Of a stretch of DNA of 64,000 nucleotides, positions 1 through 64,000 are shown one piece after another. The translations under genes were made by a program, and so were the position numbers. Location: positions 620,001 through 684,000 of the forward strand of contig JAHLKI010000009.1 in the NCBI GenBank assembly GCA_025602905.1. Direction: 5' to 3'. The DNA comes from Phlyctochytrium arcticum (Eukaryota; Chytridiomycota; Chytridiomycetes; Chytridiales; Chytridiaceae). Below the pieces are notes generated by a model. That model was not told where the DNA came from. It saw only the letters and a program-made list of their open reading frames with translations, and did not search any database. Numbering within the stretch: the stretch's first letter is position 1; each line of letters opens with the position of its first letter.

Positions 1-55
1 ACCGCCCTGCTCCGCATAAGAACATCGGTCTAAGTAACCATTTATATATCAGGAA

Positions 56-160
56 ATGGAGCGTACTACTAGTATCAAGATGGATGTGCCTCCTCGTTTT
101 TAGCGGCTGAAAAGATGGTGGTTGAAGGTCACTGCATGTTGTCGGCGCAGCGACGACTGA
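56..160 (+). pseudogene. Small-peptide family locus A, nonsense-mutated copy
   Basis: The reading frame begins ATG-GAG-CGT and follows the peptides at 3962 and 16682 (minus strand): a short Thr/Ser/Ile leader, MDVPPRF, then RLKRWW, TACCRR and a short Asp tail. The Trp codon after MDVPPRF is TAG instead of TGG, so the peptide is truncated at residue 15. The sequence just upstream looks like the end of the 5'-UTR intron that all copies carry (acceptor TATATCAG before gaaATG). The promoter would lie outside the window. The 3' flank (GTAAGTTG, then a GGCAAAAA-type stretch) matches that of loci C and D, so this is a member of the short subfamily. No function is known. Confidence 0.7.
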
Positions 161-338
161 TGACGAAAACTGAATGTAAGTTGAGGAGGAACCTAGCCGC
201 AGGGCAAAAAAGCTGATCTCTGCGAGGGACTGCGCAGTTCAGGGCATCATATCGGACTGGAAGTGATGCAAACTGTTCTCCCCATCATGCTCCATCATTC
301 TAACGCGAACAAGTACTCGCGATGTTTGGACGTGTTTA

Positions 339-377
339 TTTCTCTGATTTGTTTGAGGGTCGCGTACATATATAAAG
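339..377 (+). promoter_or_regulatory. Family promoter module, locus B
   Basis: TTTGAGGGTC at about 352-361 is followed by the TATA-like TATATAAA at 369-376. The same arrangement stands before loci C, E and F, with the TATA-like element 10-20 nt behind the GAGGGTC box. The preceding TTTATTTCTCTGAT is also shared with F. Transcription would start near 400, leaving about 150 nt of leader before the intron at 561. Confidence 0.6.
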
Positions 378-560
378 TCTTTGAGCACAATTTCTTTTTT
401 CGTTCTGTAATAAATACTCTGAACACCGCTTCAAAATTACTCCCTATCACGTTCCAGATTTAAAAGTCTCTCTCGAAAGTTTACGGTATGGCCGACCAGT
501 TGACATTGATAGAATTTCATGCCTGCATACTCTCAGTGGTTCAAGTACCACCGCCACGCA

Positions 561-619
561 GTAGGTAACATTCCGAAACGCATGTAGATAATCGTTCCAA
601 CTAATCATTTACATAACAG
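561..619 (+). other. 5'-UTR intron of locus B
   Basis: Donor GTAGGTAA, a CCAACTAATC branch-like stretch and acceptor ACATAACAG. It corresponds in position and length (59 nt) to the introns at 3902-3960, 27527-27588 and 16685-16745 (minus). The ATG follows eight nucleotides later. Confidence 0.6.
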
Positions 620-627
620 AACACGAA

Positions 628-711
628 ATGCACCACTAGCACCAAGATGTTAAAATGGAACCCCCGCCTCGTTTCTGGAGACTCAGAAGATGGTGGGCGA
701 GCATGTCTTAG
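628..711 (+). pseudogene. Small-peptide family locus B, disrupted copy
   Basis: From the ATG at 628, which corresponds to the locus E start, the frame reads M-H-H-stop and then continues H-Q-D-V-K-M, matching locus E (QDVKM) before the core. An internal ATG at 655 opens an 18-residue peptide, MEPPPRFWRLRRWWASMS. The core is therefore intact but the leader carries a nonsense codon and the C-terminal part is lost. Expression of the 18-mer from the internal ATG is possible but untested. Confidence 0.6.
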
Positions 712-979
712 GCAAAGCAGCTTGTGCCAAGAGGGCTCAAATTGACCACGAGCAGTTTGTGCCAAGAGGACCAAGAAATCCTGGCTCTCCCTGATTTTCC
801 TTTGCAACCTTGAAATGCCATATGTGATGCAGATCTTCTCGGGGAGTACTCCGTTTCTTGGATGTTACTCTTGCTGCTGACGTTCAAGAGCCGACAAGGT
901 GTTTTGGAGTGTACCTGTCAGTGTGCCTGTCAGTAACGTCCGTGATCTGAGATCGGAATTTGACACTTTGCTGGCTCAA

Positions 980-1240
980 GTGGAGATCAACAAAATGTGG
1001 AGAATCTGGCCCTCGACGTGAGTAATCACATCGAGTACTCCGGGGATACATTGGGTGTGGTGAATATCAACGACGGTGTGGAGAATCTGGCTCCCGGTGA
1101 AGGATGATCAGCTCGAGTTCTTTTTGGACAGGGTGGACAGGGTGAATATCAACGAATGTGCGGTCAATGTACCCGGTGAGGAGCGCGAGTGTTTCCGGGA
1201 TATATGTGGAAGTTTTGGATCCCGGACTAGTCAAGAGTTG
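980..1240 (+). repeat. Tandem repeats of about 80 bp inside the long unit
   Basis: Three degenerate units begin near 980, 1060 and 1142. Each opens with GTG, a purine-rich triplet and ATCAAC, and the first two continue into GAGAATCTGGC. The corresponding part of copy 3 (about 28113-28310) has units near 28113, 28196 and 28275 with the same motif, and copy 2 has them on the minus strand. Translated, the motif reads like K/E-I-N-D-x-x-E-N-L, but no frame is open through all units in all copies. Confidence 0.55.
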
Positions 1241-1568
1241 CTAATGCAGTGCTTCGATTCGATGAAGACTTTGTACGGCAATGGAAAGGTCGGGATTCGG
1301 GAGTATCGTAAACGTTGATGGCGGCAATATTCTTAAAGCCCCCTTTTGCGCTCTTGAAACAACATTCTTGGATGGCCATGCACTGTTTCCTTCTGGTCGT
1401 CTACACGTTGCTGGTACTGGATGTTCGGTCGTGAGCGACTTTTCTGTCCTCTGGTTTGCACGATAGCGGCAACTCCTCCAGCAGGTCGATCCAAGTTGCG
1501 CCAGATCTCGACTTGCATTGCGCGATAGGATGTGCCCGGGCCGTTCGCGCAGGAACTACAGTGGTATT

Positions 1569-1590
1569 GTCGTCGTCGTCGTCGTCGTCG
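1569..1590 (+). repeat. TCG trinucleotide microsatellite
   Basis: A pure GTC/TCG run inside the GC-rich part of copy 1. The other copies have shorter or interrupted versions (about 28700 and 29158). It inflates apparent ORFs in several frames. Confidence 0.8.
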
Positions 1591-2387
1591 GCTCCAAGTA
1601 CTGGTCGAGTCTGTCGGGGGCTGGCTTGCTGGTTGATTTAGCAGGGCTATGCGACGTGACCTCCTTCAAAAATACTGGAACACACACACAGTTGCATTTT
1701 GTCTCGTTGCCGTCTCCATTGTCGTCGGCGTTGCTTCTCGTTACGACCATCACCCACCGGCACTTTCCTCGCTGCTCATCCGACATACGTATAATGTCCA
1801 TTGCAGCACTTTGGCCATTTCCAGATACATTGTACCGGTCTTCGTGGCCAATTCCTCGGATGGCATGGATGGCTTGCTGGGTCAAAGTGTTCTCGGCCTG
1901 AGCGCGCCTACCTGGGTTCAGGGACAGGACACGGTGGACATTCTTGGTTTTTCCGCGTCCGACGCGTCGGCCAGAGCTCGGTCGTCGTCGTTGATACCCA
2001 AAACATTTTGCCCCAGACATTCAGCAGCACATCGACCATACTCGACATTTTCAGATTCTCTTCTTCTACGCGGCTCGCCCTCTGTCATTTTTGGCTGGCA
2101 CGGATGGCCAGATGGTAGATTTACTCGAGTACCTCCAGCCGACAGCCACGACCACCATCACAGCTACGACGACCTTGTCATCTGGGATCATTCCTTTCAG
2201 GGACTTCTTTTTTTTCCGCTCCAATCATCCCATATCGGGCCGGGCTGGATACAGCAGATGATACACACGCATCCCTGACAAATGCACGGTCTTCGTATGT
2301 CGAATGGCACATTTTGATGGGGTTTACGGAGCATCTGCGACTCCCCCGACACTAGTTCCGACGGAGCTCGGGAAAGGCCTCAAAAAC

Positions 2388-2395
2388 TATAAAAG
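2388..2395 (+). promoter_or_regulatory. Internal TATA box of the long repeat unit, copy 1
   Basis: TATAAAAG in a segment conserved in all three copies (18284-18291 on the minus strand; 29564-29571), followed about 25 nt downstream by a pyrimidine-rich stretch suited to initiation. It is the second promoter-like element in the unit, pointing the same way as the peptide promoter, and it drives toward the minisatellite. No convincing ORF with a conserved ATG follows. Confidence 0.5.
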
Positions 2396-2446
2396 GGCAC
2401 CGTCGCTCTGCTCTCCCCCCATCATGTTCATCACTACAAGACTCGG

Positions 2447-2697
2447 CTCTCTCTTCATCAATACCTTCTGGCTCGGCTTCATCATCAGGACTTGGTTCGG
2501 CATCATCTGGACCTACTTCGGCTCTCACATCAGGACTTACTTCAGTACTTTCATCAATACTTACTGGTTCGGCTTCATCACCAGGACTTGGTTCGGCTTC
2601 ATCATCAAGACTTGGCTCGGCTTCATCAGGACTTTGCTCGGCATCATCATCAAGACTTGGTTCGGCTTCATCACGACTTGGCTCGGCTTCATCTGGA
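2447..2697 (+). repeat. Minisatellite of 18-24 bp units, copy 1
   Basis: Repeated units of the type TCATCAGGACTTGGCTCGGC, with triplet length variation. On the minus strand they read as an open, strongly acidic Pro-rich repeat (D-E-A-E-P-S-P-D-D type). On the plus strand one frame is Ser/Gly/Ala/Leu-rich and another Trp/Phe/Ile-rich. Copy 2 has the same array (17983-18245); copy 3 has a shortened, rearranged one (about 29600-29810). None of the frames has a conserved start codon. Confidence 0.65.
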
Positions 2698-3609
2698 CAG
2701 GACTTTACGGACCAGGCCTTTCTCAGTTGAGTATGTTTGCGGTCGTGTTTTGTTTTTGTTTTTTGGATGTCCCCATGTGGGCGAACCGGACTGTCGCTGG
2801 CGCAAGTGAATGGACGGAGCCAGGGGCTGCACTGTGCAGAGGGGCAGTGTATTTGTTACTCGAGGGCGGGCGTCGCCTGAGGACGGTGGCAAAAGGGCCG
2901 GAGACCATATGGCAAACGGTCGACTTAAAGATGGTTTCCCAGCGTGGGTGGATGCAGTGATGTCGCGTCGATATATAAGTGAAGGTGGCTGCTGCTTGTC
3001 TGTTTTCTCTCTTGTATTTTGTACTCTATTCTGTCTATACATTCTCTTGCTTCGAATACCATATCTATACCACTCCTATTTTTTGCAATCTTGTTATAAT
3101 GGCCTTTTGCTTGGGTTTTCCCAATGTTGTTTCAAAACGATGAATGATACATGTACTTTTCTTGATGGCCATCGACTGCGCAACAAAGTGACCATTGTCC
3201 CTGCATCTGTCAGTAGTGCATCCGCTAAGACTGGCGGCAGTATGTCCTGTGTAGCCAGTTGGCTATTTTTGGCAGGATCTTAATGTAGATTTCTGTCGAT
3301 GGAGACCATAGGGTATTGAATCCGTCACATAGCGCTGTTCGCAATACTTCGGCCAGAACAATATGTCAAGAAATGGGGCCAACTCCCATTCTAAATGCAA
3401 ACATCCATGGACAAGGAAATTCCGTTGCAGAGAAGAGCACCGCAGCAGCCGTGCTTCTCGACCACGATGCTGTCACGAATGTATGGCGAGAGATGTTGTT
3501 TTGGAGGGGATCATTCAGCCCAATATATCGTGGTCATACCGACGAGTTAGTCCACAAGGTCATCACTCTATAACCGGGACCGGGACGCTATAGTACCCGC
3601 AATCATAGG

Positions 3610-3705
3610 TCACATGAGGGATTTTCGCACGCGACACACCTCAATGTTTGAACATTTTTTTTCTCCGATCTGTTTGAGGGTCATATCCCTCGCACATATA
3701 TGCAG
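3610..3705 (+). promoter_or_regulatory. Family promoter module, locus C
   Basis: Contains GATTTTCGCACG near 3620, AATGTTTGAACAT near 3642, TCTCCGATCTGTTTGAGGGTCA at about 3662-3683 and a CATATATG box near 3696. The same elements in the same order precede loci E and F. The leader that follows contains no ATG before the intron at 3902. Confidence 0.65.
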
Positions 3706-3901
3706 CTCTTGAGGAGAATTTCCTCTTTCGCTTCTTACCCAACTCTCGACTCGAGTCGTTACCCTGTACGCCAATCTATAAATTTGACATCAAACCCCCT
3801 CTGATTCTTTGAATCTCTCAACTCAACACAGCCGTGGTCCTAGCCTCTGCCGCATCGGTATTTCCCATATCCTATCAGTGATTCAGCTATAACATCCCGC
3901 A

Positions 3902-3960
3902 GTAAGTGTTATCCCGCACGCATATATAATTGACCCAACTAACGTTTTGCCTCACACAAG
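3902..3960 (+). other. 5'-UTR intron of locus C
   Basis: Donor GTAAGTGT, branch-like CCAACTAAC and acceptor CACACAAG, ending one base before the ATG. The introns of D, B and E sit at the equivalent position, which supports a real transcription unit. Confidence 0.7.
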
Positions 3961-3961
3961 G

Positions 3962-4081
3962 ATGGATCGCACAACGACCATTCAGATGGACGTCCCGCCA
4001 CGCTTCTGGCGACTAAAACGATGGTGGAGAAATATCACAGCGTGCTGCCGGCGAAACAATGACGATTTCGACGAAGACTGA
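3962..4081 (+). CDS. Small conserved Trp/Arg-rich peptide, locus C (39 aa)
   Basis: Complete 39-residue frame: leader MDRTTTIQ, core MDVPPRFWRLKRWW, then R-N-I-T-A-C-C-R-R and an acidic tail ending D-F-D-E-D. Locus D has the same length and layout. Across the MDVPPRFWRLKRWW and TACCRR blocks the two copies differ only at synonymous third positions (ten silent, no replacement), which indicates protein-level selection. The core would form a short amphipathic Trp/Arg segment next to a Cys pair, a layout seen in peripheral membrane or S-acylated proteins; that role is inference. I do not recognise the family. It has its own promoter module and 5'-UTR intron, and homology to locus D extends about 400 bp past the stop. 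Confidence 0.7.
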   Translation: MDRTTTIQMDVPPRFWRLKRWWRNITACCRRNNDDFDED

Positions 4082-4784
4082 GGGGTAGGTTGACAACGAA
4101 CCCAATCGCACGGCAAAAACGGCTGAATTACTTCAAGTTTAGTTGTGTGTGAACATTCCCGGCCATTTCCATGCACCCGGCATACGTAGTATAAAATACA
4201 TACATTAATTATCCTTTCTGACTATCCAGTCAAGATTTCCGCATGACCCTCAAGCAGTTTTTGACTAGAATCGCTTTAGTTAGATAGCTTTAGCTAGAAT
4301 TAAATGCTCAATAAACTTTGATGGTAGCTGGTCTCTGTTTCTGCAGTGCATCCAACTCCGCCTTTGCTGCCAACCGATACAAACATTGGGTGGCCCAGAA
4401 TTACAACCTTGAGAAAGCCGTCGTAAGGTGCAATATCTCGGTCTAAGAATGCTGGGCACCATGTACTATTGTGCAGAACATGGTGATGTATCGTGCGCCG
4501 AGGGGCACCAACTACTTGGCATATGATATGATATGCAAAAACTTCCCACGCTCATAGACGGCAGTGGCACATTGCGACAACAAGTACTTCAGCTAACGGA
4601 CTGTGAGTGTTTACTGCTAAAAACAGCGATGACATTCACTTTCACAATTGGTATACTGTGACAATACGAAAATACAGCAGAGGGGGGAATTATGATGAAT
4701 GGTATAAATAGAATGTGAGATGCATTCTGAGATTCTTTCTTGCAGTTGCTGAATACGGTATTGTCGCGACAGCAATACTACGCA

Positions 4785-6365
4785 CTAACGAAAAGATTTG
4801 ACGCTTCTTGAATCTGAGTTGTCTTTCATGGTAAACTTTTCGCTTGCGGGTGGTGTCATGTAGGGAAGAGCTTTAAAACTGCTGGCTGGGCTTTCGAGGA
4901 TGGTATCTTGTATGTACTGGGTGCTATTTTGATAGATGTGTGTGGGAGCCAGAGGGGGCCTGCTAGCGGATTGATCGGAGAGGGTTCGTGAGGTCATTGC
5001 TGGTGGTTCGGGTTTAGATGATCGCGAATTTTTGCGACTGTGAGAGTGCGAAGATCCGGAGGATTCCCATCCGGAGGTATGTATTGTGCTGGTATTTGAA
5101 TGGCGGGAGAAGCTGTTGCGGCGAAGATGGTTTTGTTTTCCGGAATGTGATTTTGATTTGTCGCCACTGCTCATGATTTCAACACTCTCGCCATCGTGGC
5201 CGTCAATGCTAGTGCGCCGACTACTCGTTCGCGAGGTGATGATATTCATCTTGCCCGGTTCGGAACCTTCCACAGGCGGAAATCCGTCTGTTGACAGATT
5301 GCCAAGCTCAACTTCCAAATCTTCGTCATCCACTGAGCCTTCGCGATTCAGAGGAACCTCCTCGCCCTCGTCCCCAACAATATGGGCCTCTTTCAGTGCT
5401 CTTCTGACCAAGACAGTTAGGTAAACGAATACGACTGTGGCTATCAGCATTCCGAAAACCAGCGCAGCAACACGAGCTGGGGTGAAATTGCTCATCTCGG
5501 CAAGGTCCCGAACTGAAGACCCTATGTATATATGCAGAATGATTTTTAGCAGAGCGAGAGCCGTCGCCTGAGTATAGCGCGTGAAGGTAACTGAAGTCAT
5601 CGAAAAGAGCACGGACATGATGCCAAAAGGGTAGGGTGCCAAGCGGATCATGGTCGTCAACTAGGATGCAAAGTTCGGTGAGGAACGGTCAAATGTGGAT
5701 GACGCGGTTGCTTCCATACCTTCAGTCCCCCCTTATCAACGGCATCTTCAATATTCTTGAACTTTGGATACCAGTTGAGGATCCGTGCGCGGTAATAATC
5801 ACCCATCCACCAGCGCGCCAGAGAAAATGACGAACAAGCGCCCGAAAGTGCACCTATGTACGCGGGCACAAACCCAAGTGGGAATCCATAGATAAATCCA
5901 CATAAGTACAACAATGAGCCAAAGCCAATCAACGGCGGAAAGCAAGACAGCCATAAGAAAAAGGTCATGAAGAACATTCCGCTACAATCGAGCAATGTCA
6001 GGCTCAATAAAGATAAAGGAACACAAAAACGATTTATACCTTGGGCCTTTGTCAGTTATGTATTTGGCAAATGCAGTCATAAATTCAACGATTTGTTTAT
6101 GAAATGTAAAGAAGAAGATGGCTCCGAAGACCGACAAGGCAACGAGAATCCATATTGGCAAGTACTGAGCGGAAAAGAGGTGACGCAAAAATACGGATAA
6201 TTCAGCTTTTGAGGAGAGAAAATACGACCGGCGCTTTGATGAGGAAGTTGATGAATTGGAAGGTGTTGGGGACAATAGGCCTCTTCCAGGGAGTGTCGTT
6301 GAGTGCCGGTGCAGGCTAGGAGACGGGGAGCGTGACGAGGGAGGTGAGTGAAAGTACTCCGACAT
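4785..6365 (-). CDS. VTT-domain (TVP38/TMEM64-type) membrane protein
   Basis: Three exons (6365-6040, 5981-5720, 5660-4785) give 487 aa. An N-terminal Ser/Pro-rich cytosolic stretch of about 65 residues precedes a first membrane segment (IWILVALSVFGAIFFF). The VTT (SNARE-associated Golgi) core follows, with WLSCFPPLIGFGSLLYLCG, a Gly-rich GFVPAYIGALSGACSSF stretch, R-W-W, and IRLAPYPFGIMS. A last membrane span (ALVFGMLIATVVFVYLTVLV) leads to a long Ser/Arg-rich tail. The family works in Golgi/ER membranes, and relatives act as lipid scramblases. Both introns keep phase. The tail of about 190 residues is longer than in yeast Tvp38. The gene is divergent from the IMPACT-type gene. Confidence 0.8.
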
Positions 6366-6693
6366 CTTGCAGTAGACGGATAGCTAAGTTGAGCGCGGGC
6401 TAGACAAACTTGTCCATAGAGCTTGCCAATCTCCAATGTTGCTTTGGTTTTCGAAGCCGCAATAGTTTATGGGATTTGTCAAAGGCTCAGCCGGCCTCCG
6501 TTGTTGAACTTTGAGCGCGCCCGCACCAAATAATTCCAAGTTTGCGGGTGACAAACGCCCAATCAAATCTTGGTTGAGATCCGCTTTCCACAAGTCTTCA
6601 ATATCATAACTTGAAACGAATGCTGCCAGACCCTGCGATTTCTTGACCTCCTTTGTGCCGATATTCCACAGTGGGACGGCTGGCTGATCCACA

Positions 6694-7920
6694 ATGACAA
6701 CGCGGTTGACTCGACAATTGCTTTCGCCAAGGCTCTTCCCGCATATATCTTCTTCACGACTTGTTACGCCTACTGCATGCTTGGTCTGCAACAACTTCCA
6801 AGTGTCCAGTCTTTACCGGGGGAAAAAGTCCATGCCCAGACCGCCAAACAAACAATCTGAGCGTCCGCAACCAAGCCACCCACTCAGGTCCTCAAATTCA
6901 GAATCCTCGCCAATGTCTGATCTGGAAACGGAAAAGGAGAACCGGCAGCTGCAGCAGGAGGAGTTCCTTGCTTTATCCTCTATATACGGGTCCGATTTCG
7001 TGCCAGAACCACTAGCTCCCACTGACACTGCCGATCTGATCCTTCACAGCCCACCAGGATCCGTCATTCTCCGATGTCACTTTCCCACAACATATCCGTC
7101 CCATGAAGCACCCTATTACGAATTAGTAACGGACTGGCGCAACAGGGCGGGTGTAGCATACGGTTTACCAAATAGTTTTCGGGAGCGAGTAGACAGCCGC
7201 TTCCGGGATGTGTTTGTGGAGGGCGAGGTGGTCGTTTTCGAGTGGGTTGCAGCCTTAGAAGAGATGTTGGAAGAGGAGTATGGTCGGATAGACGACATGG
7301 AGCGCGAAGCAGAGGAGCGACGAGTTCAGGCCGTAGATACAGCAGATGCAATCGCGTCCGCACAAGCCTCCACTGACAGACTGTCAGATTCGCGCCCTGC
7401 CAGTGCCGATGCCGCTGACGACCCTACCGCAGATGATCCTTCATCATCATCTTATCCTATGACCCTACCGCCAAATTGCCCACCCATCACAATGTACCCC
7501 GAGCCAATCATAGACCGTAAATCCAAGTTTGTGGCGCACCTCGCCCCAGTAACGTCAACAACAGAGGTCGCCTTGGTACTTCAAGCCCTTCGCTCCAACA
7601 AGCGCATTATGAAGGCTACACATCCCACCATATACGCTTACCGTATTGTGGAAGAATCAACGGGGGTAATGCGACAGGACTGTGATGATGACGGAGAAAC
7701 TGCCGCCGGGAGTCGCCTGCTACATCTTTTGCAATTGGCGGACGCCAAAAATGTTATGGTGAACATCACAAGGTGGTACGGAGGAACCCATCTTGGTCCA
7801 ACTCGCTTCAAACACATCAATAATGCGGCGAGAAATGTCTTGGAGGCTAACGGGTATATTGGAAACTCGTCTGGTGCTGCACCAGGGGGTGGGGGAAAGA
7901 AGGGCAAGAAGGGAAGGTAA
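6694..7920 (+). CDS. YIH1: IMPACT/YIH1-like regulator of GCN2
   Basis: Single exon, 408 aa. After a basic N-terminal leader, an RWD domain runs from about residue 82 (RQLQQEEFLALSSIYG) to about 195. An acidic/Ala-rich linker follows. The C-terminal UPF0029/Impact domain (about 265-390) starts KSKFVAHLAPV and carries DCDDDGETAAGSRLL and NITRWYGGTHLGPTRF, the family signature. Family proteins bind Gcn1 and restrain activation of the kinase Gcn2, and also bind actin. The true start may be the ATG at 6832 (MPRPPNKQ): the extra 46 residues contain no Asp or Glu and look like either a presequence or translated leader. The C-terminus ends in a Gly/Lys tail. Confidence 0.87.
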   Translation: MTTRLTRQLLSPRLFPHISSSRLVTPTACLVCNNFQVSSLYRGKKSMPRPPNKQSERPQPSHPLRSSNSESSPMSDLETEKENRQLQQEEFLALSSIYGSDFVPEPLAPTDTADLILHSPPGSVILRCHFPTTYPSHEAPYYELVTDWRNRAGVAYGLPNSFRERVDSRFRDVFVEGEVVVFEWVAALEEMLEEEYGRIDDMEREAEERRVQAVDTADAIASAQASTDRLSDSRPASADAADDPTADDPSSSSYPMTLPPNCPPITMYPEPIIDRKSKFVAHLAPVTSTTEVALVLQALRSNKRIMKATHPTIYAYRIVEESTGVMRQDCDDDGETAAGSRLLHLLQLADAKNVMVNITRWYGGTHLGPTRFKHINNAARNVLEANGYIGNSSGAAPGGGGKKGKKGR

Positions 7921-8063
7921 CAACTTGCAAGAACTTGTAGTACGTACTGATTCTATTTATCGAATATATATATACCTGGCACTGGCTATCAATGCCTATC
8001 ATAATAATTACAATTCACAATCCAAAACATGTGTCCTATTTCAGGCCGCGCGTCAGTCCTAGT

Positions 8064-11000
8064 CTATACTTTACGAAATTTGTACTTGAGCACTAGCCAA
8101 GCGACACCCCGCATCGCCACAGTAAGCACCGCAATCATGATAAGTGCCAACCGCCATTCGCGATCAGTGTTTTCAAATCCGAGCAGGGCCATTGCATCAT
8201 CCCCAGTTCGGTAATAACATGTGCCACCCTGAACATCAGCCTCCGTGCACGAAAACTGTAGTCCCTCAAACTCTTGTTTGGCAGTGAGCCGCGCCATCCA
8301 GCGGGCAATAGAAGCGTAGTTGATTTTGTCGAGGAAACCGGGCATCTTGACCGAGAGAAAACCGGACATCATGACTTGCAGCGAGATAAACGTTGACATG
8401 ACTTGTACCGAGAAACCAATGGATTGGACCTATGTGTGCGGTTCACAGTCAGCTATTTTGTAAAAAGTTGACATTTGAAAGCGTTGTGAGATCTTACCAG
8501 TGCACAAAAAGCAATACCGATACTTTCCCCCGTGTTAATCTTGAGATCTGAGTTTTAGGACATACCCACAAACCAAAAGCAACTCAGAAACTCTTACCAG
8601 ACAGAAGGTAACATAACAGTAGCTCAACACTCTAGACACACCCGTTTGAAGTCCGATAGCATACACGGCCAGCATGGTATAAAGAATGGACGTGACAATC
8701 TCTGCAATGTTGATGAGATTTACAAATCGTTCTCGCACTTTTTGAAGAGCAGTCTTACCGAAAGGAACCTCATTGACAAGATACGAGACAAAGAAGCTGG
8801 TTACTCCGTAGATGTTATCCCGATATTCAAGCCGCATCAGATTAATCTCGCGTGGGAAGACGGCGATACAATTCAGCATCCCAATAAAAATCAAGGGCCC
8901 ACCTTGTTGCTAGAGGGTAGCATGCGCCGGTGTTAGCGGGGTTGAGCATGCATTCAGTTAACATCAGTACTGACCAGAAACCCAAATCGACTTTGAACCG
9001 AGAGTTGATCATACTTGAGGCGAGCAAAATACCTGTAAAGCGAATATCATGTCAGTATACTCGAAATGGTCGTATGAAACCCCGAGGGACACTACATACA
9101 GTGTAAGAATAACTCCCAGAGCCAAAGCTTGCATCATTCGTGTCGCCATCAAATGGATTTGTCGGTGCAGGTTGACAAAACTTCGATTGATCAAAACGGC
9201 AGACGCGGGGAAGAAGCTGCGGGGTTTACGGTAGGATAGCTCGACTTCCTGGATCGTATGGTCGGCGCTTTTACTATCTATTCTGGGTGGTGTTGGGGGA
9301 CGGACATGCGTAGGAGTAATGGTATCGTCTACAGGTTTTGTGGTATCTGCTTCCACTGTGGACGGATGGCCCACGGAAAATGATCCGCCAACAGCTCCAT
9401 CTTGCGTCTGTTCATAGGCCTCCCATTCCCTCACAAGCCGATCAACCCGTTCCCTTGACGTTGTCTCAACCTCCTGATTTCGTAAATCCACCGACGACAA
9501 GTCAATAGCGTAATCGGCCGGATTGGTCCATCTCGGCGCGGCAAATCCGAGTCGACCAAAATAAGGAATCATATTCGCGGCCGGGCCCGAATATACGGGG
9601 CGACCGCCGCGAGCTAGTAGTAGAGTATGGTCGAATAACCGGACAATATCGGACCGAGGCTGGTGAATGGAGACAATGACTGTTCGGTTATGCTCACTCG
9701 CGAGTCGTTTCAGTAAAATCATGAGGTTGTGAGATGTATACGCGTCCAGTCCACTGGTCGGTTCGTCAATGATTAGGACGGCGGGGTTGGTGAGTAGCTG
9801 AATTCCGATACTCAACCGCCGCTTTTCGCCACCAGAAAGGCCCTTTGACACGCCCTCTTCACCCACAAGGCGGTCCGCACAATCCTTGAGCCCGAGTTCG
9901 ACCATGACAGATTCGGCCCGATCGAGTTTTTGCGTACGGGACATTTCGGTTGGGAGCCGGAGCAAGGCGGCAAAACGGAGGGTTTCGCGGGCTGTCAGAG
10001 CGGGGAGTAGGTGATTATCACTTTGGACCACCAGAGAGCAGAGTGATGCGACCTGGGCAGCCGATTTGAGGTTTTGGTTGGCGTATAAGATTTCCCCAGA
10101 TTGTTCGGCCGACATGAAGGGCCCCAAATCGAGCGGTCGGGCCATCAACAGATTCAGCAGTGTTGATTTGCCGGCTCCACTTGCCCCGAGGATGACGGAA
10201 AGGTTCCCGGCCGGAAAATGAGCAGAGATACTTTGCAAGATGGGTGTACGACGTTGATTCTCCGATGTGTCAATAAGGGCCGCTGCACCCTCATTCTTGG
10301 CCGTCTTCCGTCTCCCCTTTTTCAAGGACAGAGACAGTTTATCCAACCGGATATCAACTCTTGGAACGGCCCCCATCCCCTTTTGCGCTTCCAGATCCTC
10401 CTTCTTTCCCTGCCCCACCTTTTTCCGTTTCTGAGCAACTAGTCCGGTAGCCTGTACCCCTCCAGCCGGCATTACCGACAAAATGAGCGCCGACACAATC
10501 ATCAAAATAAAGAAATTGAGAATCAGTAATAGTGTTGGTGTCCAATAATCATGCTCGGTAAACCCTTGACTGCGCAAAATGTTGACGCCTTGACAGCGGG
10601 GATCGATTGTGCCGGGGGGTAATTGGAGGTCCGGGCATGCGTAACTGTTTTCGGAGAATTCGTTGGAGGAGAGGAGACGGTATCCATATGATATATACGA
10701 AATGTCTTTGAACCAGCGCAAGTAGACGGGGATCTCGTTGATCTATAGTCGTTCTTAGTTTTTGCTTTCATGGTTGTTGCTGAGAAGAATGAGTTTACCT
10801 GAATGTAAAATCCGGATGATGTCGACAAGAAGGTAAATACAGAGTTGGCGATCAGCGATGCCGTTGCGAAATCTCGAGCAATAGAAATAGCGAAAAACGC
10901 CCAGGCGACCCTTTCAAAACCGCCCCGATAAGAACACTCATCAACGCACATGTGTGACAAACAAACTTACGTGCAAAGTTGCATGAGGATATTTCCCCAC

Positions 11001-12792
11001 GCAAAAATGGCAAAATGAAATCCTTCGTCCGTCCGCAATCCACTCATGTAATAGAGGATGACAGAGAATATGACGGCTACGACGACATTAAGTAGGAAAT
11101 TGGCGATCCACCAGCCGGTCAGGTACGGGACCACGCCGTACATTTTGTCGAGCCGTTCACGATCAAACACGCGGAAGCTGGGGCACAGATATGTTTAATT
11201 GATGTGATAGAATGCGTTGTTTGGAGGAGGGAACTTACTCGAGAGATAATTTGTAGACCATAAACATGATGGCGAGGTAGTTTTGAACAGCGGCAGAAAT
11301 GTACACGACGGCTTTGCGTCCAAGGATACCAGCCTGCGCGAATGAAGGAGGATTAGCCCGGATATGTGGCAGACAAAGAAGATGAAAATGTACCTGGGTC
11401 TCGTCGAGCTTGTAGAAAATGATACCAACAGCGGTAGCTAAAAGTAACACTTCGATAATGGATCCATAGAGTGTGACCCGGTCAGCTACCAAATTCCGTA
11501 TGGATCTTGCTGACAAGACTTTGGTCTGCTCCCAAAAGCCTGCTCCGGTTCGTCGTTGTCGGCCGGGGAATGCTCCACACACCCGGCTCTTTTTCTTATC
11601 CGTGACGGGTAAGAACTCGGGTGGGGTACGGCTGGCAGCAGAGTCTCGCCATGCTTTGACCAATGTGTCCACACGCGCAAGCGACTCGGCTTCGGCGGCC
11701 GTGTCGCGGTTGTCCACACTGGTAATGTCAATCAGATGGTCGGCGGGATTCACGTATTCTGGCACTGTATGCCCAAGATTCTCGAAATGGGCCAAGGCGC
11801 CTTGACGCGGCCCGGCATAGACCAGATCCCCTCTACTCAGCAAAATGATATCATCAAACAGGTCAAAGATGTCGGATCGGGGTTGGTGGATGGACACAAA
11901 GATGGTCCGTCCCCCACGACAAAGCGAGACGAGCGTTTCCGTTAAGGCGTGCGATGTGAATGCGTCCAGGCCCGTAGTAGGCTCATCCATAAACAGAATG
12001 CTGGGGTTCATGAGTAGCTGGACACCGACAGAGACTCGGCGCTTTTCACCGCCCGAGATACCCTTTTGCCATTCATCGCCAATAATCGTATCCGCACACT
12101 CTTTGAGACCCAACTCGAGAATGACATTTTCGACGTGGGTGTACTTCGTCTTGAGTGGCATTCCCTGGGGGAGGCGAAGACGGGCCGCATATTGTAGGGT
12201 TTGTCGGACTATGGGAGATTTAGAATGTTGATGGGCAAAAATGATTACAGAGATGTGTCAGTATACCTGTGAGAAACGGCAAGAGCTGATCGGTCTGCTG
12301 GACATAGGCGACCTTGCCACTATCGATAAAGTCCTTGGAACGGATCCCATTGATCATAATGTTGCCCTGCAAGTTCAAGTTCCGACCTCGACCAGCCAGC
12401 GCATTCAAGAGGGTAGTCTATCACATATCATCAGCTGTTAGATGATGGTGGAACAGACAAACTGCTAATAACGTATGATGTTACAACCTTTCCACTTCCA
12501 CTTCCACCCTAAAAAAGAAAAGAGATGATGGGGTCAGTTAAATGTACAAGTCGTTTGGTAATGGTTGGGGGCAGAAACGCACCATGATGGCAACCAACTT
12601 GCCGCGCTCGGCTCCAAACGAGACATTTCTAAGAACCGTTGATCCTCCTCGTATTTCATAGACGGATTCTGTAGACTTGTTGGATTCATCCGGGGAAGAC
12701 TGTTGGAGGATCTTGCGTCGTTTGCCGCCAATCGTGATGCTTAGATTTGACACAATGACCTCTGCGGGCTCGATTTGATCGAATTCGTCCAT
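8064..12792 (-). CDS. Full-length ABCG (WBC-type) transporter, YOL075C-like
   Basis: Twelve exons can be joined in frame: 12792-12583, 12508-12488, 12417-12267, 12208-11394, 11333-11239, 11177-10971, 10910-10799, 10742-9100, 9032-8975, 8909-8598, 8539-8498, 8429-8064 (1343 aa). The order is NBD1-TMD1-NBD2-TMD2, with nucleotide-binding domains before membrane domains. NBD1 has Walker A GGSGSGKTT, signature ISGGEKRR and Walker B ILFMDEPTTGLDA. NBD2 has GASGAGKST, LSGGEKRR and LIIDEPTSGLDA. H-loops appear as SIHQPRSDI in both. Both sites look catalytically complete. The overall plan resembles yeast YOL075C rather than the PDR drug pumps. Substrate unknown; membrane efflux or lipid export is the family role. 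Exon 2 is only 21 nt and encodes GGSGSGK. Confidence 0.88.
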
Positions 12793-14297
12793 AGCGTTAG
12801 TGGGTGGGTCAGTCCTATGAGGTGCTGGCAGTCATGCAGTTCCAAAGAAATCCGTTCGCTCCTGGCCAGGGTATGAGTTGACTTGTATACAAGTTGCTTG
12901 CTTGCCAAACAAGTTGCGAAGTGAAGTGGTAATAACCTGATGCGCAGAGTTTGCGCAACTCCGTAAAACTGTGTTCTGGAAAGTCAGAAAGAACCGTAGC
13001 GCTTTTCTGGTGTCTTTCAAGCTGTCAGTCTGCCTGATTGTAAATGTGGACGTGTCGTCCGATTCCCGCTCTCGTCCACAAGTTTTTGCTTGCAACGGCC
13101 CACTTTTTACACTCACGATTAGGACATACGTTGGTGGTCGGAAGTCGCCCACGAATTCGGAGTTTGCCAGTTCAATGTTTTTGGGGGAGATAGGCCGGTG
13201 CTCCGAACGCCTGGGTTTTGTCGAGTTGGCGACTTCGGTTGTGGCCACTTGTCGTGCTTGCGCGATGCGATGCAGCCGCCGATGTGCTGCCGATGCATAA
13301 AACAATTGGACAAGCGGAAAGTAAAGGAGTCTCAAGCAGCTTTAAGCTTTACGACTATCTCAAAATAACATTAACATTGTTCCCAACAGTGATTTGCGTC
13401 GTCCGATGATAAGGTTCCAGGGAAACAAGGCCAACCATGATACTCGAGAATATCATATATAGACCGTCGGTGTCAAAGAGTTTTATGCGATCCCTGCTTC
13501 GCCCGTACGGTTGCGCAAACGGCTGCTTGGACCTGAAATCCAACGAAACCCAACGGACAGACCAGTTCTGAAAAGTCCGCCGGACCGTGCCCATCAAATC
13601 CATCATGACATTCAACGTCCGTTGATGCACATCGATGCATCTACTGTAGTCCCAAATATCATAAGGAGCACAGCGAGTTTTGGTACGTTTGGATCGTTGT
13701 TCATCTGGTATGATACAAGCCATGCAATATGGGTCAAAAGATGTATTCTATCATGCCTGTGTTCTCTTCTTGCCTTTTCATTGTCCCATTCTATATATAT
13801 GTCTTTGCGATGAGATCCATGCGAGGATATCTATCGATCCACAGTTTCTGGCATCTTTCTGTCGCCGCCGTCGGAGTCCGTCCGGCCGAACCGCCTGTGC
13901 ACTCTGAGCTCTCGGCTCCGACAGGCTCGCCTGAGGCAAGTGACGTCACGAAATCGAACAGCTTTTTTGAACTTTTTGACTTTTTCGAACGTTCAAAATC
14001 GTCGAAAATCGAGCAGAAGGAACCAGGATTTCGGAGGAATCGAAGGAATCGGAGTTTGGCGGTGATTTTATCGTCAAAGGAAATCCTGGGGACAAACGGA
14101 GGAAAATGTGCAGAAACATTTTGTTGAATTAAAATCAAGGAAATCTTCTCGGGCTGCCGCTGCATCGCGATTATTGGGGCGGTCGCTGGAACACCTCGAC
14201 GACAAACTCCGACAACCAGCTTAATACACTCAGCAAAAACGGAATCTTTCTATGCTACCACCCAGCTAATATCAACAATCAACACTTGTTCCTGAGC
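12793..14297. other. Intergenic region between the ABCG and channel-like genes
   Basis: About 1.5 kb between divergently transcribed genes. Several ORFs of 60-130 codons lie here on both strands, but none shows a family motif or a convincing splice partner. At 13941-13948 there is a perfect TGACGTCA (CRE/ATF-type palindrome) inside an AT/GAAC-rich stretch containing GAACGTTC. This suggests a shared regulatory region, although neither gene start is close to the palindrome. Confidence 0.4.
13941..13948. promoter_or_regulatory. TGACGTCA palindrome (CRE/ATF-type site)
   Basis: A perfect eight-base palindrome about 350 bp upstream of the channel-like gene. bZIP factors of the ATF/CREB class bind this sequence in fungi. 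An isolated octamer can occur by chance. Confidence 0.3.
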
Positions 14298-15670
14298 ATG
14301 GTGGTATTAACTATAGTCGGGGTTGCCATCATCCTGGTCATCTTTCACGACTTTGTCTGGACAACCTTCTCGGCCTCTTCGTAAGCTTCTTGTGGTCGTC
14401 CTTCTTGATCCTTGTCTAATGCTTTGTATACAGGAACGGATTCATTACAACATGGTCAACTGCCGGTTCGTACATGTTCAAGTCGTTGCATCCAGAATGT
14501 CCCAAACTGATGATGACTCCAGGAGTTCTAAAACTGGCGGGACTGCTGTATAAAACGCTTCCGTTGGCAAGAAAACATCTTCATTCTTTTGCCGAATTCA
14601 CAATAGGTAAAGCTATCGCCCCGCATTTTGTTCATCATTCCCACTCTGACATTTTCACACCTAGTATGGATCCTCTGCATCTGGTACATCGGAACATGGC
14701 TGGGCTGGACCCTCATCTTCTACTCTTCTATTCCCATCATTGAAACCAGTACCGCTTCGGATCTGGACGGCGTGGCACCCACCGGGTTTGGCCAGGTCGT
14801 GTATTACACCGGCATGATGTTTTTCACCCTCGGCTTGGGGGATTATGCTGCCGCGTCCGAGGGGCACATTATCTGGAGGATACTCAGTGATGTGTGTGCC
14901 GCTGAAGGCATCTTGTTATCCATCATTACCGTAACATGTATGTTTATACCCTGGTCACATCATTCTGCGAGACAGGGATACTAAAGTCGTCACAAAAGAT
15001 CTGCTGGCCACCGTCAATGCAGCTACAACGACGTCTATATTTGCCAACATGCTCGTCTGTCTCGGCGGCTCACCCACCAATATTCTCGTCAACGCCTGGT
15101 CCCCACGGACAAAATCGTTCGGCAACCTGGAAGACACGCTCATCACCCTGCGCGATTCAATTGCCCAGGAACGGCAAAACCATATCCTCTGTAAGTCTTC
15201 CCTTACTTCGCCACGGCAACTCTGGTCTAATCATACTTGTTCATTCGGCAGACCCCGTACTCTTTACCTACTCGTTTGCCGCCCGCGAATACACCTACGA
15301 TAGCGCCCCACCCCGCATAGCAGCCCTCGACGAACTCCTCACCATCCTCCTCTACGCCGTCGACCCAGCCGTAGCTCCCTCCCGCTTTGTCCTCACAACC
15401 GTCCGCACCTCCCTCTCCGCCTACCTCCAAACCCTGGAAGCAGCCCACATCCACGCCCGCGAAGAAGCTCCCCCGGTCCCTTCCCTAGACAAACTCCGTC
15501 AAATTGGCATCCCGCTTATTGTTACGGATGAATCGTGGGAATTAATCGTTGGCGAACTCTCGGATCGACGGAAATGGTTACGCGGCATGCTCAATAATGC
15601 TGGACAGGATTGGCTGCAAGTTACTCGAACCCCGTGGTTGGAAAGTCATCAGGATTTTCCTGTTGTATAA
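14298..15670 (+). CDS. Ion-channel-like membrane protein with a GLGD pore motif
   Basis: Starts ATG-GTG-GTA-TTA. Introns follow after about codon 28 (donor GTAAGC near 14382), near 14608-14665, near 14935-14980 and at about 15190-15250. The N-terminal segment VVLTIVGVAIILVIFHDFVW is a membrane span. VWILCIWYIGTWLGWTLIFY is a second, and a re-entrant pore region, YYTGMMFFTLGLGDYAAAS, precedes a third span (GILLSIITV). The pore motif resembles the TLGLGDY filter of some bacterial potassium-channel-family proteins rather than TVGYGD. The cytosolic C-terminal half is alpha-helical and unrecognised. The third intron is the least certain join: its borders could be read in more than one way. Location plasma or internal membrane; ion selectivity unproven. 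Confidence 0.65.
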
Positions 15671-16199
15671 AATGTACATATATAAGCCATTTTTGGTGCA
15701 AATGAATAAATAGTAATATCTTACATCCTGTCCAATCCACATCCACTCCCGCAACCACCCGCATCTCGGGATCCCACTCGTAGTTACTATTGCATCACAA
15801 CTTTTAAGCTCTGCAACCCCCTACATATTCGAGACATACAACTTTTCCGCCACAAGTCTCATAATCCTTCCTCTCGTGTGATCATACCACCCCCGTCGAC
15901 ATGCTGCGACAACCCGTTAGGTGTTATCTTCATACTTGAATACTTGAACTGCGCAGTCATTCACTAGGATCAGGTTGCGGCAAGGTTCCTCCTCAACATA
16001 CCATTCAGTTTTTTGTGTTGTCACAGTACTCATATTGTGTAGTGGACTCTCGAAGGATTGTTTTTTCGCAGAACGGCTCCCTGGAAAAATAGCTCTAGTA
16101 ACAGTGTGCCCACTGCCTGTCATACGCGTGGGAACATTTGAATATACCCGATCACTTGCCGAGTCGTTTTCTGGCTCGTCGGTGCACGATACATCTCTA
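15671..16199. other. Gene-poor spacer
   Basis: Between the channel-like gene and the short repeat unit holding locus D. Two overlapping ORFs of under 80 codons on opposite strands have no recognisable motif. Nothing else seen. Confidence 0.4.
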
Positions 16200-16562
16200 C
16201 AATCTGTAGAATAGTATGGGACCCCAACATGCTTTAAACCGAGATAAAAATGATGTAATTTTGGTAGTTGGCAAAAAAGGCTGGGTTGGATGCACTGCAG
16301 AGAACTTTAGGACACCGTTCATAACATTTATTGGGCGTTTTGTGCTAGCTAAGGCTATCTGATGCTACTCTACTTAAAAACTGCTAAAGATAATGCGGAA
16401 ATCTTGAGTCGATAGTGAAAGAGGAAAGACAAATTGGGATTTATGGCTTATGTGTATGGCCGAAAAGAATAATGCTCTTGGGAAGTATGTATATGTTCAG
16501 CTATATTTGTAGTAAGTTGGCTTTGATTTGTGGTGCAATTGGGTTCCTTCTCAACCCACCAC

Positions 16563-16682
16563 TCATTCTTCGTCAGAATCGTCGTCATTACGCCGACAGC
16601 AAGCTGTCACACGTGCCCACCATCGCTTGAGCCGCCAGAAACGGGGTGGTACGTCCATTGTTATAGTTGTTGTTCGATCCAT
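16563..16682 (-). CDS. Small conserved Trp/Arg-rich peptide, locus D (39 aa)
   Basis: Complete 39-residue frame: MDRTTTIT, MDVPPRFWRLKRWW, A-R-V-T-A-C-C-R-R, then N-D-D-D-S-D-E-E. It is the same length as locus C, with leader, core, Cys-Cys-Arg-Arg and acidic tail all in register. Replacement changes cluster in the linker (R-N-I to A-R-V) and in the tail, where acidity is kept. An in-frame upstream extension to about 16769 is open, but it would run through the 5'-UTR intron seen in the other copies, so this ATG is preferred. Function unknown; see locus C. Confidence 0.68.
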   Translation of the reverse strand: MDRTTTITMDVPPRFWRLKRWWARVTACCRRNDDDSDEE

Positions 16683-16684
16683 AT

Positions 16685-16745
16685 CTTTGTGTGGTAGATG
16701 GTTAGTTGGAGCGACTGTGTTCATATGGATCGGAATGACACCTAC
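16685..16745 (-). other. 5'-UTR intron of locus D
   Basis: Minus-strand donor GTAGGTGTCATTC, branch-like CCAACTAACC and acceptor CACACAAAG, two bases before the ATG. The donor follows CCCGCA exactly as in locus C. Confidence 0.65.
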
Positions 16746-17982
16746 TGCGGGATGCGCTAGCTTAATCACTTATAAAATATGTGAATAAAAGGCAGGACCA
16801 TGGCCGTGTTGACTTGCTTGGCGATATTCAAAGAGTCAGTCAGAGGGGGTTTGAAGTGTCGGAGGGGATTTGAAGTCGAAAATACAGATTGGCGTACAAG
16901 GTAACGTCTCGAGTCGAGAGTTGGGTAAGAAGCAAAGGAGAAAATTCCCCTCAGGGACTTCATATGTATCCGTCTAAAGATTGGTGATACTGAAAGATCG
17001 CCCCTAATCGGCATACGTACAAAGTATGAGTGATTTGGCGTCCTTTCGATCACCAGTTTTCCCAAATTTACTCACCATACCGTAAGTACTATTCAGCATG
17101 CAAGGGCAAGCCGTGTGTCCGAATCCCGCTATAGAATTCCCCTTCCGCTGAACTTGATGGGAAGGGAATGAAAATCTCCCCCGCGCTCCTGGATGCATCG
17201 GAGGAGGGAGACAGTCATTCCCTCCCCGGGCATAGATGAAGGATGTGTTCCATGAAGCACCAGACACAAAAACTGTCGGGGGTATGCAAAAAGGGGACTT
17301 TGGCCCCAAAGCGACCAGTTGCTCACGTCAGCTGAAACGCGTTGTGGAGAGCAAACAGGTAATAACTCTTGTGAATAGACTCGTATTGTTTTTTGTGATT
17401 CTCTTTCGATGCTGGAATAATAGACATAGGGCCGTGAGGTACATAGTCCTAGGCAGCGGGGATAAAAGATGGCGATAATGCGCAGCACATTGCCATCAAG
17501 ACATTGTGATGTACCACTCAATCGGCGGTTCATGTTTTTTAAAACTAACATTGAGACAAACAAGGCAAAGGCCATTATAGCAAGATTGCAAAAAGTAGGA
17601 GTGGTATAGATATGGTATTCGAAGCAAGAGAATGTATAGACAGAATAGAGTACAAAATACAAGAGAGAAAACAGACAAGCAGCAGCCACCTTCACTTATA
17701 TATCGACGCGACATCACTGCATCCACCCACGCTGGGAAACCATCTTTAAGTCGACCGTTTGCCATATGGTCTCCGGCCCTTTTGCCACCGTCCTCAGGCG
17801 ACGCCCGCCCTCGAGTAACAAATACACTGCCCCTCTGCACAGTGCAGCCCCTGGCTCCGTCCATTCACTTGCGCCAGCGACAGTCCGGTTCGCCCACATG
17901 GGGACATCCAAAAAACAAAAACAAAACACGACCGCAAACATACTCAACTGAGAAAGGCCTGGTCCGTAAAGTCCTGTCCAGA

Positions 17983-18245
17983 TGAAGCCGAGCCAAGTCG
18001 TGATGAAGCCGAACCAAGTCCTGATGATGAAGCCGAGCCAAGTCTTGATGATGAAGCCGAACCAAGTCCTGATGATGAAGCCGAACCAAGTCCTGATGAT
18101 GAAGCCGAGCCAGTAAGTATTGATGAAAGTACTGAAGTAAGTCCTGATGTGAGAGCCGAAGTAGGTCCAGATGATGCCGAGCCAAGTCCTGATGAGAGTG
18201 CCGAGCCAAGCCTTGATGAAGAGAGAGCCGAGTCGAGTCTTGTAG
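17983..18245 (-). repeat. Minisatellite of 18-24 bp units, copy 2
   Basis: GATGAAGCCGAGCCAAGTCC-type units on the plus strand, with GAT insertions that keep triplet phase. The plus strand is open from about 17820 to 18291 in a D-E-A-E-P-rich frame, but without an ATG upstream of the repeat. Confidence 0.65.
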
Positions 18246-18283
18246 TGCTGAAAATGATGGGGGGAGAGCAGAGCGACGGTGCC

Positions 18284-18291
18284 CTTTTATA
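18284..18291 (-). promoter_or_regulatory. Internal TATA box of the long repeat unit, copy 2
   Basis: TATAAAAG on the minus strand, in the same context (AAAACTATAAAAGGGCACCG) as copies 1 and 3. Confidence 0.5.
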
Positions 18292-20047
18292 GTTTTTGAG
18301 GCCCTTCCCGAGCCCCGTCGGAACTAGTGTCGGGGGAATCACAGATGCGTCGTAGACCCCATCAAAATGTGCCATTCGACACGCGAAGAACGTTTAGGTT
18401 TCAGGGACGCGTGTGTATGCGCTTGGAGTAGAAAAAAAAGAAGTCCCTGAACGGACATGATCTTGGATGACAAGGTCAGAACAGCTGGATGTACTCGAGT
18501 GCATCTGGCATTTGGACGGCCGTGTATGAAACTTGCAATCATGACAGACGGCGAGCCGAGTTAAGGAAGGAAATTCAGAAATGTCGAGTATGGTCGATGT
18601 GCTGAATGTCTGGGGCAAAATGTCTTGGGCATTTAAGACGACGACCGCGACGACCGAGTTCTGGCTGACGCGTCGGACGCGGAAAAACCAAGAATGCCCA
18701 CCGTGTCCTGTCCCTGAATCCATGAAGGCGCGCTCAGGCCGAGAACACTTTGACCCAGCAAGCCATCCATGCCATCCGAGGAATCGGCCACGACGACCAG
18801 TACAATGTACCTGGAAACGGCCAAAGTACTGCAATGGAATGCCTGGAATGCAGACATAGCAATATCCGAATGCTGGAGGAGCACCGAGGCCAAGTGCCAG
18901 TGGGTTGTGGTAGTAACTAGCAACAGCCACGACAGCGCCGACAACGATGATGAGAAGGCGACAAGACAAAATGCCACTATATGTGCTCCAGGCCTTTTGA
19001 AGGACGCATCGGCCTGCTTGCAAATCGCAAATCAACCAGCCAGCCAGCCCTCAACAGACTTTGGTTCCTGAGAGACCGGCCCGGGCATATCCCATAGTGC
19101 AATGCAAGTCGAGATCTATCCTAAGTTGGATCGTCACGGTGGAGGAGTTGCCGCTATCGTGCAAACCAGAGGATAGAACAATCTCTTACGACCGAGAATC
19201 CAGTACCACAAACGGGTAGACGACCAGATGAAAACGGTGGATGATCATCTAAGAAACTCGTTTCAAGAGCGCAAAAAGGGGCTTTGGGAGTGTTGCCATC
19301 AACGTCTACAAAACTCTTAATTCTCGATCACTTCAACGCCGTACATATCCTTCATCGCATTCAACCACCGCACTGCCAAGTCTTGACTAGTCCCGCATTC
19401 CGCACTTTCACCTGCCTGCCCACTATATCCTGAAAACACTCGAGCGCATCACTGGCCAGATTCTCCACACAGTCGTTGATCTTCACCCTGTCTGCTATAT
19501 CCTAAAAGAATTTGAGCTGATCATCTTCCACCGGGAGCCAGATTCTCTACAAGTTCCTTAATCTTCAACATGTATCCCAACGTATTCCGTCGATGGGATT
19601 TCTTCACGCCGGGGGATAGATTTTCCACAATTTGTTGATCTCCACCTGAACAAGCAATGTGTCAGATTCCGGACTGACATGACGGACATCACTGACAGGC
19701 ACACTTCAAAACACCTTGTCACCGTTTCAACGTCAGCAGCAAGAGCGATATCCAAGAAACGGAGCATCAATGCGTGCCCCCCCCCTCAATATCTGCATGG
19801 CATCTGGCATTGCAAGGTCAAACGCGTGAAACTCGGCTACCAAGGAACATCCAGCAGCAAAAGTTATTCAGGTCAGAACTCTTAAGGGCCAGGATTCCTA
19901 CATCCTCGTTGTACTTCAGTATTGGCCCCAAAAGGTAGAACGCACGTTGCCGTAAAAGGAGACAAGGACGGCCACAAGTGCTTGGCTTGGTCCAGTCTGG
20001 GAACCTTCCACGCACACTGGCCTACTAATTTTGATGGGGAGAGTAGC

Positions 20048-20094
20048 GTTTCGCCATCATCTTTCACAGCATTCAGAAACGAGGCGAGCCATCC
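20048..20094 (-). pseudogene. Small-peptide family locus F, decayed remnant
   Basis: Minus-strand GGATGGCTCGCCTCGTTTCT aligns with the locus E segment encoding MDGPPRFW, but small deletions break the frame before and within the core. A promoter module and an intron-like stretch (GTAGGTCACAAC to GATATATCAG) stand upstream on the minus strand in the usual order. This is a dead copy at the head of long unit 2. Confidence 0.5.
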
Positions 20095-20280
20095 GGTGGT
20101 ACTTATCCCATAACCTGATATATCAATGATGAATTAAATCGATTTTTCATGCGCATCACGTTGTGACCTACTACGTGGTGTGGTAGCTGAATCACTGGTC
20201 TGAAAGTAAATGTAATTCAATGCCATCTATTTGTCCAGGATTTATAAAGGAAACAGGAAATTTTCTGTCAAGGACTTTAC

Positions 20281-20375
20281 ATTTATACGCGAGCTTTGAC
20301 CCTCAAAAAGATCAGAGAAATAAACATGTCCAAACATTGTGAGTAGCGGCTTACGTGCGAAAATCTCCGCTGGAT
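20281..20375 (-). promoter_or_regulatory. Family promoter module, locus F
   Basis: On the minus strand: GGAGATTTTCGCACGTAAGCC, ATGTTTGGACATG, TTTATTTCTCTGATC, TTTTTGAGGGTCA, then CGCGTATAAATG. It is well preserved although the peptide gene below it is dead. Confidence 0.55.
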
Positions 20376-20621
20376 GTCAGAATGATGGACATGATGGGCT
20401 GGTAATTTGCCTCAATCACGATAGCAAGCAAAACATTTTTTCAACTGGTGAGTCGTGGGAATGAATAATTGTGAATCTCCCGGAACGACGGACGATGGTT
20501 CAGAGGGATGCACATAACAAGTGGCAATACGTGTAAACCAAATGAATGCAAAATGATGTCTGATATAGTATTATACAAGATGGACAATTACTCGGTAAAG
20601 GGTGTTGTTACTCCGGCTTCT

Positions 20622-23600
20622 TTAGCGCTTTCCGGCATCAACGCTGCGCAGCCACGGCCGCATCAGCTCCATCCATCCGCCCAACAGGCCAGGCACAGCT
20701 TTTAATGCGACAGGATCTCGCCATTCCGGGACCCACCTTTCGCCCGCCGGTTTCCTTGACCCCGTCAGCTCCGTAGGCGTAGCAGGCGGCGACGTGTTTT
20801 GATCCGTGGACGGGACGATACCGCTCAAGTGAAGCGACGTGGTCAGATCCGGAGTGGCCGGTTCGAGAATCGTATTATCGGCAGGAAGAGCAGTGTAAGA
20901 TCTCACGATGGTAGGAGAGCGGTTACGGATGTCCAACAATGTGGCAGATACAGTTTGCGGGTCATCAACGTAGTCGGATGCATTGTTGTTGAGCAGAAGT
21001 GCTCGCAACTGCTCTTCAATCTCTGCCGTATCGCCATCACCATCGTTTTCCGATGATACAAAGAGACTCGGACCCATACTATAAGTACTGCCGCCGCCAG
21101 CCTGTGACGTGCTCGAGCCGTCGGGCAGGGAGGCTTCAGGATTGGAAACATCCTCATCGGACGATGCCAACAATGAGCTAAAACTCTGAATGCTGCGCGT
21201 TCGTGTCATGTTGACTGGGAGGGGTGGAACGTCCAGGTGAGATGATCCAAATGGTTGTGGCTCAGGAGCCAAGTGATCCCTCTCCGGTAAATTGTTGTCA
21301 TTGGGCGCTCCAAACGGTGTATTTTCACGCTGCGGAAGCTCAACATCGTCCCAGAGTCCTTGCATCCCAAATGCTTTTTGGTTCGATGGTGACACGACAG
21401 TGGGCGCCCTGGGTAGATCACCCGTAGGTTCGACTTGTCCTCCTTCCCCGTTTAATTCAAAGTCAACCTCTTCATCTAACGGTGCTTCACCGGTCACAAT
21501 CCCCTGAACCCGATCAAGCATTTTGACGCGTACTCGGCGTGTGCGGCCCGCTTTTCGTTCCCGGAGTCGGTTCAAATCATCTTGTAAAACGACTGCGTCA
21601 ATAGTGCCCGTACGCTCCTGGGCAAACAGAAACTCGGATGCGTCGAGTATAGGACCACAGCCTTTGAAAAATTGGGAAATATCATCGATCCAGCCCGCAA
21701 TGTCGCTCAAGTTCTGAGTTCGACCGGGTCGGTTGGTAAAGGATGCGCGGACATGAGTGAAGATTCTATGCTCGTGGCGGGCCAGGAGCGTCATGAAGGG
21801 TTGGAGAGGGGTAGTACCAGCTTGAGGATTTTGACGGTAGCGTTTCTGTTCTTGCTCACTGACGCGTAACAAATCTTCGACAAGCTTTGCACCGTCGCGA
21901 ACAAAACTTCCGGGATCCGCGGCCTATATATGTGATTTTTAGACGATATATTGTTATGCCGCAGTAACATGGCTGCATCAACCTACCTTATACGCTTCAG
22001 ACAGTGGCTTGTACGCAATAGCCAAGAGATCTTTGGCAGCATGCACAACCACATCCTGCAAACACAAAGATTATTGGGGATATCTGAACCAAATATCAAC
22101 TTTCTGGTGTACCTCGCCGACAAGTTCACGCAACTGCCGCATCCGGCGTAACCGCCAATACAAATCCAAGAGTTTCTCAGTCACGTCCAGTTCCAATGTC
22201 CCAGATGCCGGGGCAAATCCCAAGATCCGCTCCGGAAGGGTCTTGACCTCATCTGTACGGCTATAATAAGCATCTCCCAGCTGAAACGCCTACTTGTTTC
22301 CCTTCTATACCTGTGCTATAACCTCCTAATGGAGCCTCCCGAACCAGAGTTTTGGCTCGGTTAATACACTCTGGTTGTGTAAAGTGAGATTCCACATAGG
22401 CAACTTCCTTCATGGTGGCTGCCATCTCATCGTCAATCACGCTAAACAGCATACTGGTATAGCACGTTAGCAAAAAAGAGGTTTATAAACATCAACAGCT
22501 ACACCTACTTTTGCAAAAGACAATAACTGCCAAACGGGCGAGCGAGCAATAAATTTCCCAAAGCTTTGACGACCATGACCGCATTTGTCCCCCGGAGAAG
22601 AGCAGCCCAACTTCGGTAAGGTGCCTGCGAATGGAATTGGGCTAACCGGCGAAGATGTTCGGGGGCCCGATCGTGGGCTACGAATGTACGGTACATGGAT
22701 GCAGCCGCACTAGATACAGGTTCAGTTTTTATAAAATGGAAAGCATACGTTTTGGTTTACCATATTTTCCACCACTCGATAGCTAATTGGTAATGGGGTG
22801 GCAACTCGGCAATCTCCCCTGCAGCCCCCACTATAGAAAATATGCGGGCCATGCCCCCGGGGGCCAAGCTGTCATCGCGGAATTGCTCGAGCGCGTGCAA
22901 AAGCTCATCGGCGCGTCGTTCTGCATCCGCGGCAGATTCCGGTTGAGGGTCTGTACTTGCTCGCTCAGTGAACGTCAATGGTTGTTGGGGTATAGGTTCC
23001 GACTGATTTAAAAAATCGCGAAGAGTGGATGTAGGTTGTGTCGACAATGTGCGGAGGTAGATGGTCAGTTTGGACACGGCATATGAAATAGAGTCGGCCG
23101 TTTTGGGCACGGAGGAGATGGATGGAAGAGCGGGGATACTCAGGTTGGGACGATGAATCAGCTATTGATATAAAGTTATGAGCTTCCAGTCAAATCAAGA
23201 TATCATTTAGGCCGTAACTCACTTCTTTGTGAAGATGTTTAAAGGCAGAAAAGTCCCGATGGGCCTCAACCGTTCGGCCGTGGGCAGTTGACTTGATCAC
23301 ATACTCCTACAGATTGAGAGACAGTCAGCTTTTCTGCAGCAAAAATGTTGCTACGCATTCATGCGCAACGTACCATGCTTTCATGCGATCGGATGAGTCC
23401 CTTCTTCTTGCGCAATCTCGCTTCCAGAATCTCTATAGACTCGATTTGAAAAGTGTTGTTGGCTGGACTGGACATGTCCGCTACTCTCGATGAGCCTGTG
23501 ACATCCCTCTCGGTCTTGTGCTTGTGTCCATCCTGAGCTGCCTTTTCCTCTTCTTCCAAGTTGGTGCGTACGGCTTTCCCCAGTAGGGCAGCAACATTGT

Positions 23601-23976
23601 CCACGACCTGGTTTGCCAAAATGTCGCGTTTGGCCATATGAGCTGCCGTTCCTCCCGAATCAACTTTTTGGAACAAGGCCAGAACTCGGCCCATGGTCAG
23701 CCACGTCTCTTGCGGGGAGGATGAGGATGCTTCCAGGGGAGGAAATGTGAGGAGGAGCCGATTGAACAAAGGGCGAAGAAGGGGGAAGTCGTCTGGCTTA
23801 GATGCATCTAGCACCTTTCCAGGAGCTGCTGCTTCTGATGAGGTGCCGACTAGCGCTCCGACTGATAGAGGGTGTACCAATAGCCCCGACACCTCTTTGC
23901 GCAACTGACGCGCTAAGAGTTCCTTCTTGATGAAATGGATGTCCGCCCCCGTGATGGATGCTTTAATGTCCGTCAT
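20622..23976 (-). CDS. PX-domain protein with PXB and DUF3818 regions (YPR097W/Lec1-like)
   Basis: A multi-exon minus-strand gene. The first large exon (to about 23375) carries the N-terminal PX-associated region (DIHFIKKELLARQLRKEVSGLL) with a long insertion and an R-K-K-K-G-L-I-R segment. The PX domain is split over the next exons (EYVIKSTAHGRTVEAHRDFSAFKHLHKE, then IHRPNLSIPALPS). A long helical DUF3818-type region follows (about 23110-20622) with Y-R-S-W, RELVGEVHQK, PLSEAYKAAD and HEHRIFTHVRAS. The last exon (21872-20622) is 416 codons with an acidic Ser-rich insertion. Fungal relatives bind phosphoinositides and act in lipid movement between mitochondria, droplets and endosomes. An in-frame ATG at 24039 would add 21 residues. 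Exon borders between 23380 and 21870 are approximate. Confidence 0.75.
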
Positions 23977-24475
23977 GTCGTGGAACACCTTGCCGCAATT
24001 GGTCCTAGTCCTGTAAACTTGTTCAGCACAAGGTGACATCTTGACCGTCCATAAATCTCTTTACCTCGGACGTCCTCAATACTTTGTGACTATATACACA
24101 GACAATTCTTGCCAGAGAGTGGAGATAGGTATCTCTCCCAAGTTCAAAAGAAAGTTTTAATGTGAGAAGTTGCCAGAAATGCTAATGATCTCCAAGTCAA
24201 AAACCTTACTGCGGCTTTCACGTCACTCAAGTTCCATTGTCGAACATTCCATAAATCATTTGGCTGAATTGGGTGAAATGGGGATCTTGTGCGCTTTTTC
24301 CCAGACTTTTTCCCGGGGTCTTTCTGGGGGTCTTTCAAGAGTACAGCGCTGGTATTATGGTAAGCACGCTAATGGGAGATTTGCCCGGGGTACATGTTTA
24401 TACATCGCAAGTTATTTCACACTGCAACTAACCAAGATCCCAAGGTTTCAATTGACAATCAAGAAACGGCTTACA

Positions 24476-25756
24476 ATGCCCGTACCTCAGGCCTTCTCTG
24501 TGGTTTTGACTGCAAAAGTCATTTTCTCGTATCTTGACTTCAAGGCTTACACTCGGCTTACACTGACCTGCCAAACACTCTACTCCCTCCGCTCTCCGCA
24601 TGACATTCGACAAGTCCTTTGCAATACACTTGGAGGAGCGCCATTCCTTAGGCTTATAGGTACGACGATTTCGAGGTTTCTCGATCGACACGTATCCCCG
24701 CCTTTTCCTCTGGAGTTCCGCCGAAAGTTTGTCATGTCAAGATTAGAAGAAACAGCTGCCGAGCAGGCCGAGTTCCAAGCACCACCACCGTCTGAACGAC
24801 TTTGGCTTGATGTTGACATTTTCCTACTTTTACAACATGATCTGGATTCTTGTGCCGAATTTGCATTGGCACACTGGGTTAAGAAAAGTCAAAGTGTTTA
24901 CCACAGTGCCCACTGCTTGACTTCAAATTGCCTTTCACGCAAGATTTCAATACTAGGATTGGAGCTCTTGGCCAGATACAATAAACTTGATTCAAACTAT
25001 GGACTTTTCAGAGCTGTCCAAGATATTCAAGATCAATCTGGGCCGGTCTATTTTGATTTCTTTTGGGAGCGTTGCACAAGCACGGACCACCATCTTTGGG
25101 GTCACATTGAATCTGTGGAAATGGCTGAGAAACTGATAGGGAAAACTACGGTAACGACAGAGATTCTGGCCATGGCTACAAGAAGTCCCCAGGTTTTTCG
25201 TTTCCTGCTGTCCCATTTGCCTGACCCGGTACCTGCTTTCGACTCCTACTACGGCGATTGGTATCTCCCTGCACTCAAGGCAGCCGTTAAGAATGGCCAT
25301 GTTGAAACTTTGAAGGTGCTCTTGGCCCGCGAGGATGTGAACGTCAATGCAATGACACCTGATGACGAAGAATACTCCATTCTAGCAACTTCTCTCCTAA
25401 GGGGAACGACTGCAATGGCTGACTTTTTGCTCTCTAACGGTGCATTGGTCTCAAAACCTGATGTGCTTTTTGATGCAATAGACGGCGGCATACCAGTTGA
25501 ATATATCGAAAATACCTTGATTCAGAAGCATGGTGCACAACCATTTGCAAATCACGCCATTTATGCGCTTCAAGAGGAAAGCTTTGACGTTTTGGCAATG
25601 TTGCTAAGACACCTCAAGACTGCATCGCCGCCATTCACTTTAGAAGAGATGGAAACGCAGATAGGAGAATCCCGTCCAGACTTGCTTCCTTCGCTGGAAG
25701 ACTTTCGTGATTTTGAGCGTACGGCATTTGGCCTTGGTAAGGATTCGGATCTGTGA
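24476..25756 (+). CDS. F-box-like and ankyrin-repeat protein
   Basis: Single exon of 426 aa from MPVPQAFS. The first 45 residues (AKVIFSYLDFKAYTRLTLTCQTLYSL) resemble an F-box. The middle is helical with repeats of about 30-35 residues. From about residue 270 the segments LPALKAAVKNGHVETLKVLL and ILATSLLRGTTAMADFLLSNGA are typical ankyrin helices. F-box/ankyrin proteins commonly act as substrate adaptors for SCF ubiquitin ligases; that is inferred from architecture only. The frame is open upstream to 24170, but the extension looks like translated leader. No close relative recognised. Confidence 0.6.
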   Translation: MPVPQAFSVVLTAKVIFSYLDFKAYTRLTLTCQTLYSLRSPHDIRQVLCNTLGGAPFLRLIGTTISRFLDRHVSPPFPLEFRRKFVMSRLEETAAEQAEFQAPPPSERLWLDVDIFLLLQHDLDSCAEFALAHWVKKSQSVYHSAHCLTSNCLSRKISILGLELLARYNKLDSNYGLFRAVQDIQDQSGPVYFDFFWERCTSTDHHLWGHIESVEMAEKLIGKTTVTTEILAMATRSPQVFRFLLSHLPDPVPAFDSYYGDWYLPALKAAVKNGHVETLKVLLAREDVNVNAMTPDDEEYSILATSLLRGTTAMADFLLSNGALVSKPDVLFDAIDGGIPVEYIENTLIQKHGAQPFANHAIYALQEESFDVLAMLLRHLKTASPPFTLEEMETQIGESRPDLLPSLEDFRDFERTAFGLGKDSDL

Positions 25757-27289
25757 CCTTGTCACTCAAATGAGTGTCTCTTTGAGCGACAAACAGAGTC
25801 ACTCCGGAGACTTGTCATCTGCCGTTATATATCGGTCATACGAAGAAGGCTTTGCTCCCAAACTAACAATTTACCCCTCCGGCCGGATTTCCTTCTTTAA
25901 CTGCGGACGCGATGATATGTCAAATTACCATCGGTGTGACGATGGGAGGTGCTGCGCAGAAGCGGCTGGTTGTGAATGTACTGTAGAAGGATGATCTCTG
26001 CTTCTCGGTGAATGTATCAGTCTAGATCTAGGGTACGCGTTATATGAAAGATGGGTCAGATCAACCTTTTTGACATCAGTAAAGAGTTCTAAAAGAACTT
26101 GATTGTGATTTTTAAAGACCCGCAGCAGGTAAAATATCACGCAGTTGACCGTCCATCTTTATATACCCACTGCATCAGAATGCGAAGGTAAATCGAGCTT
26201 ATACATCAGAATTCATCGGGTCACCCCGTGGACTCTTCTCGTGGGCACTATATCATAAATTTCTGCTGCCTCTCTTCACCCCCTAATACATGCATTTTTG
26301 CCATGCGGGCGGGGTAGCCCGGGACCAAGCCTCGGGATAAAGGGCCGTTACCACCCAACATGGACTGATCGATGAATGCCGGATGTGAATTTGTGGTATC
26401 TGGGCGGGGTGATTCCACCCCTTCGTATATTGCCCGCATACGAGTAGGACCGGGATTCCAATATGTCAAGGGACAGGAATCGCGACCAAGATATCAGACA
26501 GACTCCATGCGTTCACACCATGCCCCTAGCGCGTGCGTATTTGGAGATTTCGCGCCGCTTGTTGGAACAAGTAGAAATATATGTCCTGTCCCATGCCGTT
26601 TGTAAGCTACGAATATACCGACTGTCCCTAAGGCCGTAGGGGATACGGTTTTTTTCTTTATCTAATCCACAGATTGTCAAAATGATTTTTGGTGACAAGG
26701 CCCAACATGTTTGTGTGGGGGGTTCCGTATCGCGAGAGATATACGTTCCTAAGTAGATGGTACGAACACTCTCTAAATGTTTGGGTTTTACGACAAAAAT
26801 AATCCGCATGAGATTATTCTTCAACGTCCCGACTAAGTTCCAAGGTCGAACGCGTATGTTTGCACCAGACTGAGCCGGGCGTCGATAAATAAGAATTGCT
26901 TTCTTCCCACGGAGGTTGGAAATACATCATCATGTTGCATTCGAGTATGAGACTGAGGTTGAATCATTTGCCACTCTGGGATTGGTTCTGGGCCCTTTTC
27001 CCGGTAACAGTCTAATTGGCCTTGATGCAACTTTATCGAAATACACCACTCGAGGCGTGTTGTATTAAGCGTATAGCCCAAGGGAAGCATGCCGGTTGGA
27101 TGCATCGCTCTCAACTATACGAGACTTGTAACATACATTTCGGATTTGTTATAAAGATCCATTGGTCCTTTTTGTTTAGACAAGAGCTGTTTGGTTGCGT
27201 AAACCCCCATCAGTCTTGATTTCAACGACACTAGAATCCCATGCAGTATATGACAGATGGTTGGTATAATTTAGCTGGTGACCGGAAAA
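25757..27289. other. Gene-poor spacer
   Basis: About 1.5 kb without a recognisable gene. ORFs of 60-105 codons on both strands (for example 26513-26824 minus and 26833-27114 minus) show no motif, and I could not join them into a family protein. Confidence 0.4.
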
Positions 27290-27293
27290 CCCG

Positions 27294-27365
27294 CGGGGAT
27301 TTTTTTTCGCACGTAAGCCAATATTTCTCCGATGTTTTTGAGGGTCAAGTCTCGCGCGTATATAC
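27294..27365 (+). promoter_or_regulatory. Family promoter module, locus E
   Basis: GCGGGGATTTTTTTTCGCACGTAAGCC, then TTCTCCGATGTTTTTGAGGGTCA and GCGTATATACAAAG. The order matches modules C and F, with a lengthened T run in the first box. Confidence 0.6.
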
Positions 27366-27526
27366 AAAGTTCGAGGGAATTTTCTTCTTTCTTTCTTTGA
27401 TACCTCGGGTACTGCTCAAATTTACTTCCTATTAAGCTTTTTATTTATCATCCTCTCATGACAGTTTATAGCACGGCCAACCATTTCACATTGCTTCCTG
27501 TCAATGATTCATGTACGCCCCACTCA

Positions 27527-27588
27527 GTAGGTATATCATTCCGATCCGTATGTAATTAATCGCTCCGAACTCATCATTTACATAACAG
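27527..27588 (+). other. 5'-UTR intron of locus E
   Basis: Donor GTAGGTATATC, CCGAACTCATC and acceptor ACATAACAG; 62 nt, eight bases before the ATG as in locus B. Confidence 0.6.
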
Positions 27589-27596
27589 AACATGTA

Positions 27597-27845
27597 ATGT
27601 ACGACCATCATCAAGATGTTAAGATGGATGGCCCGCCTCGTTTCTGGAGACTGAGAATATGGTGGGCGAACGTGATTCCACAGCAACAGAGAACGGTAGA
27701 AATTCAAAATCAGCAGACTACTGTGCGTGGATACGCTGCTCTGTCGACTTTCACAGCAACAGCAACATACTTCCAATTGGGGGCAATCGGTGTTTACGGG
27801 AAACATATCTTTCACGCGGTTCCCCATCTATCGGAGCGCATATAA
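27597..27845 (+). CDS. Extended member of the small-peptide family, locus E (82 aa)
   Basis: Starts MYDHHQDVK, then the core MDGPPRFWRLRIWW and A-N-V-I, and continues for about 55 residues not found in C or D: a Gln/Thr-rich part (PQQQRTVEIQNQQTT) and a V-R-G-Y to H-L-S-E-R-I end. The Cys-Cys-Arg-Arg motif and acidic tail are missing. The leader QDVKM is shared with locus B. Either this is a distinct subfamily member with its own tail, or the original stop was lost and downstream sequence is read through. The core is intact, and the promoter and intron are well preserved, so expression is plausible. Confidence 0.5.
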   Translation: MYDHHQDVKMDGPPRFWRLRIWWANVIPQQQRTVEIQNQQTTVRGYAALSTFTATATYFQLGAIGVYGKHIFHAVPHLSERI

Positions 27846-29563
27846 ACTGCTGGTCGTGCCCAAGTTGACCACGTTTGTGCCAAGAGAATTCAGATATCCC
27901 CTCTCTGCCGTATGTCCTTTGTAGCCGAGTTTCACGCGTCCAACCTTGAAATACCAGATGTCAAGCAGATCTTGTAGGGGAGTGAGCATTGATGCTCCGT
28001 TTCTGGGATATCGCTATTGCTCCTGACGTTGAAACGGTGACAAGGTGTTTTGACGTGTGCCTGTCAGTGATGTCCGTCGTGTCAGTCCGGCCTCTGACAC
28101 CTTGCGTGTTTAGGTGGAGATCAACAAATTGTGAAAAATCTGGCCCCCGATTTGAGGAAATCACATCGACGGGATACATTGGGCATGCATTTGGAAGATC
28201 AACGAACTTGCAGAAAATATGGCTCCTGGTGGGAGATGATCAGCTCGCGTTCTTTCAGAACACAGTGGACAGGATGAAGATCAACGACTGTGTGGAGAAT
28301 CTGGCCAGTGATGCGCTCGAGTGTTTTCAGGATATAGTGGGCAGGCAGGTGAAAGTGCTGAATCCGGGATTAGTCAGGACTTGGCAGTGCGGTGCTTGAA
28401 TGCGATGAAGGATATGTACGGCGTTGAATTGATCGAGAATTAAGAGTATCGTAGACGTTGATGGCAACACTCCCAAAGCCCCTTTTTGCGCTTTTGAAAA
28501 CGAGTTTCTTGGATGATCATCCACCGTTTCCATCTGGTCGTCTACCCGTTTGTGGTACTGGATTCTCGGTCGTAAGAGATTGTTCTATCCTCTGGTTTGC
28601 ACGATAGCGGCAACTTCTCCACCGTGACGATCCAACTTAAGATAGATCTCGACTTGCATTGCACTATGGGATGTGCCCGGGCCGGTCTCTCCGGAACCCC
28701 AGTCGTATGTCGTCGTCGTCGGAAAGTCCAAATACTGGTCGGGTCTGTTGCTGGGTCTGTTGGGGGCTGGCTGGCTGGCTGGTAGATTTGCGATTTGCAA
28801 GCAGGCCGATGCGACGCGACCTCCTTCCAAAGGCCTGAAGCACATATAGTAGCATTTTGTCTTGTCGTTGTCGGCGTTGTCGTTGCTGTTGCTCGTTACT
28901 ACCACAATCCACTGGCACTTGGCCTCGGTGCTCCTCCAGCATTCGGATATTGCTATGTCTGCATCCAGGCATTCCGTTGCAGTACTTTGGCCATTTCCAG
29001 ATACATTGTACCGGTCTTCGTGGCCAATTCCTCGGATGGCATGGATGGCTTGCTGGGTCAAAGTGTTCTCGGCCTGAGCGCGCCTACCTGGGTTCAGGGA
29101 CAGGACACGGTGGACATTCTTGGTTTTTCCGCGTCCGACGCGTCGGCCAGAGCTCGGTCGTCGTCGTTGATACCCAAAACATTTTGCCCCAGACATTCAG
29201 CAGCACATCGACCATACTCGACATTTTCAGATTCTCTTCTTCTACGCGGCTCGCCGTCTGTCATTTTTGGCTGGCACGGATGGCCAGATGGTAGATTTAC
29301 TCGAGTACCTCCAGCCGACAGCCACGACCACCATCACAGCTACGACGACCTTGTCATCTGGGATCATTCCTTTCAGGGACTTCTTTTTTTTCCGCTCCAA
29401 TCATCCCATATCGGGCCGGGCTGGATACAGCAGATGATACACACGCATCCCTGACAAATGCACGGTCTTCGTATGTCGAATGGCACATTTTGATGGGGTT
29501 TACGGAGCATCTGCGACTCCCCCGACACTAGCTCCGACGGGGCTCGGGAAAGGCCTCAAAAAC

Positions 29564-29571
29564 TATAAAAG
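29564..29571 (+). promoter_or_regulatory. Internal TATA box of the long repeat unit, copy 3
   Basis: TATAAAAG, third copy of the conserved element; a CT-rich stretch follows 20-30 nt downstream. Confidence 0.5.
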
Positions 29572-30548
29572 GGCACCGTCGCTCTGCTCTCCCCCCATCA
29601 TTCTCATCACTCTCATCAAGACTCGAACTCGACTCTCTCTCTCTCCCTCTCAAGACTTGGTCTCTCTCTCATCATCAGGACCATCAGGACCATCAGGACC
29701 TGGCTCTCCGGCTTCATCATCAAGACTGGCTCTCATCATCAGGACTTGGCTCGGCTTCATCATCAGGACTTACTTTGGCACTCTCATCAAGGACTTGGCT
29801 CGGCATCATCTGAACTTTGCGGATCAGGCCTCTCTAGGTGAGTATGTTTGGTGATTGGAGTCGTGTTTTTCGGATGTCCCCATGTGGGCGAGCCGGACCG
29901 TCGCTGGCGTAAGTAAATGGTTGGTGCCAGCGGCTGCACTGTGCAGAGGGGCAGTGTACTTTGCTGACCGAGGGCGGGCGTCGCTCGATGAAGGAGCACT
30001 GGGGGCCGGTGACCATATGGCAAACGGTCGAACTAAATATGGTTTCCCGACGTGGGCAGGTGTTAGTGTGATTTCGCGTCGTTAAAAAAGTGTAAGGTGG
30101 CCACTCGCAACTCTCTTCTCTTTCTTGTTTTTTGTACTCTGTTCTCTGTCTATACATTCTCATGCTTCAAATACTATATCTATACCACTCCTACTTTTGC
30201 AATCTTACTATAATGTCCCTTTGCCTTGGTTGCTTCAATGTTGTTGCCAAAAAGATGAACCTCCTTAAGTCTGAACCTTTGAAGGGGGAATGAATGGTAC
30301 AGGTAAGAGGTCTTCACATGCGAAGACTTTGCACTTCTCGGCCCCATGGCTTAACCTACATGAAAAAGTTTTCCCAAAAGCCATCGGGTGCAGAGAATTC
30401 AAATCTGACATGACTAGTATTGGAAGTTTGCCATGGTTGTTCACGCTGCTACAATTGGCCATTTTAAACACAGATGTCCAGAGGAAACGCACTTCCTGTA
30501 AATATAGCCACCGCGGCATCCATTTCGATTGATCAGGTTGATTGTATT

Positions 30549-30572
30549 CTCCAATCTGTTTGAGGATCAAAT
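30549..30572 (+). promoter_or_regulatory. Orphan family promoter box (locus G)
   Basis: TCTCCAATCTGTTTGAGGATCA matches the GAGGGTCA module with one change in the core. It sits about 300 bp after long unit 3, where a short unit would be expected by analogy with B to C and F to D. I find no peptide core downstream, so the gene has been lost or was never included. Confidence 0.4.
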
Positions 30573-30982
30573 TTTCGGGTATGTACCAAATCTTTTAGAA
30601 TGCAAGATACAATAACTCAAGTCATTACGATTTGCTGTTGCTCATTCCTGCATCCTTCAAATCATGTTGACACATCAGACTCGCCCACACTAACTACTGA
30701 CTAAGGCCCATTCCACTTTTTCCCACGAGAAAAAATATGATCATGTGTACCAGGGTATAAATGGTTTGAATCACTGCCACTTATCAATTATCCATCTGAG
30801 CAGCGACGTTATCAACAGGATAACAATCGAGACTTTCCGACTTTTGGTAGTATTTTACTAGAATAACGAGAGTACCAAAAAATTAGAGTTATGTATGGTA
30901 CAGGTAGGTGCGTGAGTAAGAGAAATAAAATATGACCACAAAAATGATTAAGGTAGGATGGGGGGGAGTAGCAGATGAACCA

Positions 30983-31003
30983 GGGGGGGGGGGGGGCGGG
31001 GGG
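30983..31003 (+). repeat. G14-C-G6 tract next to the zinc-finger stop codon
   Basis: On the minus-strand mRNA this is a poly(C) tract starting one base after the TAG of the zinc-finger gene. Confidence 0.85.
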
Positions 31004-31004
31004 T

Positions 31005-32207
31005 CTACATATACTCTGCGCCAACCACGCCCATGTATTGCGTAGTAGGGACATGCATCTGAGATGGGAGGTGGTGATGTATGGAAGACTGCAGTTGCTG
31101 ATGCTGTTGGAGTTCCATATCCTGTGACCAGGCCTGACTGGGGACTATAGGGGTGGGTAGATTTTCCATCCCTGGTGTTGGGTGACCAGAGTTGCTCATG
31201 TTGGTGCTGCCGTAGCCAGCTGCGGCAGCCATCATAACCTTGTGCTGATGTTGTTGTTGACGTTGTTGCTGTTCCTGCTGCTGTTGTTGATGTATGGCCA
31301 GCATGTGCTGCTGCTGCGATTGCATGTCCATGCCATTCACGGGGTGCGAGTGGGCAAGTTGCGGGGTCGGATAGTGTCCCTGCGCAGCGGCAGCCGCTGC
31401 GTGAGCTTGCTGTTGTGCAACGTGCGCTACGGCCGCTTGGTGGAAGGCGGGATGGCTAGGGTGTAGCGGGCCGACCCCATTAGCAGCAAAGACTGGGAGA
31501 AAGCTCATGGGCATCATGGATGGGTGGTAGTGGGACTTTTCGTGCTTGCGGAGAGAGCGGGAATGATAATAGGCTTTGCCGCATCCAAAAACGTTGCAGA
31601 CATACGGCTTGATGTTGGAATGAGTCTTGATGTGTGTGTTCAGCCCATCCTGCCTGGAAAACTTTTTGCCGCAATCGGCAATTGGACATGTAAATGGTCG
31701 CTCGCCGGTATGTATTCGCAGATGATTGTGGATTTTGTGTCGCTTGGTGAAGGGTCGTTGATTGCGAGTACACTCGGCCCATTCGCACTTGTACGTGGCT
31801 TTCCCCGACCCAATGTGCAAATCAGAGAGATGGGAGACCAAGTCTTCGACATTGTCGAATAGTAAATCACAGTCGGTCCATCGGCAGCGGTGTTCGATCT
31901 GTTCGGGCTCCTCCTCATCGTCCTCATCGGTATTCGAGCCTTCCTCTTCATCATCATCATGAACGAGGGCAGGGGTGGCGGAAAGACCCAAATCTGCCGA
32001 GCTCGCGAAAACATGTTCGGTTTTCTGACCGCTCCAAGGAGCACTTGTGGCAGTAAATTCAATCATGGACATGACATTGGCGTCGCTGGGTAAAGTCAAG
32101 TCCAGACGCTCTTCAGCGGCGACAGCCGCGGGACTGGAAACGGATTCGCCTGTCGAATATGGAAAGTTTGCCAAGAACAAATCGTCATTTTCCCCTGATG
32201 GTTCCTC

Positions 32208-32240
<33 letters not shown>

Positions 32241-33689
32241 CTGCTGGACTTCCTGGTGCCCTTTCTGACCAGGTTGGATTTGATGCTCTTCCCGAAACGA
32301 TTCCGTAAATGCGTGGTGCTGTTGATCAAGAATGGGTTGCATCAACCCCAGCATGCTATCACCCTCCGCACCGCTCCCAAATTCGCCCTCATTGTGCAGC
32401 TGCATATTGACCAAAGTCTCAAGAATGTTGGGATCGAGTTCCTGGCCGTTCAGTTTTGGTGAGCCGATGAAGCTAGCTTGCGAGGTGTATGAATCATTCC
32501 GATTGTGACTGATGGCCGGTCGCGGGCGTCGGATCGGGACGCCTTGCGACGTTCTTGGTACTAAGGCAGCAGAGGAGGATGGATGGTACTGACTTCGTAA
32601 AGCATTGCTCTCGATGGGACTATTGGAACCCTGGGATTCCATAGAGTACTGCATAGTAGACAGATTCGGACTTGATGGTCCGTTCATCTGCTGATGAAGA
32701 CCGTGACCCAATGATTTTCCTCGCCGATGCCCCAGTCGGCTTTGCACCCCGTTCGCTGTAGGAGGTAAACTGCCGGCGGATTGTTGCCATTGGCCATGAT
32801 TGCTGTCGCCAGAGAACGAACCACCATTGTCTCCTGCATAGTTCACCTGTGCTTGATAGCGAGGCGCATCCCCATTAAATGAGCCAATCGAATAGCCGCG
32901 ACGATGTCTTGCAATGTGAGGATTTGGAGGACCGCTGGTAGCGCCATTTGATACATTATACTCTGAAATTGAGTGCCGAGGAGGTGTGCGAATGTGGGTA
33001 GAGGGAGTCATGTTGGGAACCGCGGAGTTGTTATTGTTGGTGGGGAAAGACTGGCTATGACGGGGTGGTGATGGGAAATTGTGCAACTTCCCTGGCAAGC
33101 TTGCTGAAGTCATGAGTGTGTGACCCCCAACGGAAACCCCTCGGCGATGCATTGGACCTGCTAATGCATTTTTGGGAGAGTTGTCCATACTGAAGACCGG
33201 CGAATTAGCGCCGGCGGGCATCGTAAAAGATGAGGTCCTTCGATGTGCAAGTGTTTCATTTGGTGTTGATCCGATGGACGAGACACGTCGATGCCTACCC
33301 GTTCGCATCACGCTTGGTTCAGATGGTAAAGTTCCCCAGGGTGAAGGCTGTGATGAGGGGTCGAGTTCGAGAAGTGCATTATTTGAACCAGAGGCATCAA
33401 ATTCTGTTGAGGTCACGTTGGGGAAGTGGTTTGGTTGGGATGAGATCGGACCTTCAATTGGAGCATTTGACAATATTTGCAATTGGTGCTGCATTACTGT
33501 GGAATTTTCCTGTTGTGATTGCTGCTGATGGCGAAGGTCTTGTGGCGCCATATTGAGGGAGTTGTCAAAGAGATGGGCATCATCAAACAGATCGTTGCCA
33601 ACATTCTGATGACAACTGTCCGCTTGAGTTTGGAAGGACTCCATCAAAGCATTTCCGTCCATGAAGATATCATCCAGCATTTCCTCCAT
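31005..33689 (-). CDS. C2H2 zinc-finger transcription factor, GLI/ZIC-like finger array
   Basis: Single exon, 894 aa from MEEMLDDIFMDG; an in-frame ATG at 33749 would add 20 residues. The first 560 residues are low-complexity (Ser, Asn, Gln, Pro), with repeats of H-R-R-G-x-S and a glutamine run near residue 485. The finger array runs from about residue 610. Atypical GLI/ZIC-like fingers (HRCRWTDCDLLF, YKCEWAECTRNQRPF) come first, then HTGERPFTCPIADCGKKFSRQDGL and KPYVCNVFGCGKAYYHSRSL. The C-terminal tail is rich in Gln, His and Ala. The layout fits a nuclear DNA-binding activator; targets unknown. CAG/CAA runs are likely length-polymorphic. Confidence 0.8.
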
Positions 33690-33749
33690 GATGCGTTGCT
33701 CCTGAGACCAGGTATCATACAAAAGACCAAGCGCAAAACCAGAAATCAA

Positions 33750-36700
33750 CTACAAAGGGAGGATACTGGAATAATCAGGAAATTAGCCGTAGGCCTCAGA
33801 ATTTGTGGAGAAGACTAGAAGAGTGCACGAAAAGGTGACAACTGCCTGTCGCAAAGTATCTATGATGTGCCCACCAGATAGACCCCAGTTGGAAGCGGCA
33901 GTGCGGGCAAAACACTCAGGACTGCCAAGACCCACTGGAACACCTTAGTCATAAAAGACCCTTTACCCGACCCTGATCCCAACTGACAAGTTCGGTATCC
34001 AGCTCCGTAGTCCACACAAGGAGAGGAGAAGACTGAAGACAAAGGGAAGGGACAGGAAGAGAATAGCTTACCTTTTGAGCCCAAGTCCCAGCGTGGGGGA
34101 GCTGTTGTTTTTAGCAGGGAACACCCTCCAGACCAAACGCCAATTGTGAGACCACTCGAAATTGCACACTTTCTCAAGACCGCCCGTATACAAAGAGCCA
34201 GAAGTTCAGGTCGATCGGCAAGGCTTCAGTAGCGATAGAAGGCAGGCTTTGTCCAGCAAAGCCTTTGTTGGGCGAATAAACAAGTAGGAGCAATGGAAGT
34301 GGCCGCTTCGATTTTGGAACCCAGACGGCGGCGCGATACGGTATGAGCGGAGAAAACGGTTTTGGCGCGACCGTTGGCTATAAACTTATTTGAGAAGGAG
34401 CCTTGAGGAAAAATGACAGCTTCCAGTATTATTGAATAGAATATGGGGCAGCTGGAGTAGTGGCCGAAAATAGAGTTGCAACGACGAAAAATGTGTCGAC
34501 GAAAATGGGAACTAGAACAAGCCTGCGATAAGCAGTAAGCAGGAAAAAGGTTGCGGGAGCGGCGGCAGTGTTGAGCGCAACGTAGTGGGCAATGAATGTT
34601 TGCGTAGCGCTTGGAGAATGAATGTAATGAGTGAGGGCCCCGAGCGTGTATTGCTGTTTCAGAGCGTTCGATGTTTGGTACGATCCTCTTGTAGTCTTGC
34701 GGGCGCCTGCTGCGCTGATACTCTTTGATGACGGTAATTTGGCACCCCAGCTGTCTCGTGTATGTATGGGAAAAGACGGCAATCCTCTTTGTCCTCCCTG
34801 CACGATGGTAAGCCTGGCAATTGGACAAAGGTTTTGGCCTCCCAGTGCTACGTCTAAAAGAGTGATGTGGTGCAAGCCTTTGCAAATCAAAATCGTTGGC
34901 CGATTTGATGCAGCAAATGCCCGGACAATCTATGTCAAACTTGAGGCGCAACTGAGTGATGGCCTAATGGCTGCACTATTGGGGAATCCTGCGAATGCGC
35001 GACTCATCAAACGTAGGGGTCGAAATTACAATTTCTTTTCGGGCTGACAGCCTGCCCAAATGCAAATGCGCAACACTTTTAAAGTGCTACAAGAAGCAAG
35101 TGTGCGCCTCGGTGAGCCGCGGACGACCAGGATATCAAAAGACCAATTGCTTGAGCCTTCGATGCGCCGTGTCGACTGCCTGCCCCCCACGACGGCAGCG
35201 TCTCCGGAAACGAGACGAAAATGCACCAATACCAGCGTCAACCGAAATTTCATATGAGTTGAACGCGCAGCGCGCGTCTCACATCATCTACGTTGATATG
35301 AAATTCTGACTTTTGTATAGTCGACGAGATATATAGGACTGGCCGCTGCGTGCCATTCTCCATCGTGTTGTCATGCATATGGTGTCCATCTTCCACGCGC
35401 CTCTACAATGGCTGGAAAGCCCTGTTGCAGAAACAACGGAACAAGCGATGTTGGCATAATCTCCTACATGGAGAGCCAACTGGCTTCGCTCATACCATGC
35501 TATATATCCACCAGTTGATTAGGTCCTATCCAGTTGGATCATGAAAGAACATTGTAATAGCTTGGCTTTGACCATATTTGGCCTTCACTACGATTTTATG
35601 CCATGATATCATGCTTGGGGTTGCATTGTTCAAATAAATTACTCATATGCCAGTGCAAATGCATCGTGGAAAACTTGATAAGATGCTGATTATGCGAGAT
35701 TCCCTACCAGGTAGACCCCTATGTACGTCTCTCAGCATCGAATGAACACCTCAACCAGTGCATCAGAGCCTCCTCTATGATCGACATAGCGGCAGATGTA
35801 CTATTTGCAACTTCGTGGACATTCAAACAGAATGTTGCCAGGGCAGAAAGGTGGGTACAAACAATACTCGACGGCTGCCGCGCAGGGTAACATGCCGTTG
35901 TTGCCAATGATCTTGGTGGTTACCACCAACTACTATTTAGCCCAACTGACACGGGGTAATTGTGCAGTTCCAAGTTTTACAGCTTTGGCGGCAGCCAGCT
36001 CGAGGTCATTGGTTCTCACGGCGAACAGCTCGAAAAGTTTGCTTACGTACTCAAATGAAGCGCGACGCGTGTGGACGCGTTTCAAGACACTAAAGTGATT
36101 TTTTTTGTCAGATGCAATATTTTCAGCAGAAGCAAAATAAAGTATCTGGCTGGATAGGATGCACGATATACAGACGCCGCTAGCAATTTAGAGCTTGGTT
36201 GGTCATGGAATTGGGAGCTCATTTATTAAAAGCCTGGGAAAATATAGTCGGTGATTGTCAACACGTCGACAGACATTGTCAAGATTTGCGTCCAGGCAAC
36301 CACAGAGAACTCTGAGTGCGGATGATATAGATTCACAGGCTGTTACACGACCGACAATGAATAAATGTTCGATTACTTACGTTCCACCATACGATCGAGA
36401 TCCGTGATATGTATTGGACCTATGACAGACAATCTTGCCGTCATAAAGGCATACGGGCGTCTTTCTCATGCCGGTATTTAACAATGGGCTCTGACAATGC
36501 GGCGTAATACGCTTCTCTGGGCGCTACATTAGCAGCATTCCTCGAACCCACAAATCCTCTTCAAATTTCCATGGCATGGCGCTTCCATATATACTTTAGT
36601 CGCGCAGTGAGAGATATCGATTAACCGATATGTAGGATACTTGTATAGCGAAGGCGGCAAGATCGCATATGATCTACAAAATCGATTGTTATTTCCTCTG

Positions 36701-37072
36701 CACGATGAGGGCTGGCTGATAGGACCGCTCCGGAAGTATAGCCAATGAGAGGCTTCCCTTTCAAAGGAGAAAGAATTTACACCCGTAAAACATATGGCCG
36801 ATTCATATATCATAGATCAGAAATGAAAGATGTCGATAAGGGAGGTAGCACTAGAAGGAACACCCCATGCCCGGGAACAAGTCGAGCATGGTTTGACGAA
36901 CATCGCTTTCATCTCCATTCTCAATCATCAGGATGAATTCGTTTTGGTGGGGAACCGATAGAATGAAATAGGAATGGACCAGTCCCTAACACAATAGCTG
37001 TCTGGTATATGTATGTAGACAAATAAAAAGGCAAAAAAAGCGATATTCTTGGGGTATAGCGGGAGCATTTTC
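33750..37072. other. Gene-poor 3.3-kb region
   Basis: No gene that I can support. The longest frame (34226-34951 minus) and an overlapping one (34429-34890 minus, with a hydrophobic end TFFVVATLFSATTPAAPYS) compete on the same strand, and neither shows a family motif. Near 35247-35308 there is an imperfect inverted repeat (GAAATTTCATAT against TTGATATGAAATTC). Confidence 0.4.
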
Positions 37073-37918
37073 TCAACTACCATGCTTTTTGGGATCCTGC
37101 CCTCCAATCTCCCTCCTCGCCCCATAACTGACTCCAGCCGCATTAGCCCCACCCGCAAACCCCATCTGCTGGCTAACCGCCCCCGGATCCGCCCCCGGTA
37201 CAATCTGCGTCGCCGCAACCTCAGCAACTTGCCGACGATTCCCGTACCCGCCCATCCCAGCTTGACTCGCGCCCCCTGCAAACCCCATCTGCAACCCAAT
37301 AATATTTTTGCCCTCGGCGAGCTGCGCGTCCGTGAACTGGACTTCGTGCTTGTCGGCCAGCTTGGGGCCCAATTGGGGCTGGGTGTCCTTTAACGCACCA
37401 ATCTTGGCGGCGTGCCGGCTGAGCGCAAAGAGGGTATCAATGACTTGCATCGGATTCTTGTTTTCGAACAGGTCGATAGTCTGGAATTGGTCAGAGGGGG
37501 GAACGTGAAAGGTGGATGACAGGGCCGAGAGAAACGAATTGATGTTTTCCATTTGCTTGAACGGCATTTTGGAGGTATTGAATTTTATGGGCTGCGATGG
37601 GGTTAGGGCATTGACCAATCTGCACCGGAAAAAACTTGTCAATGGTGGTCCTCCGATTGAACCCGTTCACAACTTACTTGCAAAGCAATACACCGTCTCT
37701 AAGCCCATCCTGCAGTGTCTCTCCGACCACCTTCTCTTTGGTAATACTCTCAACCCATTCTCGGGCCTCCTTCTCTCGGTGCGGATCGTACTTGGCCGCG
37801 GCTTTTGCAGCTGGGAAGAATAAATCGATCAGTATTTATTCTGGAAAATAATATTTAGGACTCGATGAGACTGACCTAATTCTTTGTCGAGACCGTAAAT
37901 GGGAACGTTGCTAGACAT
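37073..37918 (-). CDS. SCP1: Transgelin/calponin-type actin-binding protein (SCP1-like)
   Basis: Three exons (37918-37876, 37810-37678, 37619-37073) join in frame to 240 aa. A single calponin-homology domain occupies about residues 15-150: EAREWVESITKE, LQDGLRDGVLLCKLVNALTP, FKQMENINSFLSA and a D-L-F-E-x-K-N-P-M-Q-V segment. Two calponin-like repeats follow, IIGLQMGFAGGASQAGMG and QQMGFAGGANAAGVSYG. Yeast Scp1 has one repeat and bundles actin in cortical patches; two repeats should strengthen actin binding. The start gives M-S-S-N-V-P-I-Y-G-L-D, typical for the family. Confidence 0.88.
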
Positions 37919-38452
37919 TGCGAGGAGTTGAACGGTGCTTGGTTGGTCCTCAAGATTTGAGACCGTGCGAGTGATTTTATACCACTTTTCCAAAACCTGA
38001 TTCACGCACGCGACGCGTTCAGTGCTTCAGGTATAAACAAAAGTCGCAAGGAACCACTGAAAACCTCCCATAGCGGTGTTCTGGAAGCGTCTGCTCTCTT
38101 TTTCAAATAGCACCAAGTTACACTGGAGAACAGCCTCTTCTACCTGTCAGAAATGCAATTGGTGGGGGCTGTACATACTGTGCTTGCACATTACAGAGGC
38201 AACTCATTAGATTAGAAGATACCCCAAAATATATATTCGTCCAATTTGACTTGGAAATGGAAGATCATTCGCAGCTCCCACTCTTTCATCACCATTTGCA
38301 TCAACATCATGGCATCCTCCTTGTGCATCCAACCAATGTTCGGAGTTTCGCTGACAATAATGTCCGCGCCACATCCAACCTAGAGCAAATCGCCAACGAT
38401 CTGCATGCAATCTTTGTTTCGCTCATAGTACTCTAGCAGCAAGTATAGCAAT

Positions 38453-41177
38453 ATGGACGGAACCTCCACCGACCCTCCACCCCAGCCAACCCTCGGCGAT
38501 CTGATTGACCAACTCTCGAACGAATTCCGAACAGTCTATGCCGACAATGCCAAAATCGAGCCGTTGACTGGCAGTGCTGGACAACCCCCAGAATGCAGCG
38601 TTCCAAACTGTATGTCTTACCTCTGTGTCCACCAGTTACAATGCTAACCAGGAGGCTTTGGTCGGATGAATACAGTCTTACACAGTCTGGCGCTCAACCC
38701 CGTGGCCGTGAAAGCCGATCTGCTCAAATCCATCAATGAGATAGAGACGGTGTTGACCCGATACCGCGACGAAACGATTAGTCCGGCGGCAACAACTGAA
38801 GCGTTTGATTCGCCTGTAGTTAATGAATACTTTCAGTTGCTCAAGGTATGAATGCGTGATATATTCAATCCTCCAGCGGCAGTGAAGCAATCGTTTGTTT
38901 ATATTTGGGTTTGTTTTTGGGTATAGAGTCGAACAGGGCAATTGACGACACTTGCGCCGTTCCGGAGTGTAGTCGGAGAATGTCTGGATGTGGTCAAGGA
39001 TCGGCCTATTCCAATCAAGTCTCTCGGACGCGATGCGACCATCAAACGATTGGAACAAGTCACACTGGAAGTCGGGTAATTTGATTGTGCGAGGTACCTT
39101 ATACATCAAGAACCTAAATGAAACTATGGGGTTAGCTTGCAATTCTTTTGTGGGCCGGATCTGGAAGACTCTTCACTTTTGGCCGTTGTGATTTGTGGAG
39201 ATGTGGTTGTAGCTGATGTAAGAGTCTTTTAGAACGAGCGACAATCTGTGAAAACTCAACACTACTCCCCTAATTATCAGATTCATATCTCGCCATCGGC
39301 AGATATAACGAAAACGACGTTGACTTTCGCGATGCCGGATTCGGCAGAACACTCGCTACCGGATGTGGTATGTATGCCCTCTTTCGATGTCCTTTTAGTG
39401 TACTCAATTAAATCCACCAGCTTGCGGACACGCTGCTACTGGACATGATCAAGTTGGTTTGGTTTCCCCGTGCGTAAAACGCTCAAACGTCCCAACTGAC
39501 ATGACATATATCAGGAAGGGAGACTTTTCAGCATTAAAGCAGGCATTGGCCTATCTGGCCCTGCTCGACACCAACAAGGGCGAAAACCTCCACTATCAAA
39601 AAGCAATGGAAGCAGATTTGGCGGCTATCCACGAGATTGAGCGCGCAAATATGGGTGCGGATATGGAGAGTATTATGGCCGAGGGGCACGGGATTCCGGT
39701 GAGGCATTTAAACCAACTTGGCCCGACACTGGTGTATTGGGCAACGGCTGCGGCCCGCTTGGATATTGACTGGGGACTTGGTAAGTTGTGAATGCTATGC
39801 GGGTATTTTGGATAGGGCCTTATGGATCTCTAAGCCGAGGCTAGTCTGCGCTCGATTCTGAGCAACACGGGAATATGCCGGGCATACATCAAATTGGAGC
39901 CGAGTACTCCCACCTGGCTACTGGGAAAATCTCAACAACAATATCTGGTTCCTGGCAACGACCCAAATTTCACCATCCCACCCGCGGATCAACCATATTA
40001 CAACATCATTCAAGGCCAGTCATGGCACAATGCTGCCCCTCTCAACTTTTTCAACCCCATACCCAACTCTATCAGCCCAAAAGATTTATGCTTTTATATA
40101 AAGCTGCAGCCGGCCATTGCGGTGACGACGTTGGTTGCGCGCAGGATTGCGGCTAAAGGGAGGGAGGGAGCAGCAGCAACCGATGCGACGGACGATGGAG
40201 AGATGGCAGCGGGGAATGATGTGGATGAGAATTTTGCCGGTTTGAGTGAGCTTCTGGTAAGTAGGCTGAAAATGAGTGAGGATGTTGGACTTTGCATCTG
40301 ATTTTTATTTGGGTGGTAGACGCGAGATGTGGCTGCTGGAGGTGATAAGCTGAATTTGCAAAAGTTTTCTGCCCGTATACCCATCCGGATAGCTACCACC
40401 AAGAATGAAACTATTAGCCCTGCCAATCCATCAATAACCAACGCATCACCAACACAATCATCAGCAGCAGTAGATTTATCTATTGCCTACCGGTACGTGG
40501 CACCGCAGGACTCATCCGCGGTTGTCATCAACAGTATACCCTGCGCGCATCCCCGACATATATACTCCATTTTCCAGCTGCTACGGCGACAGCTGGTGTT
40601 TAATGCCTTATTCCGAAGCTGCTTCAACGTGCATACATTTACTATGGGCTTGCCCCGTGAGACGGGGAATGCAGAGAGCGGTGTGGCCACGGGAGCTGTA
40701 AGTGATGGACAAACGGGATCCGCCGTTGAGAGTGTGCAAGTGATGTTGCTGGACTGGAGTCCACCGGAAACTCTGGTATTTTTAATCCGGGGTCCGTTGT
40801 CAGACGCCGGCCCCTCAACAACGGCCACGACCACGACCATTACCGCCGGAACAACTTCTAAACCACCACCCGCACCCAAACCCCGCGCGGCATCACCTCC
40901 CGATGCCCAAGCGCAGACCTACCGCGTCACTTTTACAATAACGGAAGCGGTCGAGATCCACATTTCGATAGACGAGCAGATGGGTGGCATGGATACGGCG
41001 CAGATGTGGGATCTGCCAGTGGCGGGCGATGCGGGGATTGCGTGGTTGAAGACACCGTTTTCGAGCCCACGGTTTGAGCGGATAGCGACCCGGACGATGG
41101 ATGTTGGGATCGTGCTGAGTCGGATATGGCAAGTCGTGAGGCCACAGTCGTCCGGCGGCGGCGGTGGTCGATCGTAA
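38453..41177 (+). CDS. MED1: Probable Mediator complex subunit 1 (Med1 domain)
   Basis: Multi-exon plus-strand gene starting MDGTSTDPPPQP, with exons near 38453-38610, 38655-38846, 38926-39075, 39125-39215, 39280-39480, 39514-39780, 39850-40257 and 40320-41177. Landmarks that fit Med1 are a helical N-terminus (LKSINEIETVL), a beta segment with SLLAVVICGDVVVAD followed by I-S-P-S-A-D-I-T-K-T, and the GDFSALKQALAYLALLD helix. Later come D-L-S-I-A-Y-R-Y and HPRHIYSIFQLLRRQLVFNALF. The last exon has an Ala/Thr/Pro-rich insertion and ends in a Gly run. Med1 bridges activators to RNA polymerase II in the nucleus. The assignment rests on weak, spread-out similarity. Exon borders are approximate. Confidence 0.55.
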
Positions 41178-41376
41178 TCTCCGGGTCCGTTCTCTCAATG
41201 TATCGATTCCCATGTATATTTGACACATGTAGCTGTAGCTGCAACCTTTACAATAGTCTACCCGATGAAATGACAAGGCTAAACTAGAGTCTTCTATACT
41301 AAAGTTTAAAGTTTCAATACAGAAGTGAGTAAATGTATTGCACCATTGTCTTGAAAAGATGGTCCTGGGAGAGCTT

Positions 41377-42572
41377 CAACCGTCCACCCAATCATACTTA
41401 TGGATGCCGTTCTTGAGGGCATGCGATAGCTGGCAGAAACCGCACAAGAATGCCTTCCTTCAACCGACATTGTGTTTCAGACGGCCACAAAATCCGCAGG
41501 GTTTGGTGGTGTAGGCTTTGTCTCGAAGCTCTACGATGAGTCGGTCGATCAGTTCCATCGAGCAGATCGTGACCGTGTTCGCGAGTTGATGCGACCTTTG
41601 CCCTTGACTGTGCGCTCGCCTACGATGCGTTTCGGCCGCTCGATCATACGTTCGACCTCGAATATCGACCCGTGGATGTACTTTAATTGTCGGTGAAATA
41701 TCTCACGACGATCTTGTTCACGCACTCCTTCACGCGGTTGCGTATCTTCTCCTGGAATGCATCCAGGAAAAGATACGCAACCTCCTCCAGCGATCGGATG
41801 GGAGCCAGGCTGCGGAAAGGTTGCCAGTGTCCAGCCTACTGGCTAGCGCGTCGCATCTGGCCTGAGGGGTACGAAAGATGGCCTCCACGTCCGTCGTGGT
41901 GCCAAACGAACCCGTCACCATCCGCGTTGGCGAATAGTATGTGAGGATCCTGGGCGACCAGGTGCCCTATGTTCTCCTCGCGGACCGACTCTTTCTCAAC
42001 ATACAGTGGGACGTGCAAGAAGAAGCGTCCGGTCAGCGTCAGTGTCATCTTCACCACCATCACAGGTCCGTGTGAGTGGCGATCTAATATCCGCCGCCGC
42101 TGGTCCCGACGGTGGAATCGCAGCTGGTCTTTGACCGGTAGCGATGTTGTATAATAATTACATCGTTGCCCCGCCATCTTGCTAAAGTTCTGCGTTGGGA
42201 TCGTCAACGCCGATGAAGCCTCGTTTTTGATGGAGCGAAACTTGATGTGATCGAAAAAGTTTGACGCCCCGTTGGCACAGCGTGCGAAAGCTGCCGATTC
42301 CGATGGCCTTCGGCATGCGGTTCACCTTGCAGGTACACAAACTGAGTTTTCGTGGCCATCCGGTTGGATGAAGGGATCAAGCGAAGGTTCCTCTGGTAGT
42401 ACTTCTTCATTACACCTAGAGCCCAGTTGTAGGTGTGTCGTATAGCATCAACCAACCTGATGCAGCATCCTTTGACATTGAAATGGGTATTATACAGTCG
42501 AAAACTTTCCGTGCTATGATACAATTGGACCTGTTCAAGAACTGACTTATAAAATACAAAACAAATGGGCAC
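41377..42572 (-). pseudogene. Decayed Fanzor (eukaryotic TnpB-like) nuclease gene
   Basis: Minus-strand fragments in family order, in shifting frames. DAIRHTYNWALGVMKKYYQ at about 42460-42400 is the N-terminal helix. FFDHIKFRSIKNEAS and TIPTQNFSKM follow near 42250-42170. GRFFLHVPLYVEKE then IGHLVAQDPHILFA (about 42020-41940) is the RuvC-I strand with its Asp. DAFQEKIRNRVKECVNKIVVRY (about 41770-41700) is the bridging helix. AYTTKPCGFCGRLKHN and FLCGFCQLSHALKNG (about 41515-41405) are the two halves of the zinc ribbon. Frameshifts and stops separate them, and the RuvC-II Glu region and the final R-D-x-N-G motif are damaged (A-L-K-N-G), so no active nuclease can be made. Confidence 0.72.
41737..41781. 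repeat. Near-perfect hairpin, 19-bp stem and 7-nt loop
   Basis: GTTGCGTATCTTCTCCTGG pairs with CCAGGAAAAGATACGCAAC around AATGCAT; one of 19 pairs is a G-T wobble on one strand. It lies inside the Fanzor remnant, over the bridging-helix codons. Confidence 0.75.
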
Positions 42573-42599
42573 TTAGAGTGACGGTCGGAGCTGGTGAGA

Positions 42600-43420
42600 G
42601 TTTTTGAAGGTGAGGTTGCGGTGTTGAGCCGTGTTAAACGCAAAAGCAGCCGTTGTCTCTTTCATTGCATCGAACAACGAGACTCTGCCTTATGGGGCCA
42701 TCGGATATTGAGAATGCTCTGTCTTATTGAGACTGCCATTATTCATTCTGCTTTGGGAGTGCTTTGTGGTCCATCTTGGGCCTGATCCAGGACCTGATCT
42801 TCTGATCTCGGGCATTTCTACAGGTTTTTACATGACAGGTCTCAAGGAGTGGAGGAGTGACAAAGACGCGTCCTTCAGAACTGTATGACTGTGCCGCACT
42901 AGCAGCTATTCGGCGATCGCCGATGCGCGCGCGTAAAACAATGACTTGCTAAACTTTGACATTTTGTTGATCCGACTTTCGTGAATCCTTTATCCTGCTA
43001 TCAATCTATAATTTTGACATTGGCATACATCAATTAGTGGAGCCGCCGATGCATCGCTATTTCGCATAACCATATTATCGTCGATACTCTGGACCCACGA
43101 TGCAACCAGCCCGGTGCATGCAACCCCATAATGCATAAGATCTCCCCGAATGACTTATTAAACCTTTGTTTATGGCGATGGCCAGCGACAATCGGCTGCG
43201 ACTTTGGACTTCCGGAACACGGATATTTACGACTTCCGCCATGGCATGAAGCCGCATGATACAGCCGCATCAAGAAAAAGTGACAGTTTTCCAGAAGATG
43301 ATTAATACCACTTCCTACCGTTTTTTTACGTAACTGACGGGTCATCAAAAGGGTCATGACGATCGCTGGACTTTGGACGGGATGGTCGGCGTTGAACGTC
43401 GGTCGGGGTCCGAAAAAAAA
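42600..43420. other. Spacer upstream of the lipocalin gene
   Basis: About 0.8 kb with no recognisable gene; small ORFs on both strands lack motifs. The last 100 bp form the lipocalin promoter. Confidence 0.4.
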
Positions 43421-43429
43421 GTATAAAAG
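43421..43429 (+). promoter_or_regulatory. TATA box of the lipocalin gene
   Basis: TATAAAAG at 43422-43429, preceded by an A run. A CT-rich stretch follows 25-35 nt downstream, and the ATG lies 117 nt further on. Consistent with a strongly transcribed or regulated gene. Confidence 0.6.
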
Positions 43430-43545
43430 CTAGCGGTGCACGGCAGTCTCCTCCTCATCTTGCAGTAAAGCACACATCTGCACTACATCCAGAATCAGCT
43501 ACCATCTCTCATCATCAATAACTCCTGAACGACCCACCAGGCAAC

Positions 43546-44346
43546 ATGTTTTCCCAATCATCATTCAGCATCAAGTCTGCTGCTCTGCTTCTTCCCCTTC
43601 TCGCATTGACCGCTTCGGCCGCCCCTACACCGGTCCAAGTCGGCGTCAGCGTCCCACCGACCTGCCCAGTCCCGCCCTCCATCAAATCCCTCGATCTCGA
43701 AAAGTACCAGGGCACGTGGTATGAGATTGGCACCACCAACTTTGTCCGCAACACCATCGAGCGCGGCTGCGACTGCGTGACTGCCGAGTACTCTCTCAAC
43801 TACGACAATGAGACGGAAACCGTTACCCCATCCCTTTGGTCAAGGACAAATGACAAGAAGCACTCCGCCAAAAAGTACCACGACTCTGCAACTGCAGAAG
43901 TAAAGTCCATCAATGTCCTCAACACTTGCTACAACACAACGGAACAGGCATACAGCATTGCCAACGGCACTGCGGTTCCCGTCGGCGGCAAGGAAAAGCC
44001 AGGCGAACTCCAAGTCAACTTTCCTCAGTCTCGTCAAGAAACCGGCGCCAACTACGTCGTCACCAAGATCTGGGGCGATTACGAGCAAGTATTGGTCGGT
44101 GGCCAATGTTACCGCTACATGTGGATCCTGGCCCGTGAAAATGTTGTCCCCGAGGAGCGTTTGGAAGAAATCAAGCAGTTTGCTACCGACCTCGGATTCG
44201 ATTTGACTGCCCTTGAATTCCAATTGACCAATCAAACTGACTGCCCCGCCCGCAACGAGACTATTCCCGTCATCGAGGCGCCAGGCAACCAGGGCGAAGA
44301 GGAGGAAGCGGCCCCGGCCACCACTGTCCTTTCTCGCTTCACCTAG
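43546..44346 (+). CDS. Secreted lipocalin (apolipoprotein D/Blc-like)
   Basis: Single exon, 266 aa. A signal peptide (IKSAALLLPLLALTASA, cleavage expected near residue 26) is followed by the lipocalin entry motif DLEKYQGTWYEIGTT, with the conserved G-x-W. Beta strands follow, with Cys pairs (RGCDCVTAEYSL, NTCYNTTEQAYS, GQCYRYMWILARE) and the closing helix LEEIKQFATDLGFDLTAL. Several N-x-S/T sites suggest glycosylation. An acidic tail (G-E-E-E-E-A-A-P) ends the protein and no GPI or membrane anchor is evident. Lipocalins bind small hydrophobic ligands such as fatty acids or sterols; the ligand here is unknown. Confidence 0.85.
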   Translation: MFSQSSFSIKSAALLLPLLALTASAAPTPVQVGVSVPPTCPVPPSIKSLDLEKYQGTWYEIGTTNFVRNTIERGCDCVTAEYSLNYDNETETVTPSLWSRTNDKKHSAKKYHDSATAEVKSINVLNTCYNTTEQAYSIANGTAVPVGGKEKPGELQVNFPQSRQETGANYVVTKIWGDYEQVLVGGQCYRYMWILARENVVPEERLEEIKQFATDLGFDLTALEFQLTNQTDCPARNETIPVIEAPGNQGEEEEAAPATTVLSRFT

Positions 44347-44793
44347 ATAGATTTCGCTCCTTATATACCTCGTCTACCCGACTCATTATCTGTAATATAA
44401 ATGCACTTTAGTAAATACTCATTATATTTCTACTTCCTCCACGTTACCGTTTGTCTCCAATCTCAAAAGCATCTTTCTCACGCGAAATTTCAGGCCAAGT
44501 GTGGCTGTGAGGTTGACTTCGGTGAAGCGCAGCAACCGCTGACCAACGCGCGTTTCATTTCTGTGTCGTCGTGGGAAGTGTTTTCGCGCGAGTGAGAATC
44601 ATCCACTTCCATCCGTAGCAGACAACTCAACTTCAAAACCCGGCAAAGGCCGTATTTGTTGGGCGTCAAAGCGAGTGGATCAAAGCGTTGTTGGCATGCA
44701 GGAAAACGCTAGTATTTGAAATCTATCGTTGACTTTGCTAACCAGTTGTTTTCTTTTTTTTCCCTTGCTGGCCACCGGGCGAGACTCGCAGCA

Positions 44794-47668
44794 ATGACGG
44801 CCCTGGAGGACGATGATTGTTTCATTGTCGAAGTCACTCCTCCAGCCAAAGTGGTCAAACCTATTCCACAGGCTGCTCCGGCGGCCGTGCCTGCTACCAA
44901 CTGGATGCTGGACCGCCAGCCCATGCCCATGTCGGACTACCATCTCCACCCGCCGCACCTGGGGGGAATGGGAGCCTGGTACGCATTCGGTTATCCGCCT
45001 TATCCGGTCAATCCCCCTCCTTCCTATGGGAATTTCGAGTATCTCTCTCCCCCCGGCGTACCCGTATGCCAACCAAATTCATCAGATTGGAGGGATCGGC
45101 GTACTTTAGCAAAGAACGATAATAGCAGGTGGAATCCTGCCATTGTCAGTGCCATTGGTCGTGTCCCCCCGGTGCAGCAGTCCGGGCACCGCACTGCAGA
45201 TGTCAATTCTGCTGGCGGTGAGCGTGCCACGACCAATTCGACTGGCAAAAATCCTCCACCACCCACGAAACCCACACAGGCTCCCACCGCTCGGTCTGCA
45301 AGTACCGTTGCCGATATTGCAGCAGAGCTGTCTGTCATCAACTTAATCTCTGATGACGAGGATGAGCCTTTCTCTCCTCGCGAAAACAGCTCACCGGAAG
45401 AATTCATCTCCTTCAATTTTGGGATTTCAACCTCTGCGGACTTGGCACCCCGTTCCAACATACCATCAAAATCGATCGTGGCCAAAAGAAACCATCACAC
45501 ATCATCTGCGGTCATTCCCAGGAAGCTCGGGCGCACTGGAAGGCGTAACGCCAGGATACTGGAACAAATACCAATTTTGAAAGGAATCGCTGCACGAGCA
45601 TGCGCGTCGGGTCGATCGTGCTGGCTTTATGGCAAAAGACTTTACGGGCTAGAAATGAAAAGGCTTGTCGCGTACAACCTGGCTGCGGTCCAGCTTGGCC
45701 AATGGCAACCAAGGCCTCTCGGCCCAAAGCAAATCACCAAACTCTACAGGGAAGCCATCAGCACTTCGAAACATTTACCGATGACTGAATCAGAGCGAGA
45801 AAAGTTTGTCATGTTATACGATGTCGCCAAAAACAACCTGTCAGACATGACACGGCTAGCCGTGGATTTGAGGTGCAAAAAAGCTGAAGCTAAGGCTACC
45901 CGTAAATCCTACTTTCCTGATCAAGCAAAAAACGGCCCAGTGTCCGATTCTTCAAGTCGAAGCTCTTCGTCTCCTTCTCCGTCTCCCGAACGCAGAAGCG
46001 GCAGAAGTCGGACCCCAATTAGCAGTGGTGCACGAGCTCTGGCTGGACGCGATCGACGCAACCCCAGCCGCTCCCGCCGTATCCGTGGTAGATCTTTTTC
46101 GTCGTCCTCATCGGAGCAGGATTGTCGCTCACGCCACTCACGCCGCTCCCGAAGCCGCCGTCGATCCGCTTCCCCCTATGCCCGCTCGCGCAGCAGGCGC
46201 CGATCATTGTCGCCTGACCGCTACCGTTATAGACGTCGATCGCCGTCACCTGCACGTTATGGAAGTCGTTACCCGGTCACAGTCACAGAAAGTCGAAGAT
46301 ATCCTTCTCCACCCAGTCGCGAGGATTCACAACCCCGAACGAAAGCTGGTCTTTCGTCCCACTTGGGGCTGAGACTCAAGTACGGACGCTACTTTGCCGA
46401 GTCTGATGAAGTATCAGCAAACCCATTCAGAGCATTGAGAGGGAAACCCCGAAGACAGCCCACTTCGGCTAGAATATCGCCCGCCGACATTGCCGATTTC
46501 TGCCTGATGTATGCCAATACCATTGCATACTATGTCGATCGTATTCGAGCTACAGATTCAATTATGGGTTCCGGTGCGGGTGGTGCCGCGGGAAGTTGGC
46601 GCACGCCTGGAACTTCGCAGAGGCTTGCAAAAGATGACTCCGTTATAGGACGCGCACATCCTAGTCCGGCTTCCTTGATGCCTCGTTCGCGGGATGACAC
46701 TTATCTTCCCTCGCGAAGCGCCCCTCAACAATTGTATCAATCAACGCACGGCACGGTGACAGAGTTTCGGTTAAGTGGGGGCCAACGCCTTCCCAACCGA
46801 GCAGAAATTTGTACTTTTGGAACATACTTGCCCAACGGCCGTACCATCGAAGTCTATTGCGATGGGTCGTACTCTAAACGTCTCTGCGGAATCGGCTGCT
46901 ACTTTCCCAATGGCGAGCGGCCTCTTATTTGTCAGCCTGTTGAAGGAACATGCTCGTCAGATGCTGAGACCGAAGCTGCATATGCTGCTTTGGCGAGTAT
47001 CGGCGATGGGATCAACGCCATTCTGTACATCGATTGTTTGTCTATCGTAGCCTCCCTCAAAGAATACACGTCTAATCGCCTCCCGCGATTCAGTCCCGCG
47101 CAAGAACGGCTTGCCAAGGTATGTGGTTGTTCTTGATACCCTCGTTATATTCCCAAGCGTCAATGAGGATAACCATTTTTTTGTTGTTGTTATGTTTCAG
47201 TTGGTTTTCGGCCGAAATGGGAGTACAAAGTGGATGTGGGTCAAGGCTCATGTGGGAAATCCAGGTAATCGGCAAGCTGACAAACTTGCGGGTTTTGCGC
47301 CTACGGTTCTCGCTTATGAGGGAGATATCGACAAGCAAATTGAACAGTTGGAGCATTTGCTTCAAACGGAAAGTCTGCTTCACTACCGATTGCGTACCAT
47401 TCGCGTTCGTACCGGAAGCTCCGATTCAGCCATCCGTACTCCTCAAAAGTCTTCTGCACCACAATTGCCAGCGGGACAATCTTCCACCTCGAAACCCGAA
47501 GCTCAAGCATCGTCTTCTGCGGCCGCTGACAATGGCGACTCGTCGGAAACGGCCTCGTCCCTGCTCATCGAAAAGGAGGATGGAACATTTGAAGAAATCC
47601 TCTTTGATGAAGAAGGCAAAATGGTGGGCATCCGCGCATCCGATTCCTCTTTCATTACCGTTGTGTAG
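44794..47668 (+). CDS. SR-rich protein with a C-terminal RNase H-like domain
   Basis: Two exons (44794-47118, 47201-47668; intron 82 nt, phase 0) give 930 aa. Residues 1-390 are Pro/Ser-rich with a helical part. About 390-520 is an Arg/Ser domain (SRSRRIRGRS and R-R-R-S-A-S-P repeats), as in splicing factors. An RNase H fold follows near 680-860. Its catalytic set is recognisable: V-Y-C-D-G-S-Y (Asp), S-D-A-E-T-E-A-A-Y (Glu), L-Y-I-D-C-L-S (Asp) and KAHVGNPGNRQADKLA (His and Asp). The tail is Ser/Ala-rich. An RS domain with RNase H1 is an unusual pairing and suggests action on RNA-DNA hybrids near transcription or splicing. Function inferred from domains only. Confidence 0.75.
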
Positions 47669-48035
47669 GAAACCACCTTGGCCCTTCAACATTCCTTTCC
47701 GAAGACCTCTCACACATCATAGAATGAATCTTGATACCCCCCTCCACTGGATACCCCTCTTCCCGCCTGGTGATTTCAATACCCTCTCTCGCAAACTTTT
47801 GTGCAGGAACGCAGACTTGTGTTTGATCTTTTTGCTTGTACATAGTTTTTTGATCCGTAGTTTTTAGTTGGAACATTTGAATATACTTGCCCTGTACAAT
47901 TACAATTTGATCTCACCGATACACCATTTTATGCACCGGCTACGTTTTTTCCGGACGTTCTTGGCTTTTGTTTACGCTCTCAGAATTTGGCACACACGCA
48001 GATTTGCAACAATTTGAACCCGGACATTTGAAGCA

Positions 48036-48700
48036 ATGAGCGACAAGAAAATGAACTACAAAGACCGGTATGCATACCATTCCCTCTCCGTAACCATCGA
48101 TATGATACTAATACTTTCCTTTTATCAGGCAGGCACTCTCGTTTAGCGCCGCCGTTCCCGACTTTCTTCGTCAGATGCAAGCCCACGCCGATGCCAATCA
48201 AACCGGTCGGCGAAAACGAGATGGGCCTCCTCGTGGGCCCCCCGGAGACGATAGTGAGGATAGTGGGCCTGACCGTCCGGATGCGGACGACGAGAAACCG
48301 CAAATGGTTGTTGAGAAGGGAATCACGGATTTCGAAGTACGCAATTATTTGGGGACTGGTAAAGTAAACACTTTCAACAATTTTACATCTATGATGTCTC
48401 GAATATATAACTTTTTTGTCTTCCGTTTATGTAGATGTGACTAAGGACGGCGGCAGTAGTAAGAAGCGGGGGGCAGAGGATGAGGACGAAGAAGATGATG
48501 TTGTTGAGAGTAGCGAGGGGGAGATGGATGGGGATGGCAAGCCCAAGTTCCGCAAGCCGCGGAGAAAGAAGGTTTCGGGAATGGAGTCGAATGCGGGTGT
48601 GATCAAGAAACGACAGGTGGATGCGCGGAAAAAGGATGCGCTGGCCAAAACTAAGAAGATTAAGAATAAGACGTTATTGTCGTTTGGGGATGATGAGTAG
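48036..48700 (+). CDS. DUF4604 protein (KIAA1143-like)
   Basis: Three exons (48036-48067, 48129-48358, 48435-48700) give 175 aa. The start MSDKKMNYKDRQALSFSAAV and V-P-D-F-L-R-Q-M match the N-terminal family motif (aromatic, then P-x-F-L). The middle is acidic (Asp/Glu/Pro). The end, TKKIKNKTLLSFGDDE, is the conserved C-terminal signature. The family is widespread, small, highly charged and probably nuclear; its biochemical role is not established. Confidence 0.82.
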
Positions 48701-48748
48701 AATTTGGAGTGTGGGGGGCGAGAGAAATATGGGTTTTATGGTGGGGGG

Positions 48749-50326
48749 TTAGGTAGTTGTTGTCCGTATGGTGGCGGTCTTCCGATGAGCAGCATCCTTG
48801 CGGGCTCGTAGCCGATCGACGTGTGCCACACCCCCGGTTTTCTTGAGCGTATCCCCGTGAACCACACCCACCAATTCCTGCTCAAACGTCTTTGCGGCCC
48901 GCGCGTCGATGGATCGCTCCCATTGCCTGACTGACTCGGAGACTTTGAGTGCTTTCAAGCGCCGGTCGCTGTCTTCCTGCGATCCTGATGACGCAAGTTG
49001 AATCTGGGAGAGGATGGGGGCAAGACCTACTGTCTGCAACTCATCGGCCGACAACACATCAAGTTCTAAAGCAGGCTTTGGTGCGGTAGGATCGCTAGTT
49101 GTAACTGCCATCTCAATGACCAATCCCACTTTTTGCAAGATCTCCATCACGCGCTCTTGCTCCTCCTCCAATTCCACCGAACACCCCTCCTTCTTTTTCA
49201 GATACGCCTGTTCGCGGACGATTCCCTGCAGCTCTTGCTCCCATGTATTCTTCCACCGCGGCCGCACCGAGTCCAAGTTTTTGACAAAGGCGGTCATTCC
49301 CGCCATCAGACTCTGACATTCTGTATGTGCCGCCTCCCACCGTGCAAAGAGTTTGGCCGGGTCGGCTTTACGAGTTACGTCCATGCGGAGGGTATCAACA
49401 ATGTGGGTGAGGTGGGTAAGCCGGTCCTGGAGAAGGGTATTCTCGTGTTCGATGGACTCTTTTTCGGCGAGGAGCGCCGCTCGACGACCGGATGGTTTGG
49501 CGGTCGACATGAGGTGTTCTTGGTGCTGCCGGAATTGCGTCAGCTGAGCTGATGCTTGTGCAAGACCCTGGGTTGCACTCTCCCTCAGACTGCAACAGGT
49601 CTGACGAAGAACTGCTAATTCAGACTGCATAGCCAACAGATCTTGTTGTACGACGGGAGTGATGGGTGGTGAGCCTTGGTTTTGCTGCTGCTGCTGCTCT
49701 CGAAGGACCGGATAAATTGTACTCAAGTATGGATTGAATCGATTATCTGGCTGTGAGGGATCTCTTGACGCTACCCGCCGCAGGGCATGGACCTCACTCA
49801 GGAGCACATCCAGTTTGATGACCAGTGCCGTATCCGATGTCCTGCGGTTCGCCACTAATGATTGCACTGTTACCCAAATGCTTGGACGATGAAAAATGAT
49901 CTGGTGTACCAACTTGCCTTCTTCTCGATTCACGCGTGGTCGAAGCTCGGCTAGTAATTGCAAAACTTTGCCTACCGCTCCAGCTGCTTTTACCCCGCAC
50001 TCACTCCCTGTACACAACCCCGCAATCCTCCCCTTTAAATATCCCCCAGCGACAGCGAGATTGTGTTGAATATCGTCATCTTTTGAGTCATGTCCATCAT
50101 TTCCCAATTTTGTAATAATGTGCTGAATATCTTCGTGAATGTGGTGGGCGAGTGGGGAGATTTGATCGTCTTGGCCGCTTTCCCACGTATTTAGGATCCG
50201 CAAAAGTGCCTTGCACCGATTAATCGCAGACCGGTATACTTTGGTCACTCCGGCATCGAATATAGGCGCTGTTGTACTTGTGGGTACTGCGCAGGGAAAA
50301 GTGATAGGTTCTGGAGTAGAGAGCAT
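48749..50326 (-). CDS. Coiled-coil protein, family not recognised
   Basis: Single exon, 525 aa. The N-terminal 190 residues are helical (VYRSAINRCKALLRIL, LAHHIHEDIQHIITKL, VGKVLQLLAELRPRV). A Q-rich patch (REQQQQQNQ) precedes heptad-rich coiled coil (LLAMQSELAVLRQTCCSL, ALLAEKESIEHENTLLQDRL, RMDVTRK). The C-terminal third is also helical and basic. The size and coiled coil recall cytoskeletal or centrosomal subunits such as augmin/HAUS proteins, but no diagnostic motif was found. The gene runs tail-to-tail with the DUF4604 gene, 48 bp apart. Confidence 0.6.
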   Translation of the reverse strand: MLSTPEPITFPCAVPTSTTAPIFDAGVTKVYRSAINRCKALLRILNTWESGQDDQISPLAHHIHEDIQHIITKLGNDGHDSKDDDIQHNLAVAGGYLKGRIAGLCTGSECGVKAAGAVGKVLQLLAELRPRVNREEGKLVHQIIFHRPSIWVTVQSLVANRRTSDTALVIKLDVLLSEVHALRRVASRDPSQPDNRFNPYLSTIYPVLREQQQQQNQGSPPITPVVQQDLLAMQSELAVLRQTCCSLRESATQGLAQASAQLTQFRQHQEHLMSTAKPSGRRAALLAEKESIEHENTLLQDRLTHLTHIVDTLRMDVTRKADPAKLFARWEAAHTECQSLMAGMTAFVKNLDSVRPRWKNTWEQELQGIVREQAYLKKKEGCSVELEEEQERVMEILQKVGLVIEMAVTTSDPTAPKPALELDVLSADELQTVGLAPILSQIQLASSGSQEDSDRRLKALKVSESVRQWERSIDARAAKTFEQELVGVVHGDTLKKTGGVAHVDRLRARKDAAHRKTATIRTTTT

Positions 50327-50511
50327 GCTTTATATGTAGTAGATATTAGATAGATCTATAGAGATCGTAAACAAAGCTTTTTGACGCGACATGCCCAATA
50401 TTGCTTACGTGGGTCAGGCAATTTTGACATTTGGTCCTTTGTATGAGATGAACGAGTATGACATTTATTTTGTAGGGAATGATACAGTATAATGATAGAA
50501 AGTACGATATG

Positions 50512-51552
50512 CTATGTAATTGGTTTCTGCTCTCCTAGGATAGTCATAACTTTGTCTGCAAGTCGCACATGAGCCCAACCACTGGGATGAAGGCCATCAT
50601 AGAATAGATGAGCGTCACCCTGCTGCGATTGCCCACCACCGCTTTTCCGACCGGTACCAGCATTGCCCCACACGCCATACTTTGGAGTTTGAACGTCGGC
50701 AAAACCGTGCTGCTTTGGATCCTCAATCGCATCCTCCATCAACTTGTGAGCGTCCACTAATGTTACGGTGACGCCTGCATCCCGATGTTTAGCGGCAAAT
50801 CGTTTGATGGAGGAGGCAAGCTGGCTGTTATGCCAGGCCACCCACTGCCGCACGACGGTGCGCAACATGGGGTGCACTTGCGACATGACTGGGATGGCGT
50901 CCAAGGCGGGGAGATTAAAGACTAGGAAATGCCGTGAACGATACTGGCTCGCCATCAAATCTGACATGGCCGTTTCGATGTTACTGATGACCCGCGCCGG
51001 CACCGACATGACATCTCCCAGCGCTTTTTGATAGTCGCCGATACTACTCGGCATGCCATTCTGTCGCAAGACGTGAAAGTAGTCATTACCCCCTGCCCAA
51101 AGCGCGTAGACTGTTTGATGGGGTGGATATACTTCTTCCAGTTTTTTGGGGGCAACATGGCGCTTGAGAAAAGTGTCTACCTGCTGGTCCAAACTCGGGT
51201 TGTAGCCACGGTACGGCGCTCCGGATGTTGCTCCTCCCCACGCGTAGTTTTCGAGATGTGGGATGTTGAGCTTTTCGACCACATGCTCTACCCAAACCGG
51301 TCCATCCGTCCATCGTCCATTCGTCGAGCTGGTCAGTGAGTCTCCAAACGCTACCACCGTGCGAAGCGGTCCGTGTAAACGTAACTGCTCTTGGATCATG
51401 TAGGACGCCGAATCCGTGCTTTCACTGGCAAAAATGGATGATACGCGACGCAGGAAGGGAACCGCAATGAATGATAAGGCCGCTGTCGGGAGCATGTACA
51501 GTAAATGTGATGTATGAGCTTTCTGATATCGATATATTCTTCGTTCGCTCAA
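50512..51552 (-). CDS. GDSL-family (SGNH) esterase/lipase
   Basis: Single exon, 346 aa. A hydrophobic N-terminal stretch (LLYMLPTAALSFIAVPFL) could be a signal peptide or anchor, and ATG 20 codons in is an alternative start. Block I is VVAFGDSLTSS with the nucleophile Ser. Block II Gly is in ENYAWGGATS. Block III is WAGGNDYFHVL with the Asn. Block V is FYDGLHPSGWAHV with the Asp and His. All four SGNH residues are present. Relatives hydrolyse ester bonds in lipids or acetylated sugars; substrate here unknown. Likely secreted or endomembrane. Confidence 0.85.
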   Translation of the reverse strand: MSERRIYRYQKAHTSHLLYMLPTAALSFIAVPFLRRVSSIFASESTDSASYMIQEQLRLHGPLRTVVAFGDSLTSSTNGRWTDGPVWVEHVVEKLNIPHLENYAWGGATSGAPYRGYNPSLDQQVDTFLKRHVAPKKLEEVYPPHQTVYALWAGGNDYFHVLRQNGMPSSIGDYQKALGDVMSVPARVISNIETAMSDLMASQYRSRHFLVFNLPALDAIPVMSQVHPMLRTVVRQWVAWHNSQLASSIKRFAAKHRDAGVTVTLVDAHKLMEDAIEDPKQHGFADVQTPKYGVWGNAGTGRKSGGGQSQQGDAHLFYDGLHPSGWAHVRLADKVMTILGEQKPIT

Positions 51553-51938
51553 TTGGTTTTCTTGATGTGAGATATGTTTGTTGTTTGATGCCCCAGCTCC
51601 GTTTATATACGTTCACAGCAATATATACCCAGCAGCAGCTCTTTTTACTAATCGTGTTGTTGGGAATCTGTCATATTTAATGGACATTTCAGCAGTCGGC
51701 GCCCGCCGAGCCCCACGGCTCCATCTTGTTTTTCACCCAACCAGCGGAAATTTACCAACTGCCGAATTCCCGTGACATCATCACTATTACGCGTCGGAGA
51801 TTCAGCACACTTTGCATTTATAAATTCGATGATCTTGAATATCAGAGAAGACCCAAAAGGGAATCCCAAAAACTGATCATACATCTATATATACTGTTCA
51901 AGCCTAAGTATATGGTTGGCGCGGAAGGGGATGTCTAG

Positions 51939-53621
51939 TTAATCCTCGTCTGCGGCATCGGGGGGACTTTCCGGAATAATAGATAATGAAATTTCACCAC
52001 TTGCATTTAGAAAGCTTGCATATGCAGAAGAAAAGGAATCGACATTTCTCAGCCAGTGTGCATAACTTGAGGCAAGCGAGTTAAGGTCAGCCTTCGCAGG
52101 CCCAAAAGTATGGCTGATAGAAGGCGTACCTGTGATGCTCCATTTCCTCGTTCCGGATTTTTTGGAGCAGATCCTCTTTGAAGCGCAGAATCGCATCCAC
52201 GTGCGCATCAAAATTGAGCGGATCCTTGCCAGAAGCTACTCTCCGCTTGTCAACCGTATTGTACCCGCGAAATATCGTCTAATGCACACGCAGAGGTTTA
52301 GCGAGAGATGATGTTGCACAATTCTGAATAACTTGCAACCTCCTCTAAATACAATCCGAGGGCTGGGGCTTTGGGTATTCCAATTTTAATGTCGCCAAAG
52401 GTTGCACTCACAACTTTTGGGGGTGTCTCAGTTCTCACCACTAATATTGCCAAGCCTTTGAAGAAGTGTCAATGATCCGCCAAGATACCCATAGTGAAAG
52501 CAACCATCGACCTATCATCTTTCTAATCTGATGAAGAATGAACGATTCTCCATGGAGCCTGACAGTAACCCATTCAACACCACGATGCACACGAGGATCT
52601 TGTACCTAAGTCGAGACATAAATCGGATGAATGTGACTTGGAACAACCACAGTTCATGTTTACCTGTATTGAAATCACTCGCCGCTTGAGTGACGTGCGA
52701 CAATGATTCTCCCTTATTGTGTAATTTCGAAAGTTATGGTGCCCCACGAACAGATGCATGGCCTCCTGGAATTTATTCAGTCGTTCGCTCGTGGTGCGGT
52801 AATTGTGGGTAGGTTCAACATCGCAAGAGGCCAGCTCTGGAAGTTTGATTTGTGGCATGGGCTTTTGGGACCCCGATGTGGATAGCAAATGGCGGACTTT
52901 GCTGTCGGGTCCATAAAAGGCATCTGGAGGGGGAGATCTGAAGACATAGGTTGGGAATGTGTACTCGTAGATTCGCTCGTCACAGGATCTTCGCGCATTG
53001 AAATGTTTGGTAACAACTTGCAGATCTAGTCCACGTTAGTCTTGCGCGGGACGGTATCCAAAATGCCGTTTTCCAGACCCCAAATACGGATGCTTGCTGG
53101 CAGTAACTCATTCAAACGATTCAGAGCTTCGTCTCTATCCTTGGCAATGAGTTTGCACGACACCACCTGCCGAACTCTATCCGAAATCAGGCTTCAACCC
53201 TCAGTCCTAGCGACAATATGTTTGGTAACACTCACGCGCTAACCCCTATATCGGTTCTGGCTGCTCTCGTCCACCCGTTTTTTTCTGGATCGGAAGCATT
53301 GTCCTCTGATACTAATCCAGCTCGATATAGAGCAGGCAGCAGTACATTTTCGATGGCATTAGACCCGCTGTCATCTGGCTGGCTACAGGTACATTTAGCA
53401 AATGACATAGAATATTCAAATTATTCTTACAATTGAAGCCCTGAGAAGTCGTTCCCATTATATCCAAACAATATGGCAAACTAGTGAGTGGTTAGATAAG
53501 TACTACTGGGAGTTCTGAAAATTGTGCATTGAGCAGATCACACTTTTTTCCGTTGTAATCGGGACGGCGTTAAGGTCGAACTTGCAGGAGTGACTTGTGA
53601 TGCTTCGGGGTCAGAACTCAT
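51939..53621 (-). CDS. PUS1: tRNA pseudouridine synthase, Pus1 type (nine exons)
   Basis: Reconstructed from nine exons joined in phase: 53621-53544, 53480-53431, 53382-53236, 53176-53079, 53025-52664, 52605-52512, 52455-52340, 52278-52130, 52065-51939 (406 aa). It opens MSSDPEASQVTP, then FAILFGYNGNDFSGLQ, ALYRAGLVSEDNASDP and WTRAARTDIGVSA, where the Asp is the catalytic residue of TruA/Pus1. Next come LLPASIRIW, KHFNARRSCDERIYEYTFPT, LFVGHHNFRNYT and GESFILHQIRKMIG. All are family landmarks. Pus1 modifies several tRNA positions in nucleus and mitochondria. The usual R-T-D-K-G is R-T-D-I-G here. Confidence 0.88.
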
Positions 53622-54356
53622 CACTAGTATAGTCTAATCGGGATGCAATCTCAATAACTCAGGTCGGTTCAGCGTCGGCATCTCTCAAGTATTCAAAGTT
53701 GAAAGCGGTTTTAAGCGGAGTGTCACTGCCGCGCCACATCTTGACATCCTTCAACTTCAACTTAGCCCCCAAGGGGGAGATACTGCTCTGGACTGAAAGG
53801 AAAGCACCGGGAGGTTACTTCACCATGGTTGGTTTTAGATCCAGAAAGTTATTGGGGATATTATACGTATCAGTCTCCAGAGTCAAAATTATTAGACAAG
53901 TACCGAGAGAACCTGGAAAAGACGTTAGATGCTACCTGCACAGGATGATCTAGACTAGTACAGTAGATTGAAATTCTACCGCACGCTGCTACAGAAGCGC
54001 TACGATCAAAAGGGTTTAACCAAAGAGATCATCCTCTGAATCAAGCTACAGATATTGTTCCCAAAACTGAGATCAATGCCCAAAAGCAAGACATGAGCGA
54101 CAAGATCATATATACAGTAGTTAGCCCGTGGTTTACGTTGATGACGGTCTCGCGAACTTCCATTAGGTGATACACGAACCAAACCTATCCCGAGCAACTG
54201 TTTGGGTATAGATGCAGGGGGCAACGAGTGTATGACACCCAAGCATGCAGATGTCAAGTTTTGCAACTATAGAGATTCATGGCCCTGGCCAGCATGTTTG
54301 CTCAATGGATCTTGGCACAACTGAATTAGATGTCATCTAAGTAACAGTGAGGTTTC

Positions 54357-54384
54357 GGGGGGGGGGGGGGGGGGGGGGGGGGGG
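54357..54384 (+). repeat. G28 homopolymer
   Basis: Twenty-eight consecutive G residues followed by AGG. Possible quadruplex-forming tract; length in a raw assembly may be inexact. Confidence 0.85.
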
Positions 54385-54941
54385 AGGATCTTTATGAAAC
54401 ATAAAAATACAAGATTCAAGTATGTTACATTCTGAATTCCATAGGCAGTCCACCCCGAACATGTAAGAACTTTGTGCTTTGCGGCATAGTAGTACACAAT
54501 TGAGAACCGAGCCATACTCCGACGTGATGGCAAGCATATGTATATGTACAAGACATCCGCGACGCCCGGCACCATTTGGGTTTCTTGGAATAAGAAAAAA
54601 AGGTCGAGGTTCCTGCATAGTGTGATGACGATTAGATCTCAACTCAAACTCACGCGAAGGGAGTCCTGAATACTCAGGCGTCCTTCTCACCAACATATTT
54701 AGCATCCGGACGATCGCATAGCTCTCTTGGGAGCGTTGTCACTCTCAGAGCCAGCGCCGTGGATCATCAATTCATGGTATTCAACTTCGGTCCACCAAGT
54801 CTCAAAAATAGTGGGCTTCCTGAACATAAGAATTGATGGGCGGGGGCTAAAAAATACAGGAATATGAAGAAATCTGCCAGCGCAATCGTTTCTCGGCCCA
54901 AATGTTTTGCACCCAAATTCCATGCCACCGTGGGAGTTTCC

Positions 54942-54949
54942 TATAAAAG
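54942..54949 (+). promoter_or_regulatory. TATA box without an assigned gene
   Basis: TATAAAAG followed by GCGTCGACGCGTCGG and a CT/CA-rich stretch typical of a start region. The first downstream ATG (near 55022) opens only two codons, so the transcript may be spliced or non-coding. Confidence 0.35.
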
Positions 54950-57296
54950 CGCGTCGACGCGTCGGCCATCCATCCTCCACAATCTACTCACGCGACAAGC
55001 CAGTTTGCTTGAGACGGGCAGGATGGTGCAATAACTGCCAAATCATAACGGCATTCGGAGATCGGAAAAGTGGGGTGTAGGTTGCATCATTTGAGCATAG
55101 AGACTAGCCTTGTCGGTTGCCACGTTGGGACATGATGGGACTCACAATCTGTGGATCGGAGACAGAGGGTGTAGATTGCACTACCTATTTGGGCATACTA
55201 AGACCACATGTTCTTCAGCTGGCAAAAGCCGCAACTGGCTCGGTAGTAGCTATTCACTACCAGAAGATAACCAACCGCAGTGCCCGCCACTGCTTTGGTC
55301 ATGTACTAACGTGCTTTGATTCCTAACCGAGGACAGTGGGATTGAGTGTCCAGGGTTATACTTTCAAGCCAAGTACACGGGTTCGTTCGAAACTGCTTCC
55401 CTCCCCTCACTTGGAGCGCCTGATCTCCGCCAATCTGGTATTTTGGTATCATTAATATTATTCGTTGTCCACTAAAATCACATTGCGGCACAATATGGTG
55501 AGAACATTTCGATTTTGCGCCATGCTTAAATGATGCTTTTCTTCTGTTGTTAGTTATTACTAGGCAAGATTTACCGGAAGCGAGGACATCTGCGGGAATT
55601 TCAAGAAGTACGGGTGCGACGACTACGCGAGTACGCTTGAGACTGACAAATGCTCACAGATATTGGCCCCAACCGCCAATTCCGTTGATATAAACTTCAC
55701 ATTCCACTAGAGGCTGCGTTGGTTCCCGGTTTTCAGGTGAGCAGAGCTTTATTCCTCGAATTAGGGTATCCTTCCTATCTTAACTTTTTCAAATCGTTCC
55801 AGATTTCCATGGAGAATCTGCAAAGTATCTCGACGTCTACCGTACTTCTTTGAAATCATGCCTTTGATATTACCATACATATTAGTTATCTATACATTCA
55901 CCCTTCTCGTTGCTACTGCCTGATGTACTAAACTATACATGTAACATTTCCGATTCCCTCTCTGCCGTTGCTATCCTCGTGTACCTCTTCATTTATGTAG
56001 CTTTCACTTTCGCGATCTTAGCTTCTGTATATTACACTTCGTTTCTTTGGTGCATTTTATTTTCCATTTATATCATCACGTTGTCCTTTCTACCGAAAGC
56101 ATGTCAGCCTAGAGCAAAGTAGACAGTGAAATATACCCTTTGGGATTCGGATCTTAGTAGGGAGGCACTGTCGAAACCGTCCAAATTACAATGATATTCA
56201 GGTTGGATGGATGCCTGGCCAAGATGGAAGTGATGCGGGCGTCATTGCATGCAAGATATGTTATTATGTCGCAGATACTTCGGGTGCTTTTGAGCAAGAG
56301 GATCGGTTTTAGGTCGAAAGAAGAGGGGGGTCATATTATATAGTTTGGCTCATAAATGGAAGGTTGAATAATGAAAATCGAGAGCTGCAGATTAGTAGGC
56401 TTTCAATCAATTCAATCAATAACATTGGCAACCCTCAGAAAGCAGGAAATTTTGAAAGGGATAAGTAGATAACATTTTCGGTATTGCTTTGGCTTGATGA
56501 CAGTTCAATTCATTTGCTCGGCCAGCATATTCGGTGGATCAATAGCTTCACGAACGCTGATCAAGTAAGGGCCAGAGTTTGCTGAAGGACGGCCAGAACA
56601 ATTTGCCTACGGACATGTGATCGAACTCGGAATCGGAGAACGCCAACTTGTTGACTGGGAGATCAGGGAGATCTGGATGAAATTTGAGAATCTGTCGAAG
56701 GTATGGGTACCGGAATAGAATGGTCAAGGCCAATGCGGAAACCACCGAGTATATAAGTACAAGCATCCGCAAAGCGCGGCACCGATGTGGGTTTTGTGGC
56801 ATACAAAGCACATCACCAGCAATTTGCAGTAAAGCGCTCAAGTTGTCGCAACTGTCTTCTAGTTCTGAAGTCAATCTCATGGGAAGGGGAGTCAAGCCTC
56901 GGGCAGGCTCCGAAAGCTTCAGAGAAGCTCAGCAACTCCAAATCCAGTTGCGACGTCCTTCTATCATACCAGCTTTCCCAAGATAATCAAAGTCGGAAAG
57001 TCAGCACGCTGGTCTGAGGCTGGTCAGCACGATCCAAATTCAACCTCCGCCCGCCAAGCCACTTCTGTCGGAAATCGCGGGTTTGAATTTCTGGGGACAG
57101 GGCAGCAGAGGTTCGAAACTCCGCCGCCGGTAAATAAAACTGGGCCACCTGGGAGAGACAAGCCACTTTCGTTCAAAAAGCCGGGTTTGACCGGTAGAAT
57201 CTGTCCTTTCAGTCCAGAGAACAGTCTGATTCCTTGAGCTCAAATCTCAAATTGTGGGATATTGTTCGTCAAGGCCCGTTGATCCAGTTCGTGATC

Positions 57297-58589
57297 ATGC
57301 CTCAACTACTTCGACTACACTTTACTCGAGCGCCCCCTGGACAGGTTACAATTGGCGAAAGGCTGTCGCTGACTTTGAGTATATCCGACGACTTGGGCCT
57401 GCCGGTTTACTTTGGTGCAAGTCCTTTACCATGTGAGTTGGAGTAGCAAGCGGCCGATGCACCGCCGATCAGTTGCTACAATACAATTCAGTGACCCTAT
57501 CGGCCGTCAACGCCGATACTTATCACGAAAGCGAAGAAATCGGCATATCAATAGAAAAACCCCTCAAGCTCGCCTTGCCATGTAATGGGAACGGTTTTCT
57601 GCCGGTGGATATGCGCCTGCTAGCTCTGTCTAAACGCCGCAAGCCGTCAAAGACTCTGGCGAGGGTGAGACTGTTGCTGCAGGTTGATCCTGAAGAGTGC
57701 TCATCCCCTCCTCGGGGGGAGGGGGAGGGCTGGCAGAAGACAATACCCCAATTCTTGGGATACTCCGGCGTATATCGCAGTGATGCAGGATCATTATTGC
57801 CTATGCACATGTATTCTGATCCCATCACTCTTAAACTGGACACTCAACCCGCAGGTAGGACCAGTAAATCTTTACTTCAAGAGGTCATCCTGGCATTAAC
57901 TAATGCGGACATTACATGTAGCATCAAAGACTCAGAATGGAGAGCGTCATCTGTTTATGCCACTGATTGAGAATGCATCCCCGCTTCGAATGCCCATTCT
58001 GGAGCATGTTCATATGACATACACTACCGGCACACATCTTTGGGATTGCTCTCCCATACTGGCGCGTTACCTGATGGAATTTCGTGCAAGGTGGTTCCCA
58101 CCAGACCGTCCTGTCCACGTTTTAGAACTAGGGGCGGGATGCGGCGTAGTTGCCATGACATGTGCACTCCTAGGTGCGCATGTTTTTGCAACTGACATGG
58201 AGGACACTGTTGCTGGAACATTGCTGTCAAACGTGTCTACTGCTCAAAAGTTAATCAAGGAGCAAAAAGGACGCGGGACCATTGAGACTAGTGCACTGGA
58301 TTGGGGAATCATTAATGAAGTCACTGCCGAAAAGCTGTTTCCAACAAAAACAAATTGTCAGCATTTGATTGTCGCAGGGGATGTTCTGTATAATGTGGGG
58401 TCTCACGAGGTCTTTCTCCATACCCTGCAGTCATTGACGGAACATGCAGCCGCAGCAAATATCCTGATTGCTTTCAAAGAAAGGGGCTCTGGGGACCGCC
58501 AATTCTTTGAGAAGGCGCGTGCCATCTTTGAGGTTGAGCTTTTGGCCAAAGCATGGGATGTGGAGATATATTGGCTGCATCGGACTTGA
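57297..58589 (+). CDS. METTL21-type methyltransferase with an extra N-terminal domain
   Basis: Three exons (57297-57432, 57492-57854, 57922-58589) join in frame to 388 aa; both introns have good GT/AG sites and the second has a TTAACTAAT branch point. The first 175 residues are beta-rich (LLRLHFTRAPP, LTLSISDDLGLPVYF) and not recognised. The C-terminal domain is a seven-strand methyltransferase: GTHLWDCSPILARYL, motif I VLELGAGCGVVAM, post-I VFATDMEDT, and AGDVLYN in place of the D-x-x-Y catalytic motif. The METTL21/EFM class methylates lysines on translation factors or chaperones; the substrate here cannot be named. Confidence 0.75.
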
Positions 58590-58691
58590 TGTATCGTCCT
58601 ACACCCCAATTGGATCTTGTTACATTAAATACAGAAGCCACAGTAGTAGGGTAATATGCTTGGAAAAATGGAATTGTTATAGAGGGATGGT

Positions 58692-60654
58692 TTAGCTGAA
58701 CGCAAATACTTCGACAACGTGACATTCAAAATGTCGTTCTTTCGTTCCCGTCAACGGGACATTTTCGAAAGTTTGACAGGGACCGGTATCGCCCTGAGTG
58801 AGCGTCTCATTTAGATATAGTCCAGTCGCGTCGCTACTCCGTGGATTAGCCAAAAGAGACATCGTGGGAAAATATATCAACATACCCGCCGCCGCCAATG
58901 TAGAGTGCCTTCTTGGAAATCATGGTAAACATGGATGCTCTATCTCGAATGTAAGCAGCTGAACGCGCGTTGGAGTCTGGTGGTTTGGTCGAGCTCTCGG
59001 ATATGTCACCGTCGGGAGATTCGTCTTCTTTCATGTCGGCCATGCGACCAATCCAAGGATAGAGTTTGGCATAGGGGGCCAGACTAAAGAGAAATGTTTC
59101 TCCTGCGGGATTTGAGTTTGGTTTTTCATCTGCGTGCTACCTCAAGCTACGTACCATTCCCGTACCACTCGTCCGTTCGTTCCCCAGGTGCCGGAAATTG
59201 ATGACTTAGATATGCACCAAATACGGCGCCCTCCGTGCTTTCCACCAATAGAATCAGGGGCGCTCGCTCTTCCGTTCTCCGAAACATGTTATTTACATGG
59301 GTCCCGTGCTCCTTTGTGGTAAAGAGCAGCTCCAGACCTTCTACGCGCTTGGAAGGCGGTATCCAGCTCCAGAGTGCGATCCAGTGCTCGTCACTCAGAA
59401 TACTGCTGACGCTTTCGCTTTCCATTGCGGCACCCACAATTTTCGGCATCCCCCTCTGGAATCGATATTGTGGTTGATGTATATCATCGCTGTGACTAAG
59501 TTTGGCTAAGGTGTTGTGATGATCTTGGAGCTTGACCGTATCCGCGCGTGTGGCATTAATTCCCTCTGCTGCTTTGCAAATTGGCGCAACGGCAATGAAT
59601 AAGGGATTCTCTGAGTTGATGATGGCATTAATGGACGCCATATCTGATGCTTTCATCAAAGCGTCCTTATTCGCGATAACAACACCAATTCCAAAACGCA
59701 GCAGTGCTCGGTATCCTTCTAGCACAAAGCAATCCAACATTCGCCATAACGCGGGCAAAGGGAGCACATCAATCAACATACTAGTCAGCCAACGTGCCCA
59801 TATGGGGTCAGGCGAATCCTTGTGCCCCTCGACCAATACTTGATGAACCTTGCGATTTGTCCTGTGTAAAAGGTTTCCATATGCGCGAAACAAGTACTTG
59901 ACCCCTTTTCGGTAGGTGGGAAAAAAGGCCCAATCCATGCTTTTCGGGTCAGAAGCTCCTAGCTGTGACGTCGAGCTAGATGGAACCTTGGCCATACTCT
60001 TTTTGATGATACTGACAGCCGCACCCAAGAGCTCATCGGCGTCCCGCATGTGATGGGCCAAGAGTGCTACACACGCAGGAACGAACGGGCAAAATTCCAA
60101 GTTGGGAAAGTCATGAGCCAAGATGCACAAGATGTGATCCATCACAACGACTCCTTTTGAATTCAATGCCAAGTCATGACGATGTGTTCGTCCCCCGAAT
60201 GATGGTGCAAGAGGTTCTGCGGGTATAACTTTGCCATGGGTGCGGATGAGCGCCAACTCATAATGCTTTTCATAGTCTAAGCTGTATAAGTAAACATCCG
60301 CTTAGCTACGAGCTTTCTTTCTCGTTTACCTGCAAGTTTATCAACGCGCAAAATCCTGGCATACATCTCCCCTAATGGGCAATGATGGTCATTCTTATTA
60401 TTCACCGATCAATTGGTGCAGAAACGTACCTCTTGAAGAGTCTGGAATTCCAGCCCGTACCATTTTCCGTAGCTTGGTTTTCTCGAGGTTGTCGGTCGCA
60501 AACATTTTGTCCAATTTGACCTTGTTTGTCCAAGGCAACTCGACCGACTAACAAACATCTCCTTGATTAGTTTTGTTTGACGTAAAGATGTACAAACTTT
60601 TCCATACATACAGGTGGCAGCGTTTCGCTGGAATATTTTGAGGAATTGACCCAT
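58692..60654 (-). CDS. TBC-TLDc protein (TBC1D24-like)
   Basis: Minus-strand multi-exon gene. The 5' exons near 60654-60430 are uncertain; the segment KLRKMVRAGIPDSSR leads into GEMYARILRV, the start of a Rab-GAP TBC domain. The main exon (60256-59147) carries MDHILCILAHDFPNLEFCP, LPLPALWRMLDCFVLEGYRALLRFGIG and the rest of the TBC fold. The TLDc domain follows: LLFTTKEHGTHVNNMFRRTE, L-L-V-E-S-T-E-G-A-V-F-G-A, FLFSLAPYAKLYPWIG. After an intron at about 58890-58850 come LYLNETLTQGDTGPCQTF and F-E-C-H-V-V-E-V-F-A-F. The TBC arginine/glutamine fingers are not clearly visible, so GAP activity is doubtful. Relatives act in vesicle traffic and oxidation resistance and bind the V-ATPase. Confidence 0.78.
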
Positions 60655-61143
60655 TCTTGATTAGGCATCGTTCGTTTGTTTCTCTTGTTTGGAGGAGGTC
60701 TTTTGAACGTCTTTAGACTTTCAATATTGATCCAGTGATTGGTCGGAAGAGTCGGAGGATCGGATTATCAAACGACTGCGCCACGTCGAGCAATTTACCG
60801 TTTGGGGAGGAATAGAAGTCATGACATGACGAGACTGGGAGCCGCTTTCAAAACGCAAATCCCGCCGATGCCGACAAGAGTAAACTCGGCAACGGTTGCT
60901 CTCCTACTATTGAAGAACGTCGAGTACTCCGAGCTGATATTACTGGGAGCTTTGGAACAACTGTGGGGAGCCGGTCTTGGTGGCTGAAGGTGGATTTCAG
61001 ACACAGCTGGGCATCAATCTGAATAGGACGAACAAGTAGTGCTAGCTCGGTCTGCACCACTTTTGCGTAGAACATAAAGGGCGCTGGGGGGGCTTTTATC
61101 CTGATTCGTTGGACACTATCTGCGACCGAGTTTTCGATTGACA

Positions 61144-61325
61144 CGAGGATCTGTCGGAGCTTTTTTTTACCTGGGGGACTTGTTCGAGCTCTTTTCGTGT
61201 GCAGTATTTAACGGGCGCTGGTGGAGCTTCTCCCTCGACTCGTAGGAACTTGTAACTGCACGAGATTTTGTCTTAAAGCGAGAATCTGTCGGAGATTTTT
61301 TTTCACCTGCCGGGGACTACTTCGG
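61144..61325 (+). repeat. Imperfect duplicated 45-bp element upstream of PP4R3
   Basis: GAGGATCTGTCGGAGC plus T8 plus ACCTGGGGGACTTGTTC at about 61145-61187 is repeated as GAGAATCTGTCGGAGA plus T8 plus CACCTGCCGGGGACTAC at about 61281-61322. Both lie in the probable leader of the next gene. Confidence 0.6.
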
Positions 61326-61363
61326 CCAAGAAGAGCTTTATTGTGATTGGAATTACTTCAAAT

Positions 61364-64000
61364 ATGACGGAGAACGGAGACGAAATAGTTCAGAGAACAA
61401 AGGAGGACGATTTGGGCCAACTAAAGGTGATCGATAAGGTAGACAAGGAGCAATCTGCGGTGGCCCCACCAGTAGCGGGCGACAGTAGCTCGCGAGAAGT
61501 GCACAAAGATGAGGAGAGTCAAGGAGACTCTCCAATACCCCGAAGTGGCAGTCCTAATTTGGAAAAACCATCAGAATCAGGATCGGATACAAATAATGTG
61601 TCGACTTCGGCCCCAAAAGATTCCTCCAATTCTACACCCAATAATTCTGCTACATTAACTAAAGGTGCTGTTGAGGATGAAAAATCCTCAGATTCTGTGA
61701 TGATGGAAGATCCGCCCGATACGGGACCCAAGAAGGACGGAGGCAATACTACAGAATCAGAGGCAGAAGGTGGGAAGAATGCGGAATCAGAGAGTGAGGA
61801 CGGACGGAATACGTCTCCAACAAACCCAACCTCTGTGGATTTGATGAGCTGCGTCAAAGTATTTGAACTTGCTACGGATGGCAAATGGTCCGACAAGGGA
61901 ACCGGTGTTGTAGAGTGTATTTTCGTTGAGGTAATTCTACTTTTCCGCGGAAAGTCTGCTATTACTGACTCTCAGATTTCATAGCCAAAAGACTCCATGT
62001 GCTTGGTTGTTCGGTCAGATAAGGACAATTCTGTTTTGATGAATTCCACAATACGAAGCGGAGTTAACTACGTCCGACAACAAGGTCGGGGGATAATTTC
62101 GCGAGTCAACGATTGAAATGCTCACATCTGCTTAGATACCCTAATCGTGTGGACAGAGATGAATGGGCAAGACTTGGCTCTCAGCTTCCAAGAGGCTGCT
62201 GGTTGTACACAACTATGGTTTGTTGCTCTTGTAATATCTCCGGGGAGGATTCAAGCTGACGACTAAATATTTTTTAGGGACGCGCTGGATCGTATCCGCA
62301 AAAGACTTGCAGCAGATAAGCATGGTAGGTTTGCCTGAAGTGACTTTGCACGTGCTCACAAAACTCATTCCCGTATATCAATAGATATTGACCAGATGCC
62401 AGAATCTCGAGATCGCGAAGGTTTGTAATTGGCTAGCATTTCTTTGGCAATGAATTCCTAATCAATCCCCTTCCGTAGAAAATCCATCATCGGAAGATTA
62501 TCAAGGACCGCGCGAAATCGATCTTCCAGATCCAGAACTTGGCAACATCAAATACTGCGAGGAATTTATATTTAGAGCCGCGCGCAGCATGTTTGGAAGG
62601 GAACTTCTCCTACAGGCCGTGGAGAGAACTGTGAGTATCATTTTTACTGCCAGTGTCCACAATGAGCACCTTCTCAATCGACAAGTGCCTCACAGAATTT
62701 CATCCGAAAACTTCTCCCAATCTTTGAGACGGCTGAGGATTTGGAAGACACGGAAAGTCTATACGCTCTCGCCAATATTGTGCGATCATTAAGTGAGTTC
62801 ACCTGACCCCCCTGTTCAAGATTGATTTCTCATTATCCGGCATTATCAAAGTTTTCCTTAACGAATCCGCTCTTTTTGAATTGATTCTGAGCGATGAACT
62901 GTTCATTCCAATCTTGGGAATATTGGAATGTGAGTGTGGTCTACGTCTACGCGCGCTGAATGCACCCGTTGATTTGACTTTAGATGATCGTGAGTTCCCA
63001 ACGTTGAAAGCCGAACATCGCCAGCATTTCCTTAAATCTGCCAAATACAAAGAGGTTGGTGACTTGCCCATTCCTGTACCATAGTAGTGGGAGACGTCCG
63101 ATTTATTAAATCGATTTGGTTATTAGATTGTTCCCATTCGGAGGGAGGAGATTAAGGCCAAAATTCAGCAGACATACCGTGTTCAGTATTTGAAGGATGT
63201 TGCCCTAGCCCGCCTGATTGACGACGGCACCTTTTCTGCGCTTTTGTCCATGACCTTCTTCAATCAAGTGGAAATCTTGCACTTTGTGCGGCAGGATGAC
63301 TCGTTCTTAAAGGATCTGTTCCAGATTTTGAGCGCACCGGATACCCCAGAGGCAAAAAAGCGAGACGCTATTTTCTTTCTCCAGGAGCTCTGTGCCGTCA
63401 CAAAGAGCTTGCAGTCGATGAATCGAGGTTTATTTCAACGGTTCGTACTGCTTTTGACGAGAAATTTCTCCTACCCATACTGAAACACCTCTTCTAGGCA
63501 TGTCGAGCCCGAAGTCTTCTATCGAACCTTGATAAATCATGGGATATTTGATGTTCTAAGCATGATGTTTTCTCATGAGGACGTCACTATCCGAACAGCC
63601 GTCACCGCGATTACGGCGCATCTCATGGAACATGATGCAAACATCATCAGATCGCTGACGCAGGCGCAAGTTGACGCACCAAATGTCAAGCCATTTGTGC
63701 AACTGCTCATTGAGCGTCTGTTGGAGGAGTCGGACACTGGTTTGCGATCACAGTACGCAGAAATGCTGCGAACATTACTGGATACAGCACCCTTGGATAT
63801 GTCCGAGGTAAGAAGACTTGGCCACAGTAAGTTCATGTGTAATCATTAACTCGCATTACTTTTAGGGAATTGTTTCACATCTTGCGACCACGGACAACTC
63901 AATAGACAACTTCTTGCAGCTGTTCTATGACAATTGGGTGTCAAAGTTGATATCCCCCCTAATCGACATGGATGTCACCGCACATATGCAAAAGCAAGCA
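61364..64000 (+). CDS. PSY2: PP4 regulatory subunit 3 (PSY2/SMEK), 5' part, cut by window end
   Basis: Starts [11 protein letters not shown] Ser/Asp/Glu-rich leader of about 160 residues precedes the EVH1/RanBD-like domain: [28 protein letters not shown], then after an intron [18 protein letters not shown] and [21 protein letters not shown]. Short introns follow. The SMK/armadillo part includes [54 protein letters not shown] and [19 protein letters not shown]. The reading continues past 64000. The family targets protein phosphatase 4 to DNA-damage and glucose-signalling substrates in the nucleus. An N-terminal leader of this size before the EVH1 domain is unusual. Confidence 0.85.

Follow-up and report, generated by a model that had tools for sequence, protein, structure and literature searches.

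A probable family of 39-codon genes under protein-level selection in a chytrid genome, with decayed relatives beside a dispersed repeat

Comparison of a 39-codon frame with its nearest relatives supports the existence of a protein-coding gene family under purifying selection, in which replacement changes are far rarer than synonymous ones. The frame lies in the window, which is the whole 64,000-nucleotide stretch that was analysed (C9:620001-684000 of a 31.5-Mb genome in 91 contigs), and the features discussed are collected in Table 1. Codon differences show that four copies, lying together in less than 20 kb, are strongly selected at the protein level in codons 1-31. Our main reading, to which we give a probability of about 0.55, is that this is a locally duplicated microprotein gene family whose product of about 39 residues would be made from a leader-spliced mRNA, remain in the cytoplasm and be held at a membrane surface. 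The parts of this reading differ in strength. That the gene itself is real is very probable because of the codon statistics, while the membrane part is proposed because of the composition of the peptide.

Table 1. Positions within the window of the family copies, their signals and the associated repeat
Feature	Position	Strand	Character	Basis
Copy A	56..160	+	A-type, broken: TAG in core, stops and a shift in tail	tblastn
Copy B	655..711	+	Relic core at 5' end of 2.4-kb repeat; stop 18 codons after Met
2.4-kb repeat, first copy	807..3137	+	Dispersed, no codon periodicity
Promoter box TCYGATNTNTTTGAGGGTC of C	3664..3682	+		Exact-match genome search
TATA-like stretch of C	3694..3702	+	D similar	Read from sequence
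Putative leader intron of C	3902..3960	+	59 nt; GTAAGT ... AACTAAC ... ACAAG; ends one base 5' of ATG
Copy C	3962..4081	+	CDS, 39 codons and stop	Translation, tblastn, codon comparison, codon-model fits
Candidate second intron	4085..4142	+	58 nt; GTAGGT ... TTTAG, right after C stop; weaker than intron 1
AATAAA of C	4310..4315	+		Aligned with that of D
AATAAA of D	16327..16332	-		Aligned with that of C
Copy D	16563..16682	-	Inverted, intact CDS, 39 codons and stop	tblastn, codon comparison, codon-model fit
Putative leader intron of D	16685..16745	-	61 nt; GTAGGT ... AACTAAC ... AAAG
2.4-kb repeat, second copy	17537..19818	-		Genome repeat search
Scrambled relic	20042..20175	-	At 5' end of inverted 2.4-kb repeat	Profile search, frames
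Copy E	27606..27722	+	Relic core, frame open, different tail; 5' end of 2.4-kb repeat	
2.4-kb repeat, third copy	27941..30259	+		Genome repeat search

Translation of copy C gives the 39-mer MDRTTTIQMDVPPRFWRLKRWWRNITACCRRNNDDFDED followed by a stop. As the first-pass annotation of this DNA had stated, it aligns without gaps with the peptide of the inverted copy D; 32 of the 39 residues are identical (82%) and seven differ. The annotation had also counted ten synonymous and no replacement differences in 20 codons, and a recount gives the same result: seven and zero in the 14 codons of the MDVPPRFWRLKRWW block, three and zero in the six codons of the TACCRR block. Over all 39 codons there are 15 synonymous and seven replacement differences, the nucleotide differences are distributed 5/4/20 over codon positions 1/2/3, and the NG86 method gives dN 0.11 and dS about 2. 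Outside the frame the two loci are 57% identical upstream, 63% in the intron, 73% in the next 59 bases after the coding sequence and 63% in the 3' region, which, AATAAA included, is common to both in the alignment.

Complete frames are found in C (39 residues), D (39) and c1 (40), and a further copy, c2, is intact over codons 1-35 and then reads into a different tail at GTAAGT. Codon models fitted to codons 1-31 of these four copies give omega values of 0.031, 0.031 and 0.024 for the three topologies, with 2dL against omega 1 of 82.6, 82.1 and 88.2; these are estimates from four paralogues of one genome, with exchange among copies, and from synonymous sites near saturation (NG86 dS is undefined for three of the six pairs). 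On a star tree the likelihood ratio is 85.2, a value reached in none of 200 simulations under omega 1 (largest 12.9), and omega in those neutral simulations ranged from 0.32 to 2.44. Variable columns number 9, 5 and 25 of 31 at the three codon positions (Fisher p 1e-7), and in these four copies 45 of the 67 ungapped columns upstream of the ATG are variable. The earlier claims that a frame kept in this way is hard to explain by chance, and that a small-gene family is under protein-level selection, are thus borne out, the latter among the four C9 copies (omega 0.02-0.03, none of 200 simulations).

Could the frame be a chance one, or could an RNA or DNA element be conserved instead of a protein? 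In favour of this, the 5' exon is about as conserved between C and D as the coding sequence (78% against 75% in ungapped columns, the exon having 40 gap columns), so that constraint is in part other than on the protein. Nevertheless, we find the idea scarcely credible: the concentration of variable columns at third positions and an omega of 0.03 that no simulation approached rule out both a chance frame and conservation of RNA only. A structured RNA was also considered and rejected, since Rfam has no match in the window at gathering thresholds.

How widely is the family distributed? A profile search found six copies in the window (4-179, 556-721, 3898-4088 and 27523-27710 on the forward strand, 16557-16749 and 20042-20175 on the reverse; these ranges take in intron and flank), presumably the six loci, A to F, of the first-pass annotation. 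Three further copies, c1, c2 and c3, lie just left of it (L013), c3 with a frameshift. Since the genome searches score best candidates only, all genome counts given here are lower bounds. With tblastn at least eight copies were found, all inside C9:617549-647689, and a degenerate 33-base pattern allowing up to three mismatches returned the same eight and no others (backward control, two). A query nearer to copies B and E added at least six more places on C1, C8 and C26. A profile of the eight copies then matched 18 places in the 13 sources given to it (184 kb), plus one on C11. By type these are six A-type copies (c1, c2, c3, A, C and D), 11 B-type copies, the C11 relic and an A-type tail fragment on C8. 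The A-type copies, all six of them in C9, separate from the B-type copies with support 93/87 in a tree built from 17 of those first 18 places, the tail fragment being left out.

B-type copies are nearly all plainly decayed, E with its open frame being different in this respect. In five of the 11, by informal reading of the frames, the peptide is shifted, cut or stopped in or soon after the core, and the damage differs from one example to the next (L037, L038, L039, L041, L042 and 20042-20175). Other loci with a recognisable core, some of them broken, had been reported, and the TAG of A, the early stop of B and the scrambled state of 20042-20175 agree with this. It appears from these comparisons that some copies decayed elsewhere in the genome while four in the C9 cluster were retained.

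For a selection control we used the stop-free cores of five relics (E, B, L038, L046 and L045). Kept out were L039 as a near-copy of L038, L040 for its 3-base insertion, and L037, L041, L042, 20042-20175 and L058. Over 17 codons omega was 0.56 (p 0.25, with low power), and it was 0.36 (p 0.11) for the subset E/L038/L046 and 0.62 (p 0.60) for E/B; over the same 17 codons the four intact copies gave 0.02 (p 4e-13). The relic estimates, for all that they come from only 17 codons, lie below 1 (0.36-0.62), and weak or past constraint may have acted on the relics. The earlier proposals to search for copies and to compare dN/dS over all of them have had a divided outcome. Relatives do occur genome-wide by tblastn and profile, but selection is seen only among four copies in the C9 cluster; the low omega of the four intact copies (0.024-0.031) is not matched in the relics (0.56, p 0.25). 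Stops, frameshifts or a lack of significant constraint, which were to count against the family, are found in relics elsewhere, and the four C9 copies are nonetheless selected.

The signals around the frame resemble those of a gene. The promoter box TCYGATNTNTTTGAGGGTC occurs exactly at least nine times in the 31.5-Mb genome, six of them in the C9 cluster, where c1, A, B, C, E and the relic 20042-20175 each have it upstream; in the upstream regions checked it is absent ahead of D, c2 and c3. With up to two mismatches at least 26 occurrences are found, against seven for the backward control. Further boxes lie at C35:71341 (exact) and C17:415570 (one mismatch), and in the 1000 bases around each of these two boxes the family profile has no significant match. 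The former thus offers a box with no family core detectable in its 1000 bases (L056, C35:70501-71500, reverse strand).

Comparison of the copies shows leader-intron signals ahead of each of the four intact ones. A GTRRGT donor occupies the equivalent position in 15 of 17 aligned copies (in c2 and L039 the donor scan gives GTAATA only) and AACTAA is at the branch-site place in seven of 17. Taking the nearest candidate AG, the putative intron would measure 59 nt in eight of the 17 copies and some 55-62 nt in the remainder, lengths computed by hand, and the acceptor is doubtful in L045 and L046. The presumed first exon has no ATG ahead of the frame in C and c1, and has an earlier ATG in D and c2 and, by eye, in c3. 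GTAAGT near the position of the candidate second intron is seen also in c1, c3 and A. Since the frame is short and closely follows a putative leader intron, and a candidate second intron comes after its stop, one might think of an upstream frame in a leader that controls a downstream frame of the same mRNA. This is very improbable: the ATGs of C between the stop and AATAAA open only 7, 14 and 5 codons, and the next long open frame, 4785-5660, is on the opposite strand.

The "diverged repeat" in which the family had been placed is real as a setting for the B-type copies, which sit at the 5' end of a 2.4-kb repeat; this repeat proved to be dispersed and to carry no coding signal. Besides the three copies in the window it occurs, whole or in part, at least at four places on C1 and on C35, C26, C31 and C8, and in C35, as well as in three of the four units on C1, the shared stretch extends some 2 kb farther 5'. 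The repeat as a coding element was considered and rejected, since seven pairwise comparisons, each made in steps of 150 bases, show no consistent period-3 mismatch pattern (two single steps among more than 100 had p about 0.02). The 2 kb upstream of it likewise have no codon periodicity in L037 against L040, and two of the repeat's open frames match no Pfam family. Some blocks reach 99-100% identity in copies that elsewhere agree at about 78% (1800-2400 compared with the third copy and 2700-3000 with the second, both at 150-base resolution), which points to gene conversion or recent exchange between repeat copies. Within the repeat, at 2427-2698 and in the other copies, we observed tandem repetition that is open in several frames on both strands, shortly after a TATAAAA near 2390.

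Association with a repeat raises the question of whether the peptide is part of a dispersed unit, 3-5 kb long and mobile now or in the past, that has promoter, intron and frame at its 5' end. The copies in C9 would then be the ones still intact, or adopted by the host. All eight long-fetched relic loci outside C9 do carry the relic at the 5' end of the repeat; these loci were fetched by their match to the repeat, and the link is thus partly a product of choice. The C1 units L038 and L039 share 96% identity over 2.9 kb and the C8 units L045 and L046 share 96% over 2.3 kb; the flanks differ in both pairs, which suggests that duplication continued recently. An A-type tail fragment ahead of one C8 relic is also in keeping with such a unit. 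On the other hand, there is no codon periodicity in the repeat or the preceding 2 kb, and no terminal repeats, target-site duplication or clean ends were seen at those ends that were inspected. The C11 relic came to light through its leader alone, with C11 not among the repeat-search matches listed, and the A-type copies stand apart from the B-type relics and are all in C9. We therefore regard a mobile unit as unlikely, if worth keeping in mind. Equally doubtful is the related suggestion that a new microprotein family arose in the dispersed repeat or was carried by it, its promoter, leader intron and frame having been turned into a host gene in a single cluster and having decayed in other places. 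If it were correct, a single genome would hold related frames of which some are strongly selected and others weakly or not at all.

What might the peptide do? Residues invariant across the four intact copies are M1, RTT, I7, MDVPPRFWR, RWW, T26 and CCRR. An acidic tail of variable sequence is present in C, D and c1 and missing from c2. Under our preferred reading of a local family of host genes, the mRNA would be spliced in its leader and translated into the 39-mer, which would act in the cytoplasm attached to a membrane surface through its Trp/Arg segment RFWRLKRWW. S-acylation of the Cys pair could add to this hold, and the acidic tail would thereby be left free to bind a partner. Meanwhile related units, joined to the repeat that has no coding signal, would have been scattered around the genome, and their frames would have been lost. 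The likeliest mechanism that we can offer, and one that we put forward tentatively, is that the Trp/Arg segment and an acylated Cys pair attach the peptide to the membrane. An amphipathic Trp/Arg core, as had been suggested, is not supported. Residues 14-26 have a helical moment of 0.51-0.64, and between 637 and 1473 of 5000 shuffles (13-29%) are as high in the four copies. AlphaFold2, given C with D as its sole relative, predicts one helix at residues 13-30 with low confidence (mean pLDDT 66, pTM 0.26).

Another potential role is that of a secreted cationic peptide, rich in Trp and Arg, acting on other microbes. RFWRLKRWW does look like part of a Trp/Arg-rich antimicrobial peptide. The N-terminus is hydrophilic, however, with no hydrophobic signal by eye, and counting residues in the translation by eye gives C eight basic and seven acidic ones, a net charge of only about +1; this role seems improbable.

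That no known family came to mind in the first-pass annotation is in line with our searches. Pfam and NCBIfam gave no match at E up to 10 for any of the four intact members, and PDB gave none at E up to 10 by a profile of the four. The peptide pattern fits 34 stretches in viral contigs and 102 in prokaryote genomes, none of them a confirmed relative. We found no paper that mentions the motif strings, and the broader literature matches were irrelevant by title or the start of the abstract.

A few observations on the surroundings can be added. On the reverse strand of the window, 9009-12161 holds long open frames that by eye, from their translations, resemble ABC transporters of the ABCG kind. 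Beside the family relic of L046 (C8:710001-720000) there are long, coiled-coil-looking open frames with internal repeats. PACRG, a mark of flagellated cells, has matches above the cut-off in four stretches at two places in the genome (ParcG; none of 14 controls). With the size of the genome and its short putative introns, this would fit a zoosporic fungus, and the earlier mention of fungi is plausible.

Frames of 39 codons are readily missed in annotation, and here comparison within one genome suffices to reveal selection. With selected genes standing beside decayed relics, gain and loss of a microprotein would be testable in related species.

The family can be compared with other kinds of small proteins. 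Like orphan microprotein families it is very short, has local copies and matches nothing in Pfam, NCBIfam or PDB; unlike them it has an invariant Trp/Arg core with a Cys pair, and decayed relatives dispersed with a repeat. Peripheral membrane proteins palmitoylated on a Cys pair, and the CYSTM proteins, for which Pfam contains a model, are similarly small and have basic and aromatic residues next to a Cys pair, but in the present family no Cys-rich transmembrane module is seen by eye and there is no Pfam match. With Trp/Arg-rich antimicrobial peptides it shares the Trp/Arg-rich segment, and it differs from them in having no visible signal peptide, an acidic tail and a near-neutral charge.
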